Shown in pieces: positions 1-58,670 of a DNA stretch of 58,670 nt. Every line of letters starts with the position of its first letter. The stretch's first letter is position 1. Below the pieces are notes generated by a model that saw nothing but the letters and a program-made list of their open reading frames with translations, did no database searches and was not told the origin of the DNA. The position numbers and the translations under genes are program-made. The DNA lies in assembly GCF_015523185.1 (NCBI RefSeq), contig NZ_WAKV01000019.1, forward strand, positions 1 to 58,670, given 5' to 3'. The stretch is from Thermococcus sp. GTDB lineage: Archaea; Methanobacteriota_B; Thermococci; Thermococcales; Thermococcaceae.

Positions 1-47
1 CAAAAGGGCAAAGATTAGTCGTGCATTAACAAAAGGCAATTCAAGTT

Positions 48-221
48 AGGGTTTAACACTAAACGAAACCCTCAATCAGTTTCAACTTTGTTTTTAGCGT
101 CCGAAGGACGCCGTTTTAGAGTGAAACACTCTCCAAGGAGCAAATGAAGCTAAACCCCCTAAAAATCAAACCTTTAGAAAAATGCACGTAATCTTCCGCC
201 AGCGCTTGCGAAGCAAGGGCT
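48..221. repeat. Hairpin-rich non-coding stretch beside tRNA-Leu
   Basis: No convincing gene is seen in the first 225 bases. Four inverted repeats are visible. Bases 48-54 pair with 66-72 (AGGGTTT/AAACCCT). Bases 97-102 pair with 106-111 (GCGTCC/GGACGC, GAA loop). Bases 118-123 pair with 127-132 (AGAGTG/CACTCT, AAA loop). Bases 201-209 pair with 213-221 around a GAA loop, with one mismatch. A 15-codon ORF from ATG 144 (MKLNPLKIKPLEKCT) follows an AAGGAG-like sequence but is too short to call. The stretch lies on the 3' side of the minus-strand tRNA. It could be a structured RNA, a tRNA trailer/terminator region or decayed DNA. Confidence 0.4.
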
Positions 222-225
222 GTAA

Positions 226-313
226 TGGTGCGGGGGCCGGGATTTGAACCCGGGAACCCCTGCGGGACGGGACCCTAAATCCCGCGCCTTTGGCCAGGCT
301 CGGCAACCCCCGC
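226..313 (-). tRNA. tRNA-Leu (anticodon TAG), CCA encoded
   Basis: Read on the minus strand, the acceptor stem GCGGGGG (313-307) pairs with CCCCCGC (236-230). The D arm contains GCCGAGCCTGGCC, the anticodon stem-loop is CGGGA-TTTAGGG-TCCCG with anticodon TAG, the variable arm is long as in class II tRNAs, and the T arm is CCGGGTTCAAATCCCGG. The discriminator base is A (229), followed by a genome-encoded CCA (228-226). A long variable arm with anticodon TAG means tRNA-Leu reading CUN codons. No intron is seen. Confidence 0.97.
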
Positions 314-337
314 GCGGTTTTGAGTTTTCCTCCTCGA

Positions 338-346
338 TTTAAAAAA
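338..346 (-). promoter_or_regulatory. TATA box for tRNA-Leu
   Basis: An A/T run that reads TTTTTTAAA on the minus strand lies about 25-30 bases upstream of the tRNA 5' end at 313, the usual archaeal TATA spacing. It is back to back with the TATA box of the divergent gene at 404. Confidence 0.5.
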
Positions 347-360
347 CTTTGGGGGCAAGG

Positions 361-403
361 CTTATAAGAATGTAAAGGAAGCTTTACGTAAAGGAAACTT
401 TAC
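361..403 (+). promoter_or_regulatory. TATA box plus tandem 16-bp palindromic operator
   Basis: CTTATAAG at 361-368 is a good archaeal TATA box. It is followed by two abutting copies of a 16-bp palindrome: GTAAAGGAAGCTTTAC at 372-387 and GTAAAGGAAACTTTAC at 388-403, which differ at one base. The second copy ends one base before the ATG at 404. A transcript starting about 25 bases after the TATA box would begin inside the second copy, so a bound regulator would block initiation and the mRNA would be almost leaderless. The small XRE-type regulator two genes downstream position (814) is the obvious candidate to bind here; that is inference. Confidence 0.75.
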
Positions 404-796
404 ATGGTGGTGGCGGTGGAAAAGTGGAGACTTGCCGGATACACGATTTCTGCCATAGCGACCACTCTGCTGGCCGTAGCGCTGTGGATAGGGAACGCTC
501 TCATTGCCTTTAGTGTCCTCATAGGGACCATCGGCGCGATTCTTCTCTACTCTGAGTGGCTTAAGAGCCGGGGAGAGGTTCTCAGCGATGAGAGAACGCT
601 CCGCATAGAGGAGGCTGCCTCAAGGAGAACCCTTCAGGTTCTTGTCTTGACTGTGGCTTTTCTCGTGGTGACCCTTGCCTTTCTTTCTGAAAAGAAGCCC
701 TATCTCAGGAGCGCTTACTATCTGGCAACCGGCCTCATGGTTCTCGTCGCCGCCCTGAAACTGAGCCTGAGACACTACTATGAGAGAGTGATGTAA
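404..796 (+). CDS. Small membrane protein, DUF2178-like
   Basis: The 130-residue protein shows four hydrophobic segments (about residues 12-30, 33-49, 77-94 and 103-120). Between segments two and three is a charged stretch with SDERTLRIEEAASRRT, which resembles the conserved region of the DUF2178 membrane family. Members of that family often sit next to small XRE regulators, as here (gene at 814). Function is unknown. The ATG follows directly on the tandem operator, so the message is probably leaderless; no Shine-Dalgarno sequence precedes it. It is the first gene of a plus-strand run ending with an ABC exporter. Confidence 0.65.
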   Translation: MVVAVEKWRLAGYTISAIATTLLAVALWIGNALIAFSVLIGTIGAILLYSEWLKSRGEVLSDERTLRIEEAASRRTLQVLVLTVAFLVVTLAFLSEKKPYLRSAYYLATGLMVLVAALKLSLRHYYERVM

Positions 797-813
797 CGAA
801 ACGAGGTGGTCCC

Positions 814-1011
814 ATGAAAAACCGCCTCCGCGAGCTGAGGGAGAAGAAAGGCCTAACGCAGGAGGAGCTCGCCAAAGCCTTGGGCGTTACGAGGCAGACG
901 ATTATAGCGATTGAGAAGGGCAAGTACGACCCCTCCCTGAGGCTCGCCTTCAGGATTGCGAGGTTCTTCGGCGTTAAAATCGAGGACGTTTTCATCTACG
1001 AGGGTGAGTGA
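814..1011 (+). CDS. XRE-family helix-turn-helix regulator
   Basis: This 65-residue protein is a single Cro/CI-type helix-turn-helix domain. LTQEELAKALGVTRQTIIAIE carries the turn and recognition helix near residues 14-34, and the tail PSLRLAFRIARFFGVKIEDVF is typical of the short YgzD-like members. It should act as a dimeric DNA-binding repressor in the cytoplasm. GAGGTGG stands just upstream of the ATG as ribosome-binding site. It lies between two membrane-protein genes, with a 1-base gap to the next. It is the natural candidate to autoregulate this operon through the palindromes at 372-403. Confidence 0.85.
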   Translation: MKNRLRELREKKGLTQEELAKALGVTRQTIIAIEKGKYDPSLRLAFRIARFFGVKIEDVFIYEGE

Positions 1012-1012
1012 G

Positions 1013-1381
1013 ATGAACTGGAAGAAACCCATGGGTTTGGTCCTGTATCTCCTGGGCATAGGGCTGGGGATTGCTAAGCCATCCGTTGAGCGGCTGGCGT
1101 GCATGGCAATTCCAAGCGGAAAGGTTCCCACCCGTGTAAACGTCTCCCTACTGACCGGGGAGCTGGGCCTTATGATGCTCGGCTCACTCCTCATCGGGCT
1201 TTCCCACGGCTTCAAAAACACTCACCGGCTCAACGGATGGCTCGCCGTTTCCTCTGGCCTGGGAACGGCAATCATAGCCGGATACGCTGGGATAGAGGGT
1301 CTTCTCCTCTTTGGCGTGGTTCTAGCCACTCTCGGCCTCGTTGTCTACAACCTCGGGAGGGTCGCTTATGGGGATAGTTGA
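1013..1381 (+). CDS. Hypothetical membrane protein
   Basis: The 122-residue product has four predicted membrane spans (near residues 6-20, 44-64, 72-92 and 95-115). I do not recognise the family. The ATG at 1013 comes one base after the stop of the XRE gene, whose last codons supply GGTGAGTGAG as ribosome-binding site. Its end overlaps the ABC ATPase start by 14 bases, so it is translationally coupled and may belong to the transporter or its regulation. Confidence 0.75.
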   Translation: MNWKKPMGLVLYLLGIGLGIAKPSVERLACMAIPSGKVPTRVNVSLLTGELGLMMLGSLLIGLSHGFKNTHRLNGWLAVSSGLGTAIIAGYAGIEGLLLFGVVLATLGLVVYNLGRVAYGDS

Positions 1382-2126
1382 AGTAATTAACCTTGAGAAG
1401 GACTACGGCAAAATCAAGGCACTCAGGGGAATAAGCTTCTCCATAGGTGAGGGCGAAATATTCGGCCTAATCGGGCCCAACGGTGCCGGGAAGAGCACTA
1501 CCCTCAAGATTCTTGCAACCCTCCTCAAGCCCACCTCCGGGACTGCAAAGATAGCCGGCTACGACGTGGTTAAAGACCCCGAGAAAGTCCGTGCCCTCAT
1601 AAGCTACCTCCCCGAGGAGGCCGGTGCCTACAAGAACCTGACGGGGAGGGAGTACCTTGAGTTCATGGCGAGACTTTACGCCAAGAACGAGGAGAAGGCC
1701 AGAAAAATGCTGAAACTGGGCATTGAACTTTCCGGCCTGGGGGAGAGGCTCGACGACAAAGTTTCAACGTACTCAAAGGGAATGACGCGCAAGCTGTTGA
1801 TAGCTAGAGCTCTGATGGTTAAGCCAAAGCTGGCCATACTCGACGAACCCGCGAGCGGACTTGACATAGTGAACGCCTACGAAATCAGGAAGACGATAAG
1901 GCGTTTTGCAAGGGAGGAGGGGACGACCTTTCTAATCTCAAGCCACAACATGCTGGAGGTGGAGTTCCTCTGTGATAGGGTGGCGATGATTTCAGGCGGG
2001 AGGATAGTTGAAGCTGGAACGCCGGAGGAGCTGAAGGGGAGATACAACGCGGAGAACCTTGAGGAGGTTTTCATGAGGGCCGTCGGGGTTTCCATTCCGG
2101 AACCCGTTGGAGGTGAGGGCTCATGA
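1368..2126 (+). CDS. ABC transporter ATP-binding protein
   Basis: The 252-residue nucleotide-binding subunit has Walker A GPNGAGKST, a signature region around YSKGMTRKL, Walker B LAILDEP and a switch histidine in SSHN. The order and the C-terminal REVEAGTPEEL-like region match the drug/sodium-exporter type (CcmA/NatA-like) that pairs with ABC-2 permeases. The start at 1368 (MGIVEVINLEKDY) lies inside the end of the preceding gene; an earlier in-frame start would overlap much more. Its stop overlaps the permease ATG (ATGA). The cargo cannot be told from sequence. Confidence 0.9.
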   Translation: MGIVEVINLEKDYGKIKALRGISFSIGEGEIFGLIGPNGAGKSTTLKILATLLKPTSGTAKIAGYDVVKDPEKVRALISYLPEEAGAYKNLTGREYLEFMARLYAKNEEKARKMLKLGIELSGLGERLDDKVSTYSKGMTRKLLIARALMVKPKLAILDEPASGLDIVNAYEIRKTIRRFAREEGTTFLISSHNMLEVEFLCDRVAMISGGRIVEAGTPEELKGRYNAENLEEVFMRAVGVSIPEPVGGEGS

Positions 2127-3400
2127 GCGATTTTCTCGTTCTGGCCAAAAAGGAAGTCAAGAACCTGATGAGGGATAAGAAGCTCATTTTTGGCCTTATA
2201 ATCGTCCCGCTGATTGTTTATCCGGCACTCGGAAAGATGATGCAGTTTGGATTTGAGAGCGCAACTAAAGAGACCCACGTGGCAATTGTGAACTTCGACG
2301 ACGGAAAGTACGGGGAGTTGCTGATAAGGGCCCTTAACGTCACGCCGAGCGTGTCGGTTACACTGATAGAGGCCAACTCCATGGATGAAGCGCTCAAAAA
2401 AGCCCTCGAAGAAAACCAGAACGTGTTAGTTGTGATTCCCCATAACTTCAGCGAGAGCATAGAGGAGAACAAGGTTGCCACCCTCCAAATATACGGAGTC
2501 TTTAAAGGTATCGGCTCTGGAATGAAGGAGAGCGTGAGCGAGGGCAGAATTAACGCCGTAATAAACGTCCTTTCGGAGGAGATAGCGAAGCTCAAAGTTC
2601 AGGAACTCGGGGCTAAAAATCCCGACGCGATTCTACACCCGATAAGGGTGGAGAGCAGGTCCTATCTCCTCGGTAGAATCGTGAACGTTCCTCCAACAGT
2701 TGTTTCCCAGGTTCTGGCCTCTCAGGCCTACGGATTGCCTCTCATTGTCTTTCTAATGGTCATGATAACCTCCCAGATGTCTGCAGGGGCCGTGGCGAGC
2801 GAAAAGGAGAACAAGACTCTGGAAACCCTTCTGACGCTCCCGGTGAAGAGAACGACGATAGTCGCATCAAAGATAACAGGAACTGCCGTTATGGGAATGA
2901 TTGCGGCTCTTGCCTACATGATTGGCCTTAAGCAGTACATGGCTGGCTTTGGGACTGAAACAGGCGTCTCACTAAGCGAGCTCGGCCTCTCAATAACTCC
3001 CTTTGGAACGCTCCTCTTCGGTGTCGTGGTGTTCCTGACGATAGCCTTTTCCCTGAGCCTGGCGATGCTTCTAGCTGTTTTCGCGGAGGACGTGCAGAGC
3101 GCAAACACCATCGTCAGCTCGGTTATACTACCGCTAGCTTTTCCGTCCTTCATCCTGATGTTCGTGGACCTCAACGCGCTTCCAGCCGTTGGAAAGTATC
3201 TGCTCCTCTCAAGTCCCTTCGCCCATCCAATCGTTGACTACCGCTACCTTATAGCGAAGGATTACACGGCACTTGGAATGAGCATACTCTACCTGACGGT
3301 CGTAGCGGGGGCTACCCTTTACGTAACCGCGAGGGTCTTCGCAAGCGAGAAAATCCTGACGGCAAGGATAAGCTGGGGACGAAAAAGGAAACCGGAATAA
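2123..3400 (+). CDS. ABC-2 type permease (NatB-like)
   Basis: The 425-residue membrane subunit has one N-terminal span (about residues 22-40), a large extracytoplasmic domain of roughly 170 residues, then a cluster of about five spans toward the C terminus. This layout is typical of NatB/ABC-2 export permeases. TSQMSAGAVASEKENKTLETLLTLP carries the coupling-helix region that meets the ATPase (given in part: EKENKTLETLL). The ATG overlaps the ATPase stop, so the two are made together. NatAB-type sodium export or drug/peptide export are both possible. Confidence 0.85.
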   Translation: MSDFLVLAKKEVKNLMRDKKLIFGLIIVPLIVYPALGKMMQFGFESATKETHVAIVNFDDGKYGELLIRALNVTPSVSVTLIEANSMDEALKKALEENQNVLVVIPHNFSESIEENKVATLQIYGVFKGIGSGMKESVSEGRINAVINVLSEEIAKLKVQELGAKNPDAILHPIRVESRSYLLGRIVNVPPTVVSQVLASQAYGLPLIVFLMVMITSQMSAGAVASEKENKTLETLLTLPVKRTTIVASKITGTAVMGMIAALAYMIGLKQYMAGFGTETGVSLSELGLSITPFGTLLFGVVVFLTIAFSLSLAMLLAVFAEDVQSANTIVSSVILPLAFPSFILMFVDLNALPAVGKYLLLSSPFAHPIVDYRYLIAKDYTALGMSILYLTVVAGATLYVTARVFASEKILTARISWGRKRKPE

Positions 3401-3410
3401 CACCTAATCT

Positions 3411-3417
3411 CTTTTTA
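3411..3417 (+). terminator. Possible T-rich terminator
   Basis: A CTTTTTATT run about ten bases after the permease stop is the kind of T-rich stretch that ends archaeal transcripts. It overlaps the last codons of the convergent gene. This is a weak call. Confidence 0.3.
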
Positions 3418-3831
3418 TTCTATTGGCACGCCGTCCTTCGTCCTCGGGGCAAGCCACTTCATGAGTTTCTTTGGATTTTTTGTTCTGATGATTATCGTTA
3501 TCGGCCCGAGCGGACTCTCCTCGTTGAAGTTGACGACGCCGGCGTAGGCGGCCTGCTTGTTAACCTTGACGATTATCTCCTCCCCGAAGTAGCCCTCCTC
3601 AAGAAAACTCCTCGCTGTATCGAGTATCGCCTGTCCGCGGAAGAGTTCGTAGAGTCTGCTTAGGGCCTTTTTGCTCCTCGTTCGTCCTGTCAGGATAACG
3701 TGTTCATCCCTTTCGAACGTTTCAAACTCAAGGTCCGGAACGAGGTTCAGCATGGCCCTCTTGACTTTCTCGATGTCCTCCGTGGGATAAACGTACGCCT
3801 CGAGCTCAACCTCTTCAAAGAGCTCCTCCAT
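3415..3831 (-). CDS. UPF0201 family protein (putative RNA-binding)
   Basis: This 138-residue protein matches the archaeal UPF0201 family, small proteins with a fold suggesting RNA binding. Visible family-like stretches are [20 protein letters not shown] near the N terminus and [21 protein letters not shown] near the C terminus. I chose the ATG at 3831 because GGTGA stands five bases upstream, the rule in this genome; the in-frame GTG at 3840 is part of that ribosome-binding site. The gene is close to the UPF0200 gene at 4681. Its exact role is not known. Confidence 0.75.
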
Positions 3832-3899
3832 CTCACTCACCGGTTTAAGCTCTGAAGAAGGCTTATAAACCCAACCACCAAATTTATTAGGGTGGCCTA

Positions 3900-4712
3900 A
3901 TGATGTTAGAAAACTTCATCCAGAACCTTGCGGATTGGATGCTCTCGGTTTCAAACGGTGAGATAATGTGGGTGGCCTTTTACGCCGGTCTATTCGTTGC
4001 GATAATGACATCACTCGGTGCAATGGTTGCAATCTTTGCCAGAAGGATACCCGAGGAGGGAGTTGACTTCTCCCTGAGCTTTGCCGCTGGAGTAATGATA
4101 GTCGCTTCCTTCACCTCCTTAATTCTCCCCGCGATAGAGAGCACTGACTCTTTTGCCCCCGCTGGAATTGGGATAGCCCTTGGGGTTCTCCTCATCTATG
4201 CAATAGACCGGCTCCTACCACACGAGCACCTCGTTAAAGGCTACGAGGGCCCAAAATCCATGAAAAACCGCCTCAGGAAAGTCTGGCTTTTGGTGATAGC
4301 GGTCATAATCCACAATCTGCCCGAGGGTATGGCAGTTGGAACGTCGCTCGTCTACAACCTTGAAGTCGGCCTCGTTACGGCGATAGCCATAGGAATACAA
4401 GACTTTCCGGAGGGAACAGTTGTCTCCCTTCCGCTCGCCACACTCCAGAAGAAACGCCTCCAACCAATTCTGATGGGAATCCTCAGCGGTTTTGCGGAAA
4501 TGGCTATGGTTCTGCTCGGTGCCTACTTTTTCACGCTCTTCAGCTGGCTCCTGCCTTACGGCCTTGGAATGGCCGGCGGGGCGATGCTCTACGTCACGGT
4601 GAAGGAGATGATTCCAGAGATATACGAAAGTGAGAAGAATGAGACCTTGGTCACACTGGGCTTTTTCGCGGGCTTCTACGTTATGCTTCTCCTCGACTCA
4701 ATGCTAGGATAA
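3900..4712 (+). CDS. ZIP family metal transporter
   Basis: The 270-residue membrane protein has eight predicted spans. [10 protein letters not shown] in span four and [13 protein letters not shown] in span five are the metal-binding motifs of the ZIP (ZupT-like) family, which moves zinc, iron or other divalent metals into the cytoplasm. A second ATG at 3903 is possible; GGGTGG lies upstream of both. An A/T-rich TATA-like element (AAATTTATTA) stands about 20 bases before it. The 3' end overlaps the convergent UPF0200 gene by 32 bases. Confidence 0.88.
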
Positions 4713-5250
4713 CCTCGACGAGTTCCCTGACTTTTTTCTCATAATCCTCCTTGCCCCCATCGTTAACGAGCATGTAGTCAGCCATCGCTATAACGCCACC
4801 GATTCCAAAGCGAAGCTCTTTCCAGTCCCTCTCCTCAAAGTCCTCCCACGTTTTGGGGTCATCGTGCCTTCCGCGGGCTTTAAGCCTTTCGAAGCGAAGC
4901 TTTGGCGGGGTGTGGACGGCCACTATGACGATGTCCTCATCCGGAAAGGCTCCTCTAAACGTTCCCACCTCGTCCAGGGAACGAACCCCATCAATAACGA
5001 CGATTGGACTTTTTTTCAGGAGCTCTTCCACCTTCCTAACGGCGAGCTTAGCCACGGCATTCTGGCCTAGCTCCTGCCTCAGCCTTATGCTCACCTTGGC
5101 AACGTTCTCCTTGGTAAGCTTAAGGCCCCGCTTTATAGTCTCCTCGCGCACGATATCGCCGAGAGAAACGTTTGGAAAACCTCTCTTCTCAAACTCTTTC
5201 ACGATTTTGCTCTTTCCAGAACCTGGCATTCCTGTCACTATTACAATCAT
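4681..5250 (-). CDS. UPF0200 family P-loop kinase-like protein
   Basis: The 189-residue protein begins with a P loop (GMPGSGKS, about residues 6-13) and has the layout of the archaeal UPF0200 family, which resembles dephospho-CoA kinase and adenylate kinase. VVIDGVRS is the likely Walker B region, and LKARGRHDDPKTWEDF fits a lid. The substrate is not established. The ATG at 5250 follows GGGGTGG; an in-frame GTG at 5259 lies in that site. The TATA-like GCTTTAAAAAAG upstream (near 5278-5290) faces the promoter of the gene at 5355. Confidence 0.75.
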   Translation of the reverse strand: MIVIVTGMPGSGKSKIVKEFEKRGFPNVSLGDIVREETIKRGLKLTKENVAKVSIRLRQELGQNAVAKLAVRKVEELLKKSPIVVIDGVRSLDEVGTFRGAFPDEDIVIVAVHTPPKLRFERLKARGRHDDPKTWEDFEERDWKELRFGIGGVIAMADYMLVNDGGKEDYEKKVRELVEVILALSRGEA

Positions 5251-5354
5251 CGAGCCCACCCCGAGTAGCGGGGAGGAGCTTTAAAAAAGTTAAGGTTCAA
5301 TTAGGGTAGCAAAACTTTTTAAGGTTTGTCACAAGAACGATATTGGTGAGAACG

Positions 5355-5687
5355 ATGAACGTGAGCTGGTTCATTATCGGACTCATAGTTACATTCCTCG
5401 TAAATATTCCGTTCGGGTTTTGGAGGGCACATGCAAAGAGAACGGGCAACAAACTCGAATGGGCTTTGGCCGTTCACCTTCCGGTTCCCCTCGTAGTGCT
5501 TATGAGACACTTAGCTGGACTCAGCTGGAACGCCTCGGGAGTTCCCTTTATACTGGCCTTTGTCCTGATGTATTTCCTCGGCCAGAGAACCGGCGGGAGG
5601 CTCTACATTAAGGCCCACGAAAACGGCCTCAACCCGGGAAGAAACGTCTTTGTTCTCTGGACGGGGGGAGAAGGAGAGGCTATCTGA
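5355..5687 (+). CDS. Hypothetical membrane protein
   Basis: The 110-residue protein has three likely spans (residues 4-22, 35-52 and 60-78) and a polar C-terminal tail. I do not recognise a family. The ATG at 5355 is preceded by GGTGA five bases away, and CTTTTTAAGG near 5313 is a plausible TATA box. Its last 8 bases overlap the convergent hel308 gene. Confidence 0.7.
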   Translation: MNVSWFIIGLIVTFLVNIPFGFWRAHAKRTGNKLEWALAVHLPVPLVVLMRHLAGLSWNASGVPFILAFVLMYFLGQRTGGRLYIKAHENGLNPGRNVFVLWTGGEGEAI

Positions 5688-7842
5688 GGAAGTCCTCAAG
5701 GGTTCCCTTCCGCTTTGGCTTTTCGTTGGTTACCCTTTTCTCAATCCCGAGGTATCTGTATATTCCGTCGAGGATTTTAGCTCCGATTCCCTCAACGGCG
5801 AGAAGCTCCGCTGGTTTCGCGTTGGCTATTTCCTCAACTCTCCTGAAGCCGGCGTTGTAAAGTGCTCTAGCCCTCTTCCTTCCGATGTTCGGAAGTTTAA
5901 CCAGCTCAAGGAGCTCCTCGCGAACGCCGTGTCTGAGCCTTAGGTGCAGGTCCCTAAGGTATTGGAGGACATCCTCTCTTGGTTCAAAGAGCTTGTAGAG
6001 CTCTATGAGAGAATACATCAACCAGTCGGCCAGCTCCAGGAGTCTGTAGAGGTCGCCCGGGTCTATCGCGTAGGTCTCATAAATTCTCGTCTCAGGAACC
6101 TCGTTTATCCAGTCGAGGAGGACTTTAGCTGTCTTTATCTGGCTCAGGAAACCCTGGAAGCGGGAATCCTCATAGTAGGGTATGCTCGAGTAGAGCTCCC
6201 CCTCAAGCTCGTATGCCAGGTCGAGGTAGTCCTCCATTTCACGCCTTCTGGCTGTTAAAGTCGCCATGTCTGGAGTTGAGGCGATGAGCTGGAAGATTCC
6301 AAAGGGGTTCGGGTTTTTCTCAAGTTTCGGGAAGGCGTCCTTGAACTTTTTAGCCGTGAGGGGGTCTATGTAGAGCTGGGACGTCCTCTTGCCGAAGGGC
6401 AGGGGCATAAACTTCTCCTCAAGGTCCAAGTCGATGAACTCGTTCTCAATTAGGAAGTAAACAACGTTCTTGGCCTTGTATTCCAGGGAACTCAAATCCT
6501 TTCTCTGGTGGGCGTAAAAGGTTTTTTCGAGGAATCGAACCAGCTCTCCGAAGTTCTCCACTCCAAAGTTCGTGATTAGGGCCAAAATCTGGCTTCTGAA
6601 GGCCTGCTCGTTGGCGAGCATTGAGAACAGCTTCTCCGGCTTCCCCCGTATGTAGCGCTCCATCAGCTTGCCGGGTTCGTCAGTTCTCGCTATTATTATT
6701 GCCTCTCCAACCCTGTCGTACTTCGGCCTTCCGGCACGACCCATCATCTGCTGTATCTCAAGGACTGGAATGTCCGTCCAGCCAAAGCCCGCGTATCTTT
6801 TAGTGTCACGGATTATTACTCTAAATGAGGGAAGATTTACTCCAGCTGATAGTGTCGGCGTCGCCGTTATGACCTTAATCAGCCCCTCCCTGAAGGCATC
6901 TTCTATCAAAGTCCTCTCGGCTCTGCTTAGTCCGGCATGGTGGAAAGCAACACCGCCTTTAAGAGCCCTCTTTAACTTCTCGCTCGTGGGGTTGTCCTCA
7001 AGCTGGGAAGTCAAACTCTCAAGGGCCCTTTTTTCTGGTTTGGTGAGGTGACTTGATACCAGCCTTGAGAGGGCTATCGCTTCCTTCTCTGCACTCCTCC
7101 TTGTGTTTACGAAGACGAGGGCCCCTTTACCCCTCTTTACGGCATCGACAACGAGTGAATACCAGTTCTCGGGGTAAGTCTCTACCTTACCGTCCTCCCA
7201 GATGAGTGTTCCCGTATGGAAAACCCCTCTCTTTAGCTCAACGGGGCGCCAGTCACTAACTACAAGTTCTGCATCAAGCCATTCCGCCAGCTCCTCAGCG
7301 TTTCCGACGGTGGCACTCAGGGCCAAAATTTGAGCCCTCCCGAGCATGTGCGTTAGAATCATCTCCAGCGTCGCTCCCCTGTCGTACGAACCGATAAGGT
7401 GAACCTCGTCGGCAACCACTAGTTTTACATCGTCAATCCATCTGGCGTTATGCCTCAGGAGGGAGTCGAACTTCTCGGCGGTAGCAACTATTATGTCATA
7501 TTTTCCAAGCCATTCGTCCGTTGAGTCGTAGTCGCCGGTTGTCGCGGCAATTTTAAGGCCGAGTTTTTCCCACTCCTTGAACTCGCGGTATTTCTCCTCG
7601 GCCAGGGCCTTCAGCGGAACGAGGTAAACCGCTTTGCCCCCCTCCCTGAGGAGCCTGTTCACCATGACTATCTCGCTCACAAGGGTCTTCCCGCTGGCGG
7701 TGGGAATTGCAAGGACCAGGTTTCTGCCCTTTAAAACACCGCTCTTTAAAGCCTCAGCTTGCGGTGGATAGAGTTTCTTTATGCCCCTGCCTTTGATGAT
7801 GCCCTTTATCCTCTCGTCCACTGGGAGTTTCTCAACCTTCAT
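5680..7842 (-). CDS. hel308: Hel308/Hjm DNA helicase
   Basis: The 720-residue superfamily 2 helicase acts on stalled forks and branched DNA, unwinding 3' to 5'. Motif I is PTASGKT, motif II is DEVH (VADEVHLIG), motif III is SATV, and motif VI is QMMGRAGRPKYD. After the helicase core come the winged-helix and ratchet domains, and a helix-hairpin-helix region near the C terminus (LPNIGRKRARALYNAG and VEGIGAKILDGIYRYLG). The length equals that I recall for Pyrococcus Hjm. I chose ATG 7842 because GGTTGAG precedes it and the family starts here; longer in-frame extension to 7905 has no support. Confidence 0.95.
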   Translation of the reverse strand: MKVEKLPVDERIKGIIKGRGIKKLYPPQAEALKSGVLKGRNLVLAIPTASGKTLVSEIVMVNRLLREGGKAVYLVPLKALAEEKYREFKEWEKLGLKIAATTGDYDSTDEWLGKYDIIVATAEKFDSLLRHNARWIDDVKLVVADEVHLIGSYDRGATLEMILTHMLGRAQILALSATVGNAEELAEWLDAELVVSDWRPVELKRGVFHTGTLIWEDGKVETYPENWYSLVVDAVKRGKGALVFVNTRRSAEKEAIALSRLVSSHLTKPEKRALESLTSQLEDNPTSEKLKRALKGGVAFHHAGLSRAERTLIEDAFREGLIKVITATPTLSAGVNLPSFRVIIRDTKRYAGFGWTDIPVLEIQQMMGRAGRPKYDRVGEAIIIARTDEPGKLMERYIRGKPEKLFSMLANEQAFRSQILALITNFGVENFGELVRFLEKTFYAHQRKDLSSLEYKAKNVVYFLIENEFIDLDLEEKFMPLPFGKRTSQLYIDPLTAKKFKDAFPKLEKNPNPFGIFQLIASTPDMATLTARRREMEDYLDLAYELEGELYSSIPYYEDSRFQGFLSQIKTAKVLLDWINEVPETRIYETYAIDPGDLYRLLELADWLMYSLIELYKLFEPREDVLQYLRDLHLRLRHGVREELLELVKLPNIGRKRARALYNAGFRRVEEIANAKPAELLAVEGIGAKILDGIYRYLGIEKRVTNEKPKRKGTLEDFLR

Positions 7843-7886
7843 CTCAACCGCAAGCCTTATTGAGGAGGTAGTTAAATAGGTTTGGG

Positions 7887-8522
7887 ATGGCCATGAACGT
7901 TCCATACGTTCTCTTTGAAGTAAGAAGAGACGGGAAAAAGAGGGGAACCTTTGCGATTGACACTTACTTCATCGAGTTCGTCTCCCTTGAGCCCAGGAAA
8001 GTTGTTATGATAAAAGATACCTCGGCGGTAGTCCTGAGTGAAAAGGCCAACGATGCGCTCCCTAAGCTTCTGGAAAAACCCGTTGGAGAACTCCTGAAGG
8101 GGCTTTACCGAGAACTCTTAGAAAACTCAAAGGAAGTTAGGGAAAAGAGGATAACCCACATGAGGCGCTGGAACGTCTGGAGAATACTTGGAATCCCAAC
8201 AGGACACAGCAGACACGTTGCAATAGACGAGGAGCTATCGAAGGTTGAGAGGGAGTATTCGCTTGCCCTTGCGTTGCTGGAGAGAATATTGGACATTAAA
8301 GATGAAGACGAACTTGGAGGTGTTGAAATTACGGAACTGGGAGTTCTTTACAGGAAGCTCTGGCTCGGCGATAGACAGGTTCTCGGAGAGGATGGAGTTG
8401 ACAAGGTCTACACCAACCTCCTCAAAATCGACCCGGCTTTCAGGACGGCATTTTTCTCCGCGCTTTTTAAAAACGTTGGAGTAACGAAGGAAATAAAGAA
8501 AAGGGCTCAGGACTTTGCGTAG
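7887..8522 (+). CDS. Conserved hypothetical protein
   Basis: The 211-residue protein is soluble and mixed alpha/beta. The N-terminal half is beta-rich (YVLFEVRRDGKKRGTFAID) and the C-terminal half helical. I do not recognise a family. It starts 45 bases from hel308 on the opposite strand. ATG 7887 and ATG 7893 are both possible; no strong ribosome-binding site is seen at the usual distance. Its 3' end overlaps the convergent peptide-transporter ATPase by 16 bases. Confidence 0.7.
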   Translation: MAMNVPYVLFEVRRDGKKRGTFAIDTYFIEFVSLEPRKVVMIKDTSAVVLSEKANDALPKLLEKPVGELLKGLYRELLENSKEVREKRITHMRRWNVWRILGIPTGHSRHVAIDEELSKVEREYSLALALLERILDIKDEDELGGVEITELGVLYRKLWLGDRQVLGEDGVDKVYTNLLKIDPAFRTAFFSALFKNVGVTKEIKKRAQDFA

Positions 8523-9478
8523 AGCCAGCAGGCTACGTAGTGGTCCTTCTCGACTTCGACGAGAGGGGGTTCTTTCTTGTCACAGAGTCCTTCCTTGGCC
8601 AGGGGGCACCTGGGGTGGAAGCGACAGCCCTTCGGTGGGTTGATTGGACTCGGAGGTTCGCCCTTGATTTCCATTTTCTTCTTTTTCTTTGCGAGTTCTG
8701 GGTCAGGGATTGGTATGGCTGAGAGGAGCATCTGGGTATATGGATGTAGTGGGTTCTCAAAGATTCTCTCGGCTGGCCCTAACTCCACGAGCTTTCCGAG
8801 GTACATCACTCCCATGCGGTGGCTCATATATTTGACAACGCCGAGGTCATGGCTTATGAATAGATACGAAAAGCCATGCTTCTTCTGGAGCTCTTTGAGG
8901 GTGTTTAAAATGTTAGCCTGAACTGAAACGTCGAGGGCAGAGGTTGGTTCGTCAAGGACGACGAAGTCGGGCTGAAGTGCGAGTATTTTGGCCAATGCAA
9001 TCCTCTGCCTCTGTCCTCCGGAGAACTCGTGGGGATAGCGGTAGAGGTGCATCTCGTTAAGACCGACGCTCTCCAACAGCCGTATAACGAACTCCTCTGG
9101 GTCATCAACTTCGATACCGTGGAACTTGACTGGCTCCATTATAATGTTGAAAACGGTCTGTCTCGGGTTAAGGGAGGAATATGGGTCCTGAAACATTATC
9201 TGGGCGTGTCGCCTGAACCATAGGAGTTCCTTCCCCTTTAGCTCGGTCACGTCCTTTCCCATAAAGGTAATCTTGCCCTCAGTCGGTTCGATGAGCCTTA
9301 GTATTGTTCTTCCCGTGGTTGTCTTCCCGCAACCGCTTTCCCCAACTAGTCCAAAGGTTTCGCCTGGCATTATCTCGAAGCTGACCCCATCAACGGCTTT
9401 AACCCACGCAACAGTTCTCAGGAGGCTTCTAACGGGGAAATACTTTTTGAGGTTTTCAACCTTGAGCACTGGTTCCAT
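8507..9478 (-). CDS. Oligo/dipeptide ABC transporter ATP-binding protein (OppF/DppF-like)
   Basis: The 323-residue ATPase has Walker A GESGCGKTT, signature FSGGQRQRIALAK, Walker B FVVLDEP and SHDLGVVKYM. The C-terminal oligopeptide-transporter extension carries GCRFHPRCPLA with cysteines typical of OppD/OppF. It is the last gene of a five-gene minus-strand importer operon. GGTGGTG stands just before ATG 9478. It should power uptake of peptides or, as in some Thermococcales relatives, oligosaccharides. Confidence 0.92.
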   Translation of the reverse strand: MEPVLKVENLKKYFPVRSLLRTVAWVKAVDGVSFEIMPGETFGLVGESGCGKTTTGRTILRLIEPTEGKITFMGKDVTELKGKELLWFRRHAQIMFQDPYSSLNPRQTVFNIIMEPVKFHGIEVDDPEEFVIRLLESVGLNEMHLYRYPHEFSGGQRQRIALAKILALQPDFVVLDEPTSALDVSVQANILNTLKELQKKHGFSYLFISHDLGVVKYMSHRMGVMYLGKLVELGPAERIFENPLHPYTQMLLSAIPIPDPELAKKKKKMEIKGEPPSPINPPKGCRFHPRCPLAKEGLCDKKEPPLVEVEKDHYVACWLYAKS

Positions 9479-9488
9479 CGTCACCACC

Positions 9489-10469
9489 TCAGTACCTGTG
9501 GCAGGCCACAAAATGGCCCGGTTCTATCTCCTTGAGTTTGGGCTCCTCTTTTCTGCAACGCTCTTCCGCCAGGGGGCACCTGGGGTGGAAGCGACAGCCC
9601 TTCGGTGGAGTTATAAGGTTCGGGACTGTTCCGGGAATGCTCTCGAGCTTTTCTATCCTCTTTAGGGGGTTTGGAACCGCCCTGAGAAGTGCAATAGTGT
9701 ACGGATGTAGGGGGTTGTGGAATATCTGGTCAACACTGCCTATCTCAACGACTTTTCCTGCATACATAACAACAACGCGCTGGGCCGTTTCTGCAACCAC
9801 ACCCAGATTGTGGGTTATAAGGAGAACTGTCGCGTTGTACTTTTTCTTAAGCTCGTTGAGAAGCTCGAGTATCTGGGCCTGAACGGTAACGTCGAGCGCG
9901 GTTGTGGGTTCGTCAGCTATGAGCAATCTTGGGTTGTTGGCTATCCCAATTCCAATCACAACCCTCTGCTTCATACCTCCAGAAAGCTCGTGTGGGTAGT
10001 TCTTCACCCTGTTTTCGGGGTCGGGGATGAGAACTTCCCTAAGAATGTTTACGGCCTTCGCTATACCTTCTTTTATGTTCCTGACCTTGCCGTGAACTTC
10101 CATGGCCTCACCTATCTGATAACCAACGGTGTATAGGGGGTCGAGGGAAGAATGTGGGTCTTGGAAGATATATGCTATCTCGTTACCCCTGATTTCCCTT
10201 ATCTCCTCTTCGCTGAGCTTGAGCAAATCTATCTTTGAACCGTCATCCCGGTGGTAAATCACCTGACCGTTCACTATCCTACCGGGGCTCTCGATGAGCT
10301 TGGTTATCGCCCTTGAGGTGACACTTTTTCCACAGCCGGTCTCACCGACGAGGGCCAGCGTTTCGCCACGGTAGATGTCAAAGGACACGTTCTCTATCGC
10401 CTTGACAACACCTGCATAGGTGTAGAAGTAAACGCTGAGGTTTTTGATTTCTATGATGGGCTCAGGCAT
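9489..10469 (-). CDS. Oligo/dipeptide ABC transporter ATP-binding protein (OppD/DppD-like)
   Basis: The 326-residue ATPase has Walker A GETGCGKSV, signature LSGGMKQRVVIG, Walker B LLIADEP and the D-loop TTALDVTVQAQ. The C-terminal PPKGCRFHPRCPLAEERC is the Opp/Dpp extension. ATG 10469 lies 8 bases inside the upstream permease gene and follows GGGGGTGA. It pairs with the second ATPase at 8507, as is usual for this importer type. Confidence 0.92.
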   Translation of the reverse strand: MPEPIIEIKNLSVYFYTYAGVVKAIENVSFDIYRGETLALVGETGCGKSVTSRAITKLIESPGRIVNGQVIYHRDDGSKIDLLKLSEEEIREIRGNEIAYIFQDPHSSLDPLYTVGYQIGEAMEVHGKVRNIKEGIAKAVNILREVLIPDPENRVKNYPHELSGGMKQRVVIGIGIANNPRLLIADEPTTALDVTVQAQILELLNELKKKYNATVLLITHNLGVVAETAQRVVVMYAGKVVEIGSVDQIFHNPLHPYTIALLRAVPNPLKRIEKLESIPGTVPNLITPPKGCRFHPRCPLAEERCRKEEPKLKEIEPGHFVACHRY

Positions 10470-11661
10470 TCTCTTCACCCCCACCGGACTTCTTCTTGAG
10501 TTTGAACTCAAGGCTTCTCCTTGTCCTCGGGTCAAGGACGTCTCTCAAACCATCACCGAGGAGGTTCCAACCGAGAACGACGGTGACTATGACCAGTCCC
10601 GGAAATGCAACCAGCCACCAAGCTTGCGGGAACTGCTGTGAACCCTGGTTGATGAGGTTACCCCAGTCCGGTATTGGCGGAACTGCACCGAGTCCAAGGA
10701 AGCTCAGGCCAGCCTCAGTAAGGATTATTCCGCCAAAATCCATCGTAATCATGACCAAAATCGGGCCTATGATGTTGGGAAGTATGTGCCTGAAGAGTAT
10801 CGTTCTGGTTGGTAGGCCTATCGCACGAGCCGCCTCGACGTATAGGTTTTCCTTCTCAGTCAACGTTGAACCACGCGTTACCCTTGCATAACCGGGCCAC
10901 CAGACTATAACTAGAGCGACGAAAACTGCCAAGAGCTTTCCAAGGTTGTTGACGTCCCTCGGGTGCAATGCGAAGAGCTTTAAAACGAACGTCTGGGCCC
11001 ATGTGTGCGCATTCAGGAAGTTCTGAATCCTGCTCGGGAGTACTGCTGAGAGGGCAATGGCAAGTATAAGCCCTGGGAATGCCAGAAACATGTCCGTGAT
11101 ACGCATTATCGTCTCGTCAACCTTTCCCCCGTAGTAGCCGGAAATCAGTCCGAGAATTATTCCTATTGTCGGGCCTATGAGGATGATAAATATGTCCAGC
11201 ACCAGTGCCGTTCTGGCTCCCGCGAGAAGAAGACTCAACACGTCCCTTCCATAGGTGTCTGAACCGAGGGGATAGTGGATGTATGTTGTGTAGTGGATTA
11301 TGTACCCGTTTTTGAGCTCCGTAACGTTGAGGAAGTAAGTCGAGCCCGGTGGTGCAAGCTGGGTTGAGTAGTTGTAGTTTACCGGGAAGAAGTCATACGA
11401 CCAGGGAGCCAGGTACGGTCCAAAGATGCCAATGAAGATGTAAATGATGACTATGAAAAGCCCTAGCAACGTTGGAGGAGACCGATTTATGGCGTATGCC
11501 ATTAGCTTCCATTCTTTAATTCTCGACTGGTTCCTTCTCTTCCAGTCCTTTTTGAAGAGGCTTATAAAGGATGCAAGGCCATCTATGAGCCTGTCGCTGA
11601 TTCTATCCAGTATGCTCATCTCGTACTCTTCCTTTGGTTCGTACTCCCCCTGTTCGGCCAT
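10462..11661 (-). CDS. Oligo/dipeptide ABC transporter permease (OppC/DppC-like)
   Basis: The 399-residue membrane subunit has a long cytoplasmic N terminus (about 55 residues), a first span, an extracytoplasmic loop of about 70 residues, then five spans. The coupling motif YVEAARAIGLPTRTILFRHILPN (partly: EAARAIGLPTRTIL) is the EAA loop of binding-protein-dependent permeases. ATG 11661 follows GGTGGTGGG; in-frame GTGs just upstream belong to that site. It overlaps the OppD-like gene by 8 bases. Confidence 0.9.
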   Translation of the reverse strand: MAEQGEYEPKEEYEMSILDRISDRLIDGLASFISLFKKDWKRRNQSRIKEWKLMAYAINRSPPTLLGLFIVIIYIFIGIFGPYLAPWSYDFFPVNYNYSTQLAPPGSTYFLNVTELKNGYIIHYTTYIHYPLGSDTYGRDVLSLLLAGARTALVLDIFIILIGPTIGIILGLISGYYGGKVDETIMRITDMFLAFPGLILAIALSAVLPSRIQNFLNAHTWAQTFVLKLFALHPRDVNNLGKLLAVFVALVIVWWPGYARVTRGSTLTEKENLYVEAARAIGLPTRTILFRHILPNIIGPILVMITMDFGGIILTEAGLSFLGLGAVPPIPDWGNLINQGSQQFPQAWWLVAFPGLVIVTVVLGWNLLGDGLRDVLDPRTRRSLEFKLKKKSGGGEENA

Positions 11662-11672
11662 GCCCACCACCC

Positions 11673-12674
11673 TCAGAACCTAACCCTCGGGTCGATTATC
11701 GCGTAGAGTATGTCAGCTATCAGGTTTGCCGTGACGAAGACTATCGCATAGAGGAACGTGACACCTATCAAAGCCGGGAAGTCCAGATACATTATTGCCT
11801 GGAGTGCGTAGCGACCTATTCCTGGGAGGTTGAAAACGGTCTCCGTAATCGGTGTTCCAGCCAGAAGCCCACCGAACTGGAGGGCCAGTATGGTTATCAC
11901 AGGGACTAGAGCATTCTTAAGGACGTGCCTGTAAAGCCTTCCCTTGGGGACTCCCTTGGCCTTGAGGAATAGCGTGCTGTCCCTACTGTATGCCTCAAGG
12001 AAGGAGTTCCTGGTGAACCTCATTAGAACACCAGCTGCCGCTATTCCAAGGGTAAAGCCCGGGAGCCAGAAACGTTTTACCTGCTGAACGAAGTTGCTCC
12101 AGTTGAGGGTTAGGATGTCGTCTATCACAGGGATATGGGTTATCTTATGTGGTGGTCCCGGAGGTATTCCTGCGAGTGTTGTCGCGTTCCAGTGGATAAA
12201 GAAGAGCCATATAAACAGGTAAGCTATGACGTAAATCGGAGTTGATATGAAAACCAAGGCTATTATTCTGAGCACCATGTCCACTGTGCTGTTCCTCTTG
12301 AGAGCTGAGATTATTCCAAGTGGCAATCCCATAAGTACAACAAAGAAGAATGCAAACAATGCCAGTTGAAAAGTCACAACGAACCTGTTCCCTATGTTGT
12401 CAAAGACGGGCTCCTGATTTAATGGGTCAAGGAGAGAGTTCGTAAAGAGGCCCTTCACAAGAAAGATGTACTGGTCGTACCACGGCTGGTCAAGATGGTA
12501 CTCCTTCTTAATCATTTCAATCGCGGCTTGGGAAGCCTTTTCACCCCCCGCCCAGGCACGGACTGGATTGGCGGGAATCACGTAGGCTATAACGAAAACA
12601 ATGAGCGTAACTCCAATGAGAGTTGGGATAAATGTCAGCGCCCTTCTCACCAGGAATTTTCCAAGCCCTGCCAC
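11673..12674 (-). CDS. Oligo/dipeptide ABC transporter permease (OppB/DppB-like)
   Basis: The 333-residue membrane subunit begins FLVRRALTFIPTLIGVTLIVF, the usual OppB first span, and has six spans. The EAA loop is FLKAKGVPKGRLYRHVLKNA, and the C terminus ends IDPRVRF as in the family. I chose GTG 12674 because GGGAGGG lies about seven bases upstream and the family starts at this point. An ATG at 12734 would add 20 residues with no similarity and would overlap the binding-protein gene. Confidence 0.9.
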   Translation of the reverse strand: MAGLGKFLVRRALTFIPTLIGVTLIVFVIAYVIPANPVRAWAGGEKASQAAIEMIKKEYHLDQPWYDQYIFLVKGLFTNSLLDPLNQEPVFDNIGNRFVVTFQLALFAFFFVVLMGLPLGIISALKRNSTVDMVLRIIALVFISTPIYVIAYLFIWLFFIHWNATTLAGIPPGPPHKITHIPVIDDILTLNWSNFVQQVKRFWLPGFTLGIAAAGVLMRFTRNSFLEAYSRDSTLFLKAKGVPKGRLYRHVLKNALVPVITILALQFGGLLAGTPITETVFNLPGIGRYALQAIMYLDFPALIGVTFLYAIVFVTANLIADILYAIIDPRVRF

Positions 12675-12730
12675 GTCGTTTCCCTCCCTGCCGTTGAGAA
12701 CCAAAAGAGGAGCAAAAGAAAAGAAAGGGT

Positions 12731-14935
12731 TCACCCTTCAATAACCTCGTAGTTGAGGCTGTCGAAAACAACAGCACTCTGGAGGAACGGACCAACGTAG
12801 TCATCGGGGTCAAGGAAGTCGGGTGCCCATCCAACGATGTAGACGTCAAAGTCTCCGCTGGCTGTCTTGCTCAGGAGTGTCGGCCACGAGAGAGGCGTAA
12901 CTGAAATCTTGAAACCAAGCTGTCCCCACGTGTTCTGGAGGAGCGTTGCTATCTTTTCACGCTGGGTGTTTCCGGTGTTGTAATAAATAGTTATGGTGTA
13001 ATCGCTTGGGTTTATGCCGGACTCCCTGATAAGCTGGAGTGCCTTTGCGATGTTGTACTTGTACTTGATGACACAGCACTCGGTGTAGCCGAGCCATCCA
13101 ATTGGAATCGGGCCGTAGTTCGGCACCATGTAACCCTTGTAAACCGCCTGGTAAATCTGCTCGTAGGGTGTTGCCCATGCAAGGGCCTCCCTCACTTTGA
13201 CGTTATCGAAGGGCTTCTTCGCGGCGTTGAGAACTATGAACACCATATCAGGTGTGACAAAGGAGTCAATCTTTGACTCAAAGTTGTCGAGCTTGAGGTT
13301 CTTGACTGCATCAAGCCTGTCAACTGGAACCGCCGCTATATCCGCAACACCCTTCTGGAAGAGGCTTATGCGCGTTGTTGCATCGTCCGAGAGGACGTAT
13401 ATGACACGCTTGGTCGTGACGTAGTTCGGATACTTCTCTTCCAGCTTGCTCCAGACACTGGAGTTCCAGTAGTAGGGGTTCCTCTCGAGGATTATGTAGC
13501 TGTTCTGCTTGGCGTCTTTAATGTAGAACGGCCCGGTGAACACTCCAATGTAGTTGTCCTGGAGCATTTGGTGTATTGGGTCCTTTGAACCCGGCTGGAC
13601 GTATTTGGCCCATTCCCATGGTTTCCTGCCCCAGTCAGAAGCCTTCATGGCCTCTTCGTACTTGTCTCCGAGCATGTATTTCGCGGGGATGACCATCAGG
13701 TATGGGTCTGCAAGAACACTCAGTATTCCACCGTATGGGTGCGGAAGAACGAGCTTGTACACTCCAGCAGTTGGTCCGCTGTAGCCGAAGAACTGGAGGA
13801 GCTCGTTGAGGCTCTTAACTTCCTTTGTCTTGCCGTTGAAGTCGGCTATTATTCCACCGTTCTGGAGAACCTTTTCAAACTCATTATCGCTCATTGCATA
13901 GCTCTTGTTAAGGTCAGTGTAGGTTGCCAGCATCCAGTTTACGGAGTAACCTGCCCTGAGAACGCGCCAGAACTCAAATTCAACGTCCGTAGCGTTAATC
14001 GGATAGAGCTTGCCAGTCTTGGGGTCGTAGGCCTTAACCCCACCCCTTATAACAAAATACCAGACGGTTCCGTCTTTGTTGTGAGCCCACGCAACAGCCA
14101 AGTCGGGTGAAACCTTCTTGGTCTCGTTCTCCCAGTATGTAACGAGGGTATCACCAACGTTGTGGTAGAGGGCCCATCCAAAGGTCTCGTAGTCAAATGC
14201 CGGGTCAAAGGAGCTCGGCCATCCTATGGTTGTTTCGACGATTGTTCCGGGCTCGTTCTTATAGTTGCCTATTCCAATGCTGACCGTCGGTGCGTTCTTG
14301 TCCTCCAAAACGAGATCCCAGCGCGGTGCAAGAACGGGGTTGTAGTACCAGTTGTGAACCCAGTTCCAGTAGACGCGGGTGGCTTTTGTATCACCGAGGA
14401 TTATCTCGGGAACCTCCTTGTTGGCGAGGATATAGAGGGCATTATATATTGCCTCCCTAATGTTGGGGTCAGTCACTTTCCTGCCGAGCTGGATTAAAGC
14501 GTCCATCCTTGGGTCACGGAGGAAAGCGGGGTTTATTTGACCGAAGCCCTGCTGGTTCTTCATGAGCTCCTCTATGCTGGGAGTCTTCTTCTCATCGACC
14601 TTGTAAGAGACCACTATGACCGGCTTGTTGGGAAGGTTCGAAACTTTGGCCCCCTTTCCCTCGGGCCCAACGACGACGACGTACTTCGGAGTTTCTATAA
14701 CAGTTGCATTGGATAGGTGCTCCTCAATGTATGTTACTGCTTTGGACGACTGTACGGTTGTTGAAGAACTTGATGTCGTTTGAGTGGACGATGCCTGAGA
14801 GGTGGAAGTAGAACCTCCCGCGGGGCTTATTGTGGTGGTCGTGGCATTACTTCCTCCTCCAATACAGCCGCTGGCAACCACTGAAAACGCTACAACAAAA
14901 ACCAGCAGAAGTGTTACTGCCACTTTTCCCTTCAT
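12731..14935 (-). CDS. Extracellular solute-binding protein, family 5 (apparently circularly permuted)
   Basis: This 734-residue secreted lipoprotein is the receptor of the importer encoded downstream on the same strand. Residues 1-24 are a signal peptide ending in a lipobox-like VASGC. Residues 29-64 are a Ser/Thr-rich linker. Residues about 135-217 (DPRMDALIQLG...REAIYNALYIL...EVPEIIL...WYYNPVL) look like the segment that normally ends family 5 binding proteins. The usual N-terminal part begins only after that, near residue 225 (GWPSSFDPAFDYE). The protein then stops soon after VGWAPDFLDPDDY, where normal members continue into the missing segment. ATG 14935 follows GAGGTGG. Confidence 0.88.
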   Translation of the reverse strand: MKGKVAVTLLLVFVVAFSVVASGCIGGGSNATTTTISPAGGSTSTSQASSTQTTSSSSTTVQSSKAVTYIEEHLSNATVIETPKYVVVVGPEGKGAKVSNLPNKPVIVVSYKVDEKKTPSIEELMKNQQGFGQINPAFLRDPRMDALIQLGRKVTDPNIREAIYNALYILANKEVPEIILGDTKATRVYWNWVHNWYYNPVLAPRWDLVLEDKNAPTVSIGIGNYKNEPGTIVETTIGWPSSFDPAFDYETFGWALYHNVGDTLVTYWENETKKVSPDLAVAWAHNKDGTVWYFVIRGGVKAYDPKTGKLYPINATDVEFEFWRVLRAGYSVNWMLATYTDLNKSYAMSDNEFEKVLQNGGIIADFNGKTKEVKSLNELLQFFGYSGPTAGVYKLVLPHPYGGILSVLADPYLMVIPAKYMLGDKYEEAMKASDWGRKPWEWAKYVQPGSKDPIHQMLQDNYIGVFTGPFYIKDAKQNSYIILERNPYYWNSSVWSKLEEKYPNYVTTKRVIYVLSDDATTRISLFQKGVADIAAVPVDRLDAVKNLKLDNFESKIDSFVTPDMVFIVLNAAKKPFDNVKVREALAWATPYEQIYQAVYKGYMVPNYGPIPIGWLGYTECCVIKYKYNIAKALQLIRESGINPSDYTITIYYNTGNTQREKIATLLQNTWGQLGFKISVTPLSWPTLLSKTASGDFDVYIVGWAPDFLDPDDYVGPFLQSAVVFDSLNYEVIEG

Positions 14936-14983
14936 AAACGTCCACCTCTGTTGAGTGGAGCACTTAGTCCTAACTTTAAACAC

Positions 14984-15057
14984 CGTATAAATTTTTCGAC
15001 ATCCTGTTTGTATGGATGATGAACATCTAGCAACACCAATAACTGATATTGTCGAAA
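14984..15057 (-). promoter_or_regulatory. Importer promoter with flanking 8-bp inverted repeat
   Basis: On the minus strand AATTTATACG (14993-14984) is a TATA box about 50 bases before the binding-protein start. Immediately upstream lies TTTCGACA (14994-15001), and its exact inverse TGTCGAAA is at 15050-15057. The two half-sites could be a looping or dimeric operator of the importer operon. No regulator is identified. Confidence 0.5.
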
Positions 15058-15130
15058 TGGCCAAACTACGAAAAGCTTAAATGAGCGGAGCTCCAACTAA
15101 AGGGCGAAGAGAATTTCGGCGGTGATGCCA

Positions 15131-15373
15131 ATGGTTAGGTCGTATGTTTTGTTGACTGTAGAAATCGGAAAAGTTGAGAGCGTTATCGAGGCTCTCAAGC
15201 AGATACCGGGCGTTACAAAGGCAGATGCCGTCACCGGCCCCTACGATGCCATCGTCCACATCGAGGCTAAAGACCTCGGAGAGCTCACCAGGAGAATCCT
15301 CCACGACATACATAACATAGACGGCGTTATAGACACTACCACCGCGATAGTAGTTGAAATGGAAGAGGAGTAA
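15131..15373 (+). CDS. Stand-alone Lrp/AsnC ligand-binding (RAM) domain protein
   Basis: The 80-residue protein consists of one RAM domain, the beta-alpha-beta ligand-binding domain of Lrp/AsnC regulators, without a helix-turn-helix. IPGVTKADAVTGPYDAIVHIEA is the typical central region (key residues G, D and the GxYD turn). Such proteins form oligomers that bind amino acids and may pair with full-length regulators. ATG 15131 follows GGTGAT. The stop directly abuts the stop of the convergent SRP19 gene. Confidence 0.85.
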   Translation: MVRSYVLLTVEIGKVESVIEALKQIPGVTKADAVTGPYDAIVHIEAKDLGELTRRILHDIHNIDGVIDTTTAIVVEMEEE

Positions 15374-15706
15374 TCATTTTCTCTTCCTCTTAGCTTTGCC
15401 CTTCCCGGACTTTGCCCTTGAACGGAGTTCCCTAATCTTCTCTGCAATCATTTTGAGGCTCTTACCCTTTCCGTGGGGGCTCTCAATCCTGAGGAAGCCG
15501 TAGGTTCTAAGCTCCTCGTCGAGGCCTGAAAGTCTCGGGTTAAGCTTGCTGTGGTCCTTCTCCACAACCTTCATTCCGAGAATCACAGCGGCATCTTCAA
15601 TCTCAGAAAGCTTTGGAGCGTTGACCGCGACGTTCTTGGGGACAATCCTCCCGTACTTCCTGCTCAGTCTTGAGTCGAGCTCGCTGGGCCACACGGCAAA
15701 CTTCAT
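15374..15706 (-). CDS. srp19: Signal recognition particle subunit SRP19
   Basis: This 110-residue RNA-binding protein helps assemble archaeal SRP by binding 7S RNA helices 6 and 8 so that SRP54 can join. FAVWPSELDSRLSRKYGRIVP at the start and the GFLRIESPHGKGKSL segment are typical. The C-terminal tail is very basic (RAKSGKGKAKRKRK). GGTGAGAGT precedes ATG 15706. It is the last gene before a short divergent promoter region. Confidence 0.93.
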   Translation of the reverse strand: MKFAVWPSELDSRLSRKYGRIVPKNVAVNAPKLSEIEDAAVILGMKVVEKDHSKLNPRLSGLDEELRTYGFLRIESPHGKGKSLKMIAEKIRELRSRAKSGKGKAKRKRK

Positions 15707-15763
15707 ACTCTCACCCAACAAGCTTTAAAAGATAGACCGTTAAAAACCCTTTTGGTGAAGGTC

Positions 15764-16384
15764 ATGGTCGTTAAAAACCTTGAAAAGGACGTGCTTGGCC
15801 TCATAACTCCCGGAGACATTGTTTTAATCGAGTATCACTCGCGAGAACCCATAGAGAACGTTGCGTGGGGAGAGCTGTTGCCGGCCGTAAGCGACGATGG
15901 GATAGTGGTTGTTGACTTCTTTGGAATGGGCGAGATTCTCCTCAGAAAGTTCATGAGGCGGGGTGACGTTGATTACTCCCGGGTTCTGGAGCTCCTGAAG
16001 GAGCTGAAGGTAGTTAGAGTCGGCCCCGGAACGGTGACCTACGGCGATATTCTAGAGGACATCGTCCCGAGCTACGACCCCCACACCTTCCTGAGGAGCT
16101 ACCACTCGATTATGAGCAAGATATCTAGACTCCCAAAGAAGCCCAGATACCTTGTGACCTTTGGACTGGCCAACTACATACATTTCAACCCCGAAAACGC
16201 TATAAAGTCAATCCTCACGGCAGTCAGCACGATTCCAGCTGAGGATTTGATAGTGATAAACTTCGTGAACTCCGACGTCATAAAGCGCTCTCACCTGGCT
16301 ATGCTGGAGGAGCTTAGCACTGCCATAGTAGAGGTCTTGGAGGGAACTCTACGGGTTTACAGGGACGGTGGGGCCGGTGATTGA
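15764..16384 (+). CDS. DUF257 family protein
   Basis: The 206-residue protein matches DUF257, a family largely restricted to Thermococcales with a RecA/KaiC-like core but no complete P loop visible here. It starts VVKNLEKDVLGLITPGDIVLI. Its function is unknown. GGTGA stands five bases before ATG 15764. Its last 8 bases overlap trmI, suggesting coupled translation. Confidence 0.75.
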   Translation: MVVKNLEKDVLGLITPGDIVLIEYHSREPIENVAWGELLPAVSDDGIVVVDFFGMGEILLRKFMRRGDVDYSRVLELLKELKVVRVGPGTVTYGDILEDIVPSYDPHTFLRSYHSIMSKISRLPKKPRYLVTFGLANYIHFNPENAIKSILTAVSTIPAEDLIVINFVNSDVIKRSHLAMLEELSTAIVEVLEGTLRVYRDGGAGD

Positions 16385-17138
16385 GAGGGGGGGCAGAGTT
16401 CTTCTCGTGGACAGGCGCGGAAAGCGCTACCTCGTGAAGGTTGAGGAACGCGAGTTCCACACCGATTTAGGAATACTCAACCTGGGTGAGCTCATAGGAA
16501 AGCCCTATGGAACTAGAATAGAGAGCCACAAGGGGGAAACATTCGTAGCGCTAAAGCCGGACGTCAAAGACATAATAGCAAAGATGAAGCGTGGACCGCA
16601 GATAGTCCACCCAAAGGACGCTGGAGTAATCATAGCCTACGCCGGAATCTCGCCTGGGGATACTGTCATAGAGGCTGGCGCCGGAAGCGGGGCCCTAACG
16701 ATTTTTCTCGCCAACGCTGTAGGGCCGACTGGGAAGGTGGTAAGCTACGAAGTGAGGGAGGACTTCTACGAGATAGCGAAGAAGAACATAGAGCTCGCCG
16801 GTTTCTCTGACAGAGTTATTCTAAAAAACAAGAGCATCTACGATGGGATAGATGAAGAAAGGGCAGACCACATCGTCCTCGACCTTCCCCAGCCCGAGAA
16901 CGTTCTTCCGCACGCGGTTGACGTTTTAAGGCCCGGGGGTTACTTCGTGGCCTATACGCCATGCATGAACCAGGTCCACCGCTTCTTCAGGGCGCTGGAG
17001 GAGTACAGAGAGCACTTCATGAAGCCAAAGGTGGTTGAGGTCCTTGTCAGGGAACAGGAAGTTAAAAGGGACTGCATGAGGCCGAAGACGACCATGCTGG
17101 CTCATACGGGTTACATAACGTTTCTCAGGAAGCTGTGA
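16377..17138 (+). CDS. trmI: tRNA (adenine-N1)-methyltransferase TrmI
   Basis: The 253-residue enzyme makes m1A at positions 57/58 of tRNA using S-adenosylmethionine. An N-terminal beta domain is followed by a Rossmann methyltransferase domain: motif I VIEAGAGSGALT, then VSYEVREDFYEIAKKN and the catalytic DLPQPENVL. The GTG at 16377 gives the length I recall for the Pyrococcus enzyme; a GTG three codons earlier (16368) is also possible. It overlaps the DUF257 gene by 8 bases and the following convergent gene by 14. Confidence 0.92.
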   Translation: MIERGGRVLLVDRRGKRYLVKVEEREFHTDLGILNLGELIGKPYGTRIESHKGETFVALKPDVKDIIAKMKRGPQIVHPKDAGVIIAYAGISPGDTVIEAGAGSGALTIFLANAVGPTGKVVSYEVREDFYEIAKKNIELAGFSDRVILKNKSIYDGIDEERADHIVLDLPQPENVLPHAVDVLRPGGYFVAYTPCMNQVHRFFRALEEYREHFMKPKVVEVLVREQEVKRDCMRPKTTMLAHTGYITFLRKL

Positions 17139-17343
17139 ACGTATCCTCTCTGCTCTCCCCTTTCTCCTCGAAGATTAAGTAGGCGATTACCCAGCTGAGA
17201 ACGATTATTGCGAGCGACTTCAGGAGCGGGTTGCTCCCCAAAACTTCCCTGATGGGTCCAACGGCACCGTAAAGCAGCGGGAGGAACATGCCAAGGGCGG
17301 TTGTAATAACTGAGATGTGATAAACTAATCTTTTGCCCTCCAT
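17125..17343 (-). CDS. Small hypothetical membrane protein
   Basis: The 72-residue protein has two hydrophobic segments (about residues 8-28 and 43-60) and a charged C terminus. I do not recognise it. ATG 17343 is preceded by GGTG; an ATG at 17355 is an alternative. A TATA-like GCTTTTTAACC lies upstream. Its 3' end overlaps trmI. Confidence 0.6.
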   Translation of the reverse strand: MEGKRLVYHISVITTALGMFLPLLYGAVGPIREVLGSNPLLKSLAIIVLSWVIAYLIFEEKGESREDTFTAS

Positions 17344-17450
17344 TACCAACACCATATGGGCTTTTCCCCCTGGTTAAAAAGCGTTTCCTCCGGGTTTCAG
17401 AATTGTCCATCGAAATCCCTTCGGAGTTTTAAACCTTAGGTTGAGCACAG

Positions 17451-17476
17451 GTTTATAAACACTGAGGGTTCTGAAC
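17451..17476 (+). promoter_or_regulatory. Nfn operon promoter with a SurR-like half site
   Basis: GGTTTATAAAC (about 17450-17460) is a clear TATA box. GTTCTGAAC at 17468-17476 fits GTTn3AAC, the core of the site recognised by the redox-responsive sulfur regulator SurR of Thermococcales. It sits just downstream of the TATA box, where binding would repress. The extended motif (a further GTT after five bases) is absent, so this is tentative. Confidence 0.5.
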
Positions 17477-17519
17477 ATTTAGATGTCCAACTTTGGGCTC
17501 ATGCACGGAGGTGTTCATC

Positions 17520-19830
<2,311 letters not shown>

Positions 19831-19903
19831 GGTTTTCATTTTTCCACCAATACTTTCTCCAGAAGTTGGCGCTAGTTTTTTTCAGCCCAATTTCACAATT
19901 CAA

Positions 19904-19963
19904 ACGGCAATGACGAACCTCACGGTAGCTGAAGCGTGATGAGGGGTATACTGACTGAGCCGT
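19904..19963 (+). ncRNA. Box C/D guide RNA (23S rRNA target predicted)
   Basis: All parts of an archaeal C/D RNA are present in order. A terminal stem ACGGC (19904-19908) pairs with GCCGT (19959-19963). Box C is ATGACGA (19910-19916), D' is CTGA (19929-19932), C' is GTGATGA (19936-19942) and D is CTGA (19955-19958). Both guides are 12 bases. The D' guide ACCTCACGGTAG is complementary over ten bases to UACCGUGAGG, part of the highly conserved 23S rRNA segment GUACCGUGAGGGAAAGG. The fifth-base rule puts 2'-O-methylation on the second C of UACC. I do not recognise the target of the D guide, GGGGTATACTGA. Confidence 0.85.
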
Positions 19964-20010
19964 CAGGTTTTTATCCCTCTTCTAATATCCCTTTTCTAAA
20001 AAGAGAGGAT

Positions 20011-20067
20011 GAGCGATGACGACCTCTAGGGTATCTGACAAAATGATGAAAAAATGAAGCCGAGCTC
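20011..20067 (+). ncRNA. Probable second box C/D guide RNA
   Basis: The layout repeats that of the RNA at 19904. Stem GAGC (20011-20014) pairs with GCTC (20064-20067), with one base before box C. Box C is ATGACGA (20016-20022), the 12-base guide is CCTCTAGGGTAT, D' is CTGA (20035-20038), and C' is ATGATGA (20043-20049). The last box is CCGA (20060-20063) instead of CTGA, after a short A-rich guide, so only the D' guide may work. Its end overlaps the stop codon of the convergent gene by two to three bases. Confidence 0.6.
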
Positions 20068-20404
20068 ACTCCTCTATCTCTTCAATCTCCTCTAGGATTT
20101 CTTCGAACTTTTTGAAGTCCTCTGTCTGTGCCAACAGCGTTATGAAGTCATCTATTTCCTTCTTTTCTAAGAAAGCCCCCGCCAGAAGCTTCCCCGTGTA
20201 GCGGTTGTTCTTAATCTCCCAGAACATGTAGAACTCCGGGAAGTTCTCCTTAATCTTCCTGTAGGCAACTCCGTACTTGGAGTCCTTGAGGGGGTTCTGC
20301 TCGAGGTAGAAGTGCCCGGGCTCGAGCTCTATCATGTGGAGAATCGCTCCCCTCCTTGTCTTGACGAGCTTTACTTTGACGTCCCACTCTTTGAGAACCT
20401 TCAT
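20066..20404 (-). CDS. Conserved hypothetical protein
   Basis: The 112-residue soluble protein has a beta-rich start (LKEWDVKVKLVKTRRGAILH), an aromatic-rich middle and a strongly acidic C-terminal helix ending EEILEEIEEIEE. No family is recognised. ATG 20404 has CCGGTG upstream. It lies 47 bases downstream of gcvH on the same strand and may be cotranscribed with it. Confidence 0.7.
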   Translation of the reverse strand: MKVLKEWDVKVKLVKTRRGAILHMIELEPGHFYLEQNPLKDSKYGVAYRKIKENFPEFYMFWEIKNNRYTGKLLAGAFLEKKEIDDFITLLAQTEDFKKFEEILEEIEEIEE

Positions 20405-20451
20405 GGCAAAACACCGGGGGAGAATAGGAGAGAAAAGTATTAAAGCCTTGC

Positions 20452-20856
20452 TCAGAGGCTCTCAAGGTACTTGGCGTAGGCTTCCGCGTCCATGAGTTCT
20501 TTGAGTTCCTCCTCAATGTTGCTCGGCTTGAGCTTGGCTATCCAGTGCTCGTAGGGGTCCTCGTTGAGCAACTCGGGGCTATCTTCAAGTTCCTCGTTGA
20601 CCTCAACTACTTCACCGCTGACCGGAGCGTAGACTTCACTTACGGCCTTAACGCTCTCAAGCTCACAGAGGACGTCGCCCTTGCTAACCTCCTTCCCAAC
20701 CTCGGGGAGCTCGACATAAGCGAGGTCGCCGAGCTCCTTCTGGGCGTAGTCGCTTATGCCCACCAAAACAGTTCCGTCCTCAAGAACCTGAATCCACTCG
20801 TGGTCCTTGGTGTAGTAGAGGCCCTCCTTGACCCTGTATTCACCGACCTCAATCAT
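20452..20856 (-). CDS. gcvH: Glycine cleavage system H protein
   Basis: The 134-residue lipoyl carrier shuttles the aminomethyl group between the P, T and L proteins. The lipoylated lysine is K70 in the motif ELESVKAVSEVYAPVSGEV. The N-terminal KDHEWIQVLEDGTVLVGISDYAQ is diagnostic. ATG 20856 has GGTGA five bases upstream; ATG 20862 and GTG 20865 are alternatives. A TATA-like GGTTTAAATGC lies upstream near 20890. The other glycine cleavage genes are not in this window. Confidence 0.95.
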   Translation of the reverse strand: MIEVGEYRVKEGLYYTKDHEWIQVLEDGTVLVGISDYAQKELGDLAYVELPEVGKEVSKGDVLCELESVKAVSEVYAPVSGEVVEVNEELEDSPELLNEDPYEHWIAKLKPSNIEEELKELMDAEAYAKYLESL

Positions 20857-20910
20857 GAACATCACCGCTCGATGTAACAGGTTTGAGCATTTAAACCTTT
20901 CTCGAAATGG

Positions 20911-20935
20911 AAACGCTTATATCGTGCCGGGCACA
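20911..20935 (+). promoter_or_regulatory. TATA box and 11-bp palindrome before the antiporter
   Basis: GCTTATATC near 20911-20920 is a TATA box for the gene at 20968. GTGCCGGGCAC at about 20925-20935 is an 11-base palindrome near the expected transcription start, so it could be an operator. Confidence 0.4.
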
Positions 20936-20967
20936 GAATTTAGGGGACTCTAAGGCGGGGTGAGGGA

Positions 20968-22092
20968 ATGCAGATAATAGGCTACGTCCTCATAATTATC
21001 GCCCTGGGCAGGTTCCTCGCGGAGCTCTTCGAAAGGCTCGGCTACCCGGGAATAGTGGGTGAGATAACAGCGGGTTTAATCCTCGGCTACGTTCTCACCA
21101 ACGTTCCCGCCGAGGAAATGAACCTTCTCGCGGAGTTTGGAATCTTCTTCCTTATGATTTCTGCTGGGCTTGAGATAACGCCGGAAGAGCTTCATATGGG
21201 TGGAAGAAAGGCCCTTCCCGTTTACCTCGCCACGCTGGGGGTTATGCTACTCGTCACCCTGCCCTTTACAGGGTATAGAATTGGAACCGGCAACCTGCTG
21301 GCGGCTTCAATACTAGCGGTGGCCAGCGCCCCTATAGTTGTGAAGCTCAAGCGCTTCTTTGGGGATGATTACCTCCACGTGGCACTCTCATACGCGATAA
21401 TCAGCGAGGTGGCAATACTTATCCTCGTCTACATCCTCGCGAACTTCAAAGGCGCGGAGAGCATGACGAACCTCTTTGTTACAATAGCGAAGCAGGCCCT
21501 CTTCATAGGCGGAGTCCTCTACATCAACTACAAGATTGGAATCCAGCACAAGGTCTGGCTCGTAACCCAGCTGAGGAAGCTGAAGAGCGATGAGGCCGTC
21601 TTCGGCCTGTTCATGGTCTTCGCAGCAACGCTCGGATTCATAAGCGAGGAAGTTGGAATGCACTTCACAATCGGCGGTTTTCTGGCAGGACTTCTCCTCC
21701 ACAGCGATTTAGTAGGTACGAAACAGTACGAGAGGCTGGAAACTATACTCAGCGGTGTAACGAGTGGAATATTCGCGCCGATTTTCTTCGCCTGGCGTGG
21801 CATGAACTTCAGGGCGGAGATAACCATCATGGTCCTCTACGGGTTCTTCGTTGTATACATTATCCGCTTCCTCCTAACTATAATCCTCGAGTGGGACGGA
21901 AAACCAGTAAGCTCCCTCGCGAAGGCCACTGGATTAGTCAGCTTCGGAATCCTTGGACTCCTCGTTGCCGACCTCGGCAACAGCTATGGCGTTCTGACCG
22001 GCGAGCTCTATTCGATAACGGCTTTCACCTCCGTCGCGGGAATATTCCTCTCGGCAACCATTGGGAGGATTTTGACGGCAGTGGAAAACTAA
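20968..22092 (+). CDS. Monovalent cation:proton antiporter (CPA2 family)
   Basis: The 374-residue membrane protein has about eleven to twelve spans and the CPA2/KefB-type signature: LAEFGIFFLMISAGLEI, VASAPIVVKL in the discontinuous helix region and FTIGGFLAGLLL. It should exchange Na+ or K+ for H+ across the membrane. No nucleotide-binding RCK domain follows. GGGGTGAGGGA precedes ATG 20968. Confidence 0.88.
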   Translation: MQIIGYVLIIIALGRFLAELFERLGYPGIVGEITAGLILGYVLTNVPAEEMNLLAEFGIFFLMISAGLEITPEELHMGGRKALPVYLATLGVMLLVTLPFTGYRIGTGNLLAASILAVASAPIVVKLKRFFGDDYLHVALSYAIISEVAILILVYILANFKGAESMTNLFVTIAKQALFIGGVLYINYKIGIQHKVWLVTQLRKLKSDEAVFGLFMVFAATLGFISEEVGMHFTIGGFLAGLLLHSDLVGTKQYERLETILSGVTSGIFAPIFFAWRGMNFRAEITIMVLYGFFVVYIIRFLLTIILEWDGKPVSSLAKATGLVSFGILGLLVADLGNSYGVLTGELYSITAFTSVAGIFLSATIGRILTAVEN

Positions 22093-22107
22093 TGAATTTT
22101 GGGCAAG

Positions 22108-22117
22108 GTTTATAAGC
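22108..22117 (+). promoter_or_regulatory. TATA box for pdaD
   Basis: GTTTATAAGC is a strong archaeal TATA box about 57 bases before the pdaD start, giving a predicted leader of about 25-30 bases. Confidence 0.55.
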
Positions 22118-22164
22118 TTGAAGCTAAGCGGTGGTGTGATTGAAGGGCTTTTAGGGTGGTGAAA

Positions 22165-22638
22165 ATGAGCTGGACGACACCCAAGAGGGCTTTCCTTGGA
22201 GCGGCCACCGCCGAAGGCGGAACCAAGCTCAACGCCTTTGACAACGCTCTCCTCAAGCTGGGCATAGGCAACGTTAACCTAGTCAAGCTCAGCAGTGTCA
22301 TTCCTGCGCACATCGAGTGGATGGACAAAGTCCACGACGTTCCGATTGGAATGCTCCTCCCAACGGTCTATGCCCACATCGAGAGCGACGAGCCTGGAAT
22401 GACCATCAGCGCCGCTTTGGGAGTCGGGATAAGCAAGAACAACGAAGGGGGATTAATCTATGAGTACGCGGGTTACTGCACCAAGGAAGAAGCTGAGAGG
22501 ATAGTCAGGAAGATGGTAGAGGAGGGCTTTGCCAGCAGGGGCTGGGAACTGGCGGAATTCAAGGTCGCGAGCGCCGAAATCACCGTTAAGGACAAGCCAG
22601 CGGCAGCGATAGCCGTTGTTGTCATGTTCCCCTACTGA
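22165..22638 (+). CDS. pdaD: Pyruvoyl-dependent arginine decarboxylase
   Basis: The 157-residue proenzyme cuts itself between S43 and S44 (in KLSSVIP), leaving a pyruvoyl group on the new N terminus of the alpha chain. It turns arginine into agmatine, the first step of polyamine synthesis in Thermococcales. The GVGISKNNEGGLIYEY region and the late VVVMFPY ending are typical. ATG 22165 follows GGTGGTGAAA. The aminopropyltransferase gene for the next step is at 23199, separated by one minus-strand gene. Confidence 0.95.
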   Translation: MSWTTPKRAFLGAATAEGGTKLNAFDNALLKLGIGNVNLVKLSSVIPAHIEWMDKVHDVPIGMLLPTVYAHIESDEPGMTISAALGVGISKNNEGGLIYEYAGYCTKEEAERIVRKMVEEGFASRGWELAEFKVASAEITVKDKPAAAIAVVVMFPY

Positions 22639-23105
22639 ACCCTTTTCCTTTCAACCAGCGTGAACTCGTTTTCCCCAGTTCTTTGAAAGACCATCTCGTA
22701 TCGAAGCCTTCCCTTTGTGGCCCAGACTTCGACTATCGAGTCGCCAGTCATCCACAGAACCTCGAAGCCGAGCTTTACCAGCGACTCGCTCAGGGGACCC
22801 TCAATTTTCGCTCCTGGAATTAGGAGCTTTGGAACACCTTTTCCCTGGAGAAAACGCCAGAGAGAAAAGAACAACGCCCTGGGACTGTCATCATCAGCAG
22901 GAAAGACAAAGAAAAGCACTCCATCATCGAGAAAACGCTCTAAACGATAGTCATCGAAAAAGGCTACGTTAATGTCAACGTCTAACTTAGGGTTAGCGTT
23001 TATTTCACCAACTATGTGAGGTATCCCATTATCGTCCCGCGTTATTTCACTCCATAGAGTGGTTATCCTCTGAGCGAGCCTTCTTCTAAGTTCCGTCTCA
23101 GACAT
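22632..23105 (-). CDS. Conserved hypothetical protein
   Basis: The 157-residue soluble protein has alternating beta strands and helices (VDINVAFFDDYRLERFLDDG, GVPKLLIPGAKIEGPLSESL). I do not recognise it. ATG 23105 has no clear ribosome-binding site and may be leaderless. It sits between pdaD and speE on the opposite strand and overlaps the pdaD end by 7 bases. I recall the same one-gene spacing between these two genes in T. kodakarensis. Confidence 0.7.
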   Translation of the reverse strand: MSETELRRRLAQRITTLWSEITRDDNGIPHIVGEINANPKLDVDINVAFFDDYRLERFLDDGVLFFVFPADDDSPRALFFSLWRFLQGKGVPKLLIPGAKIEGPLSESLVKLGFEVLWMTGDSIVEVWATKGRLRYEMVFQRTGENEFTLVERKRVQ

Positions 23106-23198
23106 CAATACTAACTCTCAGAGGGGCCTTAATAACTTTGTCCCGTGAAAACCCATAGGTTTAAAACCACAAAGCTGAGCTAACCTCAGGTGAGGCTT

Positions 23199-24041
23199 AT
23201 GGGCTACAGCGAGGAGGAGAGGGCATTTATCGAGTGGTATCCCCGGGGCTACGGCGTTGGATTCAAGGTCAAGGAGAGGCTCTTCGAGACCCAGACAAAA
23301 TACCAGAGGCTCGAACTCTACGAGACTGAGGGCTTCGGTAAACTGCTCGTTCTCGACGGCACGGTCCAGCTCGTCGAGGTCGGCGAGGAGAGCTACCACG
23401 AGGTCCTCGTTCACCCAGTAATGCTCGCGCACCCGAGCCCGAAGAGAGTCCTCATCATAGGCGGCGGCGACGGGGGAACACTAAGGGAAGTTCTCAGATA
23501 CGACGTCGAAAAGGTTACTATGGTTGAGATAGACGAGATGGTGGTGGAGGTCTCGAGGATTTACCTCGGAATTGATAGGGGGGCCTTTGAGGACCCGAGG
23601 ACCGAACTGATAATTGGAGACGGCGTGAAATACTTGGAGGAAACCGGAGAGCACTTCGATGCCATAATCGTTGATTCAACAGACCCCGTTGGGCCGGCCA
23701 AGTTGCTGTTCTCGGAGGAATTCTACAGAACTGCTTACGAGAAGCTCAACGACCCCGGAATATATATCACTCAGGCGGGGAGCGTTTACCTCTTCACCAA
23801 CGAGCTCCTTGATGCGTACAGGGCCATGAAAAAGGTCTTCGACAGGGTCTACTACTTCAGCTTCCCGGTGATAGGCTATGCATCTCCTTGGAGCTTCCTC
23901 GTTGGGGTTAAGGGGAAGATAGACTTTGGAAAGATTGACATCAGCAGGGCCCCCAAGGAGCTCTACTACTACGACCCGGAGAGGCATGAGACCCTCTTCC
24001 AGATGCCAAGATACGTCAGGGAACTCCTTGAGAAGGAGTGA
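23199..24041 (+). CDS. speE: Aminopropyltransferase (agmatine/spermidine synthase family)
   Basis: The 280-residue enzyme transfers aminopropyl groups from decarboxylated S-adenosylmethionine. Key motifs are [42 protein letters not shown] and [14 protein letters not shown]. In Thermococcus the preferred acceptor is agmatine, giving N1-aminopropylagmatine on the way to spermidine. GGTGA is five bases before ATG 23199; the in-frame GTG at 23190 is part of that site. Located just beyond pdaD. Confidence 0.94.
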
Positions 24042-24046
24042 AAACC

Positions 24047-24913
24047 GTGAAAAGGAGAAAGCTCTGGACTCTCCTCGTTACGGCCCTCATAACGGCATAC
24101 TTAGTGCATAAAGTCTATTCGGAAGCATCTAAAGTAAATCTGAGTGTTTCTTCTCTGCTATCTCCGTACTTCCTGACGGCCGTAGCCACTGGTTTTATAG
24201 GGTACATGCTCTACACAATCCTCTGGTATATCTATGTCCACCATGCCTCGAGAGTCTCGTTTAGAAGGACTCTTCTGGCAACGCTCTCGGGAACTTATTT
24301 GGGGTTCTCACTCAACACTGCAGTGGGCGTTCTGGTGAAAGTCAAGTTACTTGGAACCGACTACTGGTACACTATGGGGGTTGGATTGCTGGCCATAGCC
24401 ACTGAGTTTTTGTCGGGGCTTCTCCTTATTGCTATCATTGGGAAGAACGTTACCGCCCTAATCCTTGCTCTCGTTCTTTTTATTGCAATAGTGTTTGACA
24501 AAACGACGTACTATTTCATATACTCCCTTCTCAGACCAATTAACCGGCTGAAAACTCTTGAGGAGATGTACTCTGGATGGCACCGTGCCCGGGGGAATAC
24601 GAAGACCGTTCTTCTGGCCATCACCGCTGGAATCCTGCTCGCGCTGACTAACTCAGCTACCCTTTACCTAACGGCCAGAACCTTTGGGATTCATGAGAGA
24701 TATATCAGCTTCCTTGAGGCGATTCTATACTCAAACTTCCTAGGGGGTATCCTTGGAACCCCAGGCGGAATAGGGGCAAACGAGCTTGGTATTACACTCG
24801 CGATAGGGGACAGTCCAACGGCGATAGTCGTTGCGTTTCTCTACAAGTTCATAACCCAGTACGCCTACGCCCTCGTAGGTGCAATCGCCTTCTACCGCCT
24901 GGTGACCGAGTAA
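24047..24913 (+). CDS. Lysylphosphatidylglycerol synthase TM region/UPF0104-like membrane protein
   Basis: The 288-residue membrane protein has about seven to eight spans. Its late GGILGTPGGIGANELGITLA motif (P-GG-G-E) resembles the signature of the flippase-like UPF0104/LPG-synthase membrane family, some of whose members act in archaeal N-glycan lipid handling. The start is uncertain: GTG 24047 has GGAGTGA upstream; GTG 24038 would overlap the speE stop. Probably cotranscribed with speE. Confidence 0.65.
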   Translation: MKRRKLWTLLVTALITAYLVHKVYSEASKVNLSVSSLLSPYFLTAVATGFIGYMLYTILWYIYVHHASRVSFRRTLLATLSGTYLGFSLNTAVGVLVKVKLLGTDYWYTMGVGLLAIATEFLSGLLLIAIIGKNVTALILALVLFIAIVFDKTTYYFIYSLLRPINRLKTLEEMYSGWHRARGNTKTVLLAITAGILLALTNSATLYLTARTFGIHERYISFLEAILYSNFLGGILGTPGGIGANELGITLAIGDSPTAIVVAFLYKFITQYAYALVGAIAFYRLVTE

Positions 24914-24959
24914 AAACTAATTAAGTAATAGCCCCAAAACAAAACTATCGGTGAAGTTA

Positions 24960-25643
24960 ATGAAAAGGGACACTATCATCGAGATTGACCGCAGGATAAA
25001 ACGCCTTCAGGCGGAGATTGATATAGCCGAAGCGAACCTGAGAAGAATAGAAGAATTCGGTGCTAGAGCTAAGAGCCTCAAGGTTAAGGATTACTCAATT
25101 TATTACCTTGCGGGTATGTTACTGTGGTTTACAATTGGCCTTGTCATAATAGTGTTCATCTCAAAAAGGTCTCCCTCAGGAGTTGCAATACCCACAGGTC
25201 TCTACATCCTGATGATAGTTGCCTTCAGCGTGCCCCTAATCTACTACCTCCTGACCCGGGAAAAAAAAGAAGAACCGGGAAGGGAGTTTCTTGAGAGGGA
25301 GAGGATGGCTAGACTAGTTCTCAAGGCCTTTTATGAGCCCCTGAAGAGGGCCGTTGAAAGCGATGACAGGAAAGCTTTGGAAACCCTAGCGGAAGAGCTC
25401 CTGAACAACCCCTCACTAGCGAGCGCAATAGAGCGTCTCGGCGAGGGAAACCCAAAGTTGATGGCCTACGGGCTGTTGCTCTACGCGAGGTTTGAGCGTA
25501 ACCTTGTGGATGAGGTGAAGGAGACAATCGCGAGACTGCACAACAAACCCTTGAAGGCACTCCTCACCACCCTGTTGGATGGGTCGGGGAAAGGTTATAA
25601 CGGCGAAGGGGTTTCAGATACAGGGGAAGAAGATGAGGTTTGA
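24960..25643 (+). CDS. Hypothetical protein with coiled coil and two membrane spans
   Basis: The 227-residue protein starts with an amphipathic, likely coiled-coil segment (EIDRRIKRLQAEIDIAEANL), has two spans (about 47-66 and 77-95), and a long cytoplasmic helical domain. The C terminus is acidic. No family is recognised. GGTGA is five bases before ATG 24960. It overlaps the next gene by 11 bases, so the pair is coupled. Confidence 0.7.
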   Translation: MKRDTIIEIDRRIKRLQAEIDIAEANLRRIEEFGARAKSLKVKDYSIYYLAGMLLWFTIGLVIIVFISKRSPSGVAIPTGLYILMIVAFSVPLIYYLLTREKKEEPGREFLERERMARLVLKAFYEPLKRAVESDDRKALETLAEELLNNPSLASAIERLGEGNPKLMAYGLLLYARFERNLVDEVKETIARLHNKPLKALLTTLLDGSGKGYNGEGVSDTGEEDEV

Positions 25644-26445
25644 GGTGCTCACTAAAGATGACATGAACGCCCTATCAAGGGAGCTCAGTAGGGCGGGAAT
25701 AATGAACAAGACCCGGGAGGAAACCAGGGCGGAGATTGAACACTACGTCGTAATTAGGGGAACCTACGCAGAACTCGTGGAAATAGCTTCCAGTGTTCCT
25801 GCCATTGGGGAGGAGCTTGAGGCAGTTAAGCTAGCCTACGATGAACTCATTGAGGACTGGAAACCGGGCGAAACCAAAGAGCTTGGAACTCTCTTCGAGG
25901 AGCCAGATTTGCCAAAGCTCTCGGTTGTGAGTGCATTGATTGAGGCGAACGCCATCGAGGAAACCGAGGGGGGCTTCCTCCTTAGGGAAAAGCTTCCATT
26001 AGACACGCTCACCCTGGAGCTCCGCTTCCCGGTGGAGGAAATCGGTGAGGAACTGGAAGAGCTGGAGGAAGAGCTCAGCGCGACTCTTGTAACTGAATAC
26101 ACCCTCGAAAAGCACTACTACGTCGAGGTTCTTGAAGTTGAAAGGGAGCTCATTGAGACTGCCCTTGAAATTGCGGAAAGCTACGCAACAGAGGAGAGCT
26201 ACGTTGAAGCGATGTTCGATGGAATAGCCCGCTCCGTTCTGGCAGAAAAAATACTTGAGCTCGCCGAGAAGTACAGGAGGAAGAACGAGCTCATCGAGGC
26301 AATCATGGAGCTTGAGCCAATAACCGTCGAGGGCAGAAACGAGAGGATAAACATCTACTACGACGAAGATGCCATGGAGGACTTTCTCAAAACACTCCAA
26401 ACACTCGGCTACCTCAAGGTCAAGGGCAACAGGATATGGGTTTAG
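25633..26445 (+). CDS. Conserved hypothetical acidic protein
   Basis: The 270-residue soluble protein is rich in glutamate and helical, with a central run of acidic heptads (EEIGEELEELEEELSA) that may form a coiled coil, and a small winged-helix-like C terminus (DAMEDFLKTLQTLGYLKVKG). No family is recognised. ATG 25633 follows GGGGAAGAAG and lies inside the end of the upstream membrane-protein gene, suggesting that the two act together. Confidence 0.7.
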   Translation: MRFEVLTKDDMNALSRELSRAGIMNKTREETRAEIEHYVVIRGTYAELVEIASSVPAIGEELEAVKLAYDELIEDWKPGETKELGTLFEEPDLPKLSVVSALIEANAIEETEGGFLLREKLPLDTLTLELRFPVEEIGEELEELEEELSATLVTEYTLEKHYYVEVLEVERELIETALEIAESYATEESYVEAMFDGIARSVLAEKILELAEKYRRKNELIEAIMELEPITVEGRNERINIYYDEDAMEDFLKTLQTLGYLKVKGNRIWV

Positions 26446-26491
26446 CAAAGTTTAAAAACAGGAATCAAAACTCCGCTCGGGGGTGGAGGAG

Positions 26492-26635
26492 ATGGCGGTG
26501 CTGAAGGCCATAAAGATTAAGGACAGGGACGGGGAGATACTCTTCCGCTGTCCGAGGTGCGGAATGGTCTTCCGCGATGCCAAGGCCTTCACGAGGCACG
26601 TGAACAGGGCCCATGGCTATCTCTTCCGCAAGTGA
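26492..26635 (+). CDS. Small C2H2 zinc-finger protein
   Basis: This 47-residue protein is nearly all one zinc finger. Cysteines 20 and 23 (CPRC) and histidines 36 and 41 (HVNRAH) give C-x2-C-x12-H-x4-H, the classical C2H2 spacing. The N terminus ([14 protein letters not shown]) is basic. GGTGGAGGAG precedes the ATG. It may bind DNA or RNA; small single-finger proteins of this sort occur in Thermococcales but are little studied. A candidate C/D RNA follows it by 15 bases. Confidence 0.8.
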
Positions 26636-26650
26636 TTTCCTTCTTTTCTT

Positions 26651-26710
26651 GCGGGATGAAGAAACAGCCAGGATCCTGAGAAGTGATGAGCGGAGGGCTT
26701 AGCCGACCGC
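26651..26710 (+). ncRNA. Candidate box C/D guide RNA
   Basis: The architecture matches the RNAs near 20 kb. Stem GCGG (26651-26654) pairs with CCGC (26707-26710), with one base before box C. Box C is ATGAAGA (26656-26662), D' is CTGA (26676-26679), C' is a perfect GTGATGA (26683-26689), and the final box is CCGA (26703-26706). Both guides are 13 bases. The first guide, AACAGCCAGGAT plus C, has the same sense as a conserved 23S rRNA segment, not its complement, which is odd for a guide. Two non-consensus boxes keep this tentative. Confidence 0.5.
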
Positions 26711-27717
26711 TACTCGCGCATAACTATCTCCTTGGTCAGCCTGACTATGAACGTCTTTCCAACCTTTTCCCTCTCGACTAGCTGTTTCTTCTCGAGCTCT
26801 TGGATGATTCTGCTTATCGTCGGCCTTGAGTAGCCGGTTAACTCAGGCAACTCCTCCTGCTTGACGGTTCCCCCTCTGTCGAGAATTGCCTTCACCACTA
26901 TGCGCTCCTTCTCGGTTAAGACCTCAATAGGGACCTTGTTGGCCGACCACTTCTTCTTGGCGTAGTAGAGGGAAGCCGGAATTGCTATCGCGAGAGTGAC
27001 TATCACGGCACCTATAACGAGGGTCCAATTGGTCTTAGCCGGCACCGTGGAGGATGAAACCGTTATCGTTATGCTCTCCTTCACCCAGTAGGTCTGATAA
27101 CCTAATGCCTGGAGTTCTTTCTCGATGTTCTTGGACATGCCCGCGCCGATTAGAACGACTTGTCGTGGATGAAGTTTTTTTAGACCTTCAATTACTGACT
27201 TCGAGAGGTTATCTGGATTCGTTAAAAGAAGGGGGTTATTGTATGTCATCGCCCACCTAGCGGCGGCTAAGGCCGAGCCGTAGTCACTGGCACTTGCAAG
27301 GACAACGGTGTTAGCACCGTTTGGGTAAAACTCCTCGGCAAGCTTAACAGAGGTGTCTACCCTTGTTGCTCCACCTATTCTGGTCACTTGGAACCCGAGG
27401 CTGATTAACTGCTCCTGCACTTTCTGACTAATGGCTTTATAGTCACCTATTACGAGTACCTTATACCAGCCAAACTGCTCGTAGCTCTGGAGCTGAGCAA
27501 GAGTTGCCGTATCGAGCTCGTTGGGATTAACGGGAAGAATAGGGACACCAAGGAGCTTTGAATATGGGATGGCAACTATGTAGTCAATCAGGTTGTCGTT
27601 TCTAACGATTATAATGTCGTAGGGAGAGCTTTCTGTTTGGGCATGAACGGGATGAACGAGTGAGATTAGGGACATTAGAACCAGTGCAAAGACAAAGAAC
27701 CACATACGTTTGCCCAT
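26710..27717 (-). CDS. Membrane-anchored winged-helix protein with extracellular CWB2-like domain
   Basis: The 335-residue protein has four parts. Residues 1-26 are a signal peptide ending VHPVHAQ. Residues about 33-215 resemble a cell-wall-binding repeat 2 domain (VLVIGDYKAISQKVQEQL, RIGGATRVDTSVKLAEEF, VVLASASDYGSALAAARWA). A single span lies near 232-252. Residues about 265-335 are a MarR/IclR-like winged helix (LTEKERIVVKAILDRGGTVKQEEL, SRPTISRIIQELEKKQLV). It could sense something outside and act on DNA inside. ATG 27717 follows GGTGGTGAA. Confidence 0.8.
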   Translation of the reverse strand: MGKRMWFFVFALVLMSLISLVHPVHAQTESSPYDIIIVRNDNLIDYIVAIPYSKLLGVPILPVNPNELDTATLAQLQSYEQFGWYKVLVIGDYKAISQKVQEQLISLGFQVTRIGGATRVDTSVKLAEEFYPNGANTVVLASASDYGSALAAARWAMTYNNPLLLTNPDNLSKSVIEGLKKLHPRQVVLIGAGMSKNIEKELQALGYQTYWVKESITITVSSSTVPAKTNWTLVIGAVIVTLAIAIPASLYYAKKKWSANKVPIEVLTEKERIVVKAILDRGGTVKQEELPELTGYSRPTISRIIQELEKKQLVEREKVGKTFIVRLTKEIVMRE

Positions 27718-27762
27718 TTCACCACCTAAAAAGGGAATTAGGAGAGGCTTTTAAAAGGTTTT

Positions 27763-28440
27763 TCAAAGCTCGAGCTCTTCGCCGGGCTTGAGGATTATAA
27801 CCTCAGCCCTGTCCCCTACGAGCTTCTTGAACTCCTCTGGATTGGCTGAAATCGGTGGCCATGTGTTGTAGTGCATCGGCACGACTTTCTTCGGTTTGAG
27901 GAGCTCAACTGCCTTTGCCGCTTCTCTTGGCCCCATCGTGAAATGGCCGCCTATTGGAAGCAAAGCCACGTCAATCGGTCCGTAGAGCTCGCTGAAAAGT
28001 CCCATGTCGAGGAACACGAAGGTGTCCCCAGCGTGGTAGATGGTCTTTCCGTCGAGCTTGACGATATAGCCGGAGGCGTTCCCTATGCTGTGAACCCCGT
28101 CACTGCTTGAGTGCCAGGCTGGAACTTGGATGATTCCAACGCCGTCTATCTCCGTTGGCCCGTAGTTCATGCCTATCGTCTCAACGGAACCGTTGGCCTG
28201 CTGGTTGATGTAGTTCGCTACGTCGAACATGGCAACAATCTTCGCCCCAGTTCTCCTGGCTATCTCTATGGCATCTCCAATGTGGTCGCCGTGGGCGTGG
28301 GTGACCAGAATAAGGTCGGCCTCAATTTCCTCCGGCTTTACAGCGGCCTGCGGGTTTCCGCTGAGGAAGGGGTCTATCAGGATTCTCTTGCTCCCCTCGA
28401 TGTAGAAAGCGGCATGTCCCAAAAAGCGAACCTTCACCAT
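27763..28440 (-). CDS. UPF0173 metal-dependent hydrolase
   Basis: The 225-residue metallo-beta-lactamase-fold protein has the zinc-binding motif THAHGDHIGDA, with further ligands in PAWHSS, HAGDT and PMHYNTWP. This is the UPF0173/UlaG-like group, whose natural substrate is not established. ATG 28440 follows GGTGGTGAAA; an in-frame GTG at 28449 lies in that site. An inverted repeat at 28450-28472 covers its ribosome-binding site. Confidence 0.9.
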   Translation of the reverse strand: MVKVRFLGHAAFYIEGSKRILIDPFLSGNPQAAVKPEEIEADLILVTHAHGDHIGDAIEIARRTGAKIVAMFDVANYINQQANGSVETIGMNYGPTEIDGVGIIQVPAWHSSSDGVHSIGNASGYIVKLDGKTIYHAGDTFVFLDMGLFSELYGPIDVALLPIGGHFTMGPREAAKAVELLKPKKVVPMHYNTWPPISANPEEFKKLVGDRAEVIILKPGEELEL

Positions 28441-28449
28441 TTTCACCAC

Positions 28450-28472
28450 CTCCGGAATTAAAATAACCGGAG
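28450..28472 (-). repeat. Inverted repeat over the UPF0173 leader
   Basis: CTCCGG (28450-28455) and CCGGAG (28467-28472) form a perfect 6-bp inverted repeat around an 11-base A/T-rich centre. The 3' arm as read on the mRNA overlaps the GGAGGTG ribosome-binding site of the gene ending at 28440. It could be an operator near the start site or an RNA hairpin hiding the site. Confidence 0.45.
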
Positions 28473-28605
28473 CTTACTTAAAGCTTTCGATGGTGGAAAA
28501 CGCCCATTCATGAACGCAAATAGCTCAATAATGTCCCAAAATTCCCCGATGCTCTCTTTGGGAAAGCTTATATACGATTCCACGGAGATTTTAACGGTGA
28601 GGCTC

Positions 28606-29982
28606 ATGGACATAGACTACTTCTTCAAACCGAAGGCCATAGCCGTTATTGGTGCATCGAACGACCCGTTAAAACTCGGCTATGAGGTCTTTAAGAACCT
28701 CAAGAAGTACAAAGACGGCAAGGTTTATCCCGTCAACGTCAAGGACGAGGTCGTTCAGGGGGTTAAGGCCTACAAGAATGTCAAGGACATCCCGGACGAG
28801 GTTGACCTCGCCATAATAGTTGTTCCAAAGAGGTTCGTCAAGCAAACGCTCATCGATTGTGGAGAGAAAGGCGTCAAAGGGGCGGTTATCATAACCGCTG
28901 GTTTCGGCGAAACCGGCGAGGAAGGCAAAAAAGAGGAGCGCGAGCTGGTGGAGATTGCCCATAGATATGGGATGAGGCTCATCGGTCCGAACTGCGTCGG
29001 CGTTATGAACACTCACAACGACATGAACGCGACCTTCATAATGGACGCGAGAAAGGGAGACATAGCCTTCGTCAGCCAGAGCGGTGCCTTGGGAGCGGGA
29101 ATCGTCTACAAGACGGTTAAAGAGGGGATAGGGTTCTCGAAGTTCGTAAGCGTCGGCAACATGGCCGACCTTGACTTCGCGGAGCTCATGGAGTATCTGG
29201 CCGACACAGAGGAGGACAAGGCAATAGCGCTCTATATTGAGGGAATAAAGGACGGAAGGAAGTTCATTGAAGTTGCCAAGCGCGTCACCAAGAAGAAGCC
29301 CGTTATAGCGCTAAAAGCCGGGAGAAGCGAGAGCGGGGCAAGGGCCGCTTCAAGTCATACCGGCTCTTTAGCGGGAAGCTGGAAGATTTATGAGGCGGCC
29401 TTTAAGCAGAGCGGCGTTCTTATAGCCGAGACCATAGACGACATGCTCAGCATGGCAAGGGCCTTCACACAGCCACTGCCCAGAGGAAAGCGCATCGCGA
29501 TAATGACGAACGCAGGTGGTCCGGGAGTTCTCACCGCGGACCAGATTGACAGGCGCGGGTTGAAGCTGGCCGACCTTGAGGAGAAGACGATAGAGGAACT
29601 GCGCTCCTTCCTCCCGCCGATGGCGGCAGTTAAGAACCCGGTTGACATGATAGCCTCCGCGAGGGGAGAGGACTACTACAGGACGGCGAAGGCCCTGCTC
29701 AAAGACCCAAATGTTGACATGCTCATAGCGATATGCGTCGTCCCAACCTTCGCGGGAATGACGCCCACGGAGCACGCCGAGGGAGTAATCAAAGCTGTTA
29801 AGGAGGTCAACAACGGAAAGCCAGTTCTGGCGCTCTTCATGGCGGGTTACGTCAGCGAGAAGGCCAAGGAACTGCTCGAGGCTAACGGAATCCCGAGCTA
29901 TGAGAGACCGGAGGATGTGGCCGCTGGTGCCTACGCCCTCGTTCAGCAGGCGAAGAACGCTGGTGTTTTGGAGGATGAGTGA
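28606..29982 (+). CDS. acdA: ADP-forming acyl-CoA synthetase alpha subunit
   Basis: The 458-residue alpha subunit of acetyl/aryl-CoA synthetase (ADP-forming) makes ATP from acyl-CoA. It has a CoA-binding Rossmann domain (AVIGASNDPLKLG), ligase-CoA domains (FVSQSGALGAG) and the catalytic phospho-histidine H251 in SSHTGSLAG. The neighbouring iorAB genes make aryl-acetyl-CoA from aromatic amino acids, so this is most likely the type II alpha subunit with aryl-CoA preference. The beta subunit is not here. GGTGA is five bases before ATG 28606. Confidence 0.9.
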   Translation: MDIDYFFKPKAIAVIGASNDPLKLGYEVFKNLKKYKDGKVYPVNVKDEVVQGVKAYKNVKDIPDEVDLAIIVVPKRFVKQTLIDCGEKGVKGAVIITAGFGETGEEGKKEERELVEIAHRYGMRLIGPNCVGVMNTHNDMNATFIMDARKGDIAFVSQSGALGAGIVYKTVKEGIGFSKFVSVGNMADLDFAELMEYLADTEEDKAIALYIEGIKDGRKFIEVAKRVTKKKPVIALKAGRSESGARAASSHTGSLAGSWKIYEAAFKQSGVLIAETIDDMLSMARAFTQPLPRGKRIAIMTNAGGPGVLTADQIDRRGLKLADLEEKTIEELRSFLPPMAAVKNPVDMIASARGEDYYRTAKALLKDPNVDMLIAICVVPTFAGMTPTEHAEGVIKAVKEVNNGKPVLALFMAGYVSEKAKELLEANGIPSYERPEDVAAGAYALVQQAKNAGVLEDE

Positions 29983-29983
29983 G

Positions 29984-30142
29984 ATGGAGGTCAAAGCGGA
30001 TCCCCATGAAAGAAAAGTTCCCAAGATTCCCACCAATCCAGTTACTATAGACGACCTCTATGAGAGAATGAAGACTCTGGTGGGGGAAATTAAAGAGGAT
30101 CCCCACAGAATCCTACGGGAGATGCGGAATGCTCGTGGTTGA
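29984..30142 (+). CDS. VapB-like antitoxin
   Basis: The 52-residue charged protein (MEVKADPHERKVPKIPTN, then DDLYERMKTLVGEIKEDP) is placed like the antitoxin of a VapBC pair. The ATG is one base after the acyl-CoA synthetase stop, and the 3' end overlaps the PIN toxin by 14 bases. No helix-turn-helix or ribbon-helix-helix is obvious, so the family is uncertain. It would neutralise the toxin and perhaps autoregulate. Confidence 0.65.
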   Translation: MEVKADPHERKVPKIPTNPVTIDDLYERMKTLVGEIKEDPHRILREMRNARG

Positions 30143-30590
30143 CACATCGGCATTCATCGACTCAATCATTCCAGTTAAAGGTAAAGAAGATAGGAACAGA
30201 CTGGCGAGAAGGGCAATCTCTGCCGCTGAGGCCAGTGGAATTCCCGTACTAATGCCTCGCCTAGGGGTAGTTGAAACCATAAGTTTAGTGAAGAGACTAA
30301 CCGGCAAAGAGGAGGCGGTTGATTTAACAGTGGAATACCTTGAGGCAAAGGTTCTGCAAGTCTCTGAAGACTGGATCTTCGAGGATGCGAAGACGATAGC
30401 CCGGAAGATTCATCCAAGGGCTGCGGATTCCTACTTCATAGCCACTGCCAAAAAGTTCAACGCAATACTCATATCGTCCGATAAAGATATGGTGGCCCAT
30501 GCTAAGAAGATGGGTATTAAAGCGTTTTATATTTTGGATGAAAAACAACTTAACGAATACCTTGATGAGATATCCGGAGGTGCCGTTTAG
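30129..30590 (+). CDS. vapC: PIN-domain ribonuclease toxin (VapC-like)
   Basis: The 153-residue PIN-domain protein has the acidic active site D5 (VVDTSAFID), E49 (VVETISL), D100 (AADSYFIATAK) and D118/D120 (SSDKD). VapC toxins cut tRNA or rRNA. It overlaps the antitoxin gene, and its TAG abuts the iorA ATG with no gap, so it is fully embedded in the aromatic-acid operon. Confidence 0.88.
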   Translation: MLVVDTSAFIDSIIPVKGKEDRNRLARRAISAAEASGIPVLMPRLGVVETISLVKRLTGKEEAVDLTVEYLEAKVLQVSEDWIFEDAKTIARKIHPRAADSYFIATAKKFNAILISSDKDMVAHAKKMGIKAFYILDEKQLNEYLDEISGGAV

Positions 30591-32534
30591 ATGGCAAAGG
30601 TTACGGATATAGTGTTATGGGACAAGCCAGGGGAGAGGGTGCTCCTTCTCGGGAATCAGGCCATAGCGCGCGGTGCTTTAGAGGGCAACATAGCGGTTTT
30701 CGCAGCGTATCCCGGAACACCGAGCTCAGAACTTACCGACACGATGGCAATGGTTGCCAAAAAGGCTGGTGTCTACATGGAGTACTCCACCAACGAGAAG
30801 GTGGCATTTGAGACTGCTTTGGCCGCTTCATGGAGTGGCCTTAGAGCAATGACGGCAATGAAGCACGTTGGCCTTAACGTCGCCATGGACAGCTTCATGA
30901 CAGCAACATACATGGGAGTCAACGGCGGGCTGATAGTTATGGTGGCAGATGACCCGAGCATGTGGAGCAGTCAGAACGAGCAGGACACAAGGGCGATAGC
31001 CAAAAACGCGGGGATTCCTGTTTTGGAACCCTCGAGCGTTCAGGAAGCGAAGGACATGGTAAAGTACGCCTTCGAGGTGAGCGAGAAGTACGGGCAGATG
31101 GTAATCCTTAGAACAACAACCAGAAGTTCCCACATGCGTGGTGACGTTGTTCTTGGAGAACTGCCCGAGGAGATAAGAAAAGCCAAGAGAAAGTTCGGGA
31201 ACTTCAAGAAGAACCCCGAGAGGTACGTTGACATACCAGCCTTCCAGAGGAAGAAGCACCCCTGGTTGCTTGAAACTATCGAGAAGTTCCGCGAGGAGTT
31301 CAACGAGAGCCCCTTCAACTGGATTGAAGGCGATGAGAACGCGAAGGTCGGTATAATCGCTCCGGGTCTCAGCTACGCCTACGTGAAAGAGGCCCTAGCA
31401 TGGCTCGGTGTCGAGAACGTCAAGTTGCTCAAGCTCGGAACGCCGTATCCGGTTCCATACGGCCTGCTTGAAAAGTTCTTTGAGGGACTTGAAAGGGTCC
31501 TCATAGTTGAGGAGCTTGAACCGGTCGTTGAGGAGCAGGTAAAGGTCTGGGCCTACGACAAAGGCCTGAGGATTCCGATTCACGGGAAGGACCTTGTTCC
31601 CCGCGTTTACGAGATGACGACGAGGAGAGCTGTAGAGGCCGTAGCAAAGTTCCTCGGCCTGGAAACACCGATAGACTTCGAGGAGATAGACAGAAAGTAC
31701 GAGAAGGTCTCAAAGATAGTCCCGCCGAGGCCCCCGAGCCTCTGTCCGGCCTGTCCGCACAGGAACACATTCTACGCGATTAGGCGCGCCGCAACTCCAA
31801 GGGCCATATTCCCGAGCGATATAGGCTGTTACACCCTCGGCGTTCTGCCACCGCTCAAGACCGTTGACACCACGATAGCGATGGGTGGCTCCATAGGTAT
31901 GGCCCATGGCCTCGACGTCGCTTTGAACGGCGTTCCAGGTGAGGAAGAGAGGAAGACAGGGAAAGAAAAGAAGATAATCGTTGCCACCATAGGAGACTCG
32001 ACCTTCTTCCACACAGGACTTCCGGCTTTGGCAAATGCCATCTACAACCGCTCCAATGTGGTCATAGTCGTCCTTGACAACCTCGTCACGGCAATGACTG
32101 GTGACCAGCCCAACCCTGGAACCGGAGACACTCCCCACGGGCCCGGTAAAAGGATACTCATAGAGGAAGTCGCAAAGGCCATGGGGGCGGACTTTGTTAA
32201 AGTTGTGGACCCATATGACATAAAGGCAACTGAGAAGGCAATCAAAGAAGCTCTGGCCGTTGACGGCGTAAGCGTTGTCGTTGCCAGACAGCCCTGTGCA
32301 CTCTACAGGATAGGTCAGATGAGGCGCGCTGGAGAGAAGTGGCCCATCTACCACGTCATCGAGGACAAGTGTACTGGCTGTAAGATATGTATCAACGCCT
32401 ACGGCTGTCCGGCGATATACTGGGACGCCGAGAAGAAGAAAGCTAAGATAGACCCGACGATGTGCTGGGGCTGCGGTGGTTGTGCTCAAGTGTGTCCGTT
32501 TGGAGCCTTCGAGCCCATGGAGGAGGGTGAGTGA
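30591..32534 (+). CDS. iorA: Indolepyruvate ferredoxin oxidoreductase alpha subunit
   Basis: The 647-residue subunit oxidises aryl pyruvates (from Trp, Phe, Tyr transamination) to aryl-acetyl-CoA with reduction of ferredoxin. Visible regions are the pyrimidine-binding part ([13 protein letters not shown]), the TPP site around [16 protein letters not shown] and VVLDN, and two C-terminal [4Fe-4S] motifs, [14 protein letters not shown] and [16 protein letters not shown]. It starts directly at the vapC stop. It forms a complex with IorB encoded next. Confidence 0.95.
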
Positions 32535-32535
32535 G

Positions 32536-33144
32536 ATGAGGGAGTATAACATCGTTATCACGGGAGTTGGCGGCCAGGGAATCCTCACGGCAGCAAACCT
32601 GTTAGGCTGGGCGGCTTTGAGGGCTGGCTACAAGGTTCGCGTTGGCGAGGTTCACGGAATGAGCCAGCGCTTTGGTTCGGTCATAGCCTACGTCCGCTTT
32701 GGCGAAGATGTCTACGGCGCGATGGTTCCAGAGGGAAAGGCTGACGTCATACTCAGCTTTGAGCCGGTTGAGGCTTTACGTTACATTAACTATCTGAAGA
32801 AGGGTGGTCTGGTTTTCACCAACGCGAGACCTATTCCACCTGTCCAGGTCTCTATGGGCCTCGCCACTTATCCGAGCTTAGAAGAGATGAGAAAAATCAT
32901 CGAGGAAGACTTTGGAGGCAAGTTTATGGCCTTCGACGCTGAAGAGCTGGCCCTCAAGGCAGGGAACATCGTTACCACCAACGTCGTCCTCATCGGGGCT
33001 TTGACTCAAACGCCCGGCTTTCCACTCTCGGCCGAGCACGTAAGGGAAGTCATAAAGGTCAGCGTTCCGCCGAAGACGATAGACGTGAACATGAAGGCCT
33101 TCGACCTAGGAATTAAGGCCGCGAAAGAGATGCTGGGGCTTTGA
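32536..33144 (+). CDS. iorB: Indolepyruvate ferredoxin oxidoreductase beta subunit
   Basis: The 202-residue gamma-type subunit begins [20 protein letters not shown], typical of IorB/PorG-like subunits that complete the TPP enzyme. GGTGAGTGAG precedes ATG 32536, one base after the iorA stop. A pyrimidine-rich stretch with T runs (33145-33180) after the stop may terminate the operon. Confidence 0.95.
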
Positions 33145-33224
33145 TTGCCCCTCACCCTTTTGCCTCTTTTGTTCTTTCCAAAATGCTTATTAGCACTCAA
33201 CTGGAATAACTTTTCGGTGCAGCC

Positions 33225-34871
33225 ATGGGGTGCATTGATGGAACGCCGCTCGATGGTTGGAAAATATTCTCCGCTAAAGCAGGCTGTCGGGCATTTAAAG
33301 GGAAAGATAGAATCTATCTAATCGAATGGACGGACTATTATGTCGAAGGGGAGAACAACAGTCTCAAGACAGTTCTAATCAACGGCAAACCCGCGAGAAT
33401 GCTCAAAAACGGACTCTTTGTTGTATCCTTCGGGAATTTTATTGGCCTTTCTAAATTGGTTCTTCTGTTTGAAGGCGGCAAAACAACAAAAGTTCCCGTT
33501 GAGGTTCTTTCGCTCAAAGTTTCAAGGATGTACCCAGAGCTTCTCTCGTCATTTGAAGGCTACGGTATTGAAAGGCTCTCACGCCTCCAGAACGCTTTTG
33601 TAGGGACATTAACAGGCGAAATTCTTCGGTATTCGAGTTCCATCCCCTTTCAGCTGGAGTCTCCCACTGGGTTCTCGACCTTGGAAAGCGATGAGCCGAT
33701 CAACGAACTCTTCGCCTACCACTTCCTTCGCTCGAACGGTGAAAGAATCGTCGAGGCCTTTGAAACCGTACTCCGCAGAATGAAGAGGAAGCTTGTGGTT
33801 GAAGGGGAATGGATGAGAATAGACGAAGTGGATGAGATAACCCCTGAGACCCTCCTGTCCATCGTCCAGCACCCAAAATACCTGGCTCCCGCGGGGGAGG
33901 GTGTTCTGATAGCGGATTACCTGAACGGCTATACCCCAACTAGGGTCTTGGGATACAGGAAGTACGAGAGCTTCGACACTCCCGAGAATCGGTTTGCCAA
34001 GTATTTCCTCAACTTGCTAATTGAGTGGAGCGAGCGCGTTCTTGAGGCATTTGGTGGCGAGAGAGATGCAGACATCGAAAGGATACAGGAACTCCTCGGG
34101 GAGCTTGAGTTTATAAGGAGCAATGGACTCTGGGAGGACATTGGCGAGATGACGTTTTTTCCATACACCTCACAAACCCTTCTGAAGGGTGACGGCTACC
34201 GTGAACTGCTGGAGCTTTACAGGGAATTCACTTCCCACCTTCCTTTCTTCGAGGAGCTGCAGAGGGCGATAGACAATAAGGACATCGCCAAGCTGTACGA
34301 GTACTGGGCCTTCTTCAGGCTCGTTGACGAACTCGGAGAGATTCTTGGAAAGAAAGAGCTCAAAATCCACGTGCTTCCTGCAGGTGAGCTCTCTGAGAAA
34401 GGAAATGTTTACGCTGAATTCGACAACGGCTGGAGGCTCTACTACAACAAGCGGCTAACCCCAAGGAGGTGGAGCTACTCTGTGACGCTCAGACCAGACT
34501 TCTCGCTCTTTAACGGAAATCCCTCAAAGAAAAGCACGGAACTCATTGGAGTCTTCGATGCAAAGTTCAAGCTTGAGGTGGTGGATGAGCCAAAAGAGAT
34601 AGAAAAATTCGACGAGGAAACTGAAACCGCAGAAAAAACGGGGAATTATGGGACCTGGGCGAAGCTGGAGGATGTTTACAAAATGCACACGTACCGGGAT
34701 GCTCTTGGGGGTAGGTTTGCAGTCGTGGTTTATCCCGGGAAGAAAAGTCTATTTTTTGACGTAAAAGAAGGTAGGGTTAAGAAATACACCCTGGATGAAG
34801 TTTTGATTGGAGAATTAAGCGGCGTTGGTTATCTGAGGTTTGTTCCGGAGGTGGAAAAATGTGATTGGTGA
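33225..34871 (+). CDS. McrC-like nuclease subunit (DUF2357, PD-(D/E)XK)
   Basis: The 548-residue protein has the layout of McrC-type partners of McrB ATPases: an N-terminal beta-rich region, a helical DUF2357-like middle and a C-terminal PD-(D/E)XK nuclease. The nuclease residues visible are D425 (LRPDFSLF) and D445-A-K447 (VFDAKFKLE). Such subunits cut modified foreign DNA when the AAA+ ring translocates. ATG 33225 follows GGTGC. It overlaps the mcrB-like gene by 11 bases. Confidence 0.82.
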   Translation: MGCIDGTPLDGWKIFSAKAGCRAFKGKDRIYLIEWTDYYVEGENNSLKTVLINGKPARMLKNGLFVVSFGNFIGLSKLVLLFEGGKTTKVPVEVLSLKVSRMYPELLSSFEGYGIERLSRLQNAFVGTLTGEILRYSSSIPFQLESPTGFSTLESDEPINELFAYHFLRSNGERIVEAFETVLRRMKRKLVVEGEWMRIDEVDEITPETLLSIVQHPKYLAPAGEGVLIADYLNGYTPTRVLGYRKYESFDTPENRFAKYFLNLLIEWSERVLEAFGGERDADIERIQELLGELEFIRSNGLWEDIGEMTFFPYTSQTLLKGDGYRELLELYREFTSHLPFFEELQRAIDNKDIAKLYEYWAFFRLVDELGEILGKKELKIHVLPAGELSEKGNVYAEFDNGWRLYYNKRLTPRRWSYSVTLRPDFSLFNGNPSKKSTELIGVFDAKFKLEVVDEPKEIEKFDEETETAEKTGNYGTWAKLEDVYKMHTYRDALGGRFAVVVYPGKKSLFFDVKEGRVKKYTLDEVLIGELSGVGYLRFVPEVEKCDW

Positions 34872-36600
34872 TAAGTCATTTGGGACTGGGATTAATAGGG
34901 CAAGGAAAGTTTACATGGAAATAACAAAACCTCCTGGCAAGATCTACACGGAGAACCATGTTGGTCGTTTTCTCTGGTCCCCTGCAGATGGAAAGTATTG
35001 GAATGGTCGCTATGGGAAGATTGGCCTCTTGAAGGTGGGCGATATAATTCTCCATGATGTTCATGGAAAGATTGTCGGATATTCAGTCGTAGCAGAGCCC
35101 CCTAAAGAACTAACAAAGGAGAAAGTTATAGAACTTTTTGAAAAAATTGGGATCTGGAATGAAAAGTACAAAGAATTTGCAGAAAGCTGGTTCAAAAAGT
35201 CTCAAAATGGAAAGTTTTATGTTGTTAAACTTAGTGACTTTAGGGAACTAGATAGACCTATTGGATACACTAAAGTCACAGGTTTACCAGCTCCATGGGA
35301 ACTTCAAGGGGTGTATCTGATCGACCTACCTCCTGAAGTCCTGAAGAATCTGAAGATAGCCCAGAGAGGCACTGATACAAGGTTTGTTAAGTTGGATGAA
35401 TATTTTGCCTCAAAAGGTTATCTCTATCCCTCCCATTTAGTTTCCCAGTTCTACACCGCCCTCAAAACTAAGGGCTTTGTTATCCTCTCGGGTCTCACCG
35501 GGACCGGGAAGACAAAGATCGCCCAAGAACTCGCGGAACTGCTGGACGATTCAGGGAATAACTTCCTCTTCCTCGCCGTTCGCCCGGACTGGCGCGATTC
35601 CAAGGCTTTGCTTGGATACTACAACCCACTAACGGGAGAGTATCATAAGACTAAACTCCTCGACTTCATCCTGGAAGCCAAGAGGGACTACGAGCAAAAC
35701 CGGGAGAATGCAAAGCCCTACTTCGTCCTCCTAGATGAGATGAACCTCGCCCATGTCGAGTACTACTTTGCAGATTTCCTAAGTATTTTAGAGAGCGGAC
35801 GAGAGGAGGAAGGCGAGTACAAAGGCTTCACCAGAGAGGCAATACCCCTCCACGAGAATGAGGAGATTACAAAGAAACAGGGAATTCCCAAGAACCTCCG
35901 CTTCCCGCCGAACCTCTACATCATAGGAACGGTCAACATGGATGAGACAACTTACGCATTCAGCCCAAAGGTTCTCGACAGGGCCTTCGTTGTGGAGTTC
36001 CACGATGTTGATCTTGAAGACTATCCTCCGGCATCGTCCCATAGTGAAGAGGCCGATGGGATTAAAGACGCCCTCAGAACCGTCATTCTACAAGATTTGG
36101 CCGGTCCGGAAGGAATGTTCCTCGCTCGCTCAAAGGACGGGATAAACAAAGCTGTAAGAGAATTCAAGGGTGAGCATCCAGACTACTGGAATATCCTGAT
36201 AAACCTCAACAAAGCCCTCGAACCCTACGACATGCACTTTGGCTACCGTGTCGTCGACGAGATTGCCCTCTTCTTCAATAGCGCAAAGGAAAGCGAGGAG
36301 GCGGGCATTGTTGAATTCGAGGGTGATGACGAAATCTTCGACCTAGCTCTCCTGATGAAAGTCCTGCCCAAGTTCCACGGCAACAGGAGGAGGCTTGAGA
36401 AGCCCCTGAAGGAAGTGTTGAGGCTCTGCCTCGTGAAGGGCTCAGGCCTCAAAGTTGACGAGCTTAGAAGTGCGGATATCGTTGAAATGCTGGGAGACTG
36501 GGAAAACCAGACAACAAACTTCCGCTTCAAACACACCGCCAGGAAAGTCCTTCGCATGCTCAGGCAGCTCTATGAGATAGGCTTTGCGAGCTTCAGCTAA
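34861..36600 (+). CDS. McrB-like AAA+ GTPase with N-terminal EVE/YTH-like reader domain
   Basis: The 579-residue protein joins two modules. Residues 1 to about 175 look like an EVE/YTH (PUA-fold) domain that reads modified bases (FLWSPADGKYWNGRYGKIG, KVGDIILHDV, GKIVGYSVV). After about residue 195 comes a McrB-type AAA+ domain: Walker A G211-LTGTGKT, Walker B/DEMN (VLLDEMNLAHVEYYF), sensor TVNMDE and an arginine-finger helix KVLDRAF. YTH-type reading of N6-methyladenine is known for a Thermococcus McrB. GTG 34861 has GGAGGTGG six bases upstream. The reader domain is far A/T-richer than the ATPase part. Confidence 0.85.
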   Translation: MIGDKSFGTGINRARKVYMEITKPPGKIYTENHVGRFLWSPADGKYWNGRYGKIGLLKVGDIILHDVHGKIVGYSVVAEPPKELTKEKVIELFEKIGIWNEKYKEFAESWFKKSQNGKFYVVKLSDFRELDRPIGYTKVTGLPAPWELQGVYLIDLPPEVLKNLKIAQRGTDTRFVKLDEYFASKGYLYPSHLVSQFYTALKTKGFVILSGLTGTGKTKIAQELAELLDDSGNNFLFLAVRPDWRDSKALLGYYNPLTGEYHKTKLLDFILEAKRDYEQNRENAKPYFVLLDEMNLAHVEYYFADFLSILESGREEEGEYKGFTREAIPLHENEEITKKQGIPKNLRFPPNLYIIGTVNMDETTYAFSPKVLDRAFVVEFHDVDLEDYPPASSHSEEADGIKDALRTVILQDLAGPEGMFLARSKDGINKAVREFKGEHPDYWNILINLNKALEPYDMHFGYRVVDEIALFFNSAKESEEAGIVEFEGDDEIFDLALLMKVLPKFHGNRRRLEKPLKEVLRLCLVKGSGLKVDELRSADIVEMLGDWENQTTNFRFKHTARKVLRMLRQLYEIGFASFS

Positions 36601-36618
36601 TCCTTTCATTCTTCGAAA

Positions 36619-36663
36619 CCCTTATAACTTACCCGGGGGTAAGTAACTTACGGTGGGGTAAGT
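36619..36663 (+). promoter_or_regulatory. TATA box and tandem 18-bp palindromes before the ATPase
   Basis: CCTTATAAC (about 36619-36627) is a TATA box. Two palindromes follow, offset by 19 bases: ACTTACC-CGGG-GGTAAGT at 36627-36644 and ACTTAC-GGTGGG-GTAAGT at 36646-36663. The second includes the ribosome-binding site and reaches the TTG start codon. Bound protein would block initiation directly. The product at 36663 or an unlinked factor may be the regulator. Confidence 0.7.
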
Positions 36664-37769
36664 TGCTGTTCGACCTGCAACCGAAAACCCGGCGTGAGGA
36701 CTTATACGACAGGGAAAATGAACTGAGGGAGTTTCAGAACGCGGTGAACTTGGGGGAAAATCTGATCCTCCTGCTCGGCATAAGGCGCCTCGGAAAAAGT
36801 TCCCTCTTAAATGTTGCCCTCGCAGAATCGGAAATGCCCTATGCAAAAATAGATGTTCGCTCCCTCTACTTCACCCACGGTTCAATACCTCAAGAGATTC
36901 TTGCCCGAAAAATCCTTGATTCCCTCCTCGCAACTGTCTCGGGGCGTAAATCACTAAGGCTTAAGCTTGAAAAGGTTTTGAGCTCCATCCGCGGGCTGAG
37001 GATTTCAGGCCTGAGCGTGGAGTTCGATAGGAAGCCTGATCTCGCCGAGATCCTGGAAAAGATAAGCTCTTGGGCTGAAAACGAGAACCTAAGGGCAATA
37101 ATTGCCTTCGATGAGGCCCAGTATCTCAGGCTTTCGGGGATTCGCTACGACGGCCTGATAGCCTACGCGGTGGACAATCTGCCCGGGATAACCTTCGTGC
37201 TAACTGGCTCTGAGGTTGGGATGCTCCACGACTTCCTTGGCCTGGAAAATCCTAAAAAACCCCTCTTTGGCAGATACGCGAGGGAGATAGTGCTTCAAAG
37301 GTTCAGGCGGGAGGAGAGCGTGGACTTCCTTGCTAGAGGTTTTGAAGAGGTTGGTATTGAACCGGGTAGGCAAGAGATCGAGGAGGCCGTTGAGAGGCTC
37401 GACGGTATAGTCGGCTGGCTCACGATGTATGGTTATCTCCGTGGAGTTAGGGAACTTTCCCACTCCGAGGCCATGGATGAGCTCTTCAACATGGCCGAAA
37501 AGCTAATCTGGGAGGAGCTTTCATCCCTTATCCAGAACAGCAGGAGGTACGGGGTTATATTGAAGGCAGTCGCCATGGGAAACGTTAGGTGGAGCACCAT
37601 AAAGGAGTACGTGGAGTTTAAGCTGGGGCCGGTGAACGACGCGAAGTTTTCCATCCTCCTCAAGAATCTCCTCAAGTACGGCTACCTTGAAAAGAGAGGC
37701 AACGAGTATTCAATCCCAGATCCGGTCGTTAAGGAAGTCGTGAAGAACCTTCAACTTACCCTCTGGTAG
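36663..37769 (+). CDS. Archaeal ATPase (STAND/Orc-like P-loop family)
   Basis: The 368-residue protein belongs to the archaeal ATPase group common in Thermococcales. The start LFDLQPKTRREDLYDRENEL is characteristic, Walker A is GIRRLGKSSLL, Walker B is IIAFDEAQYL, and VLTGSEVGML is the sensor region. A winged-helix-like C terminus follows. Start codon is TTG with GGTGGGG upstream. The function of the family is not known; members are often variable between strains. It follows the McrBC-like pair. Confidence 0.85.
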   Translation: MLFDLQPKTRREDLYDRENELREFQNAVNLGENLILLLGIRRLGKSSLLNVALAESEMPYAKIDVRSLYFTHGSIPQEILARKILDSLLATVSGRKSLRLKLEKVLSSIRGLRISGLSVEFDRKPDLAEILEKISSWAENENLRAIIAFDEAQYLRLSGIRYDGLIAYAVDNLPGITFVLTGSEVGMLHDFLGLENPKKPLFGRYAREIVLQRFRREESVDFLARGFEEVGIEPGRQEIEEAVERLDGIVGWLTMYGYLRGVRELSHSEAMDELFNMAEKLIWEELSSLIQNSRRYGVILKAVAMGNVRWSTIKEYVEFKLGPVNDAKFSILLKNLLKYGYLEKRGNEYSIPDPVVKEVVKNLQLTLW

Positions 37770-37770
37770 T

Positions 37771-38772
37771 CTACAGCCCCCACCACTGCCTCTGCACTTC
37801 TTTTATGGCCGAGATCGTCCTTAGAGCCTCATATGAAGGCGTAACCGGGACTTCCCTTATTCTTCCCGACAAGTAGCCCCTGATAAATGCCGGCAGACCC
37901 TTATCAAGACCGACAGAGTAGCCACCCTCAAAGATTACAGCGAGAGGGTAGCGTGAGAGCGTTGAGCCGGCGTAGGCGAAGAAGAGTTCGCTGAGGCGAA
38001 GGGTCGTCAGGTTTTCACCGAGGAAACCGTCAAAGCCAGCAGATACGATGACAAGCTCTGGCTTGAACTGGGCAAGAACGGGCAGAACAACCTCGTTCCA
38101 GGCGTAAATGAAGTCATCATCGCCCGCGTAATGGGGCATGGGGATGTTTATTTTCGTGCCCTCGGCCCCTTTTCCACCGACCTCGTGCTCGTAACCGCTC
38201 CAGGGATAGATGTCCCGCTCGTGAAGGTCTATGTGGACTGCGTTTTCATCGTCCCAGAGTATCTCCTGGGTCCCATTGCCGTGGTGGGCGTCGAAATCTA
38301 TGACTAGAACCTTTCCGATGAGCTCTTCGGCAACTTTAGCGGCGTAAGCTGAGTTGTTGAAGATGCAGAAGCCAAGCGTTGGTGCGTTGAATGCCCTCCC
38401 AGATTTTCCGGCGTGGTGGCCCGGTGGTCTGACGAGGGCAAAGTGGAGACCCCCATACTTCAAGGCCAGCTCAACCGCCAAGCGGGAAGCACCGAAGGCA
38501 AGGAGGGAGGCCTCCCATGTACCGGGGGAGACGTATGTATCAGGGTCGAGGTAGGAAAACGATTGACTCTTCTCCCTCACTAACTCCACGTATTCCTTCG
38601 AGTGAACCCTTAGGAGTTCTTCCTCCGGGACTGGAACCGGTTCAACGGGCTTCCACAGGTTCAACCGCTGGAGAGCTTTTACTGCCCTCAACAGCCTGTC
38701 CGGATTCTCCGGATGATAGTTCTCCGGTCTGTGCTCAAGGAAAACAGGGGAGTAGATAACGGAGAAGGCCAA
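37771..38772 (-). CDS. Histone deacetylase family protein
   Basis: The 333-residue zinc hydrolase has the class II HDAC/acetylpolyamine amidohydrolase motifs RPPGHHAG, IDFDAHHGNG, SAGFDGFLGENL and EGGYSVG. The target in archaea may be acetylated proteins, acetylpolyamines or another acetamide. I prefer TTG 38772, which has GGTGA five bases upstream; GTG 38784 is the alternative and would overlap the tbp stop. It follows tbp closely and is probably cotranscribed. Confidence 0.85.
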   Translation of the reverse strand: MAFSVIYSPVFLEHRPENYHPENPDRLLRAVKALQRLNLWKPVEPVPVPEEELLRVHSKEYVELVREKSQSFSYLDPDTYVSPGTWEASLLAFGASRLAVELALKYGGLHFALVRPPGHHAGKSGRAFNAPTLGFCIFNNSAYAAKVAEELIGKVLVIDFDAHHGNGTQEILWDDENAVHIDLHERDIYPWSGYEHEVGGKGAEGTKINIPMPHYAGDDDFIYAWNEVVLPVLAQFKPELVIVSAGFDGFLGENLTTLRLSELFFAYAGSTLSRYPLAVIFEGGYSVGLDKGLPAFIRGYLSGRIREVPVTPSYEALRTISAIKEVQRQWWGL

Positions 38773-38777
38773 AGGCC

Positions 38778-39350
38778 TCACCACTCCTCCTCTTCCTCGA
38801 TTAGACCGTACTTTTCCAGCTCACGAAGGAGCTTTCTGACGGCTTCCCAGGCGTCGTGCTCACTCTTGGCCCCTGAACAGACGATTTTACCGGAGGAGAA
38901 GAGCAGTATAACGGCTCTCGGCTCCTTAACGCGGTAGATAACTCCCGGAAACTGCTCGGGTTCATACTCGCAGTTCGGAAGGCTCAGCGCAACCGCGTCA
39001 AGGTTGAACTCCATCCCGATGTCACCGCTGAAGACCATGTTCTGGATGTCAATCTGAGGCGCTCGGTGGAACTTTGCCCCAATCTTCTTGAGCATCTGGA
39101 TGAGCTTGTTAACGGCCCTCTCTATGTCCTCAACGCTTTTGGCCCCAGTAACGACAAGCTTCCCGGAGCTGAAGATAAGCAGGGCAACCTTGGGTTCATC
39201 GAAGCGACAGATGATTCCGGGAAATTCCTCGGGGTTGTACTTGGAGTTGGGGCAGATTTCAATCACCTTCTCAAGGTTTAGCTCCGTAAAGAGGTCAACA
39301 GAAGCGACGATGTTCTCAATCCTGAGCTTTACATTGCTCATGTCCACCAA
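38778..39350 (-). CDS. tbp: TATA-box-binding protein
   Basis: The 190-residue general transcription factor is made of two saddle repeats: [17 protein letters not shown]...[13 protein letters not shown] and [19 protein letters not shown]...[13 protein letters not shown]. It bends the TATA box and recruits TFB. The acidic tail EEEEEW is typical. I kept the TTG start at 39350 because GGAGGTG is six bases upstream and relatives begin MVDMS; ATG 39341 is possible. Confidence 0.97.
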
Positions 39351-39370
39351 GGTTTACACCTCCGGATGGT

Positions 39371-39393
39371 GGGTTTAAAAACCCCTTTATAAA
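39371..39393 (-). promoter_or_regulatory. tbp promoter with a 14-bp palindrome
   Basis: TTTATAAA at 39386-39393 is the likely TATA box, about 40 bases before the tbp start. GGGTTTAAAAACCC (39371-39384), a perfect palindrome, lies between the TATA box and the start site and could be an operator or a second TATA-like element. Confidence 0.45.
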
Positions 39394-39452
39394 TGAGGAC
39401 CGTCGCTTTTTAAAGCTTTATGCTCAAAAGGGAACATTAAAGAAGAGAAAAT

Positions 39453-41156
39453 TCAAAGGTAGGCCTCAACGAGAATCCTACCAGCTTCAGTCAGGCTCTT
39501 GCTTCCGAGGAAGCCGAGCTCGCGGAGCATCGTTAGGGCCTTCTTTATCTCATCGTCGCTTAGGCTGAGGTGCTTCCTGATGACGTCAACTTCCTCCATC
39601 TTGTAGCCCTTGGCTTCACCCTTCTCCTTCCAGATTCTGTTGAAGGTCTCTAAGTTCTCGTAAATGACCCTGAGCACGTTGTAGAGCGTCGGTGTAACGC
39701 TGAACTTGACCTTCACAATCTCTTGGAGCTTCGCGTTCTCTAATGCTGTCTTGACCTTATCCCCGAGCTCCGTGAGCTTCACCATGCCGTTCTGGAGCTC
39801 GACGACGAAGCCTTTAGCTTCGGCCTCTCCTATAGCCCTGATGATTTCCTTCTCGTCGCCACCCACGTAGTTCTGAACGAGCTCAACGAGCTCATCCCTG
39901 TGGATGTACCTCTTTCTCGGCGTTTTGGCCAGTATGGCAGTATCGTACTTGGTGAGGAATGGCTTTCTCTTAATCGACCTGCTGAGCCTCAGGTAGAACC
40001 TTCCCTTGTCCGTAACGCCAGCCTTTACGACACCCTCCTCCTGGGCCTTTATCACCCACTCCGCTATTGGGACGTCACCACTCTCACTGTAGGTTACCGC
40101 CTTCATAGCATCTGGACTGACGGTTCCGAAGTCTATCGCTTCCCTGCCCCACTCGGTAAGCCAGTATGTGTCCTTGTTCTTGACGAGTCTTCTCTCGACG
40201 AGTTCCTTGCTTTCGAGGAGGTGAAGCACCGCGCCAAGGTTCTCGATTTCAACCCTCTTTTCAATCTCCTTCTCCGTGGGCAGAATATCTGGGTTGGTTT
40301 CGTACTTCTTCGCTATCTCCTGAATCGCCCTGAGGACGCTCAGCTCGTCATCGAGCAGGTAAATCGGGAGAACCTTTTCCTCAACTTTTCCCATTGCCTC
40401 GTAGGTCTCCATCATGGCCTTTCCAAACTCGGTCGTTCCCTTCTCGTCACTGAGTCCCATACTCTCAAGCTCGGCATTGCTCCTTCCGGCCTTAAGGGCC
40501 TCGAAGTCCTCTTTCCTGAGGACTATCGCCCTGGCGAAAACCGGAATCATGCTCAGAGCCTTAAGCGCGAGCCTCGCCGCCGGGGTCGTTGTGAAGGCCC
40601 TGCCCTTCTCGGTTGGCGGTGAAATCAGGAGCAGGCGCATGGCTTGGAGGGCGTTGACGATGTTGTCTCCATAGAGCCTTGAGTTCTTGAATGTAACGAG
40701 CTCATCGAGTGTTCCGAGCTTGGGCATTCCCCTCAGGAACGAGGCTATCTCCGGGGTTAAATAGACAACCGGGTGGGTCTCGCGGTAGAGCTGGAGGAGG
40801 GCCCTTCCAAACTTCGTAAGGCCGTTTTCATCTGCGAGCTTTCTCTCCTTGAGCTTTTCAAGCCAGCTTTCGGGTATCTTTCCTGTCTCCTCAAGGAGTT
40901 CGAGCATCTTCAGAATCTCGGTGTCGGCTATAACGTCCGGTAATTCCTCGAGGTTGAGTGAATCGCTAATCTCGAGAAGCTTCCTTCCAGCATCGGTGAG
41001 CTTAATCCTTCCACCCTCAAGCTCGGCAAAGCCGAGTATGTAAAGCTCTATGGCCCTTATCTGGAACTCCTCCGGCAGTTTGGCCTCAATCTCGGCCTGG
41101 CTTTCGGTTTTCTTCATTTCCCTGAGTATCTCAAGGTGCCTCCTCTTCAGGTACAT
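39453..41156 (-). CDS. DUF505 family protein
   Basis: The 567-residue protein is built largely of helical, winged-helix-like units, with recurring endings such as LTDAGRKLLEI, LTKFGRALLQLY, TEFGKAMMETY, LTEWGREAI and LTEAGRILVEAY. This repeat layout matches the archaeal DUF505 family of unknown function. The repeated wings suggest nucleic-acid or protein binding. ATG 41156 follows GGGGTGATGGG. Palindromic A/T elements between 41216 and 41266 hold promoters for this gene and the divergent one. Confidence 0.8.
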   Translation of the reverse strand: MYLKRRHLEILREMKKTESQAEIEAKLPEEFQIRAIELYILGFAELEGGRIKLTDAGRKLLEISDSLNLEELPDVIADTEILKMLELLEETGKIPESWLEKLKERKLADENGLTKFGRALLQLYRETHPVVYLTPEIASFLRGMPKLGTLDELVTFKNSRLYGDNIVNALQAMRLLLISPPTEKGRAFTTTPAARLALKALSMIPVFARAIVLRKEDFEALKAGRSNAELESMGLSDEKGTTEFGKAMMETYEAMGKVEEKVLPIYLLDDELSVLRAIQEIAKKYETNPDILPTEKEIEKRVEIENLGAVLHLLESKELVERRLVKNKDTYWLTEWGREAIDFGTVSPDAMKAVTYSESGDVPIAEWVIKAQEEGVVKAGVTDKGRFYLRLSRSIKRKPFLTKYDTAILAKTPRKRYIHRDELVELVQNYVGGDEKEIIRAIGEAEAKGFVVELQNGMVKLTELGDKVKTALENAKLQEIVKVKFSVTPTLYNVLRVIYENLETFNRIWKEKGEAKGYKMEEVDVIRKHLSLSDDEIKKALTMLRELGFLGSKSLTEAGRILVEAYL

Positions 41157-41293
41157 CCCATCACCCCTCCTTCTCCTCATCCTCCTTTAAAAAGGCTCCG
41201 GGGTTTTTAGAAACGCAAAGTTTTTAAAACTTTCGGTAACTAAAATCGGCGAACCTTTAAAAGGTTACCTGCTGAGGATAGGGAGGTGAGAGC

Positions 41294-41719
41294 ATGAGAA
41301 ACACGATGGTTTTGGTACGAGCCGACAACTTTCAGAAGGCGAGTGTGGCTTTGGCTGACCTCGTGAGGTACGGAGGAATGAAGATTCGCGGTGACCCAAG
41401 GATAATTCCTCCCGCTCTGTCCGACTGGGCCTTTGAGAAAATCAGCGGTGAGAAGCCGAGGAAGAAGTTTAAAGCCCACGTCGTTGCCCAGATAGACCTG
41501 TCCCCGGGGAAAGCCATCGGGAGGCTCATGGACATCCATCCGCCGGCCCACGTTCTCGTTATCCCGCCTGATACAGAAGTCTGGGAGGAACTCATGCGCC
41601 TCTGGGGGACCTTTGAAAAGCTTCGCGGTTTTCACCCGCCGAAGAGGACAAAGGCCGAAGAAGTAAGGAGGAAAGCCGAGAAGAAAAGGAGGGAGGATTG
41701 GGAGATTGAAGAGCCTTAG
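41294..41719 (+). CDS. DUF356-like protein
   Basis: The 141-residue protein starts TMVLVRADNFQKASVALADLV and contains DIHPPAHVLVIPP, features I associate with archaeal DUF356. The C terminus is basic (KKRREDWEIEEP). Function is unknown. GGAGGTGAGAGC precedes ATG 41294. It converges with the aMBF1 gene, with a 1-base gap. Confidence 0.65.
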   Translation: MRNTMVLVRADNFQKASVALADLVRYGGMKIRGDPRIIPPALSDWAFEKISGEKPRKKFKAHVVAQIDLSPGKAIGRLMDIHPPAHVLVIPPDTEVWEELMRLWGTFEKLRGFHPPKRTKAEEVRRKAEKKRREDWEIEEP

Positions 41720-41720
41720 C

Positions 41721-42254
41721 TTACTTTTTCCTTTTCCTAATCCTGATGTTGGCTATATCGCCCAGGGTAGGCTCGTAGTCTTTTGGAATTGTCTTTTTCT
41801 CCTCGAATTCTTCCTCGACGCGTTCTATGAGAGTAATTTTGAAATACTTCTCAAGCTTTTTAGCTTCCTTTATCGTCGGCTCGCGGTAACCGTGGGCTAT
41901 GGCGCGAAGGTCGTTGACGGAAAGCCCAATCTCGTGCGATAACTCCTCGTAGCTTTTGCCACTCCTCTGTATGGCCTTGTAAACCCTCTCTGCGAAGTCC
42001 TCGACGATTTCCTCGGTGTAGAGGGGCCTCTCACGGTAGGGTTTTGGTTCTCTCCTTGGCCTAGGAGCGGGAGTAGGTCTCCTCCTTGGTTCCCTTCTCG
42101 TGGGCATTATGCTGAACCCGGACTTCTTCCTGCCGTACTTCTCATAACAGCGGTCGCAGACGAGAACCTCGGCACCTTCCAGCCTTATCCTGTGGCCCGG
42201 GCCCCTTATTGGGGCACCACATATCTCGCAGTAGCGGGGCTTGGCCTTGCTCAT
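41721..42254 (-). CDS. Archaeal multiprotein bridging factor aMBF1
   Basis: The 177-residue protein has an N-terminal zinc ribbon (CEICGAPI...CDRCYEKYG), a basic proline/arginine-rich linker and a helix-turn-helix domain (YEELSHEIGLSVNDLRAIAHG). This is the archaeal MBF1 layout, a protein linked with ribosomes and transcription. GGTGG is five bases before ATG 42254. Confidence 0.88.
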   Translation of the reverse strand: MSKAKPRYCEICGAPIRGPGHRIRLEGAEVLVCDRCYEKYGRKKSGFSIMPTRREPRRRPTPAPRPRREPKPYRERPLYTEEIVEDFAERVYKAIQRSGKSYEELSHEIGLSVNDLRAIAHGYREPTIKEAKKLEKYFKITLIERVEEEFEEKKTIPKDYEPTLGDIANIRIRKRKK

Positions 42255-42322
42255 AGCTACCACCTTTTCACCTCTCAAACCTCGGAGTCAGGCTTTTTAA
42301 ACCCCACTCCTACCTTAGACCG

Positions 42323-42796
42323 ATGGCGGAAGTTAGAATAGAGAAGCTAAAGGAACTCGACCAGGAAACGCTTGAGAGGCTGATAGAGATTTACATGAAC
42401 GCCTACGAGGGGATGCGCGAATACGGCGGTGAGGGAGAGAGCTATGCAAAGCGTTATTTGAGGTGGTGCTGGAGCAAGGCCAAAGATGGCTTTTTTGTTG
42501 CAAAAATCGGCGATAGGATAGTCGGCTTCATAGTCTGTGATAATGACTGGTATAGCAAGTACGAGGGCAGAACTGTGGGCGCAATCCACGAGTTTGCCGT
42601 TGACAAAGAGTATCAGGGACACGGGATAGGGAGGAAACTCATGGAGAAGTGCTTGGAGTATCTAAAAGACAAGGACGTCGAGCTCTGGGTCGGCGAAAAG
42701 AACGAAAAGGCCAAGAGGTTCTACAGGGAGTATGGATTCAGAGAAGTCGGGAAGCACGGTATATGGGTGAGGATGGTTAGGCGAACCGAAAGCTAG
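42323..42796 (+). CDS. GNAT family acetyltransferase
   Basis: The 157-residue enzyme has the GNAT acetyl-CoA site: AVDKEYQGHGIGRKLMEKCL (Q/R-x-x-G-x-G/A type) and NEKAKRFYREYGF. The substrate, protein or small molecule, is unknown. ATG 42323 has no clear ribosome-binding site; TTTTTAAACC about 30 bases upstream could be a TATA box for a leaderless message. Confidence 0.85.
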   Translation: MAEVRIEKLKELDQETLERLIEIYMNAYEGMREYGGEGESYAKRYLRWCWSKAKDGFFVAKIGDRIVGFIVCDNDWYSKYEGRTVGAIHEFAVDKEYQGHGIGRKLMEKCLEYLKDKDVELWVGEKNEKAKRFYREYGFREVGKHGIWVRMVRRTES

Positions 42797-42835
42797 ATAA
42801 AGTCAAGGGAGGAGTAAACTTTATTGGTGGTTGCC

Positions 42836-43126
42836 ATGCCGTGCATTCAGCCAGCTAGCCCGGACAAGGTGAAGAACATGAAGGAGGAGAGCTTCATCAA
42901 GGAAGGAAAAGGAAAGCTCAGGGTTACGATTGAGGGAAGCGAGACTCTTGAGACGACCGTTAACGGAAGGCTGAAGAGCGTGGAGGAAATAGCGGAGATG
43001 CTGGGCGTTGAGCCGAAAGGGGAGAGGATAGAGGCCGTTGTGGACGGGGTAAAAGTCAGGATGGAGAAAGGAAAGCTCGAACTTGAGTTTGAGAGCGGAG
43101 ACAGGATGAGGATTGAGAGGGCATAA
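42836..43126 (+). CDS. Small conserved hypothetical protein
   Basis: The 96-residue protein has a charged N-terminal part and a beta-rich C-terminal part (VVDGVKVRMEKGKLELEFE). I do not recognise the family. GGTGG is five bases before ATG 42836. It lies 39 bases after the acetyltransferase gene and may be in the same transcript. Confidence 0.65.
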   Translation: MPCIQPASPDKVKNMKEESFIKEGKGKLRVTIEGSETLETTVNGRLKSVEEIAEMLGVEPKGERIEAVVDGVKVRMEKGKLELEFESGDRMRIERA

Positions 43127-43159
43127 TCTTCCGGCTTTTCTGCCTTCTCGTTTGGCATT

Positions 43160-43272
43160 TCAGCGTTCCAGTATAATCGCGTTTCCCAAGATTTTCCCCG
43201 ACAACTTTTCCAGCATCGCTACTCCTAATCAGTTCAACAAGGGCTGATGTGTCTGGGACAACTATTATATCC
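43160..43272 (-). pseudogene. Decayed PIN-domain (VapC) toxin remnant
   Basis: Read on the minus strand after the antitoxin-like gene, one frame gives IIVVPDTSALVELIRSS, the start of a PIN domain with its first catalytic Asp. A shift of one frame near codon 14 then gives VAMLEKLSGKILGNAIILER and a stop at 43160. No start codon in frame, a frameshift, and only about 37 of some 130 residues show that the toxin gene is broken. Confidence 0.65.
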
Positions 43273-43420
43273 TCGCATCCACCCTGTCGTCCTCTTTAAA
43301 CTCTGGGGCGCTCTTGGCAACTCCAAACAGTTTTGACCACACTCCCCGTTTTTCCTTTCCCTTCAGTATTTTTCTAAGCTCTTCATCGCTGGGGGGAAGC
43401 TTAATTTCTAGGACTTCCAT
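43265..43420 (-). CDS. Antitoxin-like small protein (orphan VapB)
   Basis: The 51-residue protein (MEVLEIKLPPSDEELRKILK, then KEKRGVWSKLFGVAKSAP) looks like the short antitoxins found before PIN toxins in Thermococcales. Its stop overlaps the start region of the decayed PIN sequence, as expected for a VapBC pair. GTGGTGGGGGA precedes ATG 43420. The intact antitoxin with a ruined toxin suggests that it is now an orphan. Confidence 0.6.
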   Translation of the reverse strand: MEVLEIKLPPSDEELRKILKGKEKRGVWSKLFGVAKSAPEFKEDDRVDARI

Positions 43421-43467
43421 TCCCCCACCACTGAAGGTTAGAAGAAAAAGTAGATAAGGCTTGCGCC

Positions 43468-43872
43468 TCACTTCAAAACGGGCCTGAACTTGTAGGCGTA
43501 AAGGATTATTCCGTCCTCCTCGAACTCCCTGACCTTTCTCGTTACCATCTCGACCTCCATGCCCTCGTGTATCTCCTCGGGCTCAACGTCGGTGAGCTGT
43601 GCCAGAACGACCGGTCCCTCTTCAAGCTGGACCAAAGCCAAGGGATAGGGCTTGTAGTATTCAAAACCGCTCGGCGGGTTCCTAACGATTGTCCACGTGA
43701 GAACCTTCCCTTTTCCGCTGAACTCGTATTCTTCGACGTTCCTTGAGCCACAGACGGGACAGACTTCCCTGTAGGGGAAGAAGACGTGGCCGTTCTCACA
43801 CTTTCCGCCTATGAGCCTGTATTTCTCGCGGAAGTGCCTCCAGTAGCGGGAAACCTGCATCGGGCGGGTCAT
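43468..43872 (-). CDS. Zinc-ribbon/OB-fold protein (DUF35) of the thiolase-HMGCS complex
   Basis: The 134-residue protein has a rubredoxin-like zinc ribbon (CENGHVFFPYREVCPVCGS) and an OB fold. In archaea this DUF35 protein bridges the thiolase and HMG-CoA synthase and helps channel acetoacetyl-CoA. It overlaps no gene and starts 3 bases after the thiolase stop codon region. ATG 43872 follows GGGTGTGAAG; GTG 43878 is possible. Confidence 0.88.
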   Translation of the reverse strand: MTRPMQVSRYWRHFREKYRLIGGKCENGHVFFPYREVCPVCGSRNVEEYEFSGKGKVLTWTIVRNPPSGFEYYKPYPLALVQLEEGPVVLAQLTDVEPEEIHEGMEVEMVTRKVREFEEDGIILYAYKFRPVLK

Positions 43873-43874
43873 CT

Positions 43875-45041
43875 TCACACCCTCCTGAGGACGTTAACGG
43901 TTATGTTCGAGCCGGTTCCACCTATGTTCTGGGTCAGGCCGATTTCGGCATCTGGAACCTGTATTCCTTCAGGAGCTTCACCCCGGAGCTGTAAGACGGC
44001 CTCAACTGTCTGGTAAACTCCCGTTGCTCCAACAGGGTGCCCCCTGCTCTTTAGTCCGCCCATCGTCTGGATTGGATAGTCAGCATCAATCGCTATCTGG
44101 CCTTCCTTAGCCAGGAGGGCACCTTTGCCCTTCTCCGCTACGCCCAGGGCTTCTAAGCTTAAAGCGGCCATAACGGTAAACGCATCGTGAACCTCGAAGA
44201 AGTCTATGTCCTTTGGAGTTACCCCTGCCATTTTGTAGGCCCTCTCCGCTGCAATCTTTGCCGCCTTGAGCGTAAGGAAGTCCTCCCTGTTGGCGAGGTT
44301 TATAGTATCGGTGGCCCTTCCAATTCCCGCTATCTCAACCCACTTCTCCCTGGGAACGCCAAGTTCCTTAGCTTTCTCCGGTGTCGTGATTATCACCGCC
44401 GCTGCCCCGTCGCAGACGGGCGAGGCATCGAAGAGCTTGAGCGGGTCCGCTACGTAGGGACTCTTCATTACAGTTTCAACCGTTATCGGCCTCTTGAACA
44501 TCGCGTAGGGGTTTTTAGCTCCATTCGCGTGGGCGTTGACCGCGAAGAGAGCGAGGTCCTCTTCGGTGTAGCCGTAGGTCTTCATGTAGAGCCTCATTAT
44601 GAGCGCGTTTAAAGCGACGAAGCTCGCGCCGTGGAAGAGCTCCCACTCTGCATCGGCGGCGTAAGCCAGATAGCGCGTAGCGTCGCTCGGCCAGGCGTCC
44701 GTCATCTTCTCGACACCGACGACGGCAACGACATCTTCCAACCCGCTGAGGACTGCCTTAGCTCCCTCCTGAACTGCCGCACCGCCTGAGGCACAGGCAG
44801 CCTCGACCTTAACAGCTGGAATGTTACCCAGGCCAGCCCAGTCTGCTATCAGAGCTCCCAAGTTTTCTTGCTCGACGAAGGAACCAGAAGCCATGTTCCC
44901 CACGTAGAGGGAATCAACTTTGTCTATCCCAGCGTCGTTCATCGCGTTGAGCAGGGCTTCAACGGCTATATCCCTAAGTGAGAGCCTCCAGTGTTCCCCA
45001 ACCGGAACCATTCCGGCACCGATTATGACGGCCTTCCTCAT
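43875..45041 (-). CDS. Thiolase-like acetyl-CoA C-acetyltransferase
   Basis: The 388-residue thiolase-superfamily enzyme joins two acetyl-CoA to acetoacetyl-CoA, the first step of the mevalonate pathway for isoprenoid lipids. The nucleophile cysteine is in EAACASGGAA, with FFEVHDAFTV and the late GGLKSRGHPVGATG as catalytic motifs. GGTGGTTGGT precedes ATG 45041; the in-frame GTG at 45050 lies in that site. It is the middle gene of the trio with HMG-CoA synthase and the DUF35 protein. Confidence 0.93.
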   Translation of the reverse strand: MRKAVIIGAGMVPVGEHWRLSLRDIAVEALLNAMNDAGIDKVDSLYVGNMASGSFVEQENLGALIADWAGLGNIPAVKVEAACASGGAAVQEGAKAVLSGLEDVVAVVGVEKMTDAWPSDATRYLAYAADAEWELFHGASFVALNALIMRLYMKTYGYTEEDLALFAVNAHANGAKNPYAMFKRPITVETVMKSPYVADPLKLFDASPVCDGAAAVIITTPEKAKELGVPREKWVEIAGIGRATDTINLANREDFLTLKAAKIAAERAYKMAGVTPKDIDFFEVHDAFTVMAALSLEALGVAEKGKGALLAKEGQIAIDADYPIQTMGGLKSRGHPVGATGVYQTVEAVLQLRGEAPEGIQVPDAEIGLTQNIGGTGSNITVNVLRRV

Positions 45042-45051
45042 ACCAACCACC

Positions 45052-46104
45052 TCACATTATGTACTTGCCCCTATGCTTGGCATAGAGCGCATAGTCAATG
45101 TACTTCTTCCTGTTCACGTAGTCCATGGTCTTTGGAGCCAAATCGCGCTTCTCCTCTATGGCATCCTGAACGACGAGACTGAAGGCATCACTCCCGGCTC
45201 CAGAACCAAAGCTCACCCACAGGATTCTGTCGCCTGGTTTGGCTATATCCAAGACCGCGGAAACGCCAACTAGGGTTGCCCCGCTGTAGGTGTTTCCTAT
45301 TATCCCGCTGAGCAGTCCTGGAAGGACCTTCTCCTTTGGGATACCGAGTATTTTTGCAGCGGTGAGAGGAAACTTGACGTTGGGCTGGTGGAAGACGGCA
45401 TAATCAAAGTCGTTTGGAGTGTAGCCAAGCTCCTCCATGAGTGTCTTGGCGGCGTTTATTATCTGGTGGAAGTATGCAGGTTCACCCGTAAAGCGGTTGC
45501 CGTGCCTCGGGTAGTGTTCATGTTGCCTCCTCCAGAAGTCGGGGGTGTCGGTTACATAGGAATAGCTCGCCTCGAAGTAGGCGACCGTTTCTGAACTCTT
45601 CGGGGCTATTATGTAGGCCGCACCCCCGGCCGCGGCGGTGAACTCAAGGTGGTCGCCAGGTCTTCCCTGAGAGGTGTCGGCTCCTATGGCCATAGCGTAA
45701 TCTGCCATGCCCGAACCAACGAAGCCGATAGCAGCCTGTATTGCCTCGGTTCCAGCCTTACAGGCGAACTCGAAGTCGGCCGCGCTAACGTCGGGAGTCG
45801 CGCCTATGGCCTCCGCTATTACAGTACCGCTTGGCTTTACCGCGTAGGGCTTGCTCTCGGTTCCTAACCAAACGGCCCTAATAAGCTTGGGGTCTATCTG
45901 GGCTCTCTTGAGGGCATTTCTAGCCGCTTCAAGACCTATCGTTATCGCGTCCTCATCAAGGCCTGGAACCGACTTCTCCTGGATAGGAAAGCTTGAAACT
46001 CCCCAAACCCTGCCTATCTCTTCGGCCTTGATTCTATACATCGGAACGTAGGCGCCGTAGCCGATGATGCCTACTTCCCTCTTTGGCTTCAGCAACTTCC
46101 GCAT
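45052..46104 (-). CDS. Hydroxymethylglutaryl-CoA synthase
   Basis: The 350-residue enzyme condenses acetyl-CoA with acetoacetyl-CoA. The catalytic cysteine lies in [11 protein letters not shown], the histidine in [11 protein letters not shown], and the late GNTYSGA is conserved. Length is typical of the archaeal form. GGTGA is five bases before ATG 46104; ATG 46110 and GTG 46113 are alternatives. It is the first gene of the mevalonate trio. Confidence 0.95.
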
Positions 46105-46145
46105 GGGCATCACCCTTAGAACTGACTGCCGGAGGTTGGGTTGGG

Positions 46146-46158
46146 CCTTATAAAAGCC
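46146..46158 (-). promoter_or_regulatory. TATA box of the mevalonate operon
   Basis: On the minus strand GGCTTTTATAAGG is a strong TATA box about 45 bases before the HMG-CoA synthase ATG, placing the transcription start near 46125. Confidence 0.6.
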
Positions 46159-46203
46159 TTTCGGTAAAAGTGAAAAAGAATTTAGACAATTGCCGAGAAA
46201 AGC

Positions 46204-46884
46204 TCACGGCTTTCTGACAACGAAGAGAGCGTGGTCCTTCTCATAGGGTTCAAGCGAAAGCCTCTCGATGACCTCGAAGTACTCAGAGAGCTCCCTCTCG
46301 ACCTCCTTAAATACTTCCTCAGGTTCTTTCGTTACATCTATGCTCCTACTCTTGACCGATATCATGCCGTAGCCTCTGCTCTTGAGGTATACCTTCGCGT
46401 TGTCTATCAGGATTTTCGCCTGCGTTGGCTGTGCAACATCCTCGAAGATAACGTCCACCTTCGGAACCAGCGCGCGGTAGCCCTCTGGCTTCGTCGCGTC
46501 GCCGAGTATGGGAACTATGTTCCTCCTCTCCTCCACGATGGGGACGAGTTCCCTGAGAACTCTCGGTGAAAACTCAACTCCGAATATCTTACCTTCCCAG
46601 CCGACGATGTCGCTGACGTGAGATGCTGTAGTTCCGCTCGCTATTCCGAGGTAGAGGACTGTTGAACCGGGCTTAATCGGGAAGTTCTTAAGGCTATTGA
46701 GGATTGCCGCGCCAAGTTTTGACCTGCTCGGGTTCCAAATCCTGTATTCATCTCCCTCAAATTTGATAACCCTCTCGCCGTAAACTCTCTGCCCGGGAAC
46801 GAGGTTTTTGGTTGCTATCTTCTCGCTCCCGTCGTCGTCAATAACGATGTAAACGCCCGGAAACCTGTGCTTCTTAACCTTCAT
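46204..46884 (-). CDS. flpA: Fibrillarin-like rRNA/tRNA 2'-O-methyltransferase
   Basis: The 226-residue enzyme methylates ribose at sites chosen by box C/D guide RNAs, as part of the C/D ribonucleoprotein with Nop5 and L7Ae. The SAM-binding part has [20 protein letters not shown] and [14 protein letters not shown], and the catalytic region has [13 protein letters not shown]. It follows nop5 by 5 bases, the usual archaeal pair. It can use the C/D RNAs found at 19904 and 20011. Confidence 0.97.
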
Positions 46885-46889
46885 CTACC

Positions 46890-48149
46890 TCACCTCTTTC
46901 CGCCCTTGGACTTCTTCTTTTTCTTCTTGTTGGGTTTGCCCTTACCTCTTCTCTCCTTCTGACCCCTCTTTTCTTTCTTGGACTTCTTAGGCTTGAACTT
47001 CTTTTTCTTCTCGGGTTTGGCCTTTCTCTTCGGCGGGTTCGGGTACTTCTCCTTAATCTCCTGTATTCTCTGCTCGAGCTCCTTCTTGAGTTCCTCGCCT
47101 ATGTATTCGCCTGAGAAGTAGTCAACCCTTGCAGCTATAGCCAGCTTTCCGGCCAAAGCTCTCGCTATCTTACCCCTCTGCCACCACGGCGAGCGGTTTA
47201 TTGCAGGGTACTGGAATATTACACCGTGCTTGGGCGGTTTTGCCCCCGTCCTTAAGTGCCTGAAGAGGGCCTTTTCAGCGCCGAGGACCTGGATTGTTGA
47301 GGCGGGCATCATGGCGAGCTCCTTGAGACCTCCGGCAAGGCTCATGAGCCTCGCGGCGAGTTTAGCCCCAACTAGTGCCTTGAGGTTTGGAGCGACCTCG
47401 TCCATGGCCATTTCAAGGTAGTCCTCAATCTGCTCCCTGAGCTTGTAGAGGTCGCTTATCTCGCTGGCGAGCTTTCTTATGATTTCGCTGTCGAACTTGC
47501 CGAGCGGAGCGCCCATGGACTTTTCTGAGGCCTTGAGAATCTTCTCGATTTTTCCTTCAGAAAAGCCGAGCTTCTCAAGCCTCTCTCTCGTTACGTTCTC
47601 TCTCGGGCCGATTTCCTTAACGAAGGCAACGTACTGTGGATGCTTTGGAAGGATTTCATCGAGTTCGGGAAAGTGGAGACCGTACCATTCCCTGAGCCTT
47701 GAAACGAGTAGGTTAATCACCTTGTCAATGTCATCGAGTGCTTCGATTGCCTGTATTATCATCTTGTCCCTTGCACCGCTCTGCTCCTGTATCCGGAGCC
47801 TGGTCAATGCCACGCCCACTGAGTAGTACTCGTCGAACCAGTTCTTGCCGAGAAATTCAGCAGGATTTGAGCGGAGCTTTTCCCCAGCAACGTTCGGGAA
47901 CTCGGCGGTGACGTTGTAGTTAAGCTCCCTTAGTTTTCTGCTCAGCTCAGTGTCCTCAACGACGAACTCGTCGTAGCCTTCACCCTTGAGCTCGTCGAGG
48001 AAAGCCAGTAACTCGTCGTTCGGCTCGCCTTTTAGGAGTTTGTCGAGGCTTACCTCCGGCTTTCCAGCGAAGGGTCTGCTCGCGATGAGCTTCCCGCTCT
48101 CGTCGAAGGCGTAAATACCCCTAACGTTTTCAGCGATGTAAGCCTTCAT
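46890..48149 (-). CDS. nop5: Nop5 (Nop56/58-like) C/D RNP scaffold protein
   Basis: The 419-residue protein bridges fibrillarin and the L7Ae-bound C/D RNA. It has an N-terminal fibrillarin-binding domain, a coiled coil (about residues 120-245) and the NOP domain (IQVLGAEKALFRHLRTGAKPPKHG). The C-terminal tail of about 60 residues is nearly all Lys/Arg/Glu/Gly. GGTGA is five bases before ATG 48149. A TATA-like CCGTTTAAAACTCC lies near 48200, and an inverted repeat CCTTCTAT/ATAGAAGG near 48160-48188 is in the leader region. Confidence 0.95.
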   Translation of the reverse strand: MKAYIAENVRGIYAFDESGKLIASRPFAGKPEVSLDKLLKGEPNDELLAFLDELKGEGYDEFVVEDTELSRKLRELNYNVTAEFPNVAGEKLRSNPAEFLGKNWFDEYYSVGVALTRLRIQEQSGARDKMIIQAIEALDDIDKVINLLVSRLREWYGLHFPELDEILPKHPQYVAFVKEIGPRENVTRERLEKLGFSEGKIEKILKASEKSMGAPLGKFDSEIIRKLASEISDLYKLREQIEDYLEMAMDEVAPNLKALVGAKLAARLMSLAGGLKELAMMPASTIQVLGAEKALFRHLRTGAKPPKHGVIFQYPAINRSPWWQRGKIARALAGKLAIAARVDYFSGEYIGEELKKELEQRIQEIKEKYPNPPKRKAKPEKKKKFKPKKSKKEKRGQKERRGKGKPNKKKKKKSKGGKR

Positions 48150-48226
48150 GAGCATCACCTTCTATTCCTTCCTCAGGTATAGAAGGGTGAGGAGTTTTAA
48201 ACGGTATCGGTGAAAAAGAGAAAAGG

Positions 48227-49216
<990 letters not shown>

Positions 49217-49231
49217 TTAACTTTTGGATGC

Positions 49232-49457
49232 AGGGTTTATATTCTTTCTGAAGAACACACGAATCAAATACCCAGGAAATTTTCAGTGCATTAATGTTTC
49301 TAAAAGTCCCTTGGTGTCCTTAAATTGCCGAAGGAAGCCGTGTTTACCTTTGTAAAGGCTAAATCTGGGCGTTGGGAAAGGTTTATAACGAAAGACCCGA
49401 AGTTCTTAGTGTATAGATTTGGTGACGTGCTCAGGCATGTTCATTGGGGTGATAGGT
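49232..49457. promoter_or_regulatory. Divergent promoter region, R15P isomerase and aminotransferase
   Basis: The 260-base gap between the two starts holds a minus-strand TATA box (GGGTTTATATTC, about 49233-49244) and a plus-strand one (GGTTTATAACG, about 49379-49389). An inverted repeat TTTAC-CTTT-GTAAA (49343-49356) lies about 25 bases before the latter. No convincing gene lies between; a 60-codon frame from 49325 has no recognisable similarity. Confidence 0.5.
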
Positions 49458-50714
49458 ATGGAAGACAAGCTGATGAAAAAACTTTCGTCGGAGCCTCTCA
49501 ACTTTGAGTCGTTCTTTTCGGAGAAGGCCATGCAGATGAAGGCTTCTGAGATTAGGGAACTTCTCAAGCTCGTCGAGACGAGCGACGTTATAAGCCTCGC
49601 AGGGGGTCTCCCCGCGCCGGAGACCTTCCCGGTCGAAATTATAAAGAAAATCGCTCAAGAGGTCCTTACTGAACACGCCGACAAGGCCCTGCAGTACGGA
49701 ACGACCAAGGGATTCACACCTCTCCGCCTCGCGCTCGCGAGGTGGATGGAGAAGCGCTACGGAATTCCTATGAGCAAGGTCGAGATAATGATGGTCGCTG
49801 GGAGCCAGCAGGCCCTCGATTTAATCGGCAGGGTCTTCATAAACCCCGGGGACGTTGTCATTGTCGAGGCACCAACTTACCTTGCCGCCCTCAATGCCTT
49901 CAAGTATTACGGGCCTGAATTTGTGAGCATACCAATGGATCACGACGGAATGAGGATTGATATCCTCGAGGAAAAGCTGGAGGAGCTCAAGAAAGAAGGA
50001 AAGCGCGTTAAGTTTGTCTACACTGTCTCAACCTTCCAGAACCCGATGGGCGTTACGATGAGCCTTGAGAGGAGGAAAAGACTTGTTGAGCTGGCAAGGG
50101 AGTACGACTTCCTTATCGTTGAAGACAACCCCTACAGCGAACTCCGATACTCCGGCGAACCTGTTCCACCGATAAAGCACTTTGACGAGGAGGGTAGAGT
50201 CCTCTACCTTGGGACGTTCTCAAAAATACTCGCTCCGGGGTTCCGCCTTGGCTGGGTTTCAGCTCATCCACACTTCATAAGGAAAATGGAAATAGCGAAG
50301 CAGGCTGTTGACCTCTGCGCCAATACATTGGCTCAGGTAATAGCATGGAAGTACGTAGAGAACGGCTACCTCGACAAGCACATACCGAAGATAATCGAGT
50401 TCTACAAGCCGCGTAGGGATGCGATGCTAGAAGCTCTTGAGGAGTTTATGCCGGAGGGAGTCGAGTGGACCAAGCCAGATGGAGGAATGTTCGTCTGGGT
50501 AACCCTGCCGGAGGGTATAGACACAAAGCTCATGATGGAGAAGGCCGTTGCCAAGGGAGTCGCCTACGTTCCCGGTGAGGCCTTCTTTGCCCACAGGGAC
50601 GTCAAGAACACCCTCAGGTTGAACTTCACCTACGTTCCTGAGGAGACACTTAGAGAGGGTGTCAGGAGACTTGCAGAAGTCATTGAGGAAGAGATAAAGG
50701 CTCTTAAGAAGTGA
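49458..50714 (+). CDS. PLP-dependent class I/II aminotransferase
   Basis: The 418-residue enzyme belongs to fold type I. It has SLAGGLPAPETFP at the start, DNPYSELRYSGE, and the PLP lysine in YLGTFSKILAPGFRLGW. The best guess is a broad-specificity or 2-aminoadipate/aromatic aminotransferase, as found in Thermococcales. GGTGA is five bases before ATG 49458. It lies head to head with the R15P isomerase gene. Confidence 0.9.
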   Translation: MEDKLMKKLSSEPLNFESFFSEKAMQMKASEIRELLKLVETSDVISLAGGLPAPETFPVEIIKKIAQEVLTEHADKALQYGTTKGFTPLRLALARWMEKRYGIPMSKVEIMMVAGSQQALDLIGRVFINPGDVVIVEAPTYLAALNAFKYYGPEFVSIPMDHDGMRIDILEEKLEELKKEGKRVKFVYTVSTFQNPMGVTMSLERRKRLVELAREYDFLIVEDNPYSELRYSGEPVPPIKHFDEEGRVLYLGTFSKILAPGFRLGWVSAHPHFIRKMEIAKQAVDLCANTLAQVIAWKYVENGYLDKHIPKIIEFYKPRRDAMLEALEEFMPEGVEWTKPDGGMFVWVTLPEGIDTKLMMEKAVAKGVAYVPGEAFFAHRDVKNTLRLNFTYVPEETLREGVRRLAEVIEEEIKALKK

Positions 50715-50759
50715 GGGAAAGTTTTTTACTCCTTTTCTCTCTGTGTTATTGGTGGTGGT

Positions 50760-51599
50760 ATGAAACCGCTGATAGCGATAATCGGTTCCCCCTGGAGCGA
50801 AAGCCTTTCCGCCGGGAGGGCACACATAAGGCGCATTATAGAAGCTGGCGGGCTTCCAGCAGTTTTCAGCCCGGAGATAGAACCCGAGGACGTCGTTGCC
50901 GTGGCGGATGGAATTCTCCTCATAGAAGGGCCCGACGTTCACCCGCGTTTCTACGGCGAAGACCCCTCACCAAGTCTCAGAGAAGTTGACGTTCTGCGGG
51001 ACGAGTTCGAGATTGAGCTGGTGAAGCTGGCCGTTGATGCGAACATTCCGGTGCTCGGTGTCGGGAGGGGAATGCACGTAATCAACGTCGCCCTCGGTGG
51101 AACGCTTTACCAGGACCTCTACGATATCCCGAAGGCCATAAAGCACGACTGGAGCTTTGGGAACACGAGGCCAGAGCAGAGGCTTCACACGGTTAGAATA
51201 AAAGCAGATTCAATGCTCTACTCAATTCTAAAGGAGAGCCTGAACGTTGAGGGAACCAATGAGGCCTGGACGTGGGTGAACAGCTTCCACCACCAGGCCG
51301 TAAAGCGCGTCGGTGAAGGCCTCAGACAGGTCGCCTTTGCCGTTGATGGCCTGATTGAGGCCATCGAAAGTAAGGAGCGCTTTATCATCGGCGTCCAGTG
51401 GCAACCGGAGCACCTGCCCGAGATGTTGTCCATTTACAGGGCCCTCATCGAGGCTTCAATCAAGAGGCACGAGGAAACTGACGAGATGAGGAGGCGCGAG
51501 ATAGAGGCAGAAATCCGGGAGGAACTAGCTAGGGAACAAGGTGAGAGCCATCACAGCTCGGAAACGAGCGATAACCTTCCCGACACGACCCAAACGTGA
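50760..51599 (+). CDS. Class I amidotransferase-like protein (peptidase C26) lacking catalytic residues
   Basis: The 279-residue protein has the overall pattern of gamma-glutamyl-GABA hydrolases: DGILLIEGPDVHPRFYGE, then PVLGVGRGMHVINVALGGTLYQD and NSFHHQAVK. In active members the nucleophile elbow reads G-I-C-R-G; here position 102 is Gly. The catalytic His of V-Q-W-H-P-E is Gln215; Glu217 remains. It is therefore probably not a hydrolase. A charged 40-residue tail follows the domain. GGTGGTGGT precedes the ATG. The tail overlaps the convergent radical SAM gene by 71 bases. Confidence 0.82.
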   Translation: MKPLIAIIGSPWSESLSAGRAHIRRIIEAGGLPAVFSPEIEPEDVVAVADGILLIEGPDVHPRFYGEDPSPSLREVDVLRDEFEIELVKLAVDANIPVLGVGRGMHVINVALGGTLYQDLYDIPKAIKHDWSFGNTRPEQRLHTVRIKADSMLYSILKESLNVEGTNEAWTWVNSFHHQAVKRVGEGLRQVAFAVDGLIEAIESKERFIIGVQWQPEHLPEMLSIYRALIEASIKRHEETDEMRRREIEAEIREELAREQGESHHSSETSDNLPDTTQT

Positions 51600-52368
51600 T
51601 TCCCCTTTCCGTTATCTTTTTCTCAGCCTCGCGGAGGATTTCAAAGCGGATTTCTCTTGGGAGGTAGTAGTAGCCCCCAATCCTCTCGCCCCTCTCGTAC
51701 AGTGGCCATAGCTTCTCCATAAGCTCCTGAAACTTGGCGAACATTCTCTTCTTTGAGTCAGGTCTGAGCTTTAGCGTCGAAACCGTGATGTGACTCACGA
51801 AGCTTAAAGTGTCGAGCGTTTCCTCAAAATCTTCCCAGGTGTAGAAAGGGATTATTGGGTCTATCCTGGCGTAAACGGGGATTCCAGCTTTCTTTGCCTT
51901 CTTAAGGGCCATTATTCTGGCCTTTGGAGAGGGTGCGTTGGGCTCGAGGAGCCTGGCTTTCCGCTCGTTGACGGTTGTGACAGTTATTCCAACGGCACAG
52001 CGGATTTCGCTTAAAATATCCAGGTCTCTTTCAAATATGTCCGATTTCGTCAGGAGGAGGCATCTCACGTCATAACGTTTGAAAAGTTCGAGCACTTTTC
52101 TCGTTATTCCAAGCTCCCGCTCGATTGTTGGATACGGGTCGGAGGAGTAGGAGAGGGCTATTATGTATCCCCGGTCAAACTTCCTCAGCTCTCGCTCGAG
52201 CTTTAGAAGAAGGTTTTCCTTCGTTCTCACCCGGAATGCATTCGGGATATAACTCGTTATGTAACAGTAGACGCACGCATGGTCGCAACCGGTGTAGACG
52301 TTTAGCGTGTACTTGAACGGACACGTGCAGAGCTTTGACTTCCAAGGGTCGAAGGGACGGATGTACAT
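51529..52368 (-). CDS. Radical SAM protein (SplB-like)
   Basis: The 279-residue protein has the [4Fe-4S] motif C-x3-C-x2-C in TGCDHACVYCY, and resembles the SPL (spore photoproduct lyase-like) radical SAM group common in archaea, of unknown substrate. ALSYSSDPYPTIERELG and TVTTVNERKARLLEPNAP are family-like regions. ATG 52368 lies about 25 bases after GGTTTTAAAGC, so the message is probably leaderless; a TTG at 52401 lies inside that TATA box and is less likely. Confidence 0.85.
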   Translation of the reverse strand: MYIRPFDPWKSKLCTCPFKYTLNVYTGCDHACVYCYITSYIPNAFRVRTKENLLLKLERELRKFDRGYIIALSYSSDPYPTIERELGITRKVLELFKRYDVRCLLLTKSDIFERDLDILSEIRCAVGITVTTVNERKARLLEPNAPSPKARIMALKKAKKAGIPVYARIDPIIPFYTWEDFEETLDTLSFVSHITVSTLKLRPDSKKRMFAKFQELMEKLWPLYERGERIGGYYYLPREIRFEILREAEKKITERGITFGSCREGYRSFPSCDGSHLVP

Positions 52369-52424
52369 GCGAGGAGTTATGAAAAGGGCTTTAAAACCCA
52401 AACGGTAGGAACTACGGTGATGGC

Positions 52425-52835
52425 ATGACCGTAAAGGGGCGCGTTAAGTGGGTTGAAAACATGCAGTTCGTCGGTTCTCTGGAGGACGGCGGGTGTTCGA
52501 TAATCCTCGGCGACGGAGGAATCAGCCCTATGAAGCTCCTCCTTCTAAGCGTCGCTGGCTGTACTGCCTACGACGTGGTCATGATTCTCAAGAAGATGCG
52601 TGAGCCGATTGAAGGTTTAGAAGTTGAGATTTCGGGCGAGAGGAGAGAGGAATACCCAAAGGTTTACACTAGGGTTCACATCCACTACAAGATTTATGGA
52701 AAAGTTAAAGAGGATAAGGCAAAGCGCGCTATAGAGCTCAGTCAGAACAAGTACTGCTCCGCCTCGGCCCAGGTGAAGCTAAGCGGTGCCGAGTTGACTT
52801 ACTCCCTTGAGATAATCGGGGACGATGATGAGTAA
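52425..52835 (+). CDS. OsmC family protein
   Basis: The 136-residue protein has the OsmC/Ohr fold and its two redox cysteines, in SVAGCTAYDVV and NKYCSAS. Such proteins reduce organic hydroperoxides or have related thiol roles. GGTGATGGC precedes ATG 52425. Its last codons (GATGATGAG) coincide with a possible box C of a C/D RNA. Confidence 0.88.
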   Translation: MTVKGRVKWVENMQFVGSLEDGGCSIILGDGGISPMKLLLLSVAGCTAYDVVMILKKMREPIEGLEVEISGERREEYPKVYTRVHIHYKIYGKVKEDKAKRAIELSQNKYCSASAQVKLSGAELTYSLEIIGDDDE

Positions 52836-52874
52836 ATCCGTTGCGGAAAGATGAAGAAAGGACCGACTAGCTGA
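52825..52874 (+). ncRNA. Weak candidate box C/D guide RNA
   Basis: Box C ATGATGA (52825-52831, inside the osmC-like 3' end), a 12-base gap, a degenerate D' CGGA (52844-52847), C' ATGAAGA (52851-52857), a 13-base guide AAGGACCGACTAG and D CTGA (52871-52874) have the right spacing. The terminal stem is poor. The guide is complementary to CUAGUCGGUCCUU, which from memory resembles a conserved 23S rRNA stretch. Confidence 0.33.
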
Positions 52875-52968
52875 GCTCCGTCCAATTCTTAAGTTTTCCC
52901 ATCCCTAATTCTTTAATGATGGATGTAATTCCTCTCTCCAACGGGTAGAAATTTGAGTAGTCACAATT

Positions 52969-52992
52969 CTTATAAATGTAAATGATATTTAC
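52969..52992 (+). promoter_or_regulatory. cas6-csm promoter with 15-bp palindrome
   Basis: TCTTATAAAT (about 52968-52977) is a good TATA box, and GTAAATGATATTTAC (52978-52992) follows directly as a perfect palindrome around a 3-base centre. The expected start site is a few bases further on, so a protein bound here would block transcription of cas6 and the csm genes. The leader to ATG 53025 is about 25-30 bases. Confidence 0.65.
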
Positions 52993-53024
52993 CAAAGTGG
53001 TTCTGTTCAATCGGGTGTTCGTAC

Positions 53025-53738
53025 ATGAGGTTGAGAATAACCTTCGAGCCCTACGGCGATGTCGCAAGGCAACCCAACAAACACGCAGTTCAGGGGTTTA
53101 TCTACAACCTGCTGAAGGGCTCGGAATACGGTGAAAGGCATGATGAACCGAGGTTCAAGTTTTTCACCTTCTCGGACTTCTTCACGGACTCCACTGGGAG
53201 ACCGACGCTTCTCATATCTTCCCCTGAGAAGGGGTTCATAAACACCCTTTACAGTGCCATCAGGGAGAGGGAGAGCGTTTACATCGGCCGGCAGGAGCTG
53301 GAGATTGTGGAACTCAAGAAGTTCAAACTCCCTCTGCGAAGGGCATTCCAGACGGGCTCTCCGATAGTCCTCTACCGAAACGCCGAGAAAAACGAGTACT
53401 TCAAGCTCCACCAGCACAGAGACCTTCGCTTCTTCCTCCAGAGGCTCAAGGAGAACGCGGAGAAGAAGTACGAGGCCTTTTACGGCGAGGACTTTTTCCT
53501 CGAAGGGCCCATCTTCGACAGGCTGATTCCAAAGCTCAGAACCAATGGAAAGCTCGACGTCTACGTCAAGGTCGTCAAAAACGGTATCCCCTTCCCGGTG
53601 ATAGGCTCGAACTGGGAGCTCCTTGAGAAGGAGCGCATAAAACCTGAGGAAAGGCGCTTCTACCGCTTCATAATGGACGCTGGCCTCGGTGAGAAGAACA
53701 GCCTCGGCTTCGGCTTTTTGAACCCTCTAAGGAGGTGA
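53025..53738 (+). CDS. cas6: CRISPR RNA endonuclease Cas6
   Basis: The 237-residue enzyme cuts CRISPR precursor RNA inside each repeat. Y27, H39 and K45 lie where the Pyrococcus Cas6 catalytic Tyr/His/Lys triad is found, and the glycine-rich loop GLGEKNSLGFGFLN is at the C terminus. It is the first gene of the csm operon; the next gene begins 4 bases after its stop. No repeat array is present in this window, so its substrate is encoded elsewhere. Confidence 0.93.
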   Translation: MRLRITFEPYGDVARQPNKHAVQGFIYNLLKGSEYGERHDEPRFKFFTFSDFFTDSTGRPTLLISSPEKGFINTLYSAIRERESVYIGRQELEIVELKKFKLPLRRAFQTGSPIVLYRNAEKNEYFKLHQHRDLRFFLQRLKENAEKKYEAFYGEDFFLEGPIFDRLIPKLRTNGKLDVYVKVVKNGIPFPVIGSNWELLEKERIKPEERRFYRFIMDAGLGEKNSLGFGFLNPLRR

Positions 53739-53742
53739 AAGG

Positions 53743-56094
53743 TTGAAACTCAATGAACTTGTCGCCCTCGGCGGGCTCCTCCACGACATCGGAAAGCCCG
53801 TGCAGAGGGCAAAACGGTATTCGGGCGACCACTCGGAGCAGGGAGCGGAGTTCTTGGGACAACTAGCCAGGGAAACGGGGAGAGAAGAATACGGGCTCCT
53901 CGCGCTTTTCTCGGCTTTCCACCACAAGAAACACTTCAAAGAGGCCAGAATCAGGGAAACTGTCAAAAGGATCAACTCTGAACGCTTTGGGCTGAGCGAA
54001 GAAGACATCATGCAAGCCCTGTGGATAGTTTACGAGGCCGACAACCTATCCTCGGCAGAGCGGGAAGAAGGAGAACCGGAGAACATAAGGCCACTTTATT
54101 CAATCTTCAACAGGGAAAGGGCCTATTTTCCCGTTGCCCTCGAATTCGGTCAGGAATTGCCGGTTCCCACGGAAGTTGATACCTTGACAAAACAGCACTA
54201 CGAGAGAATAGTGAAAGGCGTTGAGGAAGAGCTCAAAAAGACTGAGCTCAGGGTTGATAGAATACTCCCGGTTCTTGAGAAGCACCTCACCTTCGTCAGC
54301 TCGGTAACCTCTAAGGGAAACGTCATCTCGCTCTACGACCACATGAGGATGACATCCGCTATAGCTCTGGCCATGCTGAAGGCCGGCTGTACAGCCGGGG
54401 ACATAAAAGCCGGAAGGTGCAGGAAGGAAAAGAGGTTTCTCATTATTGAAGGTGACTTTTCGGGAATACAGGACTTCATCTACGGGATAAGCGGAAAGGG
54501 AACCCTCAAGTACCTCCGCGCAAGGAGTGCATATCTGGAGCTAATCGCCTGGGACATCGTCCTCGAAATCCTGAGAAGGCTCGGCCTCACGAGGGCCAAC
54601 GTTATATTCAACGCCGGCGGGCATTTCCTTATCCTCGGCCAGAACACGGAGGAGGCTATAAAAGAGCTCGAAGGCATAAGGAAGCACGTTGTCGAGTGGC
54701 TCTACCGCGAATTTGACGGAAAGCTCTACTTGGCTTTGGCGTGGGAGGCTGTGAGCGGGGAAGAGCTCGGACGGAAAGGCGAGAAAAACTTCTTCGCCGA
54801 GGCACGGACGAGGCTAAAGAGAAAGCTTGACATCAGGAAGTTGAGACGCTTTGAAGAAGTTGAAGGCCTATTCAAAGAGCCAAAAGCCAGTGAAAGGCTT
54901 GAGGAGTGCGCGGTCTGTGGAAAGGAAGTTCCCGAAAATCTGCTTGAACCCTTCAAGCTGAGCGACGATTCAAGTGTAAGGGCCTGTAAAACCTGTAACG
55001 AGCTCGCAGAGCTTGGCAAGAATCTGCCCAAGGTTAAAGGCTTTGTCATGGACCGGAAGACCCACGAGGGTGAGGACATAACGAAAGGCCCGTTCAGGCA
55101 CTTCATACCCTACATCGAGGACCCAATACCGCGGGGTGAAGCCCTCCTCCTCAAGAACAGCCTCGACGTCCCCGGGAACCTTCAGGAAACTATCGAGTTC
55201 ATCCCGTATTTAGTGGCCGATTACTTCAAGCCAAGCAAGGAGGGTGAGCGTGTAATAGCGGACTTTGAAGAGCTCACAGGGGAGGCAACGGGCACGAAGA
55301 GACTTGGTGTCCTCAAGGGCGACGTGGACAACCTCGGATTGTTCTTCAGAGACATGGACAGTCCCTCAAAGCTCGCCACCGCCTCGCGCTTCATGGACTA
55401 CTTCTTCAAGGCCTACCTGAACGAGATTATCAGGGGCAAGTTTGAATATTTGATGGGAGATATTCCATCACTCGGGGACTGGCCAAAAGAGCCTGACATA
55501 GTGGTGGTTTACGCCGGTGGAGACGACTTCTTCATAGTTGGCGCGTGGAATCAGGTCTTCGAGCTGGCCTTCAGAGTAAGGGAGGCCTTCAGGGCCTACA
55601 CCGGGAAAGGGATGACGCTCTCGGCGGGATTGGGTTACTTCCATCCCAAGACGCCAATCTACAGGATGGCCGATGTCGTCTCGGAGAGGCTTGAGAGGGC
55701 GAAAAACGAGGGGAAAGATAAGGACAGGGTCTTCGTGATAGAGAGAACCGCTCCGGAAGGATTCCCAATCGCTTACCGCTGGGGGAAGTACGAGGAGCTC
55801 TGGAAGACCTACAAGCCAAGGGTTTACGCCGGAAACGGCAGACTGGTGAAGGAACTTGAGTCAAAGAAAGGCCTTCTGTGGAGAATTCTTGAGCTCAGGG
55901 AGCTCTACGTCAGGGACCCGGAGAGTGTGAAGTGGGCTTACCAGATGGCATATCTCCTCGGTAGGCACAAGCTTTCCGACCTGTTCCCAGAGCTCGTCGG
56001 GATAGATGCAGAGGCCGCCCTGAAGGGTGAGCCGCAGCCGATCTACTGGATTGATGGAGTCTTGAAGGTTGTTTTGATGGCCGTTAGGGGGTGA
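53743..56094 (+). CDS. csm1: Cas10/Csm1, type III-A effector subunit
   Basis: The 783-residue large subunit has an N-terminal HD nuclease (H14-D15 in LLHDIGKP, HSEQGAEF), two palm domains, a zinc ribbon (CAVCGKEV...CKTCNE, about 389-425), and the cyclase motif G592-GDD in VVYAGGDDFFIVG. It degrades single-stranded DNA and makes cyclic oligoadenylates when target RNA binds. Start is TTG with GGTGA four bases upstream. The length is close to the Thermococcus onnurineus Csm1. Confidence 0.96.
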   Translation: MKLNELVALGGLLHDIGKPVQRAKRYSGDHSEQGAEFLGQLARETGREEYGLLALFSAFHHKKHFKEARIRETVKRINSERFGLSEEDIMQALWIVYEADNLSSAEREEGEPENIRPLYSIFNRERAYFPVALEFGQELPVPTEVDTLTKQHYERIVKGVEEELKKTELRVDRILPVLEKHLTFVSSVTSKGNVISLYDHMRMTSAIALAMLKAGCTAGDIKAGRCRKEKRFLIIEGDFSGIQDFIYGISGKGTLKYLRARSAYLELIAWDIVLEILRRLGLTRANVIFNAGGHFLILGQNTEEAIKELEGIRKHVVEWLYREFDGKLYLALAWEAVSGEELGRKGEKNFFAEARTRLKRKLDIRKLRRFEEVEGLFKEPKASERLEECAVCGKEVPENLLEPFKLSDDSSVRACKTCNELAELGKNLPKVKGFVMDRKTHEGEDITKGPFRHFIPYIEDPIPRGEALLLKNSLDVPGNLQETIEFIPYLVADYFKPSKEGERVIADFEELTGEATGTKRLGVLKGDVDNLGLFFRDMDSPSKLATASRFMDYFFKAYLNEIIRGKFEYLMGDIPSLGDWPKEPDIVVVYAGGDDFFIVGAWNQVFELAFRVREAFRAYTGKGMTLSAGLGYFHPKTPIYRMADVVSERLERAKNEGKDKDRVFVIERTAPEGFPIAYRWGKYEELWKTYKPRVYAGNGRLVKELESKKGLLWRILELRELYVRDPESVKWAYQMAYLLGRHKLSDLFPELVGIDAEAALKGEPQPIYWIDGVLKVVLMAVRG

Positions 56095-56098
56095 TTTG

Positions 56099-56674
56099 AT
56101 GGTTTACGGAAAAAGCCACCCGGGCCATGGTATGGGCAGGTATCAGAGGGAGACCCACGGGGGCAACGTTGGTGAGCTCTTCGGAGAAAACCCGGACGTA
56201 ATAGGAATAAGAGAAGCCTTCGAGAAGAACAGAATATCGTGGAAGGACATTGAGCCATACTTCAGAAAGATAGCTCAAGAGCTGGAAGAGAGCAGAAAGA
56301 AAGGAGCTTTTCCTGGCTGGAGTCCGGAGAGAAGGCTTGCGAACGCCATTGTCGTGGCGGCTTATCTCAGAGCCCAGAACCTCAAGACGAACCAGGTAAG
56401 GAAAGTCCTTGAGATGGCGCGAACCATCGAGCTGAAGCTGAAGAAGGGGGATACCGACATAAGGGACGACGTTGTAAAGACCCGCTATCTGCTGGCTTAT
56501 GCCGTTGGCAGGGCCACGGGAGGGGCTAAACATGCCCTCGATGCATTTCACAGAGTCCTCGACCCAATGCTGGCCCTCCTGATGGAGAAGCCCGATGTTG
56601 CTCACTTTGAGGAGTTTTACGACTTCCTTCAGGCCGTTGTTGCCTACCACAGGTTCTTTGGAGGTGGTGAATGA
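56099..56674 (+). CDS. csm2: Csm2, small subunit of the type III-A complex
   Basis: The 191-residue helical protein sits in the Csm2 place, between cas10 and csm3. It has a long polar N terminus (about 60 residues, GKSHPGHGMGRYQRETHGG) before the helical Csm2 core (LRAQNLKTNQVRKVLEMA), so it is longer than many bacterial Csm2 proteins. GGTGA is four bases before ATG 56099. Its stop overlaps the csm3 start (ATGA). Confidence 0.88.
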   Translation: MVYGKSHPGHGMGRYQRETHGGNVGELFGENPDVIGIREAFEKNRISWKDIEPYFRKIAQELEESRKKGAFPGWSPERRLANAIVVAAYLRAQNLKTNQVRKVLEMARTIELKLKKGDTDIRDDVVKTRYLLAYAVGRATGGAKHALDAFHRVLDPMLALLMEKPDVAHFEEFYDFLQAVVAYHRFFGGGE

Positions 56675-57546
56675 TGGACAGGCACTTTTATGGGAAAGTC
56701 GTTATCCGGGGCAGGATTAAGGCCCTCACCGGCCTCCACATAGGCTCCCAGAGGGACGTCTCGGAGATAGGGGGTATTGACAACCCTGTCATAAAGGATC
56801 CCCACACCGGTCTGCCCTACATCCCGGGCTCCTCGCTAAAGGGAAAGCTGAGGAGTCTGTTTGAGGTTTTCACTAACTCCAAGCTCGATGAGTGGAAGGA
56901 GAAATACCCTGCCCTGAAAAACTATTCCTCTGGCAGTTGCAGGCCCTTGAACGAGGAAAACTGCGGCAGGTTCTTCAACAAGAGGATAAACCGTGGATGG
57001 ATACACGTCTGTCCTGACTATTCCACCGCAATCAACTGTCCCGTCTGCCGTCTCTTCGGTGCGAGCGGGAAGGAGAGCAACTTTCCCTCAAGGCTTATCG
57101 TTAGGGATGCCTTCCTCGCGAAGGAGTGGGAGGAGAGGTGGAGGGCCGGAGAGGAGATAACCGAGGCGAAAATCGAAGTTGGCATTGACAGGGTAACGTC
57201 TCAGGCCAACCCTAGGACAAACGAGCGCGTCGTTGCTGGAGCGGAGTTCGACTTCGAGATAATCTACAACGTCGAGGACTCAAATCAGTGGGAGGACGAC
57301 ATAAAGAACCTCCTAACGGCGATGGCCCTCCTTGAGGACAGCTACCTCGGCGGTTCTGGTTCAAGGGGCTACGGAAAGGTGAAGTTCAGCTTTGAGACAT
57401 TCGAGTTTAGGAGTGCCGACTATTACCGCACCGGCGATGAGGAGGAGAAGATAGCCATACCCGTTGGAAAGAGGCAAGTCATTGACGTTCTCAAGGACTT
57501 TGATGGCTTCTTCTCGGGGGTGAAAGAAAAGCTGGGGGCAGGGTGA
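56671..57546 (+). CDS. csm3: Csm3, Cas7-type backbone subunit and target RNA nuclease
   Basis: The 291-residue RAMP protein forms the backbone along the crRNA. IGSQRDVSEIGGIDNPVI holds D37, at the place of the catalytic Asp that cuts target RNA, followed by the lysine/glycine-rich YIPGSSLKGKLRSLFE. A thumb region with cysteines (SCRPLNEENCG, CPDYSTAINCPVCRLFG) may bind zinc. The late GGSGSRGYGKVKF is a G-rich loop. ATG 56674 is an alternative start. Confidence 0.95.
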   Translation: MMDRHFYGKVVIRGRIKALTGLHIGSQRDVSEIGGIDNPVIKDPHTGLPYIPGSSLKGKLRSLFEVFTNSKLDEWKEKYPALKNYSSGSCRPLNEENCGRFFNKRINRGWIHVCPDYSTAINCPVCRLFGASGKESNFPSRLIVRDAFLAKEWEERWRAGEEITEAKIEVGIDRVTSQANPRTNERVVAGAEFDFEIIYNVEDSNQWEDDIKNLLTAMALLEDSYLGGSGSRGYGKVKFSFETFEFRSADYYRTGDEEEKIAIPVGKRQVIDVLKDFDGFFSGVKEKLGAG

Positions 57547-58442
57547 TGCCCAGGCTCAGCTTCAAGACCGTCAAGCTAATTCCCAGGGGGCCCATAAGAG
57601 AGCTTCCTAGGGCGGATACGATATTTGGTGCTATCGGTAACGCGGTGGCGACGCTCTTCGGTGCCAAGGCGGTGGACGAGCTTGTGGGGGGGTTCAAAAG
57701 AGAGGCAAGAATCAGCTCCGCCTTTCCCTTTGAGGGAAACACCTACTACCTCCCAAAGCCCCTGAGCGTTTGTGTCCTTGACTTCGGAGAGCTTTTGAAA
57801 GACCTTCCGGAGGAAGAGCGCTACCCCATGGAGAAGTCTATGAAAAAAGCGAGATACCTCGACCTCAGAAACTTTGAGAGATCCCTAGGGCTTGAGCCCT
57901 TCGACGTTCCCAAAGGTTTGCCCTTCAGAAGGGTGGACGTTCCTAGGGTAGCTCTCGATAGGGTAACCAACGACTCCAGCCTGTACTTCTGGGACGAGGT
58001 GAGGTTCGAAGAGAACTCCGGTTTTTACTTCTTATACTCCGGCGACGAGGGCTTTTTCAGGGACTACATACTTCCGGCTCTCCGCTATCTAAGTGATACA
58101 GGAATCGGGGGGAAGGCGACGTGGGGCTTCGGCCTCTTCGACTTTCAAGTTAGCAAACTTGAGATAAGCGCTCCGGAAAGTCCCTGCAATGTAACTCTTT
58201 CCAATGCCCTCCCAACGAAAACTCCGGTGCTCTGGAATCTAGTAAGGAAAGGCGGCTGGAGCTCTGGCAGGAGAAAGCCCAAGGTGAACTTTATCTCAGA
58301 GGGCTCAATCGTGGCTAATGATCCCGGGAAGATAATATCCCTTGACCTTGGACTAACTTATCGGGTTTACGTCTACGGCCTTACGTTTCCAATACCGGCC
58401 GAAGTCCCGGAGGAGACTTTGAAAGGGGTGGACTGCCAATGA
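57546..58442 (+). CDS. csm4: Csm4, Cas5-type subunit
   Basis: The 298-residue RAMP protein caps the crRNA 5' tag and binds Cas10. It begins with a RAMP strand and PRGPIRELPRADTIFGAIGNA, has VPRVALDRVTNDSSLYFWDEV in the middle and the glycine-rich GIGGKATWGFGLFDF toward the C terminus. The ATG overlaps the csm3 stop, and its own stop overlaps csm5, showing tight coupling. Confidence 0.92.
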   Translation: MPRLSFKTVKLIPRGPIRELPRADTIFGAIGNAVATLFGAKAVDELVGGFKREARISSAFPFEGNTYYLPKPLSVCVLDFGELLKDLPEEERYPMEKSMKKARYLDLRNFERSLGLEPFDVPKGLPFRRVDVPRVALDRVTNDSSLYFWDEVRFEENSGFYFLYSGDEGFFRDYILPALRYLSDTGIGGKATWGFGLFDFQVSKLEISAPESPCNVTLSNALPTKTPVLWNLVRKGGWSSGRRKPKVNFISEGSIVANDPGKIISLDLGLTYRVYVYGLTFPIPAEVPEETLKGVDCQ

Positions 58443-58670
58443 TGCTGAAGGTTCTCTCCCCGCTCCACATCGGCAACGGGAACAGGTTCACTCCAGTTGA
58501 CATCTATCCGACCAAGGGCAGGGTTTACGTCCTCGACGTCGAGAGGCTCGTTAATGACCTCCAGAGGCTCGGCGTTGACCTTGAGGAAATCCTCGCGCTT
58601 CTCAAGAACCCTCCCAGGGAGCACTACGTGTGGAAGGGCTACATCGAGGAGTACCACCTCAACCCCTCGG
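58439..58670 (+). CDS. csm5: Csm5, N-terminal part (gene runs off the window)
   Basis: The visible 77 residues begin MMLKVLSPLHIGNGNRFTP, a RAMP start with the conserved L-S-P-x-H-I-G, as in Csm5, which lies at the 3' end of the crRNA and recruits maturation nucleases. The ATG overlaps the csm4 stop (ATGA). The gene is cut by the window end. Confidence 0.88.
   Translation, partial: MMLKVLSPLHIGNGNRFTPVDIYPTKGRVYVLDVERLVNDLQRLGVDLEEILALLKNPPREHYVWKGYIEEYHLNPS

Follow-up and report, generated by a model that had tools for sequence, protein, structure and literature searches.

The mcrC-mcrB locus of the window (the whole stretch of DNA that was analysed, 58,670 nucleotides of a Thermococcus contig) is very probably a McrBC system with exchangeable readers, and the A/T-richness of its reader does not date the arrival of that domain. 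The pair belongs to type IV McrBC by its sequence: McrC with DUF2357 and PD-(D/E)XK domains lies beside McrB with an AAA+ domain of the Nx(x)D kind. mcrC corresponds to 33225–34871, and the whole gene falls inside the interval 33225–36600 of the first-pass annotation. Among the Pfam matches, PF09823 (McrC residues 68–332, E 1e-34) and PF04411 (E 9e-15) are well above the cut-off, and PF07728 in McrB (E 5e-7) is above it. D...DAK of the McrC nuclease, read from the translation, is apparently intact. Across 15 motors, the McrB columns GLTGTGKTK, LDEMN, and NMDE are conserved; N, D, and E are invariant, and the middle residue is nearly so. The start of mcrB is most likely GTG at 34861 rather than TTG at 34840, because the CCGGAGGTG motif precedes this GTG and is kept in related loci. 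In each of the 15 loci listed, mcrB is preceded by either CCGGAGGTG or CCGGGGGTG. The two genes probably constitute a working-looking archaeal system destroying DNA with foreign chemical marks. The only PADLOC label for McrB is the phage-defence candidate PDC-M26A.

Table 1. Parts of the mcrC-mcrB locus, in window coordinates.
Feature	Position	Strand	Basis or remark
McrC N-terminal part (aa 1–140)	33225..33644	+	unrelated alleles alternate among related loci
McrC core: remaining DUF2357 (finger) and PD-(D/E)XK nuclease	33645..34871	+	PF09823, PF04411
Ribosome-binding-site-like motif (CCGGAGGTG region), inside the mcrC end, 5' of the mcrB start	34846..34852	+	
mcrB, 579 aa, GTG start overlapping the mcrC stop	34861..36600	+	translation, alignment with related loci
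EVE/YTH-like reader domain (McrB aa 12–168), A/T-rich	34894..35364	+	profile match, Foldseek, composition
Reader-motor junction	35365..35445	+	blastn arms, GC3 change point
AAA+ motor: Walker A GLTGTGKT, Walker B FVLLDE, signature N-M-D-E (NxD type)	35401..36597	+	PF07728, invariant columns

Carriers of the EVE reader are scattered on the motor tree, with 8 changes, and a single EVE clade is rejected (p about 1e-138). For the nine shared taxa, the motor data reject the EVE tree (AU p 2e-10), and the EVE data reject the motor tree (AU p 6e-4). The domain-wise phylogenies that the first-pass annotation had proposed as a check are strongly incongruent (AU p ≤ 0.001 both ways). A swap can be seen between G039 and G042, which are sister species of the window genome. 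Their readers are 99.5% identical, while their motors are 79% and their McrC N-termini 41% identical. Around the mcrB start, DNA identity is near 100% between positions −280 and +680, and this ~0.95-kb tract holds exactly the reader; the rest of the locus shows mostly 60–90% identity. The converse case is G055 and G064, whose motors are 93% identical and whose readers are unrelated. The incongruent trees and the G039/G042 tract show that reader exchange among Thermococcaceae lineages is real. The G039/G042 type of pattern agrees with ordinary homologous recombination acting on the conserved flanks. A special recombinase is not needed, and none was found. Conservation at synonymous sites shows nothing striking at the exchange borders.

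The motor is present in about one third of 115 Thermococci genomes, and the EVE reader in far fewer. About 15 loci are located at one syntenic site, in the order iorA-iorB-mcrC-mcrB-(ATPase)-deacetylase-like gene. DNA homology to reader-less relatives is interrupted from the mcrB start (34861) to 35373–35397 (blastn arms). The stretch between the mcrB start and the motor is filled by unrelated domains, single or stacked. EVE stands alone in the window and G029. It is combined with N1 in G048, G053, and G110, with an N2-like domain in G035 and G094, and with N3 in G059; in G080 an N2-like domain is likewise ahead of EVE. N1 alone is seen in G093 and G036, and N2 alone in G039 and G042. Further reader types beyond these combinations are carried by the same motor. 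Many unrelated readers, alone or stacked, were thus returned when the same motor was searched for with other readers, as had been suggested. The same EVE reader is also found in G031 on an NxxD, TgMcrB-type motor. Besides, the AAA+ motor is interrupted by an extra domain in 12 loci, and two insertion sites are used. These inserts are ~155–187 aa long, low in GC3, and located after McrB residue 229 (L066, L067, L069–L076) or residue 283 (L078, L080). No Pfam family was matched by the other readers or by the two insert types tested. An EVE reader in G028 (L085, 3403–3855) is broken by several stop codons and adjoins a fragment of a TgMcrB-type motor.

The first-pass annotation had named the reader EVE/YTH-like. 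The reader profile matches the N-terminal domain of Staphylothermus marinus McrB (PDB 6n0s, E 1e-7). Foldseek with the reader model also gives 6n0s (E 8e-6), then 6yex (VcaM4I, E 5e-4), followed by weaker matches to ASCH, EVE, and YTH entries. The model is of low confidence (three-sequence alignment, mean pLDDT 55; pLDDT 34 in single-sequence prediction), and the profile match to 6n0s is independent of it. No Pfam EVE or YTH match was obtained in any of 10 reader orthologues. The profile match and the PUA-like fold match of this weak model support the assignment, and EVE/YTH-like can be considered as a fair name. The S. marinus domain, the best match in both sequence and fold, is distant from the reader, with 18% identity in the fold alignment. 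In VcaM4I, an EVE-HNH enzyme, the EVE domain is the modification sensor of a restriction enzyme (PMC7897488). It differs in being a single polypeptide with an HNH nuclease and without an AAA+ motor.

Based on the signature N-M-D-E, the McrB motor is placed in the NxD branch of McrB GTPases. Members of this branch have N-x-D in place of N-x-x-D, usually with E or D as the next residue. According to the 2024 census, none of them had been characterised at that time; fused variable domains and inserts into the GTPase domain are reported there in general (PMC11090510). The window pair shares with NxD-branch systems the overlapping mcrC-mcrB, the DUF2357 and PD-(D/E)XK partner, and the AAA+ domain with N-x-D then E. 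The literature covered contains no description of locus-level reader exchange at a single syntenic site. CoCoNuT systems have long coiled coils and/or an inactive McrC nuclease with HEPN or another extra nuclease. This identity was rejected, as Pfam shows no coiled coils, HEPN, or extra nuclease, and D...DAK of McrC is kept. McrBC of Thermococcus gammatolerans (PDB 6ut3–6ut8; PMC7680126) is from the same genus and has the same general architecture, but the TgMcrB motor is of the NxxD type and has only 25 bits to the window McrB. The TgMcrB N-domain is not matched by the window-reader profile; it is reported to bind m6A DNA, according to a citation in PMC7641849. T. kodakarensis has McrBC1/McrBC2 pairs (PMC13385129).

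The G+C counts that first drew attention to the reader are exact: 18 per 60 bases at both 35101–35160 and 35161–35220, and 35 at 35581–35640. The sole place in the 58.7-kb window with at most 36 G+C per 120 bases is 35099–35278, and the lowest 300-base G+C (0.37) falls in 34847–35497. The shift is at synonymous sites, with GC3 of 0.38 in the reader and 0.64 in the motor; the expected reader GC3, from its amino acids and the codon usage of the motor, is 0.61. An abrupt change near codon 190 had been described, and the best GC3 change point is codon 194 (35443), with a likelihood interval of codons 185–197. GC3 is 0.37 before this codon and 0.65 after it, and none of 2000 permutations reaches this change. 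The mcrB break is the strongest (z = 6.5; next 4.9) of all 105 ORFs with a length of 300 aa or more in 20 sampled contig stretches of the same genome (290 kb).

The low GC3 is not specific to this reader. Reader GC3 is below motor GC3 in 33 of 33 loci, with orthologous or unrelated readers (median gap 0.19). The domains inserted inside the motor are also below the motor in all 12 cases. The variable McrC N-terminus is weakly lower (29 of 31, median difference 0.07), and the start of mcrC in the window (33225–33644) is mildly A/T-rich (GC 0.45). The N3 readers are nearly ameliorated (GC3 0.55–0.58). The reader had been called compositionally foreign, and this description cannot be kept, since all orthologous EVE readers are A/T-rich and unrelated readers are too. 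Equal A/T bias in the orthologous readers had itself been named as what would speak against a recent arrival, and composition was rejected as a clock for a recent swap. Because all modules of the pool are low in GC3, whatever their origin, A/T-richness marks a variable module, not a recent arrival. A caution follows for other loci: an A/T-rich domain need not be a recent import.

The window reader is 81% identical to that of G048 and 79% to that of G080. The corresponding values are 82% and 81% for the motor, and ~84% for McrC. The three parts look equally old together relative to these two alleles. Compared with them, the window is without the second, upstream reader domain. Species markers place the window with G039/G042/G046, but its motor and McrC core group with G048/G080/G093 (the motor also with G070), and grouping of the motor with the sister species is rejected (AU p = 0.0002). 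As both the motor and the McrC core group outside the sister species, the motor cannot be assumed to be resident. Fourfold divergence is lower in the reader than in the motor against G059 (0.35 versus 0.60, p 0.002) and G053 (0.33 versus 0.55, p 0.01). The reader is also weakly less diverged against G048 at these sites (p 0.03, uncorrected). Based on the values for G059 and G053, some later exchange of the reader alone is possible. The closest motor, in G070, is 89% identical. In its contigs C173 and C63, the sequence between McrC residue 522 and motor residue 36 is lacking; the break is exactly across the reader, and the G070 reader is therefore absent from the data. Such an assembly break is as expected if readers vary within the population.

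The first-pass annotation proposed that the reader was recently swapped onto a resident motor. The exchange of readers in this family agrees with it; "recent" and "resident motor" do not hold here. A recent swap in which the resident motor of the window genome received only a new reader, from a foreign and A/T-rich source, is improbable. Exactly such swaps did occur in the sister species G039/G042, the GC3 break at the domain junction is sharp, and comparison with G059 and G053 makes the reader younger than the motor. These facts have to be set against the A/T bias common to all orthologous readers, the similar divergence of reader, motor, and McrC from G048 and G080, and a motor that is not that of the sister species. 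Also, no relative of the window reader was found in the phage records and viral contigs searched. It could instead be considered that fast evolution under weak constraint alone accounts for the A/T-richness, through codon usage or a 5'-end effect, with no relation to exchange. The low GC3 of unrelated readers and inserts, and weakly that of the McrC N-terminus, would agree with this. It is doubtful, though less so than the recent swap, as exchange is shown independently and the near-amelioration of the N3 readers fits residence time better than position. A general 5'-end effect is excluded because mcrB is an outlier among 104 other genes of the same genome.

Import of the whole mcrBC allele (McrC, reader, and motor together) by recombination between conserved flanking genes has somewhat less than an even chance. 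The disagreement of the motor and McrC core with the species markers argues for it, as does an mcrBC of the same family on the T. barophilus MP plasmid pTBMP1 (L263, 5666–10221), a possible exchange vehicle. The same disagreement would arise if the sister species were the exchangers; the G042 motor groups with another genus, and the direction of exchange cannot be told. Import of the whole allele also leaves the internal GC3 break unexplained.

The preferred reading, exchangeable readers with an A/T-richness that does not date arrival, can be put as follows. By analogy with McrBC biology, the EVE-type reader would bind incoming DNA at a modified base, nucleotide hydrolysis by the McrB AAA+ hexamer would be stimulated by McrC, and the McrC nuclease would cut the DNA. 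The sequence comparisons show the reader to be a member of a pool of modules that are exchanged at one fixed site of the chromosome in Thermococcaceae. In neighbouring lineages it is replaced, most likely through homologous recombination in its conserved flanks, the mcrC 3' end and the start of the motor. The association of the window reader with its motor probably dates back at least to the divergence from the G048 and G080 alleles. The lasting A/T bias might reflect long residence in the circulating pool. Alternatively, it might reflect less GC-biased conversion, if variable modules are rarely paired with a homologue.

In type I systems, the target-recognition domains of HsdS are shuffled by homologous recombination between conserved parts. 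Specificity modules are swapped here in a similar way, although the shuffled module is a predicted modification reader on a type IV motor protein. It can be speculated, with about equal weight for and against, that an A/T-biased reader pool is recombined into slots of one fixed McrBC locus and a second, NxxD motor, as the type IV counterpart of HsdS shuffling, and that low GC3 is the mark of modules excluded from homologous pairing. The slots would be the McrB N-terminus, the two sites inside the AAA+ domain, and the switching McrC N-terminus. Type IV systems meet phages with changing DNA marks, and a fixed motor with interchangeable readers would be a direct way to keep up. The main interest of the locus lies in the naturally occurring range of readers on a single motor; the breakpoints of the exchange events are visible in the sequence. 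The ~30 loci are ready-made motor/reader pairs for comparing the base preferences of different readers on a constant NxD motor.

Sequence comparison of McrC indicates that its residues 1–140 are a second switching module. These residues alternate between unrelated alleles, while the remaining 400 residues are up to 89% identical. Identity jumps at around codon 140, for example from 35/33% to 89/85/83% in G069, and the tree of residues 1–140 differs from that of the rest of McrC. Switching is seen in L050, L061, L066, L067, and other loci. By position, this part is probably the "scaffold" region described for TgMcrC, a domain that contributes to contacts within the McrC dimer and with which modelled DNA clashes (PMC7680126). 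Based on these two properties, the McrC N-terminus may be a further specificity or compatibility slot. One N-terminal type is found with EVE in 5 of 5 loci; 3 of 5 independent pairs agree and none disagrees (p 0.25), and with these five pairs a strict coupling of reader and N-terminal type is not demonstrated. EVE is also combined with other N-terminal types (G053, G094, G029, and G110).

Downstream of mcrB, an archaeal ATPase gene (PF01637 with MCM_C) is located at 36663–37769, and the palindrome GTAAGTAACTTAC lies just 5' of it. This ATPase is seen in about 10 related loci (69–91% identity) and was not found in the G048 and G080 loci. Elsewhere in the window, a Cas10/Csm1-like gene (type III CRISPR) is located at 53743–56094.
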